From NCBI GenBank assembly GCA_020426575.1, contig JAGQPT010000429.1, positions 1-43,025 on the forward strand: a stretch of 43,025 nucleotides of DNA, read 5' to 3'. This stretch comes from Planctomycetales bacterium (GTDB lineage Bacteria > Planctomycetota > Planctomycetia > Pirellulales > JAEUIK01). Shown piece by piece: positions 1 through 43,025 of the stretch. A program made the position numbers and the translations under genes. How positions within the stretch are numbered: position 1 is the stretch's first letter; each line of letters starts with the position of its first letter. The notes under the pieces were generated by a model that was given only the letters and a program-made list of their open reading frames with translations, made no database searches and was not told where the DNA came from.

Positions 1-146
1 CTCGTGTCGGAGTGCGTGCCGTCGCCCGGGCTCTTGCGGCCGTCTAGGGTGGGCGTATCAGCGGCGGTTGCCGGCTCAAGCGAACTTGGGCCGGGAGGAC
101 TCTGAGCGGGCGGAGCTGACGTCTGTTGCTTCGTGGTCTTTGCCAT
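1..146 (-). CDS. 5' end of an unknown gene (partial)
   Basis: On the minus strand an open frame begins with ATG at 146-144 and runs without a stop to the window edge. It gives 48 residues rich in Pro, Ser, Thr and Ala (MAKTTKQQTSAPPAQ...). A weak purine stretch (GGACGAG) precedes the start by a few bases. Nothing in this disordered-looking N terminus identifies a family, and no signal peptide or membrane segment is visible. It could be the flexible N-terminal tail of a cytoplasmic protein, or a chance open frame. Confidence 0.4.
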   Translation of the reverse strand, partial: MAKTTKQQTSAPPAQSPPGPSSLEPATAADTPTLDGRKSPGDGTHSDT

Positions 147-624
147 GATCTCGTCCAATCGGTCTGAAACCGGAGTGCTCCAGGTCGGGTGTACCCACTC
201 AAGCGCGACAGCGCAGCTAACTCACCTCACGCGCCCGCCGCGGTATCCAGGGACGTATCTGGGCGCAACGTCCCCGCCTCAACGACCGACAAAGCGCAAT
301 TGCTCTAGTGTACCAAGAGCGGCCGACGTAGACGAATCCTGAGGTCGCCCTGGGGCGAGAAAGCCGTAGTGGCTTACACTTGCGCCCATTGGGGCGGCAG
401 ATTCGTTCGGCCGTGACCGTACTAGATGTCTCCGAGCGGCAACGCTCGTTGTGTTCGTATTCCCCGGCAGACGTCTTCCCCGGCGTACCACCTGGTACCA
501 GATTCTTCGTCCCACCCCTCCCGAGCAAAGAGTCTCGTTCGCGGGACACGAACCCTGGCCGAGCCGGGCTTACAACCCCCAGCCTTCAGCACGACGCCGC
601 GTGGCGCTGAGGCCACGAAGTCTG
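147..624. other. Intergenic region, no gene supported
   Basis: This is 478 bases between the start of the partial gene and the stop of the GT39-like gene, both on the minus strand. Open frames here have arginine/proline-rich, shadow-like translations and no ribosome binding sites. The only structure noted is a short hairpin just past the 625 stop. The segment must hold the promoter of the partial gene, but I cannot point to convincing hexamers. Confidence 0.6.
600..617 (-). terminator. Short hairpin after the GT39-like gene
   Basis: CGTGGC (600-605) and GCCACG (612-617) form a perfect 6-bp stem with a 6-base loop, seven bases beyond the stop codon at 625-627. There is no T run on the minus-strand 3' side, so it is at best a weak or Rho-assisted terminator. 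Confidence 0.25.
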
Positions 625-2058
625 CTACGAGGCGATCCAGCCGATCTGTTCGAGGTATTCGAGAAAATTCCAGATCCAGGGGTGCGTCCAGGGGTTCCAG
701 ACGGCGTAGGCCGCCGATCCTACCGAGACGGCAAGGAGCAGATAGGACGCGCCGCGTCGCCAGCGGCATCCCTGGGCCCAGTCGAGCGCCGGGATGATCG
801 CAACGAGCCAAAGCGGCGCCAGCCAGAACAACCAGCGAAAGCCGGTCGTCATGCCGCCGTAGTTGCGATCCTCCAGGGGTCGCGCCAAAAAGAACGCAGT
901 ACAGGTCACGCTGACCGCCGCAATCAATAGCGCCAGGGCCGGTTCAGGCCGGTCGCGGCGCAGTGCCAACATCCAGACGCCGGGAATCGCCAACAGCCAA
1001 ACCGGCGTCAGCGAGAAGATGCCGTGGTGGCCCACCAGCACGTGCAGGGCGTACTTGGCCCGTGACGGCTCGCCGCGGTCGACGCCCTGCCGGTCTTTCC
1101 AGTAGCTTTGCCGTACGCGACCGTTCACTTCGTATTCGTAGTCGTACCAGTTGTCGCCTTCACCCCGGTGCATGTACGGCGGCCGCAGACTTCCCACCGC
1201 GGCATAGTTCGTGCCGAAGAACGCCACGGCCACGAGCGCCATCCCGGGCAGTAATCCCAGCAGTGTTTCTCTTGGCGCCTTCCACAGCAGCGCTGCCGAC
1301 AGAGCGGCCGTGAACGACAGCGCCGGCAGTTCACACGCGGCCGTCATCGCGGCAAAGACACCGCAGACGGCGAAGTAAACAAGTCGCCGCTCGTCGTCGC
1401 GCCAGATCCGGTAAGCAGCCACCAGCGCGATCGCCGCGCACACGGCGCCTGGTATGTGATTGTTCAGCGTCACGGCGAACGTGCTCAAGAACGTGCCGAA
1501 CGCCGCCATCGCCACGACAAAGATTCGGGCCCAGTCCGTCCGCGCCAGTCGTTCGGCAAACCAGGCCGCGCATCCGACCAGGATCATCAGCGGCACGACG
1601 TTCAGCGTCACGAGCATCGCCCGGCCTACCGCGTACGGATGTGTCCCCAGCGTCGCGCCGCTGAGACGGTTGATCAGCCAGTACTGGCCGGCCATCAAGG
1701 TCGCCAGCAACGGCGGCTTGCTCGAATAGAGCCGGCCGTTGGGGTGTTTGACCATGTCGATCGTGTCCCAGTTTGGCTCGGCGATCACTTCGTCGATCGC
1801 GTACGTGCCGTGTTCGACCAGGGCGCGGATCGTGCACCAGCGGCTGCGGTCGTTGGCGCTGAGAAACGGACGCTGCAGACGCAACTCGTCGCGACCCTCG
1901 CTGCGCAGTCGACTCTCCAGCGCGATGCGATCGACCGAGTTGACCGCCATGATGCGGCCGATCATGCCGCCGGCGGCAACGGTCGCCAGCAGGACGTAAA
2001 TCATCCGCCGCGCGGGGGCCGGTATCGTGAATGCTTCGACGTTACACGTTGCGTTCAT
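625..2058 (-). CDS. GT39-like polytopic membrane glycosyltransferase
   Basis: This 477-residue protein has roughly ten or more hydrophobic helices. The first (about residues 15-35) is followed by a periplasmic loop with acidic residues and the stretch WDTIDMVKHPNGRLYSSKPP. The SKPPL pattern after the first long loop is typical of the GT39/ArnT/PMT-like superfamily, which moves sugars from polyprenyl-phosphate donors to acceptors outside the cytoplasmic membrane. The start is taken at ATG 2058, so the first 17 bases overlap the end of the upstream GT2 gene. ATG 2085 is an alternative, and the frame stays open to 2142. The overlap suggests co-translation with the GT2 enzyme, which would make the lipid-linked sugar donor. 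Acceptor and sugar are unknown. Confidence 0.75.
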   Translation of the reverse strand: MNATCNVEAFTIPAPARRMIYVLLATVAAGGMIGRIMAVNSVDRIALESRLRSEGRDELRLQRPFLSANDRSRWCTIRALVEHGTYAIDEVIAEPNWDTIDMVKHPNGRLYSSKPPLLATLMAGQYWLINRLSGATLGTHPYAVGRAMLVTLNVVPLMILVGCAAWFAERLARTDWARIFVVAMAAFGTFLSTFAVTLNNHIPGAVCAAIALVAAYRIWRDDERRLVYFAVCGVFAAMTAACELPALSFTAALSAALLWKAPRETLLGLLPGMALVAVAFFGTNYAAVGSLRPPYMHRGEGDNWYDYEYEVNGRVRQSYWKDRQGVDRGEPSRAKYALHVLVGHHGIFSLTPVWLLAIPGVWMLALRRDRPEPALALLIAAVSVTCTAFFLARPLEDRNYGGMTTGFRWLFWLAPLWLVAIIPALDWAQGCRWRRGASYLLLAVSVGSAAYAVWNPWTHPWIWNFLEYLEQIGWIAS

Positions 2059-3088
2059 CGACCGAGACCGGCTCCTTCTGGTCATGGGCGTGCTGGTCGT
2101 CGTCCGTTGCATTCCGCCGAACGCCACCGCTTGAATCGTCACCCACGCGTTCGGCGATCGAGAAGCCGTCGACTTCGCGGCTCTGTTGGGCCGTGATCAT
2201 CTCGGCAAGAAAGCCGATCGAGATCAACTGCCCGCCGAACAGCAGCGCACCCATCGAGTAGATCACCGCCGGCCGCTGGTGCAACGGCGTCAGCCCCCAC
2301 TCAGGCCGTAGTTGTGCGACCAGCCAATACACGCCGAGGTATACCAGTCCCAGGCTGCCCAAGCTGAATGAGATGAGGCCGATGGTGCCCAACAAGTGTT
2401 GGGGCCGCTGGCCGTAGCCGGTGAGGAACTTCACGGTGAGCAGATCGAGAAAGCCTTTGACGAGCCGGCGGACACCATACTTCGAGTGGCCGTACTTGCG
2501 CTCGCGGTGGCGGATGACGATCTCGTCGACCTTGAAACCCCGGGCGTCGGCCAACACTGGCACAAAACGGTGTAGTTCACCGTAGATGTGCACCTCGTCA
2601 AGGACTTCGCTGCGATAGCATTTCATTCCGCAGTTGTGGTCGTGCAACTTCACGCCCGTCAACCATCCAACCATCCAATTGAAGACCCGCGAGGGCAACA
2701 CCTTGTGCCAGGGATCGTGGCGAACTTTTTTCCAGCCGCTCACGACGTCGACGCCCGAGTCGATGGCCGCGAGAAAGTTGGGGAACTCGGCCGGATCGTC
2801 TTGCAGGTCCGCATCGAGTGTGATCACTCGATCACCGGTGGCGGCGTCGAAGCCGGCAACGAGTGCGGCCGCCTTGCCGAAGTTCCGGCGAAAACGAATG
2901 CCCCGCACCCGGGAGTCACGCTCGGCAAGCCGCCGAATCTTCTCCCATGATCCGTCATTCGAACCGTCATCGACGAAGATGATCTCGAGGTCGTAGCCGT
3001 GGGCCTCCGCCACCGCCGCGATTTCTTCGTGCAGCGGCACCAGGCTTTCCACCTCGTTGTAGACCGGGATGACCGCCGAGAGTTTCAT
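2042..3088 (-). CDS. Family 2 glycosyltransferase, dolichol-phosphate mannosyltransferase/ArnC type
   Basis: This 348-residue protein starts at MKLSAVIPVYNE; the open frame upstream is not protein-like. The GT-A fold is evident: IPVYNE at the N terminus, FVDDGSNDGS for nucleotide binding, and LDADLQDDP carrying the DxD-type metal site. Two C-terminal hydrophobic hairpins (about residues 240-270 and 285-315) anchor it in the membrane, as in the ArnC/GtrB/DPM1 group. Such enzymes transfer a sugar from a nucleotide donor to undecaprenyl phosphate on the cytoplasmic face. The tail after the last helix is short, polar and acidic. The gene lies 71 bases after the flippase-like gene and overlaps the GT39-like gene, so the three probably form one operon making and using a lipid-linked sugar. 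Confidence 0.88.
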   Translation of the reverse strand: MKLSAVIPVYNEVESLVPLHEEIAAVAEAHGYDLEIIFVDDGSNDGSWEKIRRLAERDSRVRGIRFRRNFGKAAALVAGFDAATGDRVITLDADLQDDPAEFPNFLAAIDSGVDVVSGWKKVRHDPWHKVLPSRVFNWMVGWLTGVKLHDHNCGMKCYRSEVLDEVHIYGELHRFVPVLADARGFKVDEIVIRHRERKYGHSKYGVRRLVKGFLDLLTVKFLTGYGQRPQHLLGTIGLISFSLGSLGLVYLGVYWLVAQLRPEWGLTPLHQRPAVIYSMGALLFGGQLISIGFLAEMITAQQSREVDGFSIAERVGDDSSGGVRRNATDDDQHAHDQKEPVSVDERNV

Positions 3089-3159
3089 GCAACTGATGTG
3101 ACGATTGAGAAGCGTGGAGCGCCGGGGAGCATCAGCGAACGGTAAATACTCGCACCCCA

Positions 3160-4161
3160 TCACGTTCGGGGTACGCCGCCCGTCGGTGTGCCGGGCTGGT
3201 CGACGCCACCGGCCGGCCGGCATACATATAGGATACTCGAAACGACCACCTCCGACACGAGCCAGACGATCCGCAGCAACACGGCGGCGACGATGGCCGG
3301 GCCGTCACCGATCTCGCCGGCCAGCAGTTTCATGATCACGATCTCGCGCACACCGGCCCCACCGGGTATCAATGAGAGGAACCCCGCCACGACCGAGAGT
3401 GTCACGGTCGCCAGGTAGCGCGGCCAATGGTTCACCGCGGCGAATGAGTCGACGCCCAGCGCGGCCAAAACGGCCACGAGGCTGGCGGTCATCAACAACC
3501 AGCCGATCGTGTTGGCCAACCAACCCAGGGCCATTGTGTCCCAGCCGAGCACGGCGAGTCGCTGTTCGGCCGCTTCGTCGCCGCGGGCCACACCGGCCAG
3601 ATGCGCCAGGCGGCGAAACAGCGGCGGCAGTGTCGGCAGCGTTGCCGCAATCATCAGTCCCACGGCGATCAACAACAGCGAAAGCCCGCGATCGCGGACG
3701 AAGATCGCGAGCATCGTGGCGGCCAGAAAGGCGCCGACCCCCATCATCGTTAGCGTCTCGTAAAACACGGCGGCCGCGGCGACCGCCACGCGTAGCTGTC
3801 GTCCTCGCAGAAGTCCGCTCCGCAGCACGATGACCATCGCCTTACCGGGAACGTATTTGCCCAGGTGGCCAATGAAGTGGGCACGCAGTGCCGACCACAT
3901 CGTCACCTGCTGCCCCAGTGTCAGCAGCACGCGATACCAGAACCAGGCGGCCGGCGCCGCGCCGGCGACGTAGATCACACCAGATACGACCAGCCAACCG
4001 TAGTCGATCTCGACCGGGTGTTGCCGCAGTTCGGCCAAGCCCCGGCTGAGCGTCCCGCGCACGAACCAGACGATCGCCGCAAAGACGGCCAGTTTCACCA
4101 CGACGGTCAGCCAACGACGCGCGCGGCTTTTCGTGGCGGCACTGGGCAGGCTGTCGGCCAT
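3160..4161 (-). CDS. UPF0104 / lysylphosphatidylglycerol-synthase-type transmembrane protein
   Basis: This 333-residue protein starts at MADSLPSAATK. It has about eight membrane helices, beginning with WLTVVVKLAVFAAIVWFV. The region with HFIGHLGKYVPGKA and, near the end, SLIPGGAGVREIVIMKLL are the conserved motifs of the UPF0104/LPG_synthase_TM superfamily (AglD, MprF membrane domain). No C-terminal aminoacyl-transfer domain is present, so it is not a full MprF. Members without it are often found beside polyprenyl-phosphate glycosyltransferases and are proposed flippases or membrane-glycolipid proteins. The downstream GT2 and GT39-like genes fit that picture. No clear Shine-Dalgarno sequence precedes the chosen ATG; the frame is open further upstream without protein character. 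Confidence 0.82.
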   Translation of the reverse strand: MADSLPSAATKSRARRWLTVVVKLAVFAAIVWFVRGTLSRGLAELRQHPVEIDYGWLVVSGVIYVAGAAPAAWFWYRVLLTLGQQVTMWSALRAHFIGHLGKYVPGKAMVIVLRSGLLRGRQLRVAVAAAAVFYETLTMMGVGAFLAATMLAIFVRDRGLSLLLIAVGLMIAATLPTLPPLFRRLAHLAGVARGDEAAEQRLAVLGWDTMALGWLANTIGWLLMTASLVAVLAALGVDSFAAVNHWPRYLATVTLSVVAGFLSLIPGGAGVREIVIMKLLAGEIGDGPAIVAAVLLRIVWLVSEVVVSSILYVCRPAGGVDQPGTPTGGVPRT

Positions 4162-4363
4162 AATGGCAAAAGCGCTCTGAACTGGACTGAAATAAAGCGA
4201 TTCCGCGGCAAGATCCAAGCCGCAACTGCGAACCATTGCTTCGTGGGAGTGGCCGCCGCCGAATCGCGCCACGAATCGAGACGGGATTGTCACGCGCGGC
4301 TGCCAACGACACAAGACGATTCACAATCCCCCCTGCATTCACCCACAGGACCGTCCGCACATC

Positions 4364-4372
4364 TGTTAGAAT
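4364..4372 (+). promoter_or_regulatory. Extended -10 promoter for the AI-2E family gene
   Basis: TGTTAGAAT at 4364-4372 matches an extended -10 element (TGn followed by TAGAAT). No good -35 hexamer lies 17-18 bases upstream, as is common for extended -10 promoters. It would give a leader of about 60 bases before the GTG at 4438. The 276-base divergent region 4162-4437 must also hold the promoter of the minus-strand glycan genes, which I could not place. Confidence 0.35.
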
Positions 4373-4437
4373 GCGCGGCGCCACGGCCCCGGACTTCCAG
4401 CGCCGTGGCGCCGAATATCCTTCCGCGGAGTTGTTTC

Positions 4438-6057
4438 GTGCAACGCATCGCCAGTTTTGTCGTCCTCGTCGCTCTCGTCTTGTTGATCACGTTCTTTTTT
4501 TTCCGCGTGATGGCGGTGTTCCTGTTGCCGATGTTCTTTGCGGCCATTCTGGTCGTGGTTTTTCGGCCGCTACACGTCCGTCTCGTAGAGAAGTGCCAAG
4601 GTCGCACGCGGCTGGCCGCCGGTCTTTCCACGTTGACGATACTGGCGATCGTGCTCGTCCCTTTGTTGTTGCTCACCGTTCGCGCCGGCATGGACGGCGC
4701 CGCGCTGGCAAAAAAGATCGGCCGGGAAGAAGTCGACAACACCATCGGGCGGTTGCGGACCCGGTTGGGGCTGGCCACGCCACCCAGAGAAGTGATTGAC
4801 GCCCTCGACCAGTTGGCAGGCGAGATCGAAAAGGCCCAAGCCACCTTGCAGAGCAACGACGCCCCACCGTCGGGCGATCAGCCCGCCGACGACCCGCTCT
4901 CGGTTGCCCGGTTCCATCTCGAACGGGCTGATCGTCATCTCGACGTCATCACGCGCCGGGTGGATTTGTATAACCGACAAGCGACGCAGGCCGAGGAATC
5001 TGGAGAACCCTGGAACAATCCCAACTGTATCAACGATGTTGTTGCGGCCGCCAGCAGCGTGGAATCGCTCACCGTTCAACTCGATGAACTCCGCGGGATG
5101 CTCTCAATCAAGGATGTCGACGATGCGGAAAAAACAAAGTTCCTCGACCGCTCGGAGCAGGCGCTCGACGAGGTCGCCAGCCTGCGTGACGACCTGCTCG
5201 GCGAAGTCCCGCTGCAGTGGCTCAAAGAGCGCACCAACATGGACGTCGGCGACCTGCAGGAATTGCTCTACCGCCTGGCGGCTCCCGGCATGGTCGTTTC
5301 GCGGGCTTCGCGTGTCGGCGGTGCGCTGGCCGACCTCGTGATTGGAATCGTCGTCACGGTGCTGGCGCTTTACTACTTCCTTGCCGACGGGCCGGCGATG
5401 GTCGAAACCGTCATGCGCCTGTCGCCTTTGGACGACCGCTACGAACAAGCGATGCTCACCGAGTTCAATCGCATCAGCCGCGCCGTGGTGGTCGCCACGT
5501 TGCTCTCGGCGGTGGTACAAGGCGTGATGGCGGGCATAGGGTACTATGTCGCTGGGCTCGGCGCCGTGTTTCTGCTCACGCTGCTGACGATGATGTTTGC
5601 GATGGTGCCGTTCGTCGGCGCGGCCTCGGTCTGGGGCTCCTGCTGCATCTATCTGCTGTTGATCGACAGACCCTGGGCCGCCGCGCTGCTGGCCGTGTAT
5701 GGCGTCAGCGTCGTCTCGATGCTCGACAACGTCATCAAGCCGATGGTGCTGCACGGCCAATCGAATCTGCACCCATTGCTAGCCCTGTTGAGCGTGCTCG
5801 GGGGGGCTAAAGCATTGGGACCAATCGGTATCCTGGTGGGGCCGATGGTCGTCGCCTTCATGCAGGCCCTGTTGAACATGCTCCAGGTTGAAATCACCGA
5901 ACTCGGCGACGGCGAGCCGGCCCTCCACGACGTCTCCGGCAACGAACGAACCTGGTCGACCAAAGATCTGACCACCGCGGGCCAAAAAAGCGATAGCTCG
6001 CCCGGCGCAGGCGAGAATAGCCGCGACAGCAAGGCGGCGGCACAACCGGCTGAGTAG
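4438..6057 (+). CDS. AI-2E/PerM family transporter with a large helical insert
   Basis: This 539-residue membrane protein starts at GTG 4438, with a good CGGAG ribosome site seven bases away; the frame is open upstream but runs antisense to the neighbouring gene. N-terminal helices (about residues 4-45 and 62-83) are followed by a long hydrophilic stretch, roughly residues 85-285, with predicted helical and coiled-coil character. The C-terminal membrane bundle begins at ADLVIGIVVTVLALYYFLADG. It includes the family segments around MFAMVPFVGAASVWG, DNVIKPMVLHG and LGPIGILVGPMV. The last 50 residues are polar and disordered. Family members are typically about 350 residues and have been linked to export of small molecules or to Na+/H+ exchange. 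The substrate here is unknown. Confidence 0.88.
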   Translation: MQRIASFVVLVALVLLITFFFFRVMAVFLLPMFFAAILVVVFRPLHVRLVEKCQGRTRLAAGLSTLTILAIVLVPLLLLTVRAGMDGAALAKKIGREEVDNTIGRLRTRLGLATPPREVIDALDQLAGEIEKAQATLQSNDAPPSGDQPADDPLSVARFHLERADRHLDVITRRVDLYNRQATQAEESGEPWNNPNCINDVVAAASSVESLTVQLDELRGMLSIKDVDDAEKTKFLDRSEQALDEVASLRDDLLGEVPLQWLKERTNMDVGDLQELLYRLAAPGMVVSRASRVGGALADLVIGIVVTVLALYYFLADGPAMVETVMRLSPLDDRYEQAMLTEFNRISRAVVVATLLSAVVQGVMAGIGYYVAGLGAVFLLTLLTMMFAMVPFVGAASVWGSCCIYLLLIDRPWAAALLAVYGVSVVSMLDNVIKPMVLHGQSNLHPLLALLSVLGGAKALGPIGILVGPMVVAFMQALLNMLQVEITELGDGEPALHDVSGNERTWSTKDLTTAGQKSDSSPGAGENSRDSKAAAQPAE

Positions 6058-6121
6058 CACACGCTGGCACCGCTGGTCCGGGCGTTCGGCGCCGCGGTTG
6101 GTCGGCAGATGCAGACGTCTC

Positions 6122-6151
6122 TTTACCCAACGTCCGGAACCACGATACATT
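6122..6151 (+). promoter_or_regulatory. Possible promoter for the proline-rich protein gene
   Basis: TTTACC (6122-6127) and TACATT (6146-6151) are separated by 18 bases, about 100 bases before the ATG at 6255. Both hexamers are imperfect. Confidence 0.25.
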
Positions 6152-6254
6152 GCCCAGACACGCTGCCCTATTGTCCGCACCACCGGCGGGCTGGTGGCGA
6201 CGTGCATACCGACATTACGCGGACCAAAACTCCGATCCAGCAAGGACTGCGTCG

Positions 6255-7523
6255 ATGACACCACTGGTCGTGATGATTGCCAGCATGCTCACCGCCCCTT
6301 CGGCCGAGGCGCTGAGCCCAGCACCGTCGGCCGAGCAGCGGGAGCTGGTGATCACGCTGGACGCGCAACTGGTCTCCACGCTCGAGTCGGGCGGCGACAT
6401 CGTAGGCCCAATCCCCGACACGGCCCGTGACGCCACTCTCTATCGGCTTGAGCTGTCATCGCGGCCCACAGTCGCCCCGGTCCCCGGCCAGGTAAAACTA
6501 GACCACGCGACCGACACGCTGCAACTGCTCATACCGGTCGATGCCAACAACCTTGAGCGCCTGAGCTCTGGTATTGAGATCGTAGGCGAAATCCCCGCCT
6601 CGGCCCGTGAAGCTGGTGCCTATCGTTTAAAGCTCGCCGAGGCCTCGAGCGACGAATACGCGGTCGTGCAGCAGGCCGCCGACGTGAGCTGGCGTGGCGC
6701 CGAACCGGCGTCTCGATCCGGGTTAAGCACCACGTCGTATCAAGATTTTGGCACCGCAGCACCGGGAACGCCGCCAGGGCCATATCGCACGACGGCCCCG
6801 CCGAGTGTCGCCGCTCCGAGCTATATGCTGCCCGGTCCAGAACGGACGAATGCGTTTGCCCCGTCGATGATGTCCGTCCCCGTGACGGCGGCGAACGTTC
6901 TTTCACTCCCGCCGCCACCGAGTGAGGCGGCATCGATGCGCACCAGCTACACGGTGGCGCCGCACGTTACAGGCCTGCTCGATCTCCCCCCACCTCCGGG
7001 GGCACAACCGGTGGCATCCAGTGGTCCGAGCCTTTCGTCAATGGTCGCGCCCGGCGGCATGACCAGCACCGGTTTGCCGTCACCCGGCCCGTCGTCAAGT
7101 GGGCTTGAATCAGTGAACATCCCTCGATCGGCACCTCCGATGCTGGCGGAGCAGTCGCCCTTGACACCCACCGGCCCACAGCGACCGGCCTTTTCGTCGA
7201 TGTCGCGACAAACCGCCTCCGCTCCGACGACCGCCACCAAAGCCACGGACGATGCACCGGTCGGTATCAACGTCGCCAGCGCCGCACCATCGCTACCCAA
7301 AATGGACGTTCCCGAAATCGGCGGCCGCGAGCCACCGGAGGAAACCAAGAACCTCACCTCGGAGGAATCGAAGCCGTGGGGCGTCTTGAGCATGTTTCTA
7401 CTCGGCCTGTTGATATCGCTCGGGGCCAATATCTTTCTCGGCTGGATCGCCTGGGACCACCGCGGGCGGTATCAAAAGCTGGTCGACAAGATGCGGCGGG
7501 AAAAAAGCCTGCGTGCTGCCTGA
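6255..7523 (+). CDS. Secreted, C-terminally anchored proline-rich protein of unknown function
   Basis: This 422-residue protein starts at ATG 6255 after an AAGGA ribosome site. Residues 1-20 look like a signal peptide ending at AEAL-S. Residues 31-68 and 91-128 are two copies of a small domain with the shared pattern S-G-x-x-I-V-G-x-I-P and Y-R-L-x-L. From about 140 to 360 the chain is rich in Pro, Ser, Thr and Ala, with recurring PPP and PSGP-like patches, and is probably disordered. A single membrane helix follows at about 375-395 (WGVLSMFLLGLLISLGANIF), with a short basic tail. This layout suggests a periplasmic protein tethered at its C terminus. I recognise no family. It follows the AI-2E gene on the same strand at a distance of about 200 bases. 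Confidence 0.75.
   Translation: MTPLVVMIASMLTAPSAEALSPAPSAEQRELVITLDAQLVSTLESGGDIVGPIPDTARDATLYRLELSSRPTVAPVPGQVKLDHATDTLQLLIPVDANNLERLSSGIEIVGEIPASAREAGAYRLKLAEASSDEYAVVQQAADVSWRGAEPASRSGLSTTSYQDFGTAAPGTPPGPYRTTAPPSVAAPSYMLPGPERTNAFAPSMMSVPVTAANVLSLPPPPSEAASMRTSYTVAPHVTGLLDLPPPPGAQPVASSGPSLSSMVAPGGMTSTGLPSPGPSSSGLESVNIPRSAPPMLAEQSPLTPTGPQRPAFSSMSRQTASAPTTATKATDDAPVGINVASAAPSLPKMDVPEIGGREPPEETKNLTSEESKPWGVLSMFLLGLLISLGANIFLGWIAWDHRGRYQKLVDKMRREKSLRAA
6345..6638 (+). repeat. Internal tandem duplication in the proline-rich protein gene
   Basis: Codons 31-68 (6345-6458) and 91-128 (6525-6638) are related copies offset by 180 bases. Protein similarity (SGGDIVGPIP versus SGIEIVGEIP, then YRLEL versus YRLKL) is backed by shared DNA such as ATCGTAGGC and CGGCCCGTGA. 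This indicates a true duplication rather than chance. Confidence 0.7.
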
Positions 7524-7630
7524 CTTCCCCTGCGCGCATACCCTGCGTGCAAGCATAGCGAGCCTCACCACGCTCGCCGCGATCTACCTGCCCTCCCAGG
7601 TCGACGTTACGAGCCGGAGCTGAACCAGAG

Positions 7631-7644
7631 GACGTGCACACGTC
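7631..7644 (-). terminator. Hairpin after the YhaN-like gene
   Basis: GACGTG (7631-7636) and CACGTC (7639-7644) are perfectly complementary with only two bases between them, 14 bases past the stop at 7659. It lies in the convergent gap 7524-7658 and lacks a T run. A two-base loop is strained, so a dimeric protein site is an alternative reading. Confidence 0.25.
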
Positions 7645-7658
7645 TTCACGAAGTACCG

Positions 7659-10600
7659 TCAGGCGGCTTCGGCCTCGTCGGGTTCCAGGTCTGCCGCGTC
7701 GCTGCCTTCGCCTGCCTCATCGATCGCCGGGCTGCGGCGGTGCGAACGGCGACCGTTGGTCGAAGGCTCTTCGACGACTGTTTCCACAACGACGGTCGTC
7801 GGCTGGTAAATCTGCTCGACGACGACCCCCTCGCCCGTCCCCACGTAGCGCACGACCCGCTCCGTGAATTCGCCGGCGAACTCTTCGGCACCGCCCCACT
7901 GCAATCGTCGACGCACCAGCAAACGACGCGTGCCCGCCTCTTCCTCCTCGGCGACCTCGACGTCGGCAACAGGCTCCGGTTCCGGTTCCGGTTCGGGCGT
8001 CAGTGTCGGCTCCTCATCGACGACCAGTTCGTCGGCCGGATCAGTGATCATCACTTTCGGAGACTGTACGTCGGGGAGCTCGTTGACGCGATAAAAGTCG
8101 TCGTCGGAGGGCACGACCGGCTCGACGACGGGTGTAGGTTCGACCACTGGAGTTTCGATCACTTCGACCGGTTCAACGGGCACCGGCGGTTCGACAGGTG
8201 CCGGCTTCGGCGGCTCCGGTTTCACCTCGACGCGCCGTTTTGGTTTGGCCACGGCCGCCACTCGGCGCTCCTGCTCGCGGGTCGGCTCGACAATGCTGCC
8301 CGCGGCTGACGACGCCGGCAAGTCGAACACGTTCACCCCCAACGAGGCAAAAATCCCCCGGATGTGATCATGACAGGTCAACAGGATCACCTGGCGATGA
8401 TTACCGGCGAAGTCGCGCAGCAATCGGGCCGCCGCTCGTGAACGCCGGTCGTCGAAGTTCACTAACACGTCGTCGAGCACGACCGGCAGATCAACGCCGC
8501 GATCGACGTAATAATCGACCAAGGCCAACCGCAGGGCGAGGAACAACTGTTCGCGCGTGCCCCGACTGAGGGCTTCGACGTTCCAGGTGCGACCCTGGGC
8601 ATCGTCAGCGCGGAGGATGTCGTCGTCCAACGGGGTCCACACCCGTCGGTAACGTCCGTCCGTGAGCTGCGCAAAGTATTCACTCGCTCGGGCCAGCGTC
8701 ACTGGCTGCCGCTCGCGCTCATAACGATGGCGCACGCGGTCGAAGAGGTGGCCGACGACCGTCATCACCTTCCAACGATGTGCCTGCTGGCGCAGCTGGT
8801 ATTCAACCACTTGCAATTCGAGCTGCCGGCGCCCCGTTGCGCTGCTGCGCCCCAGTGCGTCGAGCTGCTCGACCAGTTTGCCGTGCGTCTGCCAGAGTTC
8901 CTTGAGCCGCTCGTCGGCCCGTTGTGACTTTTCACCAACGCGCTCCCAGTCGGCTTCGAGCACGTCATTGTCCTGCGACTTCAGCCGTGCCCGCACCTCC
9001 TTCTCGCTGACGCCTTCGCCAATCGTTGCCGAAAGCGTGCGGTCGATGTCGGAAAGCCGCTCATCGAGCTGCCGCCGCCGCTGGCAACGACGCACGAGCG
9101 TGCGGAAGGATTCCTCGTCGTCGGCGCCCACGTCGTGCAGCAACGAGCGAACCCGTCTCCGCAGCCGACGGCCCGCCTGATTCGCTCGCCGACGTTCGTT
9201 GGCCGAACGCGCGATCCGGGCGAGCGCTTCCTGCCGTTGCTCGTCGGCGTTTCGATGCCGTTCGAGCCGCTCGGAAAGCCGATCGAGGCAACGCAACGGT
9301 TCTTCGTCAAAACGCTCCATGTCGACCGCGTCACACACTTCGTGCACTCGCCGGGTGAACTCAGCCAATAGTTTTCGGCGAGCGTCGCGTTGTTCATACA
9401 GCCGGGCCAATTCCCCCCAGGCGTCTCCCTGACGCTGTCGTTGCGTTAAAAACCCCCGGAGGCGTTTAGGCGTGAGATCCGAAGGCAAGCCGTACAGTTC
9501 GAGCGCCGCAACCCACTCGTCGTGGATCTCACGCACCTGCTGACGGGCCATTTCCAGGTGCTTTTCGGCTGCGGTCGCCTCTTCGATCATGGCCTTGCGG
9601 CGCGCGTCGACGGGAACCAATTGTTCCAGTTCAGCCAACTCGCGCTCGGCTTCTTGCAGCCGCACTGTCAGCGGACCGCGCCCCCGAGGCAGTTGTGCGT
9701 CGAGTTGTTCCCGCTGTTCATCCGCCTGTCGCATCTGCAGGGTGACGATGTCGATCTGCTTCTGACAGTCTTCGAGCCGCAAACGGGCCGCTCGCTGCAT
9801 CCAGAGCATCGATCCGCCGGAGATGGCAACGGCCAGCACCCCCAAACCGGCGTGGGACCAGCCAAACGAAAGCAACTCGGTGAAACTCCCCAGGGTCCCG
9901 GCGAGAATCATTGCCGCGCCGCCGACAAACAGGCTGCCGAGCACGACTAGGGCCCACATCGGCAACAACTGGTGCTCAAGCGAGTCTTCGGTCTCGCGTT
10001 CCAGTTCGTCGCGCCGCTGTCCCAATTGGGTGAGGCGTTCATCAGCCTGCACCCGACGCCGCAATTGCGAAACACGGTTGCCCGCCCGTTCGACGGCTTC
10101 GCTCAGGTCGGTTTCATCACGGGCAAGCACCGCCTCGGTCACCTGCTCGTCGGCGCCGGCGGCTTCGCTGCGCATCTGCTCGGCTGCTTCACGGGCCTCG
10201 GTCAACCGCTCTCGGCGTTCGCGCCAACGCCGCGCCAACGGCTTCAGTGCCTTCCAGACCTCGCGGCTGTCAAAGTCGGCAAGAGCTCCCCGCACATCGA
10301 CTGAATCGTCCGAATTCTCGGCAAATTCGACCGGAATTTCAGCTCCGGCCGCCACGGCCCGATCCCGCAGCGTGCCAATTTCCTGGTCGAGCGTCTCGAC
10401 TTCTTGCTTCAATTCCGTGATCCAGGCACGCTGTTGATCGAGGGCAACGATCTGTCCACCCGCTTCGAGAAACGCCTGGCTGACGCCGAGCTGTTCCACG
10501 TGTTGTCTAGCGACATCCATCTCGTGAGCGCGGCGGTCGACGAGCGCCCGCAGCCGGCGGATACGGTGTTGCGACTGTTCGAGGCGTGCGATCTGTTCGT

Positions 10601-11444
10601 CGGAGATGTCGGGAACGTCGCCGAGCGACTTGAGTTCCAGCCGCACCTTGCGACGCTCTTCCCAGATCTCCCGCAGGCTCAGACAGGTTTCGATCAACCG
10701 CAACTCGGTACGCAGCGACCTGGCTCGCTTGTCGAGGGCCTCGATCTCCTGGTCCAATTTGTCGCGCTGCTGACAGAGGTCATAGTACTGCGACAACGAT
10801 TGCCCCGACGCCGAGAGTTCGCTGCTGAGCCGTCGCCGCTGATCGAGCAGCCGGGCCAGTGACGAGTTTTGATCGCCAATCGCGTATATCTGCCGCCGCG
10901 TGGCTTCGAGTTCATGGCGAATTTCGTGGAGCGGCCGGCCCTGGATGCCCGTGGAAAGCTCGTAGAGCAACCTGGCCGATTCGCTGTCGTCCAGGCAGGC
11001 CAACTGCTGCAATTCGCGAATGCCGATGGCGTACACGGCCGTGTAGGTCTGTTCGTCGATGTCGCGCAGCAGACGCGACAACGCCGCGGCGCCCTCGTCG
11101 GTCGTTGCCAGCGCCGTGGTCCGCCGTGCGTCGGGCCAGTCGATCGTCACCCGATCGTGGCCCGGTGCACCGGGAGCAAAGGCAAAATCACGCAGCAGGC
11201 GGTGTGCCGCGCCGTGATCGGTCAGTTCCAGCGCGCCGCCGGCTGCGTCGGCTCCCGTCGCCGTAAAGAACCGCTGCCGCCGATCACCGGTCACGCCGTA
11301 GAGCATCGACCGCACGAACTGCATCAGCGTCGACTTGCCGACTTCATTCGGGCCGTACACGACGTTGAGACCGTCGTCCAGACTTCGCATCTCGAGATCG
11401 CGCCAGACCCCAAACCGGTCGATCGAGATCTTCTTCAGCTTCAC
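7659..11444 (-). CDS. SbcC/YhaN-like SMC-type AAA ATPase with membrane hairpin and long tail
   Basis: This 1261-residue protein starts at GTG 11444, preceded by GAGGAGG at ideal spacing; the GTGA overlaps the stop of the upstream gene by four bases. The N-terminal ATPase lobe has Walker A GPNEVGKST (about residues 32-40). Two long coiled-coil arms follow, full of Arg, Glu, Gln and Leu. Between them, in place of a zinc hook, are two membrane helices at about 493-515 and 532-550, as in Bacillus YhaN. The C-terminal lobe has the signature region LSRGTREQLFLALRLAL and Walker B VVLDDVLVNFDD. A tail of about 219 residues follows, rich in Pro, Glu and Val. Partnered with the SbcD/YhaO-like protein, it probably works in DNA end processing or repair at the membrane. 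Confidence 0.88.
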   Translation of the reverse strand: MKLKKISIDRFGVWRDLEMRSLDDGLNVVYGPNEVGKSTLMQFVRSMLYGVTGDRRQRFFTATGADAAGGALELTDHGAAHRLLRDFAFAPGAPGHDRVTIDWPDARRTTALATTDEGAAALSRLLRDIDEQTYTAVYAIGIRELQQLACLDDSESARLLYELSTGIQGRPLHEIRHELEATRRQIYAIGDQNSSLARLLDQRRRLSSELSASGQSLSQYYDLCQQRDKLDQEIEALDKRARSLRTELRLIETCLSLREIWEERRKVRLELKSLGDVPDISDEQIARLEQSQHRIRRLRALVDRRAHEMDVARQHVEQLGVSQAFLEAGGQIVALDQQRAWITELKQEVETLDQEIGTLRDRAVAAGAEIPVEFAENSDDSVDVRGALADFDSREVWKALKPLARRWRERRERLTEAREAAEQMRSEAAGADEQVTEAVLARDETDLSEAVERAGNRVSQLRRRVQADERLTQLGQRRDELERETEDSLEHQLLPMWALVVLGSLFVGGAAMILAGTLGSFTELLSFGWSHAGLGVLAVAISGGSMLWMQRAARLRLEDCQKQIDIVTLQMRQADEQREQLDAQLPRGRGPLTVRLQEAERELAELEQLVPVDARRKAMIEEATAAEKHLEMARQQVREIHDEWVAALELYGLPSDLTPKRLRGFLTQRQRQGDAWGELARLYEQRDARRKLLAEFTRRVHEVCDAVDMERFDEEPLRCLDRLSERLERHRNADEQRQEALARIARSANERRRANQAGRRLRRRVRSLLHDVGADDEESFRTLVRRCQRRRQLDERLSDIDRTLSATIGEGVSEKEVRARLKSQDNDVLEADWERVGEKSQRADERLKELWQTHGKLVEQLDALGRSSATGRRQLELQVVEYQLRQQAHRWKVMTVVGHLFDRVRHRYERERQPVTLARASEYFAQLTDGRYRRVWTPLDDDILRADDAQGRTWNVEALSRGTREQLFLALRLALVDYYVDRGVDLPVVLDDVLVNFDDRRSRAAARLLRDFAGNHRQVILLTCHDHIRGIFASLGVNVFDLPASSAAGSIVEPTREQERRVAAVAKPKRRVEVKPEPPKPAPVEPPVPVEPVEVIETPVVEPTPVVEPVVPSDDDFYRVNELPDVQSPKVMITDPADELVVDEEPTLTPEPEPEPEPVADVEVAEEEEAGTRRLLVRRRLQWGGAEEFAGEFTERVVRYVGTGEGVVVEQIYQPTTVVVETVVEEPSTNGRRSHRRSPAIDEAGEGSDAADLEPDEAEAA

Positions 11445-12733
11445 GATTGGGCCTCCTCGGCCTCGAGCCAACTCGTCCCCAGCACGATCGCCTCATCGAG
11501 CAGCCGACGGCGTTCGTGGGCATCTTCCAGTCGCAAGAAACCACGCAGGTATTGTTCGTCGCTCAATTCGCGGACGGATGACGTCTCGCCCTCTACCTCA
11601 TCCGAGGACGTGACGTTGCCGGACGTATCGATCGCCGCCTCGATGCCGATCGGCAACGAACGGTCGCTCCGCAGCGTGTCGGCTTCACGGAGCATTTCGC
11701 CGCACAAATCGTCACGTTCACGCCAATGCGGCGGCAACTCGGCGGGCGTAACCACCTCGGCGGCCACGGTCCACGCCGCCGGCGACGTCACCGCAAGTCG
11801 TTGATTGAGGCGCTCGGCAAGTTCACGCAACCAGTCGGGCCGGCTCGCCGCGCCATAGAGCGGCAGTGGCACGTTTAATTGCCAGGTCACCGCCAGATCG
11901 ACTGCAGTGACGTCAGCGGCCAGTTGTCGCGCCCGTTCCGTGAGTTTTCGCTCCACGTCGTCGAGCGTATCCGCATCCGCCGCGTCGATCGTTTCGCTCC
12001 GCCATCGCAACGCGTCGGTCGGCACAAACCAAAGCCGCGACTGGTGCTCCTGGTCGACACTGACGATCGTCGCTCCGTGGGCATCGGTTTCCGACGGATC
12101 GAGCCCCTGATGCGAGCCGGCCACGTGAGCTGCGGTATGTTTCGAGGCAAACAGCGTGCGCCGTCGGTGCGAACCACCGAAGGCCCAGTAATCGACCCCC
12201 GAGTCTTCGGCCGCCATCCGTTCCAGGGAATTGATCGGGCGCGACCGCAACGCGACTGTGTACGTCTTATCCACGTCACCGCTTCGCGACACGGCTCGTT
12301 GAGAAACGACTCCGCTACGGTCAACCGCGGTCAGCCAGACCTGCGGAAGCTTGTCCGGCGTGGCGCTGCAGTGGCCGCTCTCTCCCGGCGTCAATCGCAC
12401 GACGGCGTCCGGCAACGCGACTTGTTCCGGCCACGACTCGTCGTCGGTGGTCCCCCAGTAGACCGAAATACCGCTTTCGGCCAGACGTTCCAACTGTTGT
12501 TGCAGGAAGAGCACCCCGCGAATGCCAGCAACCGTTGGATCGATGACATCGCCGGTCAAGACGACGAAATCAACTTCCTCGCGGAGGGCGATGTCGAAAA
12601 GCCTCTCGGCGGCGCGGTACGTACAGTCGACCAACAAGTCGGCTAATGCGTCGGCGGGCCGATCGACCCCCGAGGCAACCTGCCCTAGATGCAAGTCGCT
12701 GGCGTGGAGGAAGCGAAACGTGGGTTTCGGCAT
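11441..12733 (-). CDS. SbcD/YhaO-like metallophosphoesterase with degenerate active site
   Basis: This 430-residue protein starts at ATG 12733 behind a strong AAGGAGG site. It has the Mre11/SbcD calcineurin-like fold motifs in order: FLHASDLHLG (D13, H15) and VVLTGDVID (D62). At the place of GNHD it has WGTTDDES, so the metal-bridging Asn and the catalytic His are Thr-Thr. No equivalent of the middle His motif is visible in KTYTVALRSRP. The last motif, normally GHxH, reads DYWAFGGSHRR, keeping only H189. The family stretch around AGSHQGLDPSETDAHG is conserved, so the fold and subfamily assignment look sound. The C-terminal third probably binds the ATPase encoded next. Either this is a subfamily with different metal chemistry, or nuclease activity has been lost. 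Confidence 0.85.
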   Translation of the reverse strand: MPKPTFRFLHASDLHLGQVASGVDRPADALADLLVDCTYRAAERLFDIALREEVDFVVLTGDVIDPTVAGIRGVLFLQQQLERLAESGISVYWGTTDDESWPEQVALPDAVVRLTPGESGHCSATPDKLPQVWLTAVDRSGVVSQRAVSRSGDVDKTYTVALRSRPINSLERMAAEDSGVDYWAFGGSHRRRTLFASKHTAAHVAGSHQGLDPSETDAHGATIVSVDQEHQSRLWFVPTDALRWRSETIDAADADTLDDVERKLTERARQLAADVTAVDLAVTWQLNVPLPLYGAASRPDWLRELAERLNQRLAVTSPAAWTVAAEVVTPAELPPHWRERDDLCGEMLREADTLRSDRSLPIGIEAAIDTSGNVTSSDEVEGETSSVRELSDEQYLRGFLRLEDAHERRRLLDEAIVLGTSWLEAEEAQS

Positions 12734-12920
12734 GAAGCGCCTCCTTGCGCGGTAAATCGCGATTTCGGCCCCGATTTCGCCACCGGTTGGCCAAGACGAT
12801 CGACCACGGAGAAAATCGTGCCTCCATAATCTCGGTAGTCTAGCGAATCTCGCCGGGCCGCACTACACGAACCGTTCGGCGCCGTGCCGCACTGGTGGCA
12901 GATCAGGCACCCTTACGGCG

Positions 12921-12953
12921 CGTCACCCCACCTTCGGGTGGTGTTTCGTGACG
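12921..12953 (-). terminator. Hairpin with TTCG loop after the UvrD-like helicase gene
   Basis: CGTCAC (12921-12926) pairs with GTGACG (12948-12953). Inside, CACC and GGTG close a TTCG tetraloop (12933-12936), with an internal mismatch between the two stems. It lies 13 bases past the helicase stop at 12966. No T run follows on the minus strand. The rest of the gap 12734-12965 upstream of the SbcD-like gene should contain that operon's promoter, but no clear hexamers are visible. Confidence 0.4.
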
Positions 12954-12965
12954 ATTCCGCTCAAA

Positions 12966-15023
12966 TTACGTTGACTTCCGCTGATTCGCGGTCCGCGGTC
13001 GTGCGGCCGCATCTGGCCGCCCGCCCCCGGAACGCTTGAAGTTGTGCGGATTGTCGGCGCGGCCGGTCAATTCGAAGAGAAACCGACTCGGGATCGAAGG
13101 CTGACTCTTCCCCCACTTGCGCCGTGCCTGGGCCATCGTGAGCGTCAACCGCTCTTTGGCGCGCGTCACACCCACGTAGCAAAGCCGCCGCTCCTCCTCA
13201 ACGTTGTCGTCTTCGCCGACGCTACGCCGGTGCGGCAACAGGCCCTCCTCCATTCCGACCAGATATACCTGCGGAAATTCGAGCCCCTTGGCACTGTGCA
13301 AGGTCATCAGCACCACGGCGTTGCGGGCCAGGCTCGATTCCTTCTTCTGGTCGTCCTCGCGGCCGTCCAGGGCAATGTTGTTGAGAAAGCCGCCGATGCT
13401 CGGTTCAGCCGCCCGCTGTTCGTAGGCAGCCAACGCATTGACAACTTCCTCGACGGCCGCCCAGCGCGCTGCCGCCTCACTTGGCTTGGCGTATGTCCGC
13501 TCCAAATCGTTTCGATATCCGACGGACTCGATCATTTCGCCGACCACGTCGACGAGCGACTCGCCGACGTTGAGCATCGTGCGGTGGTGCGCGTGCAGAT
13601 CACGCAGTTGTTTGATGCCAGCCTGGGCGGCTGAAGGTAGCGACCCGATAACGTCATCCTGTTGCATGACGTCCCACAACGTCGACCGCTGTTGGACTGC
13701 GGCGGCCAACAGGCCCTCGACACTCGTTTGACCGATGCCACGCGGCGGCACGTTGATGATCCGCCGCAGCGCGACCTCGTCGCGCGGTTCGTCGATCATC
13801 CGCATCAACGCCAGCATGTCGCGAACCTCGCGCCGATCGTAGAACGACAACCCGCCGATCAGCACGTAGGGGAGCTTGGCCGCCCGCAATTCGCTTTCAA
13901 AGGCCCGAGGTTGCTCATTCGTGCGGAACAAGATGGCGAAATCTCGTGGCTGCGCAATCCGCTGATACAACTGCTGCTCGATCTCCGCGACCACTTGTCG
14001 TGCCTCGGCAACCTCGTCCGGGTACTGCAGGATGCGCGGACGCTCGCCGTCCTGAATCGACGCCCGCAAACGTTTGGGGTGCCGGTTGCCGTTATGAGCG
14101 ATCAACGTGTTGGCCATTTCGAGGATCGGCGCGCAAGAGCGATAATTCTCTTCGAGCCGCACGACTTTCGCTCCCGGCCAATCGCGGGTGAACCGGAGAA
14201 TATGGCTGACCTCGGCCCCCCGCCAGCCATAGATCGACTGATCGTCATCACCCACGACGCAGAGGTTGCGATGGCCGGCCGCTAGCGCGCGAACGATGGC
14301 GTATTGATTGGCGTTCGTGTCCTGATACTCGTCGATCAACACATGGTCGAAGCGGCCCGCTTCCTCGGCCCGCACGTCGGCGTGTTCGGCGAACAATTCC
14401 TGCGTGCAGAGCAACAAGTCGTCGAAATCGACGGCTCCATTGTTCTTCAGGGCCCGCTGATAGCGACGAAACGCGCTGGCGGCCAGGTGCTCCTTGTCGG
14501 ACGCCGCCTGGCCGGTGGCGTCCTCCGGTCGCACGCCCCGAGTTTTCCATTGGCTGATGATCGCCAGCAGGTCGCCCGGCCGCAGGCGTTCATTGGGGAC
14601 GCGGATTTCCCGCAAGACGGCTCGCGCCACGCTCTCCTGGTCGCCGCGATCATAAATGGCGAACTTGGCCGGGTATCCAAGCCGCTCGATGTGACGTCGC
14701 AGAATCCGCACGCAAAGGGCGTGGAAGGTAGAGATTTGCGGCTCGTCGCCCTCGCGCCGCCTGGCCCGCGACGGTTTCCCCTTGCGGCTGGCCGATTTGC
14801 CGCTATTCAACAGGGCCGTGGCCCGCTCACGCATCTCGACGGCGGCCTTGTTGGTGAACGTGACGGCGAGGATGCGCGCCGGGGACACGCCGTTACGGAT
14901 CAAATTGGCGATCCGGAACGTCACAACACGCGTCTTGCCGGTTCCGGCGCCGGCTAGCACCAGCAGAGGGCCCGAGAGGGTGTGAACCGCCTCGCGCTGA
15001 GCCGGGTTGAGCGTGTCGGCCAT
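12966..15023 (-). CDS. uvrD: UvrD/PcrA/Rep-type superfamily 1 DNA helicase
   Basis: This 685-residue protein starts at MADTLNPAQREAVH; the open frame beyond 15023 is arginine-rich noise. All SF1A motifs are present: Q-motif NPAQ, motif I AGAGTGKT (residues 24-31), Ia AVTFTNKAA, II DEYQDTN, III VVGDDDQSIYGWRGAE, IV ENYRS, V TLHSAKGLEFPQVYLVG and VI VGVTRAKERL. It is a 3'-5' ATP-driven translocase that unwinds DNA in repair and replication restart. It ends soon after motif VI with a basic, Gly-rich tail and is about the length of Rep, shorter than typical UvrD. PcrA, UvrD and Rep cannot be told apart here, so the symbol is nominal. It sits next to the SbcD/SbcC-like pair, a repair neighbourhood. 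Confidence 0.92.
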   Translation of the reverse strand: MADTLNPAQREAVHTLSGPLLVLAGAGTGKTRVVTFRIANLIRNGVSPARILAVTFTNKAAVEMRERATALLNSGKSASRKGKPSRARRREGDEPQISTFHALCVRILRRHIERLGYPAKFAIYDRGDQESVARAVLREIRVPNERLRPGDLLAIISQWKTRGVRPEDATGQAASDKEHLAASAFRRYQRALKNNGAVDFDDLLLCTQELFAEHADVRAEEAGRFDHVLIDEYQDTNANQYAIVRALAAGHRNLCVVGDDDQSIYGWRGAEVSHILRFTRDWPGAKVVRLEENYRSCAPILEMANTLIAHNGNRHPKRLRASIQDGERPRILQYPDEVAEARQVVAEIEQQLYQRIAQPRDFAILFRTNEQPRAFESELRAAKLPYVLIGGLSFYDRREVRDMLALMRMIDEPRDEVALRRIINVPPRGIGQTSVEGLLAAAVQQRSTLWDVMQQDDVIGSLPSAAQAGIKQLRDLHAHHRTMLNVGESLVDVVGEMIESVGYRNDLERTYAKPSEAAARWAAVEEVVNALAAYEQRAAEPSIGGFLNNIALDGREDDQKKESSLARNAVVLMTLHSAKGLEFPQVYLVGMEEGLLPHRRSVGEDDNVEEERRLCYVGVTRAKERLTLTMAQARRKWGKSQPSIPSRFLFELTGRADNPHNFKRSGGGRPDAAARPRTANQRKST

Positions 15024-15378
15024 CCTGTACCTGCGCTTACCCTGAAAAACGGTGACCGCCACTGTGCTGCGCCAATGCCTCGGGGCGAATGGGCACCGAC
15101 GGATCGAGCGCCAACGGCACGTGCCCTCGATTGTGCCACGATCGCGACGGCACCGTCGCCGGCGGACCGGCGATCGTAGTGGGCCGGGCGCCCCCCGGCA
15201 ATGGGCCCCGTCTGCGGTGCGCGACGTTGGTGCGGACGATCTTGACCCTTTCGCGTCGGGGCACCTAGAATGCCGGTTTTCATGAGCCGCTGTGTCAGGG
15301 GGCTCCCCGCCAGCGAGGCGGCTTCTGCGCCGTCGCCTCACTGCCTTCTTCCACGCGCTGTCAGGATTGATTACCGCC
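15024..15378. other. Divergent intergenic region
   Basis: This is 355 bases between the helicase gene (minus) and the TPR protein gene (plus). It contains a strong plus-strand promoter candidate at 15242-15271. I see no supported gene or RNA; the open frames are Arg/Pro-rich shadows. Confidence 0.6.
15242..15271 (+). promoter_or_regulatory. Sigma-70-like promoter for the TPR protein gene
   Basis: TTGACC (15242-15247) and TAGAAT (15266-15271) are separated by 18 bases. Five of six -35 and five of six -10 positions match consensus. The leader to ATG 15379 would be about 100 bases. Confidence 0.55.
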
Positions 15379-16383
15379 ATGAAGTCGGAGCGCCGGCACG
15401 AGCTCGAAGCCAACGAGTTGGCCACCAGCCTCACCAAGATCAACGAGGCCGTCCAACCGCGTGCCCGGGCCATCGTGGCCGCCGTTGTCGCGCTGGTGGC
15501 TATCCTGCTCGTCTATCAATACACCCGATCGACCTCGGCCCGCCAGCGATCCCAGGGCTGGGACGAATACGCCCAGGCCGTCGACAGTGGCGACACGTTT
15601 GCGCTCGACACGCTGGGAGACGAATTCCAGGGAGGGCCGGTCGGCAACTGGTCGCGACTGACGCTTGGCGACTACCACCTCGCCGCTGGCATCCGCGCCA
15701 GTTTTCGCGACCGCGCCGAGGCCAACACCGAAGTCAAAAAGGCGATCGACAACTATATCGCGGTGCGCGGCAACGCAGATGACGAATTGGTCCAGCAGCT
15801 CGCCTTCTTCGGCCTAGGGCGATCGTACGAGACCTTGAGCAAACTCGACGACGCCAAGACAAACTATGAGACGATCGTTGAGCGTTGGCCCGACGCGGCG
15901 CTGGCCCAAGCCGCGCAAAGCCGCCTCGATGACATCGCGCTCAAACGCACCCAAAGCTTCTACGACTGGTTCGCCAAGCAGACGCCCAAGGCCGAGTTTA
16001 TCAGCGACGGGCCGGGCACGCCGGGTAGCCGTCCTGAGTTCGACCTCAACGCGATCCCGCCGTTCGACCCCAGCACCGAGCTCGACCTCAACCTACAGAA
16101 TGGCAGCTTCGACCAGGCGCTCGGTGGCGAAACCACCGAGTCGGCACAACTCGAAAGTGACCTCTCTACCGGCTCCGCGGACGCGTCGGCCGATGCCGCC
16201 CCGTCCGAAGCGAACGCCGAAGACACAGGCACTGAAGATTCAGACGACACAAGCGTCAAAGGCGAAAACGCCAACGACAACGGCGCCAACGACACCGGTG
16301 CCGAGCAGCCCGCATCGGATACGTCCGACACGTCGCCCGACAGCGATTCATCCGCTGAATCCGATGGACCGGCACTCAATTAA
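15379..16383 (+). CDS. TPR protein with one N-terminal membrane helix, YfgM/YbgF-like
   Basis: This 334-residue protein starts at MKSERRHELEANELA. A single membrane helix at about residues 33-49 (AIVAAVVALVAILLVYQY) places the rest outside the cytoplasm. Residues 60-200 form helical repeats, including a TPR-like unit (AFFGLGRSYETLSKLDDAKT...YETIVERWPDAALAQ). The last 75 residues are acidic, Asp/Ser/Asn/Thr-rich and probably disordered. The plan resembles YfgM, which assists proteins emerging from SecYEG, but similarity is at the architecture level only. It precedes rluD on the same strand by 132 bases. Confidence 0.75.
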   Translation: MKSERRHELEANELATSLTKINEAVQPRARAIVAAVVALVAILLVYQYTRSTSARQRSQGWDEYAQAVDSGDTFALDTLGDEFQGGPVGNWSRLTLGDYHLAAGIRASFRDRAEANTEVKKAIDNYIAVRGNADDELVQQLAFFGLGRSYETLSKLDDAKTNYETIVERWPDAALAQAAQSRLDDIALKRTQSFYDWFAKQTPKAEFISDGPGTPGSRPEFDLNAIPPFDPSTELDLNLQNGSFDQALGGETTESAQLESDLSTGSADASADAAPSEANAEDTGTEDSDDTSVKGENANDNGANDTGAEQPASDTSDTSPDSDSSAESDGPALN

Positions 16384-16515
16384 CGCGCCGCCAAATAAGG
16401 CGCTGTCGACGAAGACGTTCGACGGTCGATTGCAGTCGTCGGCCTGCGCCGCGCCCCGGCAAGGGCAGCCGCATGGTACGCCGGTCGCATCGTCCCCCGC
16501 GCAATTGCTCGCACC

Positions 16516-17499
16516 ATGAGTCAACCGGATCCTCCCCAGCAGCACGTCGCCGTCGTGCCCGAGGAGGACGACGCGCGTCGGGTCGACGCCTTTCTCGCAG
16601 CGCAGCTGCCGATGTACAGCCGCACCCGGCTCGGCGAAGCCATCAAGGCCGGTGCAGTCCAGGTCGACGGCAAGACGACCAAGGCCTCGTACCGTCTTCA
16701 GGCCGGACAGGTTGTGTCGTTGACGTTGCCTGACCTGCCGCGCGAGGGGCCCGCACCGGAAGACATCCCGCTGGTGGTGGTCCACGAGGACGACGCCCTT
16801 GCCGTGGTGAATAAGCCCCCCGGCATGGTAGTGCACCCCTCGAAAGGACACGGCCGTGGCACCCTTGCGGCCGCACTGCAACACCATTTCGACCGACTCA
16901 GCCAAGTGGCCGGTGCCACGCGGCCCGGCATCGTGCACCGGCTGGATCGCGACACCAGCGGCGTGATTGTGGTGGCTAAGACGGACGAGGCCCATCTAGC
17001 CCTGTCCGCCCAGTTCGCGGCCCGATCGGTGGAAAAAGAGTACCTCGCCATCGTCTGCGGAACATCCGACCGGGATCGAGACGTGATCGAGCGTCCCATC
17101 GGAGTCCACCCACAGCAACGCGAAAAGATGGCGATCCGCGCCGACCACGCTACCAGCCGTCCGGCCGAAACCCGCTACGAAGTGTTGGAGCGGTTTGTCG
17201 GCTTCTCGCTGCTAAGTGTGCGGCCGAAAACCGGGCGCACGCATCAAATACGCGTCCATCTTTCCAGCATCGGTCTGCCGATACTCTGCGACCGCCTCTA
17301 CGGCGGTCGCGCCCGGTTGCAACAGGGCGAAGTCGACGGCGGCGGCGACACGGCCACACTGCTCGACCGCCAAGCGCTCCACGCCCATCGGCTTGCGATC
17401 ACCCACCCAACGAGCGGCGAGCGGCTGGAATTTATCGCCCCGCTTGCCGACGATGTCCAGGCGGTCGTAGAACAGATGCGGATGCACCGCACCGCCTGA
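16516..17499 (+). CDS. rluD: RluD-type 23S rRNA pseudouridine synthase
   Basis: This 327-residue protein has an N-terminal S4 RNA-binding domain (about residues 20-85, RVDAFLAAQLPMYSRTRLGE). The RluA/RluD catalytic domain follows. The signature HRLDRDTSG puts the catalytic Asp at residue 144. Downstream, RPKTGRTHQIRVHLSSIGLP is the conserved strand near the active site, and NKPPGMVVHPS precedes it. The S4 domain and length fit RluD, which makes pseudouridines in helix 69 of 23S rRNA; RluC is an alternative. No clear ribosome site precedes the ATG. The alcohol dehydrogenase gene begins 11 bases after its stop, so the two are probably cotranscribed. Confidence 0.92.
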   Translation: MSQPDPPQQHVAVVPEEDDARRVDAFLAAQLPMYSRTRLGEAIKAGAVQVDGKTTKASYRLQAGQVVSLTLPDLPREGPAPEDIPLVVVHEDDALAVVNKPPGMVVHPSKGHGRGTLAAALQHHFDRLSQVAGATRPGIVHRLDRDTSGVIVVAKTDEAHLALSAQFAARSVEKEYLAIVCGTSDRDRDVIERPIGVHPQQREKMAIRADHATSRPAETRYEVLERFVGFSLLSVRPKTGRTHQIRVHLSSIGLPILCDRLYGGRARLQQGEVDGGGDTATLLDRQALHAHRLAITHPTSGERLEFIAPLADDVQAVVEQMRMHRTA

Positions 17500-17510
17500 G
17501 AACCGGCCCC

Positions 17511-18749
17511 ATGCCCTGTCCGACGCCGACATCGCACGAACGCGCGCCGCTCGCGTTCGACCTGCTGCTTCCCCGCAGGGTCGCCTTCGGCTGGGGGCGT
17601 CGGCGCGACATCGGCGCACTGGCCGGGCCACTTGGTCGTCGCGCCCTGCTCGTCACCGGCTCGCGCACACTTTCTCGTTTGGGTCACGTCGACGAGATAT
17701 GTGGTTTGCTCGGCCGTGCCGGGATTGAGATCGTACGGCTCGCCGAAAGTAGCCGTGAGCCGCGCGTCGAGGACGTCGACCGCGTCGCTCACCGCTTACA
17801 TGAAATGAACGTCGGTACGGGCGACGGCGATTTTGTGCTCGCCGTTGGCGGGGGGGCAGCGATCGATCTCGGCAAAGCCGCCGCCGCGATGGCGACCAAC
17901 GCCAACGGCTGTTCGGTGCGCGAGTTTCTCGAAGGCGTCGGCACCGTTCGGACGCTCTCCCGCCCACCGCTTCCCGTCATGGCCATGCCGACAACGGCCG
18001 GCACCGGCAGCGAGGCGACGAAGAACGCGGTGATCTCATCAGACGATCCGCCGTTTAAGAAAAGCTTGCGCTGCGACGACCTTGTGCCCCGCGTCGCGTT
18101 GGTCGACCCCGAACTGACCGCCTCGGCGGGCGCCGCGGTGACGGCGCATGCCGGAATGGATGCGATCACGCAACTCATCGAGAGCTACCTCACGCCCCGC
18201 GCGACGCCGACGACCCGGGCCCTGGCCATCGACGCCCTGGTCGACACGCCGCAGGCGCTGCGCACCGCCTGCGCCTCTGGCGCATCGGATGAGGCGTCAG
18301 CGGCCCAGCAGCGCCAAGCCCGAGAAACAATGGCGCGGGCGGCGTTCACCTCGGGCGTCACGCTCGCCAACTCCGGGTTGGGTATGGCGCACGGCGTCGC
18401 CGCGGCGCTCGGCGTGCACTGCGCTGTGCCGCACGGGCTGGCTTGTGCCGTCATGCTTCCCGCCGCCATGCGGACCAACCGCTCGGTGTGCGAATCGATG
18501 ATCGCCAAACTGGCGGTACCGCTCACGGGACGTTGCGACGGCGACGTAGCCACGGACGCGGCCCGCGCCATCGAGGCCATTGAATCACTCTGCCACGACG
18601 TCGGCATTCCCCGGTGCCTCGGCGACATCGGCGTCCGCAGCCATCAACTCGATGCGATCGTCGCCTCGTCGCGCGGCAACAGCATGAACGGCAACCCCCG
18701 CACGCTCGGCGACGAAGAATTACACGTGATCTTGGAGTCTCTGTTGTGA
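17511..18749 (+). CDS. Iron-family alcohol dehydrogenase
   Basis: This 412-residue NAD(P)-dependent oxidoreductase belongs to the group III (dehydroquinate-synthase-like) fold. The nucleotide-binding motif VGGGAAIDLGK and the family segment PTTAGTGSEATKNAVI are clear. Metal ligands by position are D217 (GMDAITQLIE), H294 (GLGMAHG) and H308 (VPHGLA). The second ligand, usually His in DALTHAIE, is Gln221. The spacing (4 residues, then 14 between the two His) matches FucO, so the alignment is secure. The substrate is unknown. It overlaps the PfkB kinase by four bases, which suggests the two act in one sugar or polyol route. Confidence 0.88.
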   Translation: MPCPTPTSHERAPLAFDLLLPRRVAFGWGRRRDIGALAGPLGRRALLVTGSRTLSRLGHVDEICGLLGRAGIEIVRLAESSREPRVEDVDRVAHRLHEMNVGTGDGDFVLAVGGGAAIDLGKAAAAMATNANGCSVREFLEGVGTVRTLSRPPLPVMAMPTTAGTGSEATKNAVISSDDPPFKKSLRCDDLVPRVALVDPELTASAGAAVTAHAGMDAITQLIESYLTPRATPTTRALAIDALVDTPQALRTACASGASDEASAAQQRQARETMARAAFTSGVTLANSGLGMAHGVAAALGVHCAVPHGLACAVMLPAAMRTNRSVCESMIAKLAVPLTGRCDGDVATDAARAIEAIESLCHDVGIPRCLGDIGVRSHQLDAIVASSRGNSMNGNPRTLGDEELHVILESLL

Positions 18750-19681
18750 TCCTCGCCGCCGGCCTCACTCCCGCTCTCCAGCAAATCGTCGTACTGGAAT
18801 CGTTCTCCACCGGCGAAGTCAACCGCGCCGTAGAAACTCGCTGGTGCGCCTCGGGCAAAGTGTTGAACGTCGGCATCGCGCTGGAACACCTGGGGGTGGC
18901 ATCACGAACCTTGTCGCTACTGGGACGACGCGCCGATTCGTACATCGAACACGAACTGGCCACGCTCGACATCTCCTGCCGTTGGATCCGCACGGTGGCA
19001 CCCACCCGAATCTGCACGACGATACTCGATCGGGCCACCGGACGTTCGACGGAACTTGTGGAAAACGCGGCAGCGGTAACCGCTGATGAGTTGGATCGAT
19101 TCGCCGACGCCTTCGCCGAAGAGGCGCGTGACTCTCGTGCGGTGGTACTCACCGGATCGATGCCCGCCGGCACGCCCCGCGATTTCTACGCCCGACTGTT
19201 GGCGACGACCACTGCGCCGGTGGTGCTCGACGTCCGCGGTCCCGAGTTGCACGCCGCCCTCGAACATCGCCCGCTGTTGATCAAACCCAACGTTGTCGAA
19301 TTGGCCCACACGCTCTCATGCTCGGCGGAAGTATTGGCCGAAGACGACGACGCCTTGATCGCCGCCTGCCGTGAACTGATTGAACGTGGAGCCCAATGGA
19401 CGCTGATCACACGAGGTAGCCGACCAGCTTTGCTCTGCTCGGCCGCTGCGGCCTATGAACTCGTGCCGCCGCGACTCGATTCGGTCGTCAACGCAATCGG
19501 CAGCGGCGACTGCGCGGCTGCTGCGTTCGCCTGGGCCATCACTGGTGGTCACGACGTTCCCGACGCCTGCCGACACGCACTGGCCGCCGGCACACTCAAC
19601 GCCCGAGTCCTCTTGCCCGGTCGCCTGAGCGCGGCCGACGTGACCGCCTGGGCCCAACGCGTCGAGTGCCGTCGCGTTTAG
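18746..19681 (+). CDS. PfkB-family sugar(-phosphate) kinase, 1-phosphofructokinase/LacC-like
   Basis: This 311-residue kinase starts at GTG 18746, inside the GTGA shared with the dehydrogenase stop, with GGAG eight bases upstream. The N terminus (VILAAGLTPALQQIVVL, then GEVNRAVETRWCASGK) resembles the hexose-phosphate branch, FruK and LacC. VVLTGSMPAGTP lies in the middle. The C-terminal anion hole and catalytic base are in NAIGSGD, with D255 as the likely base. The usual GGKG near the start is ASGKVLNVG. Likely reaction: ATP-dependent phosphorylation of a ketose phosphate, exact substrate unknown. Coupling to the alcohol dehydrogenase is a context clue. The convergent gap to 19723 has only a tiny GCCG/CGGC hairpin (19704-19717). 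Confidence 0.85.
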   Translation: MILAAGLTPALQQIVVLESFSTGEVNRAVETRWCASGKVLNVGIALEHLGVASRTLSLLGRRADSYIEHELATLDISCRWIRTVAPTRICTTILDRATGRSTELVENAAAVTADELDRFADAFAEEARDSRAVVLTGSMPAGTPRDFYARLLATTTAPVVLDVRGPELHAALEHRPLLIKPNVVELAHTLSCSAEVLAEDDDALIAACRELIERGAQWTLITRGSRPALLCSAAAAYELVPPRLDSVVNAIGSGDCAAAAFAWAITGGHDVPDACRHALAAGTLNARVLLPGRLSAADVTAWAQRVECRRV

Positions 19682-19722
19682 ACGGAAGCCAAGTTTTCGT
19701 CCAGCCGTTTTAGCGGCGGCAA

Positions 19723-20493
19723 TTATCCAAACAGCTTCCGCAAAAAGGACCTCTTGTAGAAGGGTTTGTTTTCACGAAGCATGTATTCGGACAAACCTCG
19801 TCCGTCCGGTGAAACACGGACAAAGTCAACGATTTCGTGCTCGCCCATCACTTCCCTCGCCACCACCCCGGCGTCACCCACGATCGAATCCCAGTCAGAT
19901 TCGACCACAATGCCGATAAGTGTGTGCGGGAAACCATCGGTGATTGGGTTAAAGAAGTGCGCCAAGTAGGCGGCTTTCACGCTGGGCTGCTTTGCGAACA
20001 GTCTGGACAGCGTATTGACCAACGCAGTTGGATATGTCGTGGGCTGGCCAACTAGTACTTGGGTATCCTCTTCGACGACATAGCCCTGACCGGCGCGGAA
20101 TATTGAACCATCAAGAATGCCGGCGATTTCGGCAGCGGTGAACTCCTTACCGTAATCGAGGCCAGGATTCAGAACGACATTCGCACCTCGGGTGATCTCG
20201 AAAAAGTCTTTGGCGTTTAACCTCAGATACATCGCCTCCTTTTGAAGCGACTGCTGGAGTCTCGCCAAAGACGAAAAAACGGGAAGCCAATCCTCCCCAT
20301 CGCGCTTCAGCGATTGAATCTGTATGTCACTTCCTTCTTGAAGGACGCCGTGCTGAATGTCTAGCGATCCCTCTCCGGCTTGAACGAAATAGACGTCGGC
20401 GATGAGCAGATCGCGATAAAACTGCGGTCGATGACTGGGGTCAGCCGTCGCCGACATCAGCGAGCGCTCCAGATCGTTTTCCGCTAGAAACAT
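19723..20493 (-). CDS. sseB: SseB family protein
   Basis: This 256-residue protein's N terminus (NDLERSLMSATADPSHRPQF) aligns with E. coli SseB (ELE...AATEPAHRPAF), which supports the ATG at 20493 although no ribosome site is visible there. The inner ATG at 20457 has a better GGAG but would cut the conserved start. The SseB N-terminal domain runs to about residue 140, with the family segment LNPGLDYGKEFTAAEI. The C-terminal domain follows (QPTTYPTALVNTLSRLF...PSVKAAYLA). SseB proteins are small cytoplasmic proteins linked to serine sensitivity and found in secretion or toxin loci, with no firm biochemical role. Its codons are clearly less GC-rich than its neighbours', hinting at later acquisition. 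Downstream of the secreted unknown by 23 bases. Confidence 0.85.
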   Translation of the reverse strand: MFLAENDLERSLMSATADPSHRPQFYRDLLIADVYFVQAGEGSLDIQHGVLQEGSDIQIQSLKRDGEDWLPVFSSLARLQQSLQKEAMYLRLNAKDFFEITRGANVVLNPGLDYGKEFTAAEIAGILDGSIFRAGQGYVVEEDTQVLVGQPTTYPTALVNTLSRLFAKQPSVKAAYLAHFFNPITDGFPHTLIGIVVESDWDSIVGDAGVVAREVMGEHEIVDFVRVSPDGRGLSEYMLRENKPFYKRSFLRKLFG

Positions 20494-20516
20494 CGTGTAT
20501 TCGTCACAAGCGTCGC

Positions 20517-21740
20517 TCAGCGATACCGCGCGTTGACCAGCCGCCGAGAGAATTCATCGAGCAGGTCGGGGCCGATAATCTGCTCGAGGTTCTGACTTTG
20601 CTCACCCGCCCCGAGGTCGACGTCAACCGCTTCGAGCAACTTGGCAACCTGCCGCAGGCCGGCCATTGTTTGCGACTCGCACATGGGAAAGTCAAAGGCG
20701 ATCGTGCGCGTCGCGCCGTCGTCGGCAACGAAATTCACTCCTAAGACGGGCACGTCGGCGACGCGGTCCTCGTCCTTGCGCACCGGCAACTCGACAAAAC
20801 GCAGGCCCACGGGACGCCCCATGGGATCGCCGACGCCGCTGAGCCACACTCGACAATCGCTGTCCGGATGCAGGTTTTCGCCGTAGAAATCGACGGCATA
20901 GCGACCGTCAATCTCTTTGAGCACGGCGATGACGCGCCCCAAAAACGCCGAGCCATTGCCGATCAAACTGGGTTTGTCCCAAACGTCAATGGCCGCCTTC
21001 AACGGCACCCCCTCCACCAATTCGTTGGCATCAATCATCCGCTGAGCGTCGAGGTCGCGCACGAGCATGTGGTTCACGCCGTCGGCGCGCACCCGCACGT
21101 TTAGCATGCGCAGACTTCGCTTCGGCGGGGTACCGACGACGTCGAGCAGCAGCACCTGTCGCGGCCGCAATTTGCTGCGAAAGTCGATCCATTCACCGGC
21201 CGAGTCGGCCGAGCGATTGCTAATGGTGCGCGGGAACAGTCCGGCGGGCCCTTCGTAGTCCCTGTTCGCTTCCAGCACCACCGGGGCATCGGGATCAAGT
21301 GGCGGCAGACGATCGAAATTGCCCCTGAGTTCGAGCGGCGCTTCGCCAAGGTCAAAGTAGTATTTCAATTCGAGCGAATGGGGTTGATCGGGGTCTTCAT
21401 AGGCCTGGCTCGACTGACGAATAAAGGCAGGACGTCCCGCGACTTCTCGCGCTTCGACGCGCCGCGCTCGCCACTGGCCATCGACGCCGCCAAGCGTGTC
21501 GTCACCGATCCCCTCCTCGACGATGCCGTCGAAGTTCAAACCGTCCTCGCTGATCCCCTCACCGACGATCACGTCTCCGTCGACACCCGCGTCGCCGGCG
21601 TTCGACTCAACGACACCGTCACCGTCGAGCACGATGTCGAGCGCCTCTTCCTCGGCGGCGGTGGCGCGGTCGACCACGCCGGCCCCGAATGGCACCATCC
21701 CCAGGACCAAGCAAGCTGCTGTTAGCTGTCGCTTCATCAT
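20517..21740 (-). CDS. Secreted protein of unknown function with acidic glycine-rich segment
   Basis: This protein of about 407 residues uses ATG 21740 or 21737, both close behind GAGG; an ATG at 21752 is less likely. Residues 2-28 form a signal peptide (KRQLTAACLVLGMVPFGAG, cleavage near ATA-AE). Residues about 30-85 are an Asp/Glu/Gly-rich stretch with repeating D-G and G-I/V units. The rest alternates beta-rich segments such as LELKYYFDLGEAPLELRG and VGLRFVELPVRKDEDR and has one Cys pair far apart. No domain family is recognised. It is transcribed away from the next secreted-protein gene and toward sseB. A periplasmic or surface role is inferred only from the signal peptide. Confidence 0.7.
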   Translation of the reverse strand: MMKRQLTAACLVLGMVPFGAGVVDRATAAEEEALDIVLDGDGVVESNAGDAGVDGDVIVGEGISEDGLNFDGIVEEGIGDDTLGGVDGQWRARRVEAREVAGRPAFIRQSSQAYEDPDQPHSLELKYYFDLGEAPLELRGNFDRLPPLDPDAPVVLEANRDYEGPAGLFPRTISNRSADSAGEWIDFRSKLRPRQVLLLDVVGTPPKRSLRMLNVRVRADGVNHMLVRDLDAQRMIDANELVEGVPLKAAIDVWDKPSLIGNGSAFLGRVIAVLKEIDGRYAVDFYGENLHPDSDCRVWLSGVGDPMGRPVGLRFVELPVRKDEDRVADVPVLGVNFVADDGATRTIAFDFPMCESQTMAGLRQVAKLLEAVDVDLGAGEQSQNLEQIIGPDLLDEFSRRLVNARYR

Positions 21741-21799
21741 CGTGCCTCGCATTGAGCCGGACGCGTTTCACATCGCGCCGGCGTTTTCTTGCTAAACCA

Positions 21800-21840
21800 T
21801 CCAGCGATCATGTTCGTAACACACGAGCGGCGCCGCTGGA
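21800..21840. repeat. Inverted repeat in divergent promoter region
   Basis: TCCAGCG (21800-21806) and CGCTGGA (21834-21840) are perfect inverse complements 27 bases apart. AGCGGCGCCGCT (21826-21837) is itself a 12-base palindrome overlapping the second arm. The 274-base region 21741-22014 separates two divergently transcribed secreted-protein genes, so a shared regulatory site is possible. Confidence 0.3.
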
Positions 21841-22014
21841 CAGGGGCGCCCTGACCGGGGACAATGCCGCCGATGATCGAGGTTTCCGCCACACGTGCGG
21901 AGACCGCGATGCGGCGACACGCCATCCAGCGTCGGACCAGTCGGAGCGCATCCGACGCCGATTCACCGTACGCCGAAGCCGGCCATTTCGTTCAACGACT
22001 AGGAGGAACGCACG

Positions 22015-23124
22015 ATGACTAGCGCCACACACCGCTTCCCCAGCGGCCGCCGTGCCAGCAAATATAGCGTAACACCACGCCGCGCGCCGAATGGCTTCGG
22101 TTTCCCTCGTCGACTATTGCAAGCAGCACTCGTCGCGACGTTGGGCCTGGGAAGTGCCGTCGCGTGGGGCGACACCTGGCCCGTCCGCGTGATCCGCGAG
22201 GTGCCGCTGACGACCGAGGCGATCGCAGCCGCGCATGCCCAGAGCAAAAACGCCTGCCACCAGGTGGCCGTCGGCGACCCAATGCAGATTGCCGACTTCG
22301 CGGGCGAGGCGGTCTACACGGTTCCCGTGAAAAAAGACGGAAAGGTCACGTCGGTGAAGCTGCCGTTTCGCTACTCGCGGCTCGGCGTCCTCACTTTCGG
22401 AATGCAGTTGCAGCCGAGCGACCAAGCCCGCCTGCCCGCCGTCAGCAAGAGCGAGATCCTCGACCGCATCGCGTCGAACTACATCAGTATCCAGGTTCGC
22501 GTGCAGCGCGACGCCGAAACCGGGGCCGTCTACCTCCACTACCAGCCCTTCGCGGCCGTGGGCATGTACCAGAACCCCGGCAAGACCGACGAATTCCAGC
22601 CGCTCATGGAAGACTCGGTTCGCGACGTGCGCAGCCTGGGTCTTTTCTTCCCCGACGGCAGCAAGCCCAGCGCCGAAGCCTTCCGCACCCTGGTGGCAGT
22701 GAGCAAGTCGACAGTCGCCGTCGACGGTTCGAGCCCCGACGATCCCGATCCGGCAACTGAAACCGAATACGAATTGATCTTCGTCCGCGCACGCATCGAC
22801 GGCGATGACGTGCAATTGCACTCGTTCACGACGGGCAACGACCGCACGGTGCTGCGTTACCTGCCGCCCTATGTCGATCCCGCCACCGCCGACGACTGCA
22901 ACGTGACGAGCACGATCTTCTTCACCGAATACACCGCAGCCAAACAGTCGCCCAGCGCCAAGGTGAACCGCAGCACCGTCGTGAACAGCCAGGCGAACTT
23001 CACGATGGAACAGCTCAATGCCTTCGCAGCCGAACAGGGGTGGCAAGGCGACGCGATGGCCAACCTCACCGCCACGCTCGATGCCATCATCGACGGCAAG
23101 ATCAAGCCGGCCACGGTCGAGTGA
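22015..23124 (+). CDS. Secreted protein of unknown function, planctomycete type
   Basis: This 369-residue protein starts at ATG 22015, eight bases after a strong AGGAGG. A polar, Arg-rich leader of about 30 residues precedes a hydrophobic signal core (LLQAALVATLGLGSAVAWG), giving an unusually long n-region. The mature part opens with DTWPVRVIREVPLT and is mixed alpha/beta with no membrane helix. One notable patch is DDCNVTSTIFFTEYTAAK. No family is recognised. Its stop overlaps the GTG start of the SpoU-type methyltransferase by four bases, so the two are translated together although they work in different compartments. Confidence 0.75.
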   Translation: MTSATHRFPSGRRASKYSVTPRRAPNGFGFPRRLLQAALVATLGLGSAVAWGDTWPVRVIREVPLTTEAIAAAHAQSKNACHQVAVGDPMQIADFAGEAVYTVPVKKDGKVTSVKLPFRYSRLGVLTFGMQLQPSDQARLPAVSKSEILDRIASNYISIQVRVQRDAETGAVYLHYQPFAAVGMYQNPGKTDEFQPLMEDSVRDVRSLGLFFPDGSKPSAEAFRTLVAVSKSTVAVDGSSPDDPDPATETEYELIFVRARIDGDDVQLHSFTTGNDRTVLRYLPPYVDPATADDCNVTSTIFFTEYTAAKQSPSAKVNRSTVVNSQANFTMEQLNAFAAEQGWQGDAMANLTATLDAIIDGKIKPATVE

Positions 23125-23621
23125 GCGAGTTCGTCCATCAGCGTCATCAGCCTCCCACGCCGCTCGAACGGCCGCGGGAAATGCTCATCGTTTGTCCGCC
23201 CCTGCGCAGCAACGTCAATCTCTCCCGCATCGTCCGGCTGGCGGGCTGCTGCGCCGTCCCCCGTGTGATCTGCTGCGGGACGGCCAAAGTGATCGGCCGC
23301 ATCGCCCGCGATGGCGCCGAATCGGTCGAACTCGAGGTGCATCGCACGCTGCCGCCGGTGCTCGACAAACTGAGGGACGACGGCTATCGGCTCGTCGGTC
23401 TCGAACAGACCAGCGGCTCGACGTCGCTACACGAATACGCGTTCGCCCGTCGCACGGCGCTAGTCCTCGGCAACGAACGCCACGGCATCGCGGCCGACGT
23501 GCTAGAGCAACTCGACGATGTCGTGGAAATCCCGGTCTGGGGCCTGCCCTTTAGCTACAACGTCGCCACGGCGGCGGTGATGGCGGTCTACGAATATTGC
23601 CGGCAATATCCGAAGGGATAG
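23121..23621 (+). CDS. SpoU-family RNA 2'-O-methyltransferase
   Basis: This 166-residue SPOUT enzyme starts at GTG 23121 within GTGA. Motif 1 is NVNLSRIVRLAG, with the conserved Asn and Arg. Motif 2 is LVLGNERHGI (about residues 115-124). Motif 3 is IPVWGLPFSYNVATAAVMAVYEY. These form the knotted S-adenosylmethionine site that methylates ribose in tRNA or rRNA. It has no N-terminal substrate-binding domain, so its size is close to TrmL (tRNA Cm34/Um34), but the target cannot be read from sequence. The start rests on the family domain beginning near PREMLIVCPPLRS. Confidence 0.88.
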   Translation: MSEFVHQRHQPPTPLERPREMLIVCPPLRSNVNLSRIVRLAGCCAVPRVICCGTAKVIGRIARDGAESVELEVHRTLPPVLDKLRDDGYRLVGLEQTSGSTSLHEYAFARRTALVLGNERHGIAADVLEQLDDVVEIPVWGLPFSYNVATAAVMAVYEYCRQYPKG

Positions 23622-23751
23622 GCGACGCCGTCTCATGATCTACGGCGAGTTGTTATACGCGGCCGGTTAGTACGCCTAGTCTGTGGAGAGAAGCAGGTCG
23701 CGATATTCACTGCGTCCAATCGCGCAAACACACGATGCGAGGAGGTGCACG

Positions 23752-24120
23752 ATGAAAGCCTGCCTTTGGATGGCCCGGCTCATCGGTCTGGGAGTCGCAG
23801 GGCTGGTCGCCGCGATTGCCGTGGGCCAGCGATTCAACCCGCTTGCCCTCGGCGGCGCCGAGATGGCCCTGTCGGCGGCTCTTTTTGCTGCATTGCTCGG
23901 GATGTTGGCGCTGTGGCGCTGGCCCGGCTGGGGCTCAGCGTTGGCACTCGCGGGGATGACCGCCTTCTATGCCATCAATTGGACGACTTCGGGACGCCTA
24001 CCCGGCGGCTGGGTGTTGCCGCTCTGCTTCGTGCCGGGGGTGCTGGGGGCGATCTATTGGAGCATCACCCACGCCCGCATGGGAGCGCGCCGTTCTCGCT
24101 CGAATTCGGCGGCGCCGTAA
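23752..24120 (+). CDS. Small four-helix membrane protein of unknown function
   Basis: This 122-residue protein starts at ATG 23752 after a near-perfect AGGAGG. Four hydrophobic helices are visible: about 8-24 (IGLGVAGLVAAIAVG), 36-54, 60-78 (SALALAGMTAFYAINW) and 88-105 (WVLPLCFVPGVLGAIYW). A basic tail follows (MGARRSRS). Nearly all of it is membrane-embedded, with short loops and no catalytic-looking residues. Function unknown. The strong ribosome site supports it being real. Confidence 0.75.
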   Translation: MKACLWMARLIGLGVAGLVAAIAVGQRFNPLALGGAEMALSAALFAALLGMLALWRWPGWGSALALAGMTAFYAINWTTSGRLPGGWVLPLCFVPGVLGAIYWSITHARMGARRSRSNSAAP

Positions 24121-24449
24121 GTCCCTTCGGGCGCCAAACCGACCGCGAACGTCAACCAACTCAGGCATCCGATGTCCGGAGCGTAGAGGACCGAACCGGT
24201 CGTCAGCAGCGACGGATCGATACGCGATCAGCGTCAAACGCGGCCGTCGACCACCACTTGACCAGCCCACACGTCCTGACATAGCCTAGTGGGTTTGGAC
24301 TTCCGCACCGAACGGCAGCCGGGCAGCTGCGAAACCGACAGCGGTGGGTGGTTTGGTGCCCTCTGACCATTCGGTCTGTGCGGCAATTGCGTGGGCATGA
24401 CAGCGATTTCCAACGGATGCGGCTGCGGCCGCGGTGAGGACGTACGGCG
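24121..24449. other. Intergenic region before purA
   Basis: These 329 bases hold no supported gene. A weak promoter candidate is the only element noted; the 3' part is a GC-rich leader with no obvious riboswitch fold. Confidence 0.55.
24258..24287 (+). promoter_or_regulatory. Possible promoter for purA-uppS-cdsA
   Basis: TTGACC (24258-24263) with TAGCCT (24282-24287) at 18-base spacing. The -35 is good and the -10 matches only at the three key positions T, A and T. It would give a leader of about 155 bases. Confidence 0.3.
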
Positions 24450-25769
24450 ATGACGGTCACCTGTGTCATCGGACTTCAGTGGGGCGACGAAGCCAAGGGC
24501 AAGATCGTCGATCTTTTGACCGAGGCCCACGATGTCGTCGTGCGCTACCAGGGGGGCTCCAACGCCGGTCACACCGTCGTCACGGGCGGCAAGACCTATA
24601 AGCTCTCGCTCGTGCCCAGCGGCATTCTCCGGCCGGGCGTGCAGTGTGTCGTCACCGGCGGCGTCGTGCTGAATCCGGCGAGCTTGCTCGAGGAGATGGG
24701 ACGGCTCCGCAGCGCTGGCGTGGAAATCGGCAAGAATCTGATGATCAGCCGACGCGCCCACGTGATCTTCCCCTGGCACATGGAAGAAGAACGCGTGCTC
24801 GACGCCCGGGTCGCCTCGGACAAATCAATCGGCACGACGATGCGCGGCATCGGCCCCTGCTACCGCGATAAGGTGGGGCGCAGCAACGCCATTCGGCTCG
24901 GTGACATGTACCGTCCCGAATTCCACGACCAGGTCGCACGAATCGTCGAGCACAAGAACCTTACGCTCAAGGCCCTGGCAACCAACGTCGACTTCAAGCC
25001 GCTGGACGCCGAAGCGATTTTCGCCGAGTACAGCCAGTACGCCGCCCAATTGCAGCCACACGTTTGTGACACGACCGAGTACCTGCTCGACGCCGTCGAG
25101 TCGGGACAACACGTGCTCTTCGAGGGCGCACAAGGCGCGCTGTTGGACATCGACCACGGCACGTTCCCGTATGTCACGAGCAGCAACAGTTCCGGCGTCG
25201 GCATCCCCGCGGGCTCCGGCGTGCCGGGCAAGTACCTCGACAAGGTCATCGGCGTGCTCAAGGCATACTCAACTCGGGTGGGTGGGGGCCCCTTCCCCAC
25301 GGAACTCGATAACGAATTGGGCCAGACGATCCGCGACCGCGGCAACGAGTACGGCACCGTCACTGGTCGCCCACGGCGCTGCGGCTGGTTCGACGCCGTG
25401 GCGGCCCGCTACGCGGCGCGACTCAGTGGCGTCGACGTGCTCGTGATTTCGCTGCTCGACGTTCTCAGCACCGTCGGCGACTTGAAGATTTGCGTCGAGT
25501 ACAAACTCGACGGCAAACGGCTCGACTGTTTTCCCAGCCACGTCGACGACCTGAAACGAGTCGCTCCCGTGTACGAAACGCTCCCGGGCTGGGACGCCGA
25601 GATCAGCGACGTGCGTCGCTACGAGGACCTCCCCGAGAACGCCCGGGCCTATCTGTCGCGGATCAGCGAGGTCGTAGGACGCCCCGTCGAGATTGTCTCG
25701 GTCGGCGCCGACCGCGAGCAGACGCTCTTTGCCGACGACGCCGCTGCGGCCAGCTACGTGCCACGCTGA
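24450..25769 (+). CDS. purA: Adenylosuccinate synthetase
   Basis: This 439-residue enzyme is full length for the family. It joins IMP and aspartate using GTP to form adenylosuccinate, the first committed step to AMP. The P-loop-like start is IGLQWGDEAKGKIVD, with catalytic Asp13. NAGHT supplies the catalytic His. GPCYRDKVGR, the switch region VLFEGAQGALLDIDHGTFPY, and STRVGGGPFPTE with GRPRRCGWFDAV are the other signatures, all intact. It leads the set purA-uppS-cdsA, with 71 and 69 bases between genes on the same strand. Confidence 0.97.
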   Translation: MTVTCVIGLQWGDEAKGKIVDLLTEAHDVVVRYQGGSNAGHTVVTGGKTYKLSLVPSGILRPGVQCVVTGGVVLNPASLLEEMGRLRSAGVEIGKNLMISRRAHVIFPWHMEEERVLDARVASDKSIGTTMRGIGPCYRDKVGRSNAIRLGDMYRPEFHDQVARIVEHKNLTLKALATNVDFKPLDAEAIFAEYSQYAAQLQPHVCDTTEYLLDAVESGQHVLFEGAQGALLDIDHGTFPYVTSSNSSGVGIPAGSGVPGKYLDKVIGVLKAYSTRVGGGPFPTELDNELGQTIRDRGNEYGTVTGRPRRCGWFDAVAARYAARLSGVDVLVISLLDVLSTVGDLKICVEYKLDGKRLDCFPSHVDDLKRVAPVYETLPGWDAEISDVRRYEDLPENARAYLSRISEVVGRPVEIVSVGADREQTLFADDAAAASYVPR

Positions 25770-25840
25770 CGCGGTACCGTTACGGCAACGAGGAATCGGC
25801 AGACGTGCAACAGTTGTTGACCGCCCAGGAGACAGCCGCG

Positions 25841-26596
<756 letters not shown>

Positions 26597-26665
26597 GCCG
26601 TCGCGCCGCTTCGACCGCCATTTGAACGACGATTACCGAATTTCACCGGCCTGCTACTGATTCGC

Positions 26666-27547
26666 ATGTTACGTTGGCGCTTGATACTCGGAGGGGTGCT
26701 CGTCGCTGGGCTGGCCGTCCTCGTCTGGTTTGACCACACGGCCACACCGCCCGGGATCTGGCTAATGCCGCTCGCGCTCACCGCCAGCTTGTTGGCCACG
26801 CAGGAAACTCTTGACCTTGTCGGGCAACGGCTGCCACGTCCCAATGCCGCGGTGATCTACGTCGGCAACGTCGCGACCGTGCTGGCGGTCTGGCTGCCTC
26901 ACTGGACCACCGCGCCGGCCGTCGCCGGGCTGTCGGGCCCGCTGATGGTTTTCGCGCTGGCAGCGGCGGCACTTTTGATCAGCGAGGTCCGCCGCTTCAC
27001 CCACCCCGGCGTGTCGATCAACCAGGCCTCTGCTGGTGCGTTCGTGCTGTGTTATGCCGGCCTGTTGCTGGCCACGCTCGCAGCGCTGCGTCTGGTGGCG
27101 CCGGCATGGAACGTCGTGCCGCTGCTTAGCGTGATCGCCACGGTCAAACTCGGTGATATCGGCGCTTACACCGTCGGCCGCCTCGTCGGCCGACATAAGA
27201 TGGCCCCCGTCGTCAGTCCCGGCAAAACCTGGGAAGGGCTTGCCGGGGGGCTCGTCTTCGCCGTGGCCGGCGCGTGGTTGGCACTGAATTGGTTCCCGGC
27301 CTGGTTCGGCGTAGCGGCGGTACCTCGATTTGGCGTCTTCGACTGGTTGGGGTTTGGCCTCACCGTGGGCGCCGCCGGCGTGGCTGGTGACCTGGCCGAG
27401 TCGCTGCTCAAACGAGACGCCGGCCGCAAGGACTCGAGCCAATGGTTGCCCGGCTTTGGGGGCGTGCTCGACCTGCTCGATTCGCTGCTCGTGGCGGCGC
27501 CGGTGGGCTATGCCTGGTGGGGACTTCGGCTGGGAATGGGACCTTGA
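26666..27547 (+). CDS. cdsA: Phosphatidate cytidylyltransferase (CDP-diglyceride synthase)
   Basis: This 293-residue polytopic protein has about eight helices. It makes CDP-diacylglycerol from CTP and phosphatidic acid, the branch point of phospholipid synthesis. Conserved family parts: LGDIGAYTVGRLVGRHKMAP, SPGKTWEG, AGVAGDLAESLLKRDAG and RKDSSQWLPGFGGVLDLLD with DSLL. The usual PGHGG...DR-D core reads PGFGG...DLLD, so the His and Arg of the classic signature are replaced while both Asp remain. No strong ribosome site precedes the ATG. It ends the purA-uppS-cdsA run. Confidence 0.93.
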   Translation: MLRWRLILGGVLVAGLAVLVWFDHTATPPGIWLMPLALTASLLATQETLDLVGQRLPRPNAAVIYVGNVATVLAVWLPHWTTAPAVAGLSGPLMVFALAAAALLISEVRRFTHPGVSINQASAGAFVLCYAGLLLATLAALRLVAPAWNVVPLLSVIATVKLGDIGAYTVGRLVGRHKMAPVVSPGKTWEGLAGGLVFAVAGAWLALNWFPAWFGVAAVPRFGVFDWLGFGLTVGAAGVAGDLAESLLKRDAGRKDSSQWLPGFGGVLDLLDSLLVAAPVGYAWWGLRLGMGP

Positions 27548-27881
27548 CCTCGTTTTGTGCCCCTGTCGGCTCGCAACGGCGAACATCCGCAACGCCGGCG
27601 ACATCTACGCCTCGTGGCAGCCAAACCACAAGCCGTTCCGTCGCTACTCCTAGCCGGCCGGCCACGCCGAGACCGCCGAGCTATAGTTATGGATATTGCC
27701 AAGGGGCATTGCCGCGGCCGGGCCGGCGAAGTCACGTTCGCCGCAACCCATTTATGCAAAACATGTTAAATCCACACAACGGGATTTCGCTGGTTGGACG
27801 ACGAGATTCTCGGCTATACTGCGGTTTTTGGGGCAGCCGACGCGGCCGCCCACTTTGCCGCAGAGGGTGATCCGACTTTTG
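27548..27881. other. Intergenic region before phoH
   Basis: These 334 bases hold the phoH promoter candidate (27794-27820). Upstream of it is a 6-bp hairpin, AAATCC/GGATTT (27768-27787), in an AT-richer patch. The hairpin could end cdsA transcription but lacks a T run. No gene is supported. Confidence 0.55.
27794..27820 (+). promoter_or_regulatory. Promoter candidate for phoH cluster with inverted repeat in spacer
   Basis: TTGGAC (27794-27799) and TATACT (27815-27820) are 15 bases apart, shorter than ideal. The spacer holds CGAGA-T-TCTCG (27802-27812), a perfect inverted repeat where a repressor could sit. Transcription would begin about 55 bases before ATG 27882. Confidence 0.4.
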
Positions 27882-28838
27882 ATGGTTGAATCAGCTATAC
27901 CGGTCACTCATTCTGAGGTGCTGCTGCCTCTGTTCGGAGCGCGGGATCAACACCTGCGAAAAATCCGTCAGGCGCTGGGCGTGGAGATCTCGGCCAGCGA
28001 CGGCGTGATCCGCGTGCACGGGGATCCAGCGGCCGTCACCGTCGCCACCGAGGTGCTCGAACGCCTCTGCACGATCGTCCGCCGCCAGGGCAGTCTTGCC
28101 GAGGAGGAGGTCACCCGCGCCATCGATCAGGTCCGCGGAAAGAGTGGCGCAGGCGACGTTCCAGCCATCGACGTCATGGCCGCGGGAAAGACGGTCCGCC
28201 CCCGTACCCCCGGCCAGGAACGCTACGTCGAAGCGATCCGCAAGCACGACATTGTCTTCGGTGTCGGCCCAGCCGGTACGGGAAAGACGTACCTGGCCGT
28301 CGCCATGGCCGTCTCGGCACTGCGCAATCAACAGATCCGCAAAATCGTGCTGGTGCGACCGGCGGTCGAAGCCGGGGAAAGCCTCGGCTATCTGCCCGGC
28401 GACCTCCAGGCCAAGATCCATCCCTATCTCAGGCCGCTGCTCGACGCGCTCCACGAGATGATCGACTACGATCAATTCAAACGCTATACGGAACAGGACC
28501 TCATCGAGATCATTCCGCTGGCGTACATGCGCGGCCGCACGCTCAACGAGGCCTTCATCATCCTCGACGAGGCACAAAACACCACGATTCCTCAGATGAA
28601 AATGTTCCTCACGCGAATGGGCCGAAATTCCAAGATCGTCGTCTCTGGCGATACCACTCAGGCCGACCTGCCGTCGCGAACGACCAGCGGGCTCACCGAT
28701 GCCGTCGAACGGTTGGGCCACCTCAATGGCTTCGCCGTCTCAAAGCTCAGCAGCGCAGACATCGTGCGACACCCGATGGTGCAGCAGATTGTCCGCGCTT
28801 ATGAACAAGAGCCCAAGAAAAAACGCGAACGACGCTAG
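27882..28838 (+). CDS. phoH: PhoH family protein (YbeZ-type ATPase)
   Basis: This 318-residue protein starts at ATG 27882 (MVESAIPVTHSEV), and GTG 27867 is an in-frame alternative. A KH-like N-terminal domain (LLPLFGARDQHLRKIRQALG) precedes the PhoH ATPase: Walker A GVGPAGTGKTYLA (about residues 127-139), LVRPAVEAGESLGYLPG, IPLAYMRGRTLNEAFIILDEAQN with Walker B near 226, and FLTRMGRNSKIVVSGD. PhoH/YbeZ is a putative RNA helicase or nuclease partner of YbeY in rRNA maturation, and ybeY is two genes downstream. First gene of the phoH-pgpH-ybeY-CBS cluster. Confidence 0.94.
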   Translation: MVESAIPVTHSEVLLPLFGARDQHLRKIRQALGVEISASDGVIRVHGDPAAVTVATEVLERLCTIVRRQGSLAEEEVTRAIDQVRGKSGAGDVPAIDVMAAGKTVRPRTPGQERYVEAIRKHDIVFGVGPAGTGKTYLAVAMAVSALRNQQIRKIVLVRPAVEAGESLGYLPGDLQAKIHPYLRPLLDALHEMIDYDQFKRYTEQDLIEIIPLAYMRGRTLNEAFIILDEAQNTTIPQMKMFLTRMGRNSKIVVSGDTTQADLPSRTTSGLTDAVERLGHLNGFAVSKLSSADIVRHPMVQQIVRAYEQEPKKKRERR

Positions 28839-28915
28839 ATGGTTCGGGGACGCCCCCCGGTCGGCAAATTCAACCACGTACGGACAGACGAGCCCATCCG
28901 ACACCGAGCGATCCG

Positions 28916-31174
28916 ATGCCCAGTCCCACGGCCCCCAAAAAGAAACCCGGCACGCGCGTGACGTCGCTCGAAATGCCGCCGAACTATTGGCAGCGTTTCC
29001 TGCGATCGCTGATGAACACCGAGGCGCTTAAGCGCATCGGTTTGGCATGGGTGGCGGCCGTGGCGATCTGGCTGATTGTCGGCGGTTCGCGTCCTCCGCT
29101 GGGATACCGGCTCGAATACGCTCCACCCCGCGACGTCGTGTCGCGGATCGAGTACAAGGAAAGCGATCCCGAGGCGACGGCCGAGGCGCGGCGGCAGGCT
29201 CGCCGCCAGGTGCGGTTCATTTACACGAACGATCCCGAACCGCTCACACAACTGCGAGCCGCCCTGCAGCGCCGCGTGGTGGAGTTGACCAGTGCGGCCG
29301 TCCCCGCCGATGCCCAGGCGGAATGGGCCGAGTTCATGCCGCAGGATCCGAAGACCCCGTTCACCGCGGACGAATCGGCGGCGGCGTACAAGCGGTTTCG
29401 CGACGCACTCGCCACCCCCGAGGCGATCGAGCGCTTCAATGCCGCGCTGGCCAAGGCCTTCGAACCATTGGAGCACCACGGGCTGCTCGACAAGCTGCCC
29501 CAGGAGCCGAACGAAGGTGACCAGGAGGTGATCTACGTGCATCGCGTCGGCGTTCCAGACCAACGCGAACTGGTCAACGTCACCGACGTGATCATCGGCG
29601 ACGACAGTCGATTTGAAAAACGATTGGCCGACGTGCTGGTGACACCGGATATTGCCGTGCCGGCAGCCCGCTGGTTGCGCTCCCGGCTGCCCAACACGTT
29701 GACGATCGACGCCGACGCCACGCGACGCGCCCAGGTCGAAGCCGAAGAGGGGGTCGAACAACAATTCAAGACGATTCCAGCCGGCGACTTGCTGGCGCCG
29801 TTCGGGCACCCCCTGACCGCTGAGCGACTCGATCAGCTTGTCAAGGAACAGCGAGCGTTTGTAGCGTCAATCCCGACGTACCAGTGGTTGGCTCGTTCGG
29901 TGTTGATGTTCTGCGGCATCGTCGGGCTATTTGTGCTTTGTGCATATTTCATCTGGCGGCGGGACCACCGTGTCATTGATTCGATGCAGCGGCTCAGCGT
30001 CCTGCTCGTGTTCGTGGTGTTGACCGTCGCCGCTGCCCGCTGGGCGTATTTCGACCCCTGGCAAGCCGAACTGCTGCCACTCGTGTTCTTCGGCGTCACG
30101 ACCGCCATCGCGTACCGACAAGGAATCGCGCTGCTGCTCTCGGCTGCAATCACGCTGGTCTTGTCGTTCGCCCTCGGTATGCGTCTGGACGAATGGGTGA
30201 TCGTGATGGGTACGCTGGCCACGGCGATCCTCTTTGTCAGCGACATCCGCAGCCGCAGCAAGCTCATTAAGGTGGGACTGGTCGCGGCGGTGTTTGCCGC
30301 TCTGACCACTTTCGGCGTCGCCGTGCTCAAAGAACAGCCGTTCACATCGGCGCTTTTGACGTCGGCCTCGCGTAATGCCGCCTGGACCCTGGCGGCGAGT
30401 TTCCTCGTCACGGGGCTGCTGCCCGTGATCGAAAAAGTATTCAGCGTGCTCACGCAAATCAGTCTGCTGGAATTGGGCGACGTCGCCCACCCGCTGCTGC
30501 AGGAACTCGTTCGCCGCGCACCGGGCACGTACAACCACTCGATCAACGTCGCCTCGATCGCCGAAGCCGCCGCCCAAAGCATCGGTGCTAATGGGCTGCT
30601 CGTTCGCGTCGGTGCCTATTTCCACGACATCGGCAAGATTCTCAAGCCGGGCTATTTCGTGGAAAACCAGGTTGGCAACGTCAACCGGCACGAATCGCTC
30701 ATGCCGGCGATGAGCACATTGATCATCATCGCCCACATCAAGGACGGGGCGGACCTGGCCCGCCAGCATCATCTGCCCCGACCGATCGTCGACCTGATCG
30801 AACAACACCACGGCACGACGCTCGTCGAATACTTTTACCAGCTTGCCAGCCAGCAGTCGCAGTCGGCCGGTGCCGGCGACAAGGTCGAAGAAAGCACCTA
30901 CCGCTATCCGGGCCCCAAACCGCAAACCAAGGAAGCCGGCGTGCTCATGTTGGCCGACGCCGTCGAAGGCGCCAGCCGCACCCTGGTCGAGCCGACGCCC
31001 GCCCGCATCGAGAGTCTCGTCGAGAGCATCGGCATGAAACGCCTGTTGGACGGCCAATTCGACGAATGTGGCCTCAGTCTGCGAGAATTGCGTACGATAC
31101 AGGACAGTGTGATCAAGTCGCTCACGGCGATTTATCATGCGCGGGTCAAGTACCCCGAGCCCCAGACCGCCTGA
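28916..31174 (+). CDS. pgpH: 7TM-HD phosphodiesterase (PgpH-type, cyclic di-AMP)
   Basis: This 752-residue membrane enzyme has one helix at about residues 42-58 (IGLAWVAAVAIWLIVGG), then a large extracytoplasmic domain to about 325. Seven membrane helices follow (about 330-510) and then a cytoplasmic HD domain. The HD site is intact: APGTYNHSINVASIAEAAA, AYFHDIGK (H570, D571), NVNRHESL, IIIAHIKDG, LIEQHHGTTLVEYFY and LMLADAVEGASR. PgpH in Listeria and YqfF in Bacillus hydrolyse c-di-AMP to pApA through this domain. The gene order phoH-pgpH-ybeY matches Firmicutes, which supports the assignment. It implies c-di-AMP signalling in this organism. Confidence 0.93.
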   Translation: MPSPTAPKKKPGTRVTSLEMPPNYWQRFLRSLMNTEALKRIGLAWVAAVAIWLIVGGSRPPLGYRLEYAPPRDVVSRIEYKESDPEATAEARRQARRQVRFIYTNDPEPLTQLRAALQRRVVELTSAAVPADAQAEWAEFMPQDPKTPFTADESAAAYKRFRDALATPEAIERFNAALAKAFEPLEHHGLLDKLPQEPNEGDQEVIYVHRVGVPDQRELVNVTDVIIGDDSRFEKRLADVLVTPDIAVPAARWLRSRLPNTLTIDADATRRAQVEAEEGVEQQFKTIPAGDLLAPFGHPLTAERLDQLVKEQRAFVASIPTYQWLARSVLMFCGIVGLFVLCAYFIWRRDHRVIDSMQRLSVLLVFVVLTVAAARWAYFDPWQAELLPLVFFGVTTAIAYRQGIALLLSAAITLVLSFALGMRLDEWVIVMGTLATAILFVSDIRSRSKLIKVGLVAAVFAALTTFGVAVLKEQPFTSALLTSASRNAAWTLAASFLVTGLLPVIEKVFSVLTQISLLELGDVAHPLLQELVRRAPGTYNHSINVASIAEAAAQSIGANGLLVRVGAYFHDIGKILKPGYFVENQVGNVNRHESLMPAMSTLIIIAHIKDGADLARQHHLPRPIVDLIEQHHGTTLVEYFYQLASQQSQSAGAGDKVEESTYRYPGPKPQTKEAGVLMLADAVEGASRTLVEPTPARIESLVESIGMKRLLDGQFDECGLSLRELRTIQDSVIKSLTAIYHARVKYPEPQTA

Positions 31175-31187
31175 GCCCGTGCGCCCC

Positions 31188-31730
31188 ATGTCCAACCACT
31201 CTACAACCCATTCGCTCGACGCGCCAGCAACGCGCTGCGAACCGCCGGATGACGATGCCGAGCCTCCCGCCACCGCCCGACTCACCGTCGATCTTGCCGA
31301 CGAGCAACAGCGGGTCGACGTCGACGGCGAGCGCATCCGTCAGGCCATCCTGCAGGTCGTCCACGAAGCGGGCGTCGATGACGGCTACGTGAGCGTGGCG
31401 CTGGTCGACGACGGCACGATCGCCGAACTGCACGAACGTTTTCTCGACGTGGACGGCGCGACCGACGTCCTCAGCTTCGGTCTGGAACGCACCGACACGC
31501 GCCTCGAAGGTGAAATCGTCGTGAGCACCGACACCGCGGCGCGCGAGGCCGCCAGCTACGCCGAAGTGGCTCCCGGCTGGAGCCCGGACGACGAAGTGCT
31601 GCTCTATGTCGTCCACGGCATCCTGCACCTGGTCGGTTACGACGACCTCGACGAAACGGCCGCCCGGCAGATGCGCGACGCCGAAAAACGCCACTTGGCA
31701 ATGTTCGGGCTTGTGCCCCCCGGTCGCTAA
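31188..31730 (+). CDS. ybeY: Endoribonuclease YbeY (rRNA maturation factor)
   Basis: This 180-residue protein starts at MSNHSTT, 13 bases after the pgpH stop. The first 45 residues are a polar extension. The UPF0054 fold follows: DDGTIAELHERFLDVDGATDVLSF, then GEIVVSTDTAAREA, then the metal site HGILHLVGYDDLDE. The family motif HGxLHLxGYDH supplies three zinc-ligating His. Here the third is Asp153, while H143 and H147 are kept. Asp can still bind metal, so activity may persist. It processes rRNA ends and monitors 70S ribosomes in other bacteria. Next to phoH, its usual partner. Confidence 0.92.
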   Translation: MSNHSTTHSLDAPATRCEPPDDDAEPPATARLTVDLADEQQRVDVDGERIRQAILQVVHEAGVDDGYVSVALVDDGTIAELHERFLDVDGATDVLSFGLERTDTRLEGEIVVSTDTAAREAASYAEVAPGWSPDDEVLLYVVHGILHLVGYDDLDETAARQMRDAEKRHLAMFGLVPPGR

Positions 31731-31822
31731 AGCGAGAATCGCAGCCGCCCGACGCCAGCTAACCACCCAATCGCAAGAAACATCGAAACGGCAACAAGCC
31801 CCAATCAGGAGAACACACGAAG

Positions 31823-33121
31823 GTGAACACGGCGGTTGGTCTGGCAGTGGCCAGTCTTTGCGTGGCGTGCCTTGCCGCGATTGCTGCTCAATCACTCCGG
31901 CAGTTTTCGCGACGCAGGCTCGAAGAAATATGCCGGCCGCGGCAACGCGACCGACTCTTTGGGCAAATCCTTCTGCATCACGACCGCACGGCTCTGGGCG
32001 CCGACCTGTTGTTCATCGTGGCGGCCTCGGCCTACGCCGCCTCGATTGCCCGCACCCTCTCGATGCGAACTCCGCCGGTGACGACCGGCCAGTGGGCGTC
32101 CGTTCTGGGAGTGATTCTGCTGGCGTTTGTGCTGTTGGTCGCCGCCGCTCACTGGCTGCCCAACGCCCTGCGGCGTGTCTACGGCGAATGGTTTCTCGTC
32201 CACACCTGGGGGCTCTGGCGCTGCATCCTCTGGGCACTCACGCCCCTGGTTTGGGGGGCCGATTTCGTCAACACCGTCGTACACCGTCTTGCCGGACGTC
32301 CACAACGGCCCGCCAACGAAGATGACTTCGAGGAAGAAATCCGCGCGATCGTCACCGAAGGCCACCGCGAAGGGCTGCTCGAAGAAGACGCCCGTGAAAT
32401 GATCGAAGGCGTGATCGAACTCTCCGACGCTGACGTCTCCGAGATCATGACGCCTCGGACCGACATGGTCTGTATGAACGTCGGGCTCAATCTCGACGAG
32501 GCCCTGCAGTTCATCAACGACGTCGGCCACTCGCGGATACCCGTCTACGGCAAAAACCGCGACGACATCGTAGGCATTCTCTACACAAAAGACCTGTTAC
32601 CATGGGTCGCGGCCGGCGAAGACCTCACGAAACAGCCGATCGCCGACATCATGCGCGAACCGTACTTTGTACCCGAGACCAAGCCTCTGGATGCCCTGCT
32701 CAAGGCCTTCCAGCAGACGCGCAACCACATGGCCGTCGTGCTCGATGAGTATGGCGGCGTCTCTGGCGTGGTCACGATCGAAGACGTCCTCGAAGAGATC
32801 GTCGGCGAGATCGTCGACGAACACGACGAAGACCTCGTCGAAGGCATCCGCATGATCGACGAACGCACCAGCGAATCGATGGCCCGCGTTCACGTCGACG
32901 AGATCAACGATCGGCTTGGCCTGAAACTCGACGAGGACGGCGACTTCGACACGATCGGCGGCTTTGTCTTTTCGGAACTCGGTCACATCCCCAACGTCGG
33001 CGAGTCGGTCGTCCGCGGCAACGTGCGAATCACCGTACTCGAAGTCACCCGCCGCCGCATCGAACGCGTGCGTATCGAAAGGCTCGACGAACAGTCCGAC
33101 GACCAACAGATCGTTGCCTGA
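31823..33121 (+). CDS. CorC/HlyC-type CBS-domain membrane protein (CNNM family)
   Basis: This 432-residue protein starts at GTG 31823, with AGGAG 11 bases upstream. The N-terminal third has three to four membrane helices (TM about 3-22, 60-75, 90-110 and 135-150), a reduced DUF21 module. An acidic linker (EEEIRAIVTEGHREGLLEEDARE) leads to ELSDADVSEIMTPRTDMVCM, the start of a CBS pair (about 200-320) with DEYGGVSGVVTIEDVLEEIV. The CorC_HlyC domain follows (about 340-425). Such proteins bind ATP-Mg and are linked to magnesium/cobalt efflux. It ends the phoH cluster, where related genes often sit. Confidence 0.9.
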   Translation: MNTAVGLAVASLCVACLAAIAAQSLRQFSRRRLEEICRPRQRDRLFGQILLHHDRTALGADLLFIVAASAYAASIARTLSMRTPPVTTGQWASVLGVILLAFVLLVAAAHWLPNALRRVYGEWFLVHTWGLWRCILWALTPLVWGADFVNTVVHRLAGRPQRPANEDDFEEEIRAIVTEGHREGLLEEDAREMIEGVIELSDADVSEIMTPRTDMVCMNVGLNLDEALQFINDVGHSRIPVYGKNRDDIVGILYTKDLLPWVAAGEDLTKQPIADIMREPYFVPETKPLDALLKAFQQTRNHMAVVLDEYGGVSGVVTIEDVLEEIVGEIVDEHDEDLVEGIRMIDERTSESMARVHVDEINDRLGLKLDEDGDFDTIGGFVFSELGHIPNVGESVVRGNVRITVLEVTRRRIERVRIERLDEQSDDQQIVA

Positions 33122-33146
33122 ATAACCGTGTCGGGAGAATTTGAGG

Positions 33147-33299
33147 CTACTGCTTCTGGCCCATCTCCCTCTCGAACGCTGCCTGTTCGTTTTGTCGGCG
33201 TTGTTCGCGGGCCTCAGGGCTTGTGTCCAATTCAGGCTCGGACGAACACCCCAACAGCATGTTCATCGCGACAAGCACAAATAGCGATAGTGATCTCAC
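33147..33299 (-). CDS. Small lipoprotein paired with the DUF1559 gene
   Basis: This 50-residue frame is read from GTG 33299 with AGAGGAG eight to nine bases before it. It has a short basic start, a hydrophobic core (LSLFVLVAMNMLL) and a lipobox LLGC with the modified Cys at position 18. The mature part is about 33 residues, polar and charged (EPELDTSPEAREQRRQNEQA). It begins 54 bases after the stop of the DUF1559 gene on the same strand. Planctomycete DUF1559 genes are often followed by such tiny lipoproteins, so the arrangement supports it. Function unknown; possibly a partner of the pseudopilin in the envelope. Confidence 0.75.
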   Translation of the reverse strand: MRSLSLFVLVAMNMLLGCSSEPELDTSPEAREQRRQNEQAAFEREMGQKQ

Positions 33300-33353
33300 G
33301 TCGTTTTGCTCCTCTTGGTGTCGCACCGAGCGGGGCGCCCAAGAATGTGATGG

Positions 33354-34382
33354 TCAAGGGAGTGGATACGGTTCACCGCCGTCGCGGCTGCCAGCTGCCT
33401 GCCAGGCAGTTGCATCCACACCGTGGTTGACCGACCGAACCGAACCGTCGCACATCACTACGTTGGCGATGCCTGGATGGTGACTATTGGCTGGTGAGAC
33501 CAACAACCACCAATTGTCCGACGGCTTCCAACACACCGAGCCGGGCGGCAGCAAATGGTTATACCAACTTCTCCAAACGGTTCCCTCGCTCCAAGGATAT
33601 CCGCGCCAGCGCCACGTTCCGTTCCAGGGAATCGCATGATCAGTCCAGTTCCTCGATAACAGTTCGCGCCGCACAGCCGGTGCCGTCGTGACGTCGAGCA
33701 TCACGGCGGCCGAGGGCATGGATGTTTCGAAACAGTCTTTCACTGGATCGGCAGCTCCGGGGTCGTCACCGTATCCATTGGGTACCTCCGCGAATGCCGC
33801 CGTGTTGCTGGTGCCGTCGGCCACTTGCGCCAGCCGAATACCGTCGACTGGTCGATCCCACTCGTCGCCGCCGGCAACTTGATAGCTCGGGCCGAACGGA
33901 CCATCCCACGAGGTCAGAAACGCCCAGATGCCGGCGTTTGCGTGGTAGCTCGTCCAGCCCATGTCGCTATGACCGGGCTTAGGAAGTCGATCAGTGGGGC
34001 AGAGGAATATCGGGGGCTGGGCAGCGGCGACCGAATAGTTCGGCTGGTCGAAAGGCCCCTTGTTGAAGTCGAGGTTTTTGCCCACAACATCCTGTTCCAC
34101 GTAGGGAAGCACCTGCGCCAGCGGCGATAGGTATCCGCTTGTACCTGCCGGACGTGGTGAACCGTCAGGCAGCCGTTTCTGCGCGGACTCGAAGTTGTGC
34201 AAGGCGATGCCAAGCTGCCTGAGGTTGCTAATACAATTTGCGCGGCGGGCGGATTCGCGCGCCGCCTGCACAGCTGGAAGCAGCAAGGCAATTAAGATGC
34301 CAATGATGGCGATGACGACCAGGAGTTCCACGAGAGTGAATCCCCGGTCCTTCTTCGAGAATGACTTTCCTACTTGGTTCAT
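33354..34382 (-). CDS. DUF1559 pseudopilin-like protein with prepilin N terminus
   Basis: This 342-residue protein starts at [14 protein letters not shown]. The type IV prepilin/type II secretion signal is [19 protein letters not shown], cleaved after Gly and methylated on Phe in the general family. The helix leads into [14 protein letters not shown], the standard DUF1559 opening. The C terminus has the family's end segment MCDGSVRSV...[16 protein letters not shown]1559 (SBP_bac_10) proteins are greatly expanded in planctomycetes and their role is unsettled; surface or fibre structures are proposed. Base composition is lower in GC than its neighbours. It has its own strong promoter, reads against the phoH-recO genes and is followed by the small lipoprotein. 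Confidence 0.92.
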
Positions 34383-34458
34383 AATACGCACCCATTGCCA
34401 TGTTAGGACCACCGCCCCATTGAATGATCGGGCCTCAACTCCCCGGCAACGCCCACCC

Positions 34459-34487
34459 ATTATAAAGAATCGACGCGTCGACTTCAA
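34459..34487 (-). promoter_or_regulatory. Strong sigma-70 promoter for the DUF1559 gene, with palindromic spacer
   Basis: Read on the minus strand, TTGAAG (34487-34482) and TATAAT (34464-34459) are exactly 17 bases apart. The -10 is a perfect match. The spacer carries TCGACGCGTCGA (34470-34481), a perfect 12-base palindrome that would be covered by polymerase, so it may be an operator. The leader to ATG 34382 is about 70 bases. Confidence 0.75.
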
Positions 34488-34525
34488 AATTCGGCTCGCG
34501 ACATCCAGGACGTGACGTTTTCGCA

Positions 34526-34555
34526 TTGATGCACCTGCCACCTAATGACTAGGCT
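34526..34555 (+). promoter_or_regulatory. Possible promoter for recO
   Basis: TTGATG (34526-34531) and TAGGCT (34550-34555) are 18 bases apart. The -35 is fair and the -10 matches at the key T, A and T. It would give a leader of about 160 bases. Confidence 0.35.
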
Positions 34556-34659
34556 ATGACCTCAGTTCCCGGCTTCGAGTCGTTCCTTCGACCGGCGTGT
34601 TACGAGCGATCGCGGCGTAGCGGGCGGCCCCGGTGTCCGCCGCCTCGCGACACAGGTAG

Positions 34660-34696
34660 CAAGCCCCGTAAGGGGCTCGGCCGAGGCTTGGGTTTT
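34660..34696 (+). promoter_or_regulatory. Alternative hairpins in the recO leader
   Basis: AGCCCC (34662-34667) and GGGGCT (34672-34677) form a hairpin with a GTAA loop. CAAGCC (34660-34665) can instead pair with GGCTTG (34685-34690), which is followed by GGTTTT. The two folds share bases and exclude each other, as in attenuators. The stems are short. Confidence 0.3.
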
Positions 34697-34720
34697 CTGC
34701 GCTCGCCCCTCGTCACCTCC

Positions 34721-35530
34721 ATGCCCAGTGAAAAAGCGTCTGCTATCGTCCTGCGGGTCGCTGACTTCAGCGAGACGAGCTGCGTGGCGACGCTGTTCAC
34801 GCGCGAGTTTGGCAAAGTACGGGGAATAGCCAAGGGGGCGAGACGGCTCAAGGGGCCGTTCGACTCTGCACTTGACCTGCTGAGCGTCTGCCGGGTAGTT
34901 TTCCTCCGCAAACAATCCGATGTGCTCGATATTTTGACCGAGGCCCGGCTGGAGCGAAGCTTTCGTCCGCGCGCGAAGGACCTGTCCTGTCTCAATGCAG
35001 GTTACTACGTCGGCGAACTGCTCCGCGAAATGACCGACGACTACGACGCCCACCCGGAGTTGTACGACGCGGCCGAACAAACGCTTGCGGACCTGTCCGC
35101 TGGTACCACGCCGGTCTTCGAGTTGACCCTTCGTTTCGAGCTCGTCCTGTTACAACTCCTCGGACACCTCCCCTCACTCAGCACGTGCGCCGAATGCGGT
35201 ACGCCGATCCCCCTGCAGGGAAAGATCCACTTTGCCCACCTCTGCGGTGGCGTGATCTGCACGCGCTGTCGAGCCGGCAAACCACAAGTGGCAACGGTCA
35301 CACCCGCCGTGATCGCCGTGCTGCAGGCGTGGTCGCCACGGCCCAGCACACACTTGCCATCTCGACCGTCGGACACAATTGGCGCGCCTTCCCACAGAGA
35401 CGTTTCAGAATTGCTCGGCAGCCGGGCAACCTGCGGTGCTCTGCGCGGGCTGATGGCGCACTACATCGCACACCTGGTCGGCCATCCGCTCCGCATGCAC
35501 CGCTACCTCACGACCGATCCACAACGATGA
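34721..35530 (+). CDS. recO: DNA repair protein RecO
   Basis: This 269-residue protein starts at MPSEKASAIVLRV; sequence before 34721 is not protein-like. The N-terminal OB fold (AIVLRVADFSETSCVATLFT, EFGKVRGIAKGARR) and the helical C-terminal part are typical. A zinc site is formed by CAEC and, further on, CGGVICTRC. RecO binds single-stranded DNA and with RecR loads RecA. In Firmicutes recO lies downstream of the phoH-ybeY cluster, as here, apart from the inserted DUF1559/lipoprotein pair. Residues 215-235 are a poorly conserved loop. Confidence 0.93.
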   Translation: MPSEKASAIVLRVADFSETSCVATLFTREFGKVRGIAKGARRLKGPFDSALDLLSVCRVVFLRKQSDVLDILTEARLERSFRPRAKDLSCLNAGYYVGELLREMTDDYDAHPELYDAAEQTLADLSAGTTPVFELTLRFELVLLQLLGHLPSLSTCAECGTPIPLQGKIHFAHLCGGVICTRCRAGKPQVATVTPAVIAVLQAWSPRPSTHLPSRPSDTIGAPSHRDVSELLGSRATCGALRGLMAHYIAHLVGHPLRMHRYLTTDPQR

Positions 35531-35615
35531 GGGCGTCGTGTTTGCCCAGCGAGCGACCGGTCCGTCCGCGTCATTTCACTCGACAACTCCTCGAACCGGT
35601 ACGACGACACGACTG

Positions 35616-36923
35616 ATGCGCACCCCGACGTACAACTCGACCGTTCGTCTGGCCACGCTGGCGCTGCTGGCGACATTCGCCGCCGGCTGCGCCAACTCGG
35701 GTGGCCTGCTCGGCTCGTTGGGCCCGTCGAAAGTGCGAAACGCCACCTTCGTCAAAGGCAAAGGATACTGGCTCGAGAGCGAAGGCCAGTTCGTCGATGG
35801 TCAGGGGAATCCCGTTTCCTCGCGGCAGAAGCGCGGCGAACAGGTCGTCGACAACGGCACGAGTGTCGTCCCCAGCGCCGTACCCGACGAAGCCGAAACG
35901 CCGCAACTGCGATCCTACGATCATTCGCCCACGCTCGGCGAACGTATGATGCGTTCGGTCGACAAGTTGACCGGGCGCGGCCCCGACCACAGCGTCGCCG
36001 AAGAGGCGTTACAGGACGGCTACGCCGCCTACACGCAGAAGGACTACGTTACCGCCGCCGAACACTTCAAAAAGGCGGCGCATCGTTGGCCCGACTCCGA
36101 CCTGGAGGAGGAAGCGATCTTCATGGCGGCCGAGTCGCTGTTTTTTGCCGACCGCTACGCCCGGGCCGACGACATGTACAGTCTGTTGTTGGAAAAATAC
36201 GACAACACACGTCACCTCGACCAGGTGACGCGGCGCGAGTTTGCCATCGCCCAATACTGGGAAAAACTGCAGCAGGCCAAACCCCTTCCCACGATTGCAC
36301 CGAACTTCGTAAATCGGTCTCGACCACATTTCGACACACTGGGGCACGCGCTGAAAACGTACGAGCGGATCTGGCTCAAGGACCCCACCGGACCGTTGGC
36401 CGACGACGCCCTGCTGGCCACCGCCAACAGCTACTTCCTCCGCGGACGCTACGTCGACGCAGATCAATACTACGAGATGCTCCGCGAGAACCACCCGCAG
36501 AGCGAACACCAGTTTGTCGCCCACGTCTTGGGCGTGCGCAGCAAGCTGGCCACCTACCAGGGCCCCGAGTACAACTCCGAGCCGCTCGAAGAGGCGGACC
36601 GACTTGCCCGACAAACGATGCTGCAATTCAGCGAACAATTGGGCGACGACCGCGAGCAGATGGTCGAGTTGGTTGCCACAGCCGCCGCCCTCAGCACGCA
36701 GCGTGATTGGGCCCGCGCCGAATACAACGAGCGCACCCAGAAGTACCGTGCCGCGCGTCAATACTATCAAAAGATCGTCGACGAACATCCCGAGACCAAG
36801 TATGCCCAGATGGCGCGGGAACGGCTCGGCGACATCGCCGACGAGCCTGACGTCGCTACGACCGTTGCCGAGCGCATCCAACGCTCGCTCCCCTTCAGCA
36901 ACGGGGGCACGGTCACAAAGTGA
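35616..36923 (+). CDS. BamD/YfiO-like TPR lipoprotein
   Basis: This 435-residue lipoprotein starts at ATG 35616, with a signal peptide and lipobox FAAGC (Cys25). The first part of the mature chain (to about 130) is polar, with KGKGYWLESEGQFVDGQG. Tetratricopeptide-type repeats then run from about 130 to 410 (YAAYTQKDYVTAAEHFKKA, ANSYFLRGRYVDADQYYEM, YYQKIVDEHPETKYAQMARE). This matches the outer-membrane assembly lipoprotein family, but it is much longer than E. coli BamD (245). Its stop overlaps the start of the LptE-like gene by four bases (GTGA), joining two outer-membrane assembly factors in one operon. Confidence 0.82.
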   Translation: MRTPTYNSTVRLATLALLATFAAGCANSGGLLGSLGPSKVRNATFVKGKGYWLESEGQFVDGQGNPVSSRQKRGEQVVDNGTSVVPSAVPDEAETPQLRSYDHSPTLGERMMRSVDKLTGRGPDHSVAEEALQDGYAAYTQKDYVTAAEHFKKAAHRWPDSDLEEEAIFMAAESLFFADRYARADDMYSLLLEKYDNTRHLDQVTRREFAIAQYWEKLQQAKPLPTIAPNFVNRSRPHFDTLGHALKTYERIWLKDPTGPLADDALLATANSYFLRGRYVDADQYYEMLRENHPQSEHQFVAHVLGVRSKLATYQGPEYNSEPLEEADRLARQTMLQFSEQLGDDREQMVELVATAAALSTQRDWARAEYNERTQKYRAARQYYQKIVDEHPETKYAQMARERLGDIADEPDVATTVAERIQRSLPFSNGGTVTK

Positions 36924-37480
36924 GCGAGTTGCCCCGTCCCTCTGACTCACACGGCCCCTGCCGTTGCGCAGTGCTGTTCCTGCTGCTGGTGACGGCGCCG
37001 CTGTTGTGCGGCTGCGCCAACTACGCCGTCGGCAACGCCACGCTCTTTCCCACGGAAATCCGCACTGTCCACGTCGAGATGTTCCGCTCGAACAGCTTTC
37101 GCCGCAACATGGGAGAACGGCTGACCGAGGCCGTCGCCAAACGCATCGAAGAGGTGTCGACGATGAAAATTGCCGACGCCGCGACGGCCGACAGCATTCT
37201 CACCGGTACGATCATCTCCGACACGAAACGGATCGTCGTTGAGTCGCCTACGGACGAAGGCCGCCAGATCCAGACGAACTATCGCGTCGAGGTCACCTGG
37301 CAGGACCGCAGCGGCAACTCGCTACAGAGCAGCACGATTGACGTGCCAGCGGAACTCGTGATCGTGGCACAAACGGGCAACACCACGCCGGAAGTTGGTC
37401 AGTCCATCGTCACCGGTCAACAGGTTGCCATCGATCGGCTGGCCCGCCAGATCGTGGCCATGATGGAGCGCCCGTGGTAA
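36920..37480 (+). CDS. lptE: LptE-like LPS assembly lipoprotein
   Basis: This 186-residue protein starts at GTG 36920 within the upstream stop. A signal peptide with hydrophobic core (CAVLFLLLVTAPLL) ends in the lipobox LLCGC (Cys32). The mature start NYAVGNATLFPTEIRTVHVEMF and the middle LTEAVAKRIEEVS...TADSILTGTI are typical of the LptE family. LptE plugs the LptD barrel that inserts lipopolysaccharide into the outer membrane. The presence of an LPS-export lipoprotein supports a Gram-negative-type envelope. The match is to family pattern, not to close sequence identity. Confidence 0.85.
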   Translation: MSELPRPSDSHGPCRCAVLFLLLVTAPLLCGCANYAVGNATLFPTEIRTVHVEMFRSNSFRRNMGERLTEAVAKRIEEVSTMKIADAATADSILTGTIISDTKRIVVESPTDEGRQIQTNYRVEVTWQDRSGNSLQSSTIDVPAELVIVAQTGNTTPEVGQSIVTGQQVAIDRLARQIVAMMERPW

Positions 37481-37490
37481 GCTGACCCGC

Positions 37491-38381
37491 ATGAGCCAGC
37501 AACAGTGCACCGGCGGACTCGCGAAACGCTCACAATCGTGGCGACTGCGGACTCGCGTGATCGAGTTCGACCGCCAATCGGCCGTGATGGGCATCGTCAA
37601 CGTCACGCCCGACAGTTTTTCCGACGGCGGACAGTTTTTCAGCCCCACGGCCGCGATCGACCATGGGCTCCGCCTGGTTGACGAAGGCGCTGATCTGCTC
37701 GACGTCGGCGGCGAGAGCACCCGACCGTACTCCGCACCGGTCGACGCTGACGAAGAACGCCGCCGCGTCGTCGGCGTCGTTGCCACACTCGCCGAGCGGT
37801 CCGGAGTGCCGGTCTCGATCGATACGTCCAAGGCCGTCGTGGCCGCCGCAGCACTTGCCGCCGGCGCCGAGATCATCAACGACGTCACGGCCCTGACCGG
37901 TGACGAAGCGATGCTACCCTTGGCCGTCGACACCGCGTGCGGCATCTGCGCGATGCACATGCAGGGCACGCCGCAGACGATGCAGGACAACCCGCACTAC
38001 GTCGACGTCGTCGCCGAGGTCGCGTCGTATCTGGCGCTGCGGCGCGACGCTCTCACGGCGGCGGGTGTCGACTTGGCCCGAATTGCCCTGGACCCCGGCA
38101 TCGGCTTCGGCAAGACACACGCGCACAACATCGCGTTGGTGCGGCACTGCGGCAAGTTACACGAGCTCAGCTGCCCCCTGCTGGTCGGCCATTCGCGCAA
38201 AGGCTTCATCGGCAAACTTATCGGCGACAAGGACGCAGAGCGCACGGCTGGCACACTAGGCGTCTCACTCGCGCTGGCCCGGATCGGCGTGCAAGTCCTC
38301 CGGGTTCATGACGTCGCCGCCACTCGGCAGGCGCTAGCAACATTTGTCGCCTCGGGCGGATTGGATCGGACGGAACCTTGA
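37491..38381 (+). CDS. folP: Dihydropteroate synthase
   Basis: This 296-residue enzyme condenses p-aminobenzoate with dihydropterin pyrophosphate in folate synthesis and is the sulfonamide target. The first signature MGIVNVTPDSFSDGG (about residues 33-47) and the second, LDVGGESTRPYSAP, are intact. Also present are INDVTAL, CAMHMQGTPQTMQ, LDPGIGFGKTHAHN and VGHSRKGFIG, the last carrying the phosphate-binding Ser-Arg-Lys. It starts ten bases after the lptE stop, without a clear ribosome site, so it is probably cotranscribed. The first 25 residues are a polar extension. Confidence 0.96.
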   Translation: MSQQQCTGGLAKRSQSWRLRTRVIEFDRQSAVMGIVNVTPDSFSDGGQFFSPTAAIDHGLRLVDEGADLLDVGGESTRPYSAPVDADEERRRVVGVVATLAERSGVPVSIDTSKAVVAAAALAAGAEIINDVTALTGDEAMLPLAVDTACGICAMHMQGTPQTMQDNPHYVDVVAEVASYLALRRDALTAAGVDLARIALDPGIGFGKTHAHNIALVRHCGKLHELSCPLLVGHSRKGFIGKLIGDKDAERTAGTLGVSLALARIGVQVLRVHDVAATRQALATFVASGGLDRTEP

Positions 38382-38469
38382 AAGCATTCCGTGTCTGCCA
38401 CATGACCTATCTCTGGACAACTTAGAGATTTACACGTCGAGTCCGACTGACCGAGCGACGCCGTCGACA

Positions 38470-38498
38470 TTGACTCGCCAGAGGGTTTGGGACATACT
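38470..38498 (+). promoter_or_regulatory. Sigma-70-like promoter for proA
   Basis: TTGACT (38470-38475) and CATACT (38493-38498) are 17 bases apart, about 85 bases before ATG 38588. The 206-base gap 38382-38587 contains no gene and is less GC-rich than its surroundings, as expected for a promoter region. Confidence 0.5.
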
Positions 38499-38587
38499 CG
38501 GCCGTTGCGCCGGTAGTGTGAACCGGCAAGACGTATCTGCTGTCACATCAATTGGTTACACTCCGCATCTCAACACGCTTAGCCGTC

Positions 38588-39871
38588 ATGTCCGTCGCCG
38601 AGAAATCTGATCCCGCCGAACTACTTGCGTATTGTCGAGACGTCGCCGTCCGCGCGCAGGCGGCATCGCGCGCCTTGGCCACCGTCAGCGGCGCAGAGAA
38701 AAGCCAGTGGCTCCGCGCCACCGCCGCCCGCCTACGCGCGTCGATCGACGAGTTGGTCGAAAAGAACCAGACGGACATCGAGGCGGCCCCGTCGTTTGGT
38801 CTGACCGACGCGCAGACCGACCGGCTGCGACTCTCGCCCGAACGGATCGAAGCGATGGCCATCGCTCTCGAGGAAATCGACGCGCTGAAGGATCCGATCG
38901 GTGAAGTGCTCGAATCAACCGTGCGTCCCAACGGTCTGGATGTGCAGAAGGTCCGCGTGCCGCTCGGCGTAGTGTTCTTTATCTACGAGTCGCGTCCCAA
39001 TGTGACAGTCGATGCGGCGGCACTTTGTGTGAAGGCGGGCAACGCCGTGATTCTCCGCGGTGGCAAGGAAGCGGCGCACTCGAATCGCGCGCTCGCCGCG
39101 CTGCTCGCTGAAACCGCCAGCGCAGCGGGACTGCCCGACGACGCCGTGCAACTCGTGCAGACGACCGACCGCGACGCGGTCGGCCATTTCCTCAAGATGG
39201 ACGAGTACATCAACGTGGTCATCCCCCGCGGCGGCGAAGGCCTGATCCGCCGCGTTGCCGAGGGTGCCCGCATGCCGGTGATCAAACACTTTGCCGGCAA
39301 CTGTCACGTCTACGTCGACTCCCACGCCGATCTCGCGATGGCCCGCGGCATCGTCGTCAACTCGAAGTGCCAACGGCTCGGTGTCTGCAACGCCGCCGAA
39401 TCGCTGTTGGTGCACGCCGACGTGGCGGCCGAGGTGCTGCCGGAACTTGGCGCCGACCTCGCGTCGCATGGCATCGAAATCCGCGGCGACGAGCGCGTCT
39501 GTGAACTCGTCGACGCGGCCGTCCCCGCCACCGATGAAGACTACGCCGCCGAATATCTCGGGCCGATCATCTCGGCCAAGGTCGTCGCGTCGGTTGATGC
39601 GGCCATCGCGCACATCAACGCCTACAGCTCTCACCACACCGAAGCCATCGTCACCCGCGACTTGGCGACGGCCCGGCACTTCGCCGCGGCCGTCGACAGT
39701 TCGGCCGTGATGATCAACGCCAGCACCCGGTTCAACGACGGCGGCGAGTTCGGTCTCGGCGCCGAAATCGGCATCAGCACCGACAAGTTCCACGCCCGCG
39801 GCCCCTGCGGACTCAAAGAGCTGACTTCGTACAAGTACATCGTCTACGGCGCGGGGCAGCAGCGCCAATAA
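38588..39871 (+). CDS. proA: Gamma-glutamyl phosphate reductase
   Basis: This 427-residue NADPH-dependent enzyme reduces gamma-glutamyl phosphate to glutamate semialdehyde, the second step of proline synthesis. The start [18 protein letters not shown] is chosen for the family's N-terminal helix. Signatures: [35 protein letters not shown], the catalytic Cys (C267) in [13 protein letters not shown], and [20 protein letters not shown] near the end. No proB lies in the window. Full length and intact. Confidence 0.96.
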
Positions 39872-39922
39872 CGATCGCAACGCCTTCAACACCTACCGCC
39901 CAAAAGCACTCCGAGGACAAGG

Positions 39923-40942
39923 ATGTCTGACGACGTACTCAGCCAGGCTGAAGTCGAAAGTCTGTTGTCGGCCATGGAGTCCGGCAGCGGCAAGTCTCCC
40001 GCTGCGGCCGCTCGCCGTGCCTCGATGCGAACCCGCGAGAAGGTCACAACCTACGACTTCAAGCGACCCGAACGCGTCGGCAAGGAACAGATGCGGGCCC
40101 TGCAGACGCTGCACGAAGGCTTCGGCCGCAATTTCGGCGCGGCGCTATCGGCGCTGCTGCGCGGCATCATCGAGGTGAAACTCACGAGCGTCGATCAGCT
40201 CACGTACAGCGAATTCGTCTTCAGCCTGGAAAACCCCACCTGCTTCAATCTGCTGCAAGCCGATCCGCTCGAAGGCAACTTGATCCTCGACATCAACCCG
40301 TCGATTCTTTACCCGATCATCGACCGACTGCTCGGCGGCGGTCACGAGGCGAGTCCGCTGGCCCGCCGGCCACTGACCGAAATCGAACTTCGGCTGGTGT
40401 CGCGGATCACTCGGCTGTTCCTCGAAGAACTGCGCAAGGCCTGGGAAAACATCATCGACCTCTCGCTCTCGGTCGTCCGCGTCGAGAGCAATCCCCAACT
40501 CGTGCAGATCGTGCCCCCCAACGAAGTCGTCGTGCTGATCAGTTTCGAACTCGCGCTGGGCGACGTGCGCGGCATGATCAATCTCTGCATCCCTTACAAC
40601 GCCATCGAACGCGTCAGCAGCAAGTTGACCTCGAACAGTTGGGTCAGCTACGGCCAACGCGAACCCACGGATCGCTCCGTCGAACAGATCAGTTCGTCGA
40701 TTTCCCACTCGCTCGTACAGATGGTCGTCGACCTGGCCGAAACGCGGATCACGACGCGTGACCTGATCGAGTTGAAGGTGAACGACATTATCACGACGCA
40801 AAAGGACATCCGCGCACCACTGGTGGCCACGGTGCAGGGCGTGCCGAAGTTCCAGGTCAGCGCCGGTGCCATCAAGGGCCACAAGGCGATCCGCGTCCGC
40901 GAAGCCATCGCCCCGGAAGAAATCCCGCCGGAAGAAGACTGA
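39923..40942 (+). CDS. fliM: Flagellar motor switch protein FliM
   Basis: This 339-residue protein begins with the CheY-P binding motif (VLSQAEVESLLSAMESG, residues 5-21). The middle domain starts at YDFKRPERVGKEQMRALQ and includes the GGGH region (LLGGGHEASPLARRPLTEIE). The C-terminal SpoA/SPOA domain (about 255-325) binds FliN and has LIELKVNDIITTQKDI. FliM is part of the C ring that switches rotation. It lies 51 bases after proA with no fliN or other flagellar gene in the window, and its downstream neighbour is convergent. Confidence 0.96.
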   Translation: MSDDVLSQAEVESLLSAMESGSGKSPAAAARRASMRTREKVTTYDFKRPERVGKEQMRALQTLHEGFGRNFGAALSALLRGIIEVKLTSVDQLTYSEFVFSLENPTCFNLLQADPLEGNLILDINPSILYPIIDRLLGGGHEASPLARRPLTEIELRLVSRITRLFLEELRKAWENIIDLSLSVVRVESNPQLVQIVPPNEVVVLISFELALGDVRGMINLCIPYNAIERVSSKLTSNSWVSYGQREPTDRSVEQISSSISHSLVQMVVDLAETRITTRDLIELKVNDIITTQKDIRAPLVATVQGVPKFQVSAGAIKGHKAIRVREAIAPEEIPPEED

Positions 40943-40976
40943 CCGGCGATCCCTTCAACCAACGCTTGGGCAGGCG

Positions 40977-40998
40977 GCGTGACGTTCGCGTCAGACGC
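40977..40998. terminator. Hairpin with TTCG loop between convergent genes
   Basis: TGACG (40980-40984) and CGTCA (40989-40993) close a TTCG tetraloop. GCG (40977-40979) and CGC (40996-40998) extend the stem past a two-base bulge. It follows the fliM stop by 34 bases and covers the stop codon of the minus-strand membrane protein gene. Being symmetric, it could serve both directions, though without a T run. Confidence 0.4.
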
Positions 40999-41596
40999 TC
41001 CCGGTGCTGGCCCACCTCACCGCGCCCAGTAGCAAGGCGAACAGCAGCATCACCACCAGCAGCACCGCCAACGTAATTCTCTGTTGCGGCACCGTATCGG
41101 GATCGTAGCGCAAGTTCGTCAAGAAATTGCTGACGCGTTGCGCGCCAAAGACAAGTAGCACGCCGCTGGCCAAGTAGACAATCAACGTCAAGGTGTCGCC
41201 GGCCATCGTGAAAGGCGCCCCTCGCAGTGCCGCGTTGACGATTCGGCCCGCCGGCACCGCCGCGCAGACCATCAGATAGACCCCCAACAGAAAACATCCC
41301 GTGTGATAAACGTCGCCCGGCCCCACGCGCGCCGGCACGTCTTCCGTAGAAGGCAACTGCGGATAGAACCACGACGCGATGGCGGGAGCGAAAGTGACCA
41401 GCGCGGCACCGGTCAAGAAATACAACATCACGCTCAATCCGGACAGCAAAAACCATCCCAGCAAATCGACGCCCGGCTGCCCCCATCCACCCCCGACGAG
41501 GATGGTCAACGACGCGGTGATCGTGTGCAACATGCTCACGATGTACCAGATTCCTAGAATCCGCAGCGCGATTTCCAACAACGTCCGTGGCGACAC
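40991..41596 (-). CDS. Membrane protein of unknown function
   Basis: This 201-residue protein starts at GTG 41596, eight bases behind GGGGGAG; a GTG at 41626 in the same frame lacks a ribosome site. Five hydrophobic segments are visible: about 7-30, 45-67, 100-120, 137-155 and 177-195. The loop after the second contains SWFYPQLPSTEDVPARVGPG. No catalytic motif or family is recognised. It follows dedA on the same strand with 47 bases between, so the two are probably one operon. Confidence 0.7.
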   Translation of the reverse strand: MSPRTLLEIALRILGIWYIVSMLHTITASLTILVGGGWGQPGVDLLGWFLLSGLSVMLYFLTGAALVTFAPAIASWFYPQLPSTEDVPARVGPGDVYHTGCFLLGVYLMVCAAVPAGRIVNAALRGAPFTMAGDTLTLIVYLASGVLLVFGAQRVSNFLTNLRYDPDTVPQQRITLAVLLVVMLLFALLLGAVRWASTGSV

Positions 41597-41643
41597 GACG
41601 TGGGCTCCCCCGTTTACTGCTACCACCCGCCAAACGAATTGGC

Positions 41644-42570
41644 TCAGTCCAACGCCGCGTGGCTGGGGTTGCTTGGCGCATCGTTTGCATTGTGCAGATC
41701 AGCAGCAGCGACGTTGCCCCCCAGCGACGTGCGTTTGGCATCCGCGGCTGCCTCGCCGCTCGAAGCGCCGCCGGTCGCGGCACCCTTGCCATTCTTTACG
41801 TTGTCGGGCCTTCCCTTATCCGACATTTCCTGGCCGTCGATAGGTCGGCCTTCGCCCGAGGTCTGGGACGACGTGGCCTCGCCGCTGATCGCCGACTTGC
41901 AGTTTGCGTCGGCCTGCTCGGCTTCCAGATTCGCCGCACGATCGCGACGCCGCTGACGCCGGGCCAACACCCGATGCCAGCGCAAACGACGTTTCCGCAG
42001 GTACCAATATATACCGCCGGCCACTGTGACGATCACCAGCGCGGTCAGCGTGTATTCGAAGCCACGTATCCACTGCCACGCCATTTTGATGTGCGGAGCA
42101 AAGGTATAGCTGAGGCCGAAAAACACGCCAATCACGATCGACGCGCACAACGTGTCAACGAGGATGAACTTGCGAAAGGGCACGCGGAGAATGCCCGAGG
42201 TGAGAAACACGGGCGAGCGCAGACCAACGAGAAACCGCGCCAGAAAAAACACCTTCACTCCGTGCACCTGGAGCATGTGCTCAATGCGGGCTTCGCGCTG
42301 CGGTGTGAGGAAACGCGCAAACCAACGATGTTCCCGAACTACGCTTCGGCCAAAGTGATAGCCGATGGCATACATGATGCAGTCGCCCAGCAGGGCCCCG
42401 ACCAACAGGCTCAGCAGTGCGAGTGGGACATCCATGCGCTCGTGGTAGCAGAGCACGCCCGCTGCGGCGATCGGCACCTCTTCGGGAATCGGCAACCCCG
42501 TACCCGTGATGATCAGGACGACCATGACCACCAGGTAAGGGTTCGATACCGAATAGATGAAATCAAACAT
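41644..42570 (-). CDS. DedA family membrane protein with long C-terminal tail
   Basis: This 308-residue protein has the DedA core in residues 1-190. The re-entrant region carries acidic E30/E31 (TGLPIPEEVPIAAAG). GALLGDCIMYAIGYHFGR follows, then the conserved FLARFLVGLRSPVFLTSGI with the functional Arg. DedA proteins flip undecaprenyl phosphate or phospholipids and support proton-dependent envelope functions. Residues 192-308 are a basic then acidic, Ala/Gly/Asp/Ser-rich tail with no fold, well beyond the usual family length of about 200-220. An AGGG ribosome site lies upstream. First gene of a pair with the unknown membrane protein. Confidence 0.9.
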   Translation of the reverse strand: MFDFIYSVSNPYLVVMVVLIITGTGLPIPEEVPIAAAGVLCYHERMDVPLALLSLLVGALLGDCIMYAIGYHFGRSVVREHRWFARFLTPQREARIEHMLQVHGVKVFFLARFLVGLRSPVFLTSGILRVPFRKFILVDTLCASIVIGVFFGLSYTFAPHIKMAWQWIRGFEYTLTALVIVTVAGGIYWYLRKRRLRWHRVLARRQRRRDRAANLEAEQADANCKSAISGEATSSQTSGEGRPIDGQEMSDKGRPDNVKNGKGAATGGASSGEAAADAKRTSLGGNVAAADLHNANDAPSNPSHAALD

Positions 42571-42718
42571 GGCGCCCTGCGGAGCGGCTGGGTGGCGGGA
42601 ACGAATCGAGCGAAAAAACGGCGCCTCTCAATAAGCCCATCGGCCCGTTGGGCGTAGCGGCTTTGCCCACGATGAGAAACGCGGGCAAGCTAGGATGTTT
42701 AGCACAGTAGTGATGGTA

Positions 42719-42736
42719 TTACCAGGGCCCCGGTAA
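42719..42736. repeat. Quasi-palindrome upstream of dedA
   Basis: TTACC and GGTAA flank a GGGCCC core with one mismatched base pair between (TTACC-A-GGGCCC-C-GGTAA). It is 18 bases long, about 150 bases before the dedA start, and in a suitable place for an operator. Confidence 0.35.
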
Positions 42737-42896
42737 CAGCCTGGGTACGCGGTGCGGCAATCTCCCCTTGCCCTGATGGGCGACGACAAGGGCGATTCAT
42801 CCATCGGCCGAGACGGAATCAACGGGCCGGGGCAGGGGGCCGAATCCGTCATCGCGTGTCCCTCATTCTACCCCTAGGAGGGTGATTCAGGCAAAG

Positions 42897-42910
42897 GCCT
42901 CGGCCGAGGC
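42897..42910 (-). terminator. Palindrome after the last partial gene
   Basis: GCCTCGGCCGAGGC (42897-42910) is a perfect 14-base palindrome, followed on the minus strand by CTTTG. It lies 65 bases past the stop at 42975. It could be a weak terminator or a protein site. Confidence 0.25.
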
Positions 42911-42974
42911 GGCCGCGCCTCTTGCCCGACACTCTGGTTCCGATCTTCCCGGCCCCGCTGTCGGCTGGCGCCGT

Positions 42975-43025
42975 TCAGGCGGTCTCAGCGACAAACGCGC
43001 CGTCCAAGCCGTGGCTCACCACCTC
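42975..43025 (-). CDS. 3' end of an unknown gene (partial)
   Basis: A minus-strand frame enters from the window edge and ends at TGA 42977-42975. It gives the 16 C-terminal residues EVVSHGLDGAFVAETA. Codon third positions are mostly G or C, like real genes here. Too short to assign a family. Confidence 0.35.
   Translation of the reverse strand, partial: EVVSHGLDGAFVAETA

Follow-up and report, generated by a model that had tools for sequence, protein, structure and literature searches.

The window, by which we mean the whole 43,025-nucleotide stretch of DNA that was analysed, carries two adjoining genes on its minus strand. The first of these (11441-12733), an open reading frame recovered exactly where the original prediction had placed it, has an ATG start preceded by AAGGAGG and encodes a 430-residue protein of the SbcD/Mre11/YhaO fold with a degraded active site, hereafter the pseudo-nuclease. 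Its stop codon overlaps, as GTGA, the most likely start (GTG at 11444) of a gene on the same strand (7659-11444) for a 1261-residue Rad50/YhaN-like ATPase assigned by Pfam to AAA_27; the arrangement, with a GAGGAGG ahead of the overlap, points to translational coupling of the two genes. The ATPase has an intact Walker A (GPNEVGKS, 11331-11354, minus strand), and its ABC signature (LSRGTREQ), Walker B (VVLDDVLVNFD) and H-loop (LLTCHDH) are likewise intact (8364-8570, minus strand). With an ABC/SMC-like ATPase next door that retains its Walker A, signature and Walker B motifs, the pair has the gene arrangement of an MR-type two-subunit complex. The CxxC zinc hook that characterizes Rad50 and SbcC was not seen in the ATPase sequence, and near the middle of the coiled coil there are instead two hydrophobic segments (9795-9968, minus strand; Kyte-Doolittle only) that form a probable membrane hairpin. 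The tail that follows the H-loop (7659-8300, minus strand) is long, acidic and rich in Pro, Glu and Val.

Sequence profiles cover just residues 1 to about 70-90 of the pseudo-nuclease. The PF00149 match (28.4 bits, cut-off 21.5) places it in the calcineurin-like phosphoesterase superfamily, while the scores against the SbcD models TIGR00619 (23.8 bits) and NF041754 (12.3 bits) lie below their cut-offs of 77.65 and 750; a sequence search of the PDB aligned with no more of Mre11 than its first 80 residues. An AlphaFold2 model computed from 49 clade members had a pLDDT of 87.5 and a pTM of 0.83, and the best 50 Foldseek matches in the PDB were all Mre11/SbcD entries, including Mre11-Rad50 and SbcCD head complexes, with E values of 1e-14 (to Mre11-Rad50) to 1e-10. 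We are therefore confident that the model has the Mre11/SbcD fold, as had been proposed from the sequence. Because whole-chain TM-scores against Mre11/SbcD were moderate (0.38-0.66) and rmsd values over long alignments were large, the domain arrangement probably differs from that of the solved structures.

Numbered as in P. furiosus Mre11, the eight metal-binding or catalytic residues are D8, H10, D49, N84, H85, H173, H206 and H208. The set of seven metal ligands is the one given for PolD DP1 and stated to be conserved with Mre11, and two-metal catalysis in the superfamily makes use of the Asn, the proton-donor His and the first His of GHxH (PMC4996933). An active Mre11, SbcD or YhaO carries all seven ligands plus the catalytic His; in the alignment, the window copy reads DHDTTSGH against the canonical DHDNHHHH and so retains four of the eight, namely D13, H15, D62 and H189 (D8, H10, D49 and H208). 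All motifs lie on the minus strand. Motif I, D13-L-H15 (12689-12697), and motif II, G61-D62 (12545-12553), are retained. Motif III is YWGTTD (12443-12460) in place of GNHD, with Thr95 and Thr96 at N84 and H85, and motif IV is VALRS (12242-12256), with Ser164 at H173. In motif V, GGSH (12167-12178) replaces GHxH: the first His is Gly187 and the second is kept as His189. Downstream lies the segment AHVAGSHQG (12104-12130), which includes His203. The original prediction was thus accurate in finding D13, H15 and D62 intact, GNHD lost within WGTTDDES and the His of the middle motif missing; it slightly overstated the loss of GHxH, from which only the first His has gone. Compared with neighbouring copies, that of the window is further derived: it has Ser at H173 and has lost R211 of the QGR motif.

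This loss of active-site residues is, judging from the alignments, general to a clade rather than a local mutation of the window copy. An alignment of all 43 rows gave no conserved stretch, and the motifs were resolved in an alignment of 11 rows. Among 175 aligned homologues, 48 had all eight residues, none had seven, one had six and 126 had five or fewer; as these homologues came from search hits and chosen regions, the counts show a contrast and not abundances. In 103 copies from Pirellulales, H85 was found in none, N84 in two and H206 in none (Gly in 97), and this sharing of losses makes the motif loss more than chance. The remaining positions were kept to varying extents: D8 in 95 copies, H10 in 86, D49 in 81, H208 in 79 and H173 in 53. 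It had been suggested that orthologues be checked for conservation of the Thr-Thr and the Gly. Gly187 is conserved to the same degree as the best structural columns, and the Thr-Thr is not conserved, with R, E, P, A, G and others occurring at the Asn column. W93 of motif III is invariant (103/103), and together with the conservation of Gly187 this indicates that the present state is under constraint and is more than simple decay.

The order concerned is Pirellulales, going by the named loci (Lacipirellula, Bythopirellula and many MAGs). The window protein found a match in 51 of the 58 genomes of the order; leaving out one genome (G010) whose matches were of canonical type only, and adding four (family f7) in which the ATPase adjoins a highly diverged subunit that the search had missed, the degenerate type is present in about 54 of 58. 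Within the same 58, neither subunit was found in G034 and G055, and G003 (82% complete) yielded an ATPase fragment only. A second group or family of the same class (f21) has the degenerate type as well, and no match was found in members of a third group (f23) or in much of the remaining phylum, among the unmatched genomes listed. Nearly all active-site residues are gone from the f21 (20 copies) and f7 (4 copies) subunits. Those of f7, recognised through their ATPase neighbour, have a motif I resembling FAFDPxIDRP and lie at 2917-4302 (plus strand) in L186, 6684-8165 (minus) in L187, 6449-7681 (minus) in L188 and 3795-5153 (minus) in L189. We found no published description of this clade in a literature search that covered few subscription journals.

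The pairing with an SMC-type ATPase, which the original prediction took to be kept, was seen in nearly every locus checked. The ATPase adjoined the degenerate subunit in 22 of 22 loci of one survey and in nearly all loci from named genomes, the exceptions lying at the end of the available sequence, and it was adjacent to the four highly diverged f7 copies as well. Walker A, signature, Walker B and H-loop are kept across the degenerate partners with few variants, and the DD of Walker B is as in canonical partners. A central segment with a 19-residue hydropathy of at least 1.58 was present in 39 of 42 degenerate partners; by the same measure canonical partners fall into two groups, a main type with all values below 1.5 and a hairpin type above 2.3. 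Judged by hydropathy, the hairpin is probably a membrane anchor for the coiled coil. In a subgroup of f21 (L108, L110 and L210), ATPases without the central hydrophobic hairpin accompany degenerate nuclease-like subunits.

Some cells have both types. Of the 58 relatives, 14 have an intact YhaO-type copy, which scores 570-660 bits against the canonical profile, and 13 of these 14 also have the degenerate type; where the surroundings could be read, each type, intact or degenerate, had its own ATPase close by, and at some loci the ATPase lay outside the available sequence or scored too low. Neither an intact YhaO nor SbcD was found in the window genome, an absence that is provisional because the assembly is 90% complete and in 610 contigs. 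In a tree of the nuclease subunits computed without the ligand columns, a single branch parts intact from degenerate copies (SH-aLRT 99), and a tree of the ATPase heads has the same split, also with a support of 99. The ATPases of the degenerate clade are nearest to hairpin ATPases that accompany intact nucleases in other parts of the phylum (L120, L190, L196, L198 and L200, then L119). These were quick trees, with weak inner support (and so low resolution within the degenerate clade) and some long branches flagged; the simplest reading of them is that the degenerate type had one origin.

We favor the possibility that the window protein is an inactive SbcD/Mre11/YhaO paralogue which partners its own Rad50/YhaN-type ATPase as a non-cutting, ATP-dependent DNA clamp or tether, and we consider this probable. 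The original prediction had raised the pseudo-nuclease reading, and the order-wide conserved loss, the lack of a replacement His or Asn and the strong coding constraint all speak for it. Lacking the Asn, the proton donor and the second metal, the window clade is very unlikely to cut DNA, and we infer that it has no nuclease activity and supplies the non-cutting subunit of an MR-type complex. A plausible scenario is that the Mre11-fold subunits would form a dimer seated on the ATPase heads, and that the complex, depending on ATP, would clamp DNA duplexes or ends that it is unable to cut. The hydrophobic hairpin of the ATPase would fix the coiled coil in the membrane, so that the complex is probably membrane-tethered, and where it meets DNA ends, blocks or stalled forks it could provide a tether, a sensor or a loading platform, leaving cutting or unwinding to other enzymes such as the adjacent UvrD-type helicase. 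The DNA role in this scenario is extrapolated from relatives. There is precedent for the separation of activities that it entails. The catalytic-His mutant of E. coli SbcCD, H84Q, is nuclease-deficient with an ATPase activity only about 15% lower (PMC6265447); about 85% of the ATPase is kept, so the ATPase does not have to suffer when cutting is lost. Furthermore, the B-subunits of eukaryotic DNA polymerases have lost all catalytic residues of DP1 and are read as scaffolds (PMC4996933).

The main competing idea is that the protein is an enzyme of altered chemistry, in which a one-metal centre (D13, H15, D62 and H189) hydrolyses some phosphoester or nucleotide or in which the second site has been rebuilt with new residues, for instance His203 or His219. 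In the superfamily, the ligands of the first metal are D8, H10, D49 and H208, and those of the second are D49, N84, H173 and H206. A complete first-metal site is present in 72 of the 103 Pirellulales copies, that of the window included, and a complete second-metal site in none. The first-metal residues also tend to disappear together: D49 and H208 are jointly present or jointly absent in 97 of the 103 copies, and in a branch-placement test 8 of their 12 losses each fell on the same branches (1.6 expected; p about 0.0003). H10 losses join those of D49 and H208 (5 shared with each; p about 0.003), and H173 shares no losses with D49 or H208. The test used parsimony losses; it was chosen after the co-occurrence table had been viewed, which makes the p-values exploratory. 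Ligand co-loss in the same direction was seen among independent pairs on well-supported branches, in numbers too small for significance. Since D49, H208 and H10 are retained and lost together, these data suggest that many copies still bind one metal, whose site other copies have lost as a unit. The window copy may hold one metal at its half-site for structural reasons, and the retained, co-lost half-site leaves room for residual hydrolysis or one-metal chemistry. Also in favor of this idea is the enrichment of His203 (12125-12127), found in 74% of Pirellulales copies, 13 of 20 copies of the sister family and 4 of 48 intact homologues (8%), and of His219 (12077-12079), in 69% of Pirellulales copies versus 2% of intact homologues. 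However, as rebuilt metal ligands these two candidates were provisionally rejected: neither co-varies with retention of the half-site (Fisher p 1.0 and 0.35), and His203 is retained even in copies without it. Nor can the half-site be essential to the common role, because the sister family (f21) and f7 keep the gene pair with no copy having a complete first-metal site. Because all or nearly all copies lack the residues that two-metal catalysis uses (PMC4996933), namely the Asn, the first His of GHxH and the proton-donor His, we consider an altered-chemistry enzyme unlikely, and the altered metal chemistry that had been offered as a second option holds in the limited sense of a half-site confined to part of the clade.

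We see still less reason to suppose that the motifs were misaligned and that the true ligands lie elsewhere in the protein, in a site that is intact and has gone unrecognised. Identity to solved Mre11 proteins is admittedly low (12-18%), but the motifs are fixed by a clade-wide alignment that includes intact paralogues, with the YWALG and QGR flanks common to both, and beside the lost positions this alignment has no other column at which the clade conserves an Asn or a His; misalignment is thus a slim prospect. Least credible of all is that the gene is decaying, or has recently become a pseudogene, in a single fragmented genome. The number of contigs in the assembly and the derived state of the window copy would fit such decay, yet the open frame, the ribosome sites and the GTGA coupling are all intact and the same loss recurs across the relatives of the order and the loci of named genomes. 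Moreover, the dN/dS of the pseudo-nuclease gene, in pairs with measurable dS, is 0.02-0.30, and therefore the protein is under constraint (purifying selection); close relatives show no frameshifts or dN/dS near 1.

The known systems closest to the non-cutting clamp that we propose include the canonical YhaO-YhaN pair, which occurs intact in this phylum and in some of the same genomes. It shares the fold, the ABC motifs and the order of the genes, in which the nuclease subunit precedes an AAA_27 ATPase, and some canonical members in the phylum share the central hydrophobic hairpin; it differs in that canonical copies have 8/8 active-site residues, against five or fewer in the window clade (six in one copy), which forms a separate branch for both subunits. 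SbcCD/Mre11-Rad50 likewise has the Mre11 fold and a Rad50-like coiled-coil ATPase in common with the window pair, which departs from it in the absence of the second-metal site, the catalytic His and a visible zinc hook. The eukaryotic polymerase B-subunits, too, are DNA-machine subunits of Mre11-like phosphoesterase fold (PMC4996933), but with a polymerase partner, an OB domain and a eukaryotic distribution they provide an analogy and not a member of the same family.

In Mre11-Rad50, the cutting role is hard to separate from the gripping and signalling roles. Evolution appears to have parted them across a large bacterial group, and some of these cells also contain an intact sister copy as a built-in control, so that the role of MR-type complexes apart from nuclease activity becomes open to direct tests. 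We would also caution against annotating genes of the degenerate clade as exonucleases. A broader and more tentative model, which we rate at somewhat under even chances when taken as one joint claim, is that an MR-type lineage of Planctomycetia, spanning two orders or families, became an ATP-driven membrane DNA clamp in which the second site was lost once, when the lineage arose, and the one-metal site several times thereafter, each time as a unit, with the ATPase staying constrained.

With regard to the surroundings of the pair, a UvrD/Rep/PcrA-type helicase gene (12966-15023, minus strand; Pfam, 291 bits) lies directly upstream of the pseudo-nuclease gene. Of 60 degenerate Pirellulales loci for which the upstream sequence was long enough, 11 have a UvrD-type helicase on the same strand within 2.3 kb upstream, as against 0 of 40 canonical YhaO loci, and it is possible that the helicase is a functional neighbour of the pair. 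Clustering of neighbours gave no generally conserved third gene, and several clusters resembled frames antisense to the pair. A role in anti-phage defence (Lamassu, Gabija and others) was considered and set aside, there being no specific two-gene match in PADLOC and the pair being near-universal in the order; no PADLOC model matched the pseudo-nuclease, and the best for the ATPase was LmuB at 33 bits, over the first 50 residues only (a generic ATPase head). Elsewhere in the window, a gene at 28805-31171 (plus strand) encodes a 7TMR-HD family membrane protein with an HD hydrolase domain (Pfam PF07698 and PF01966).
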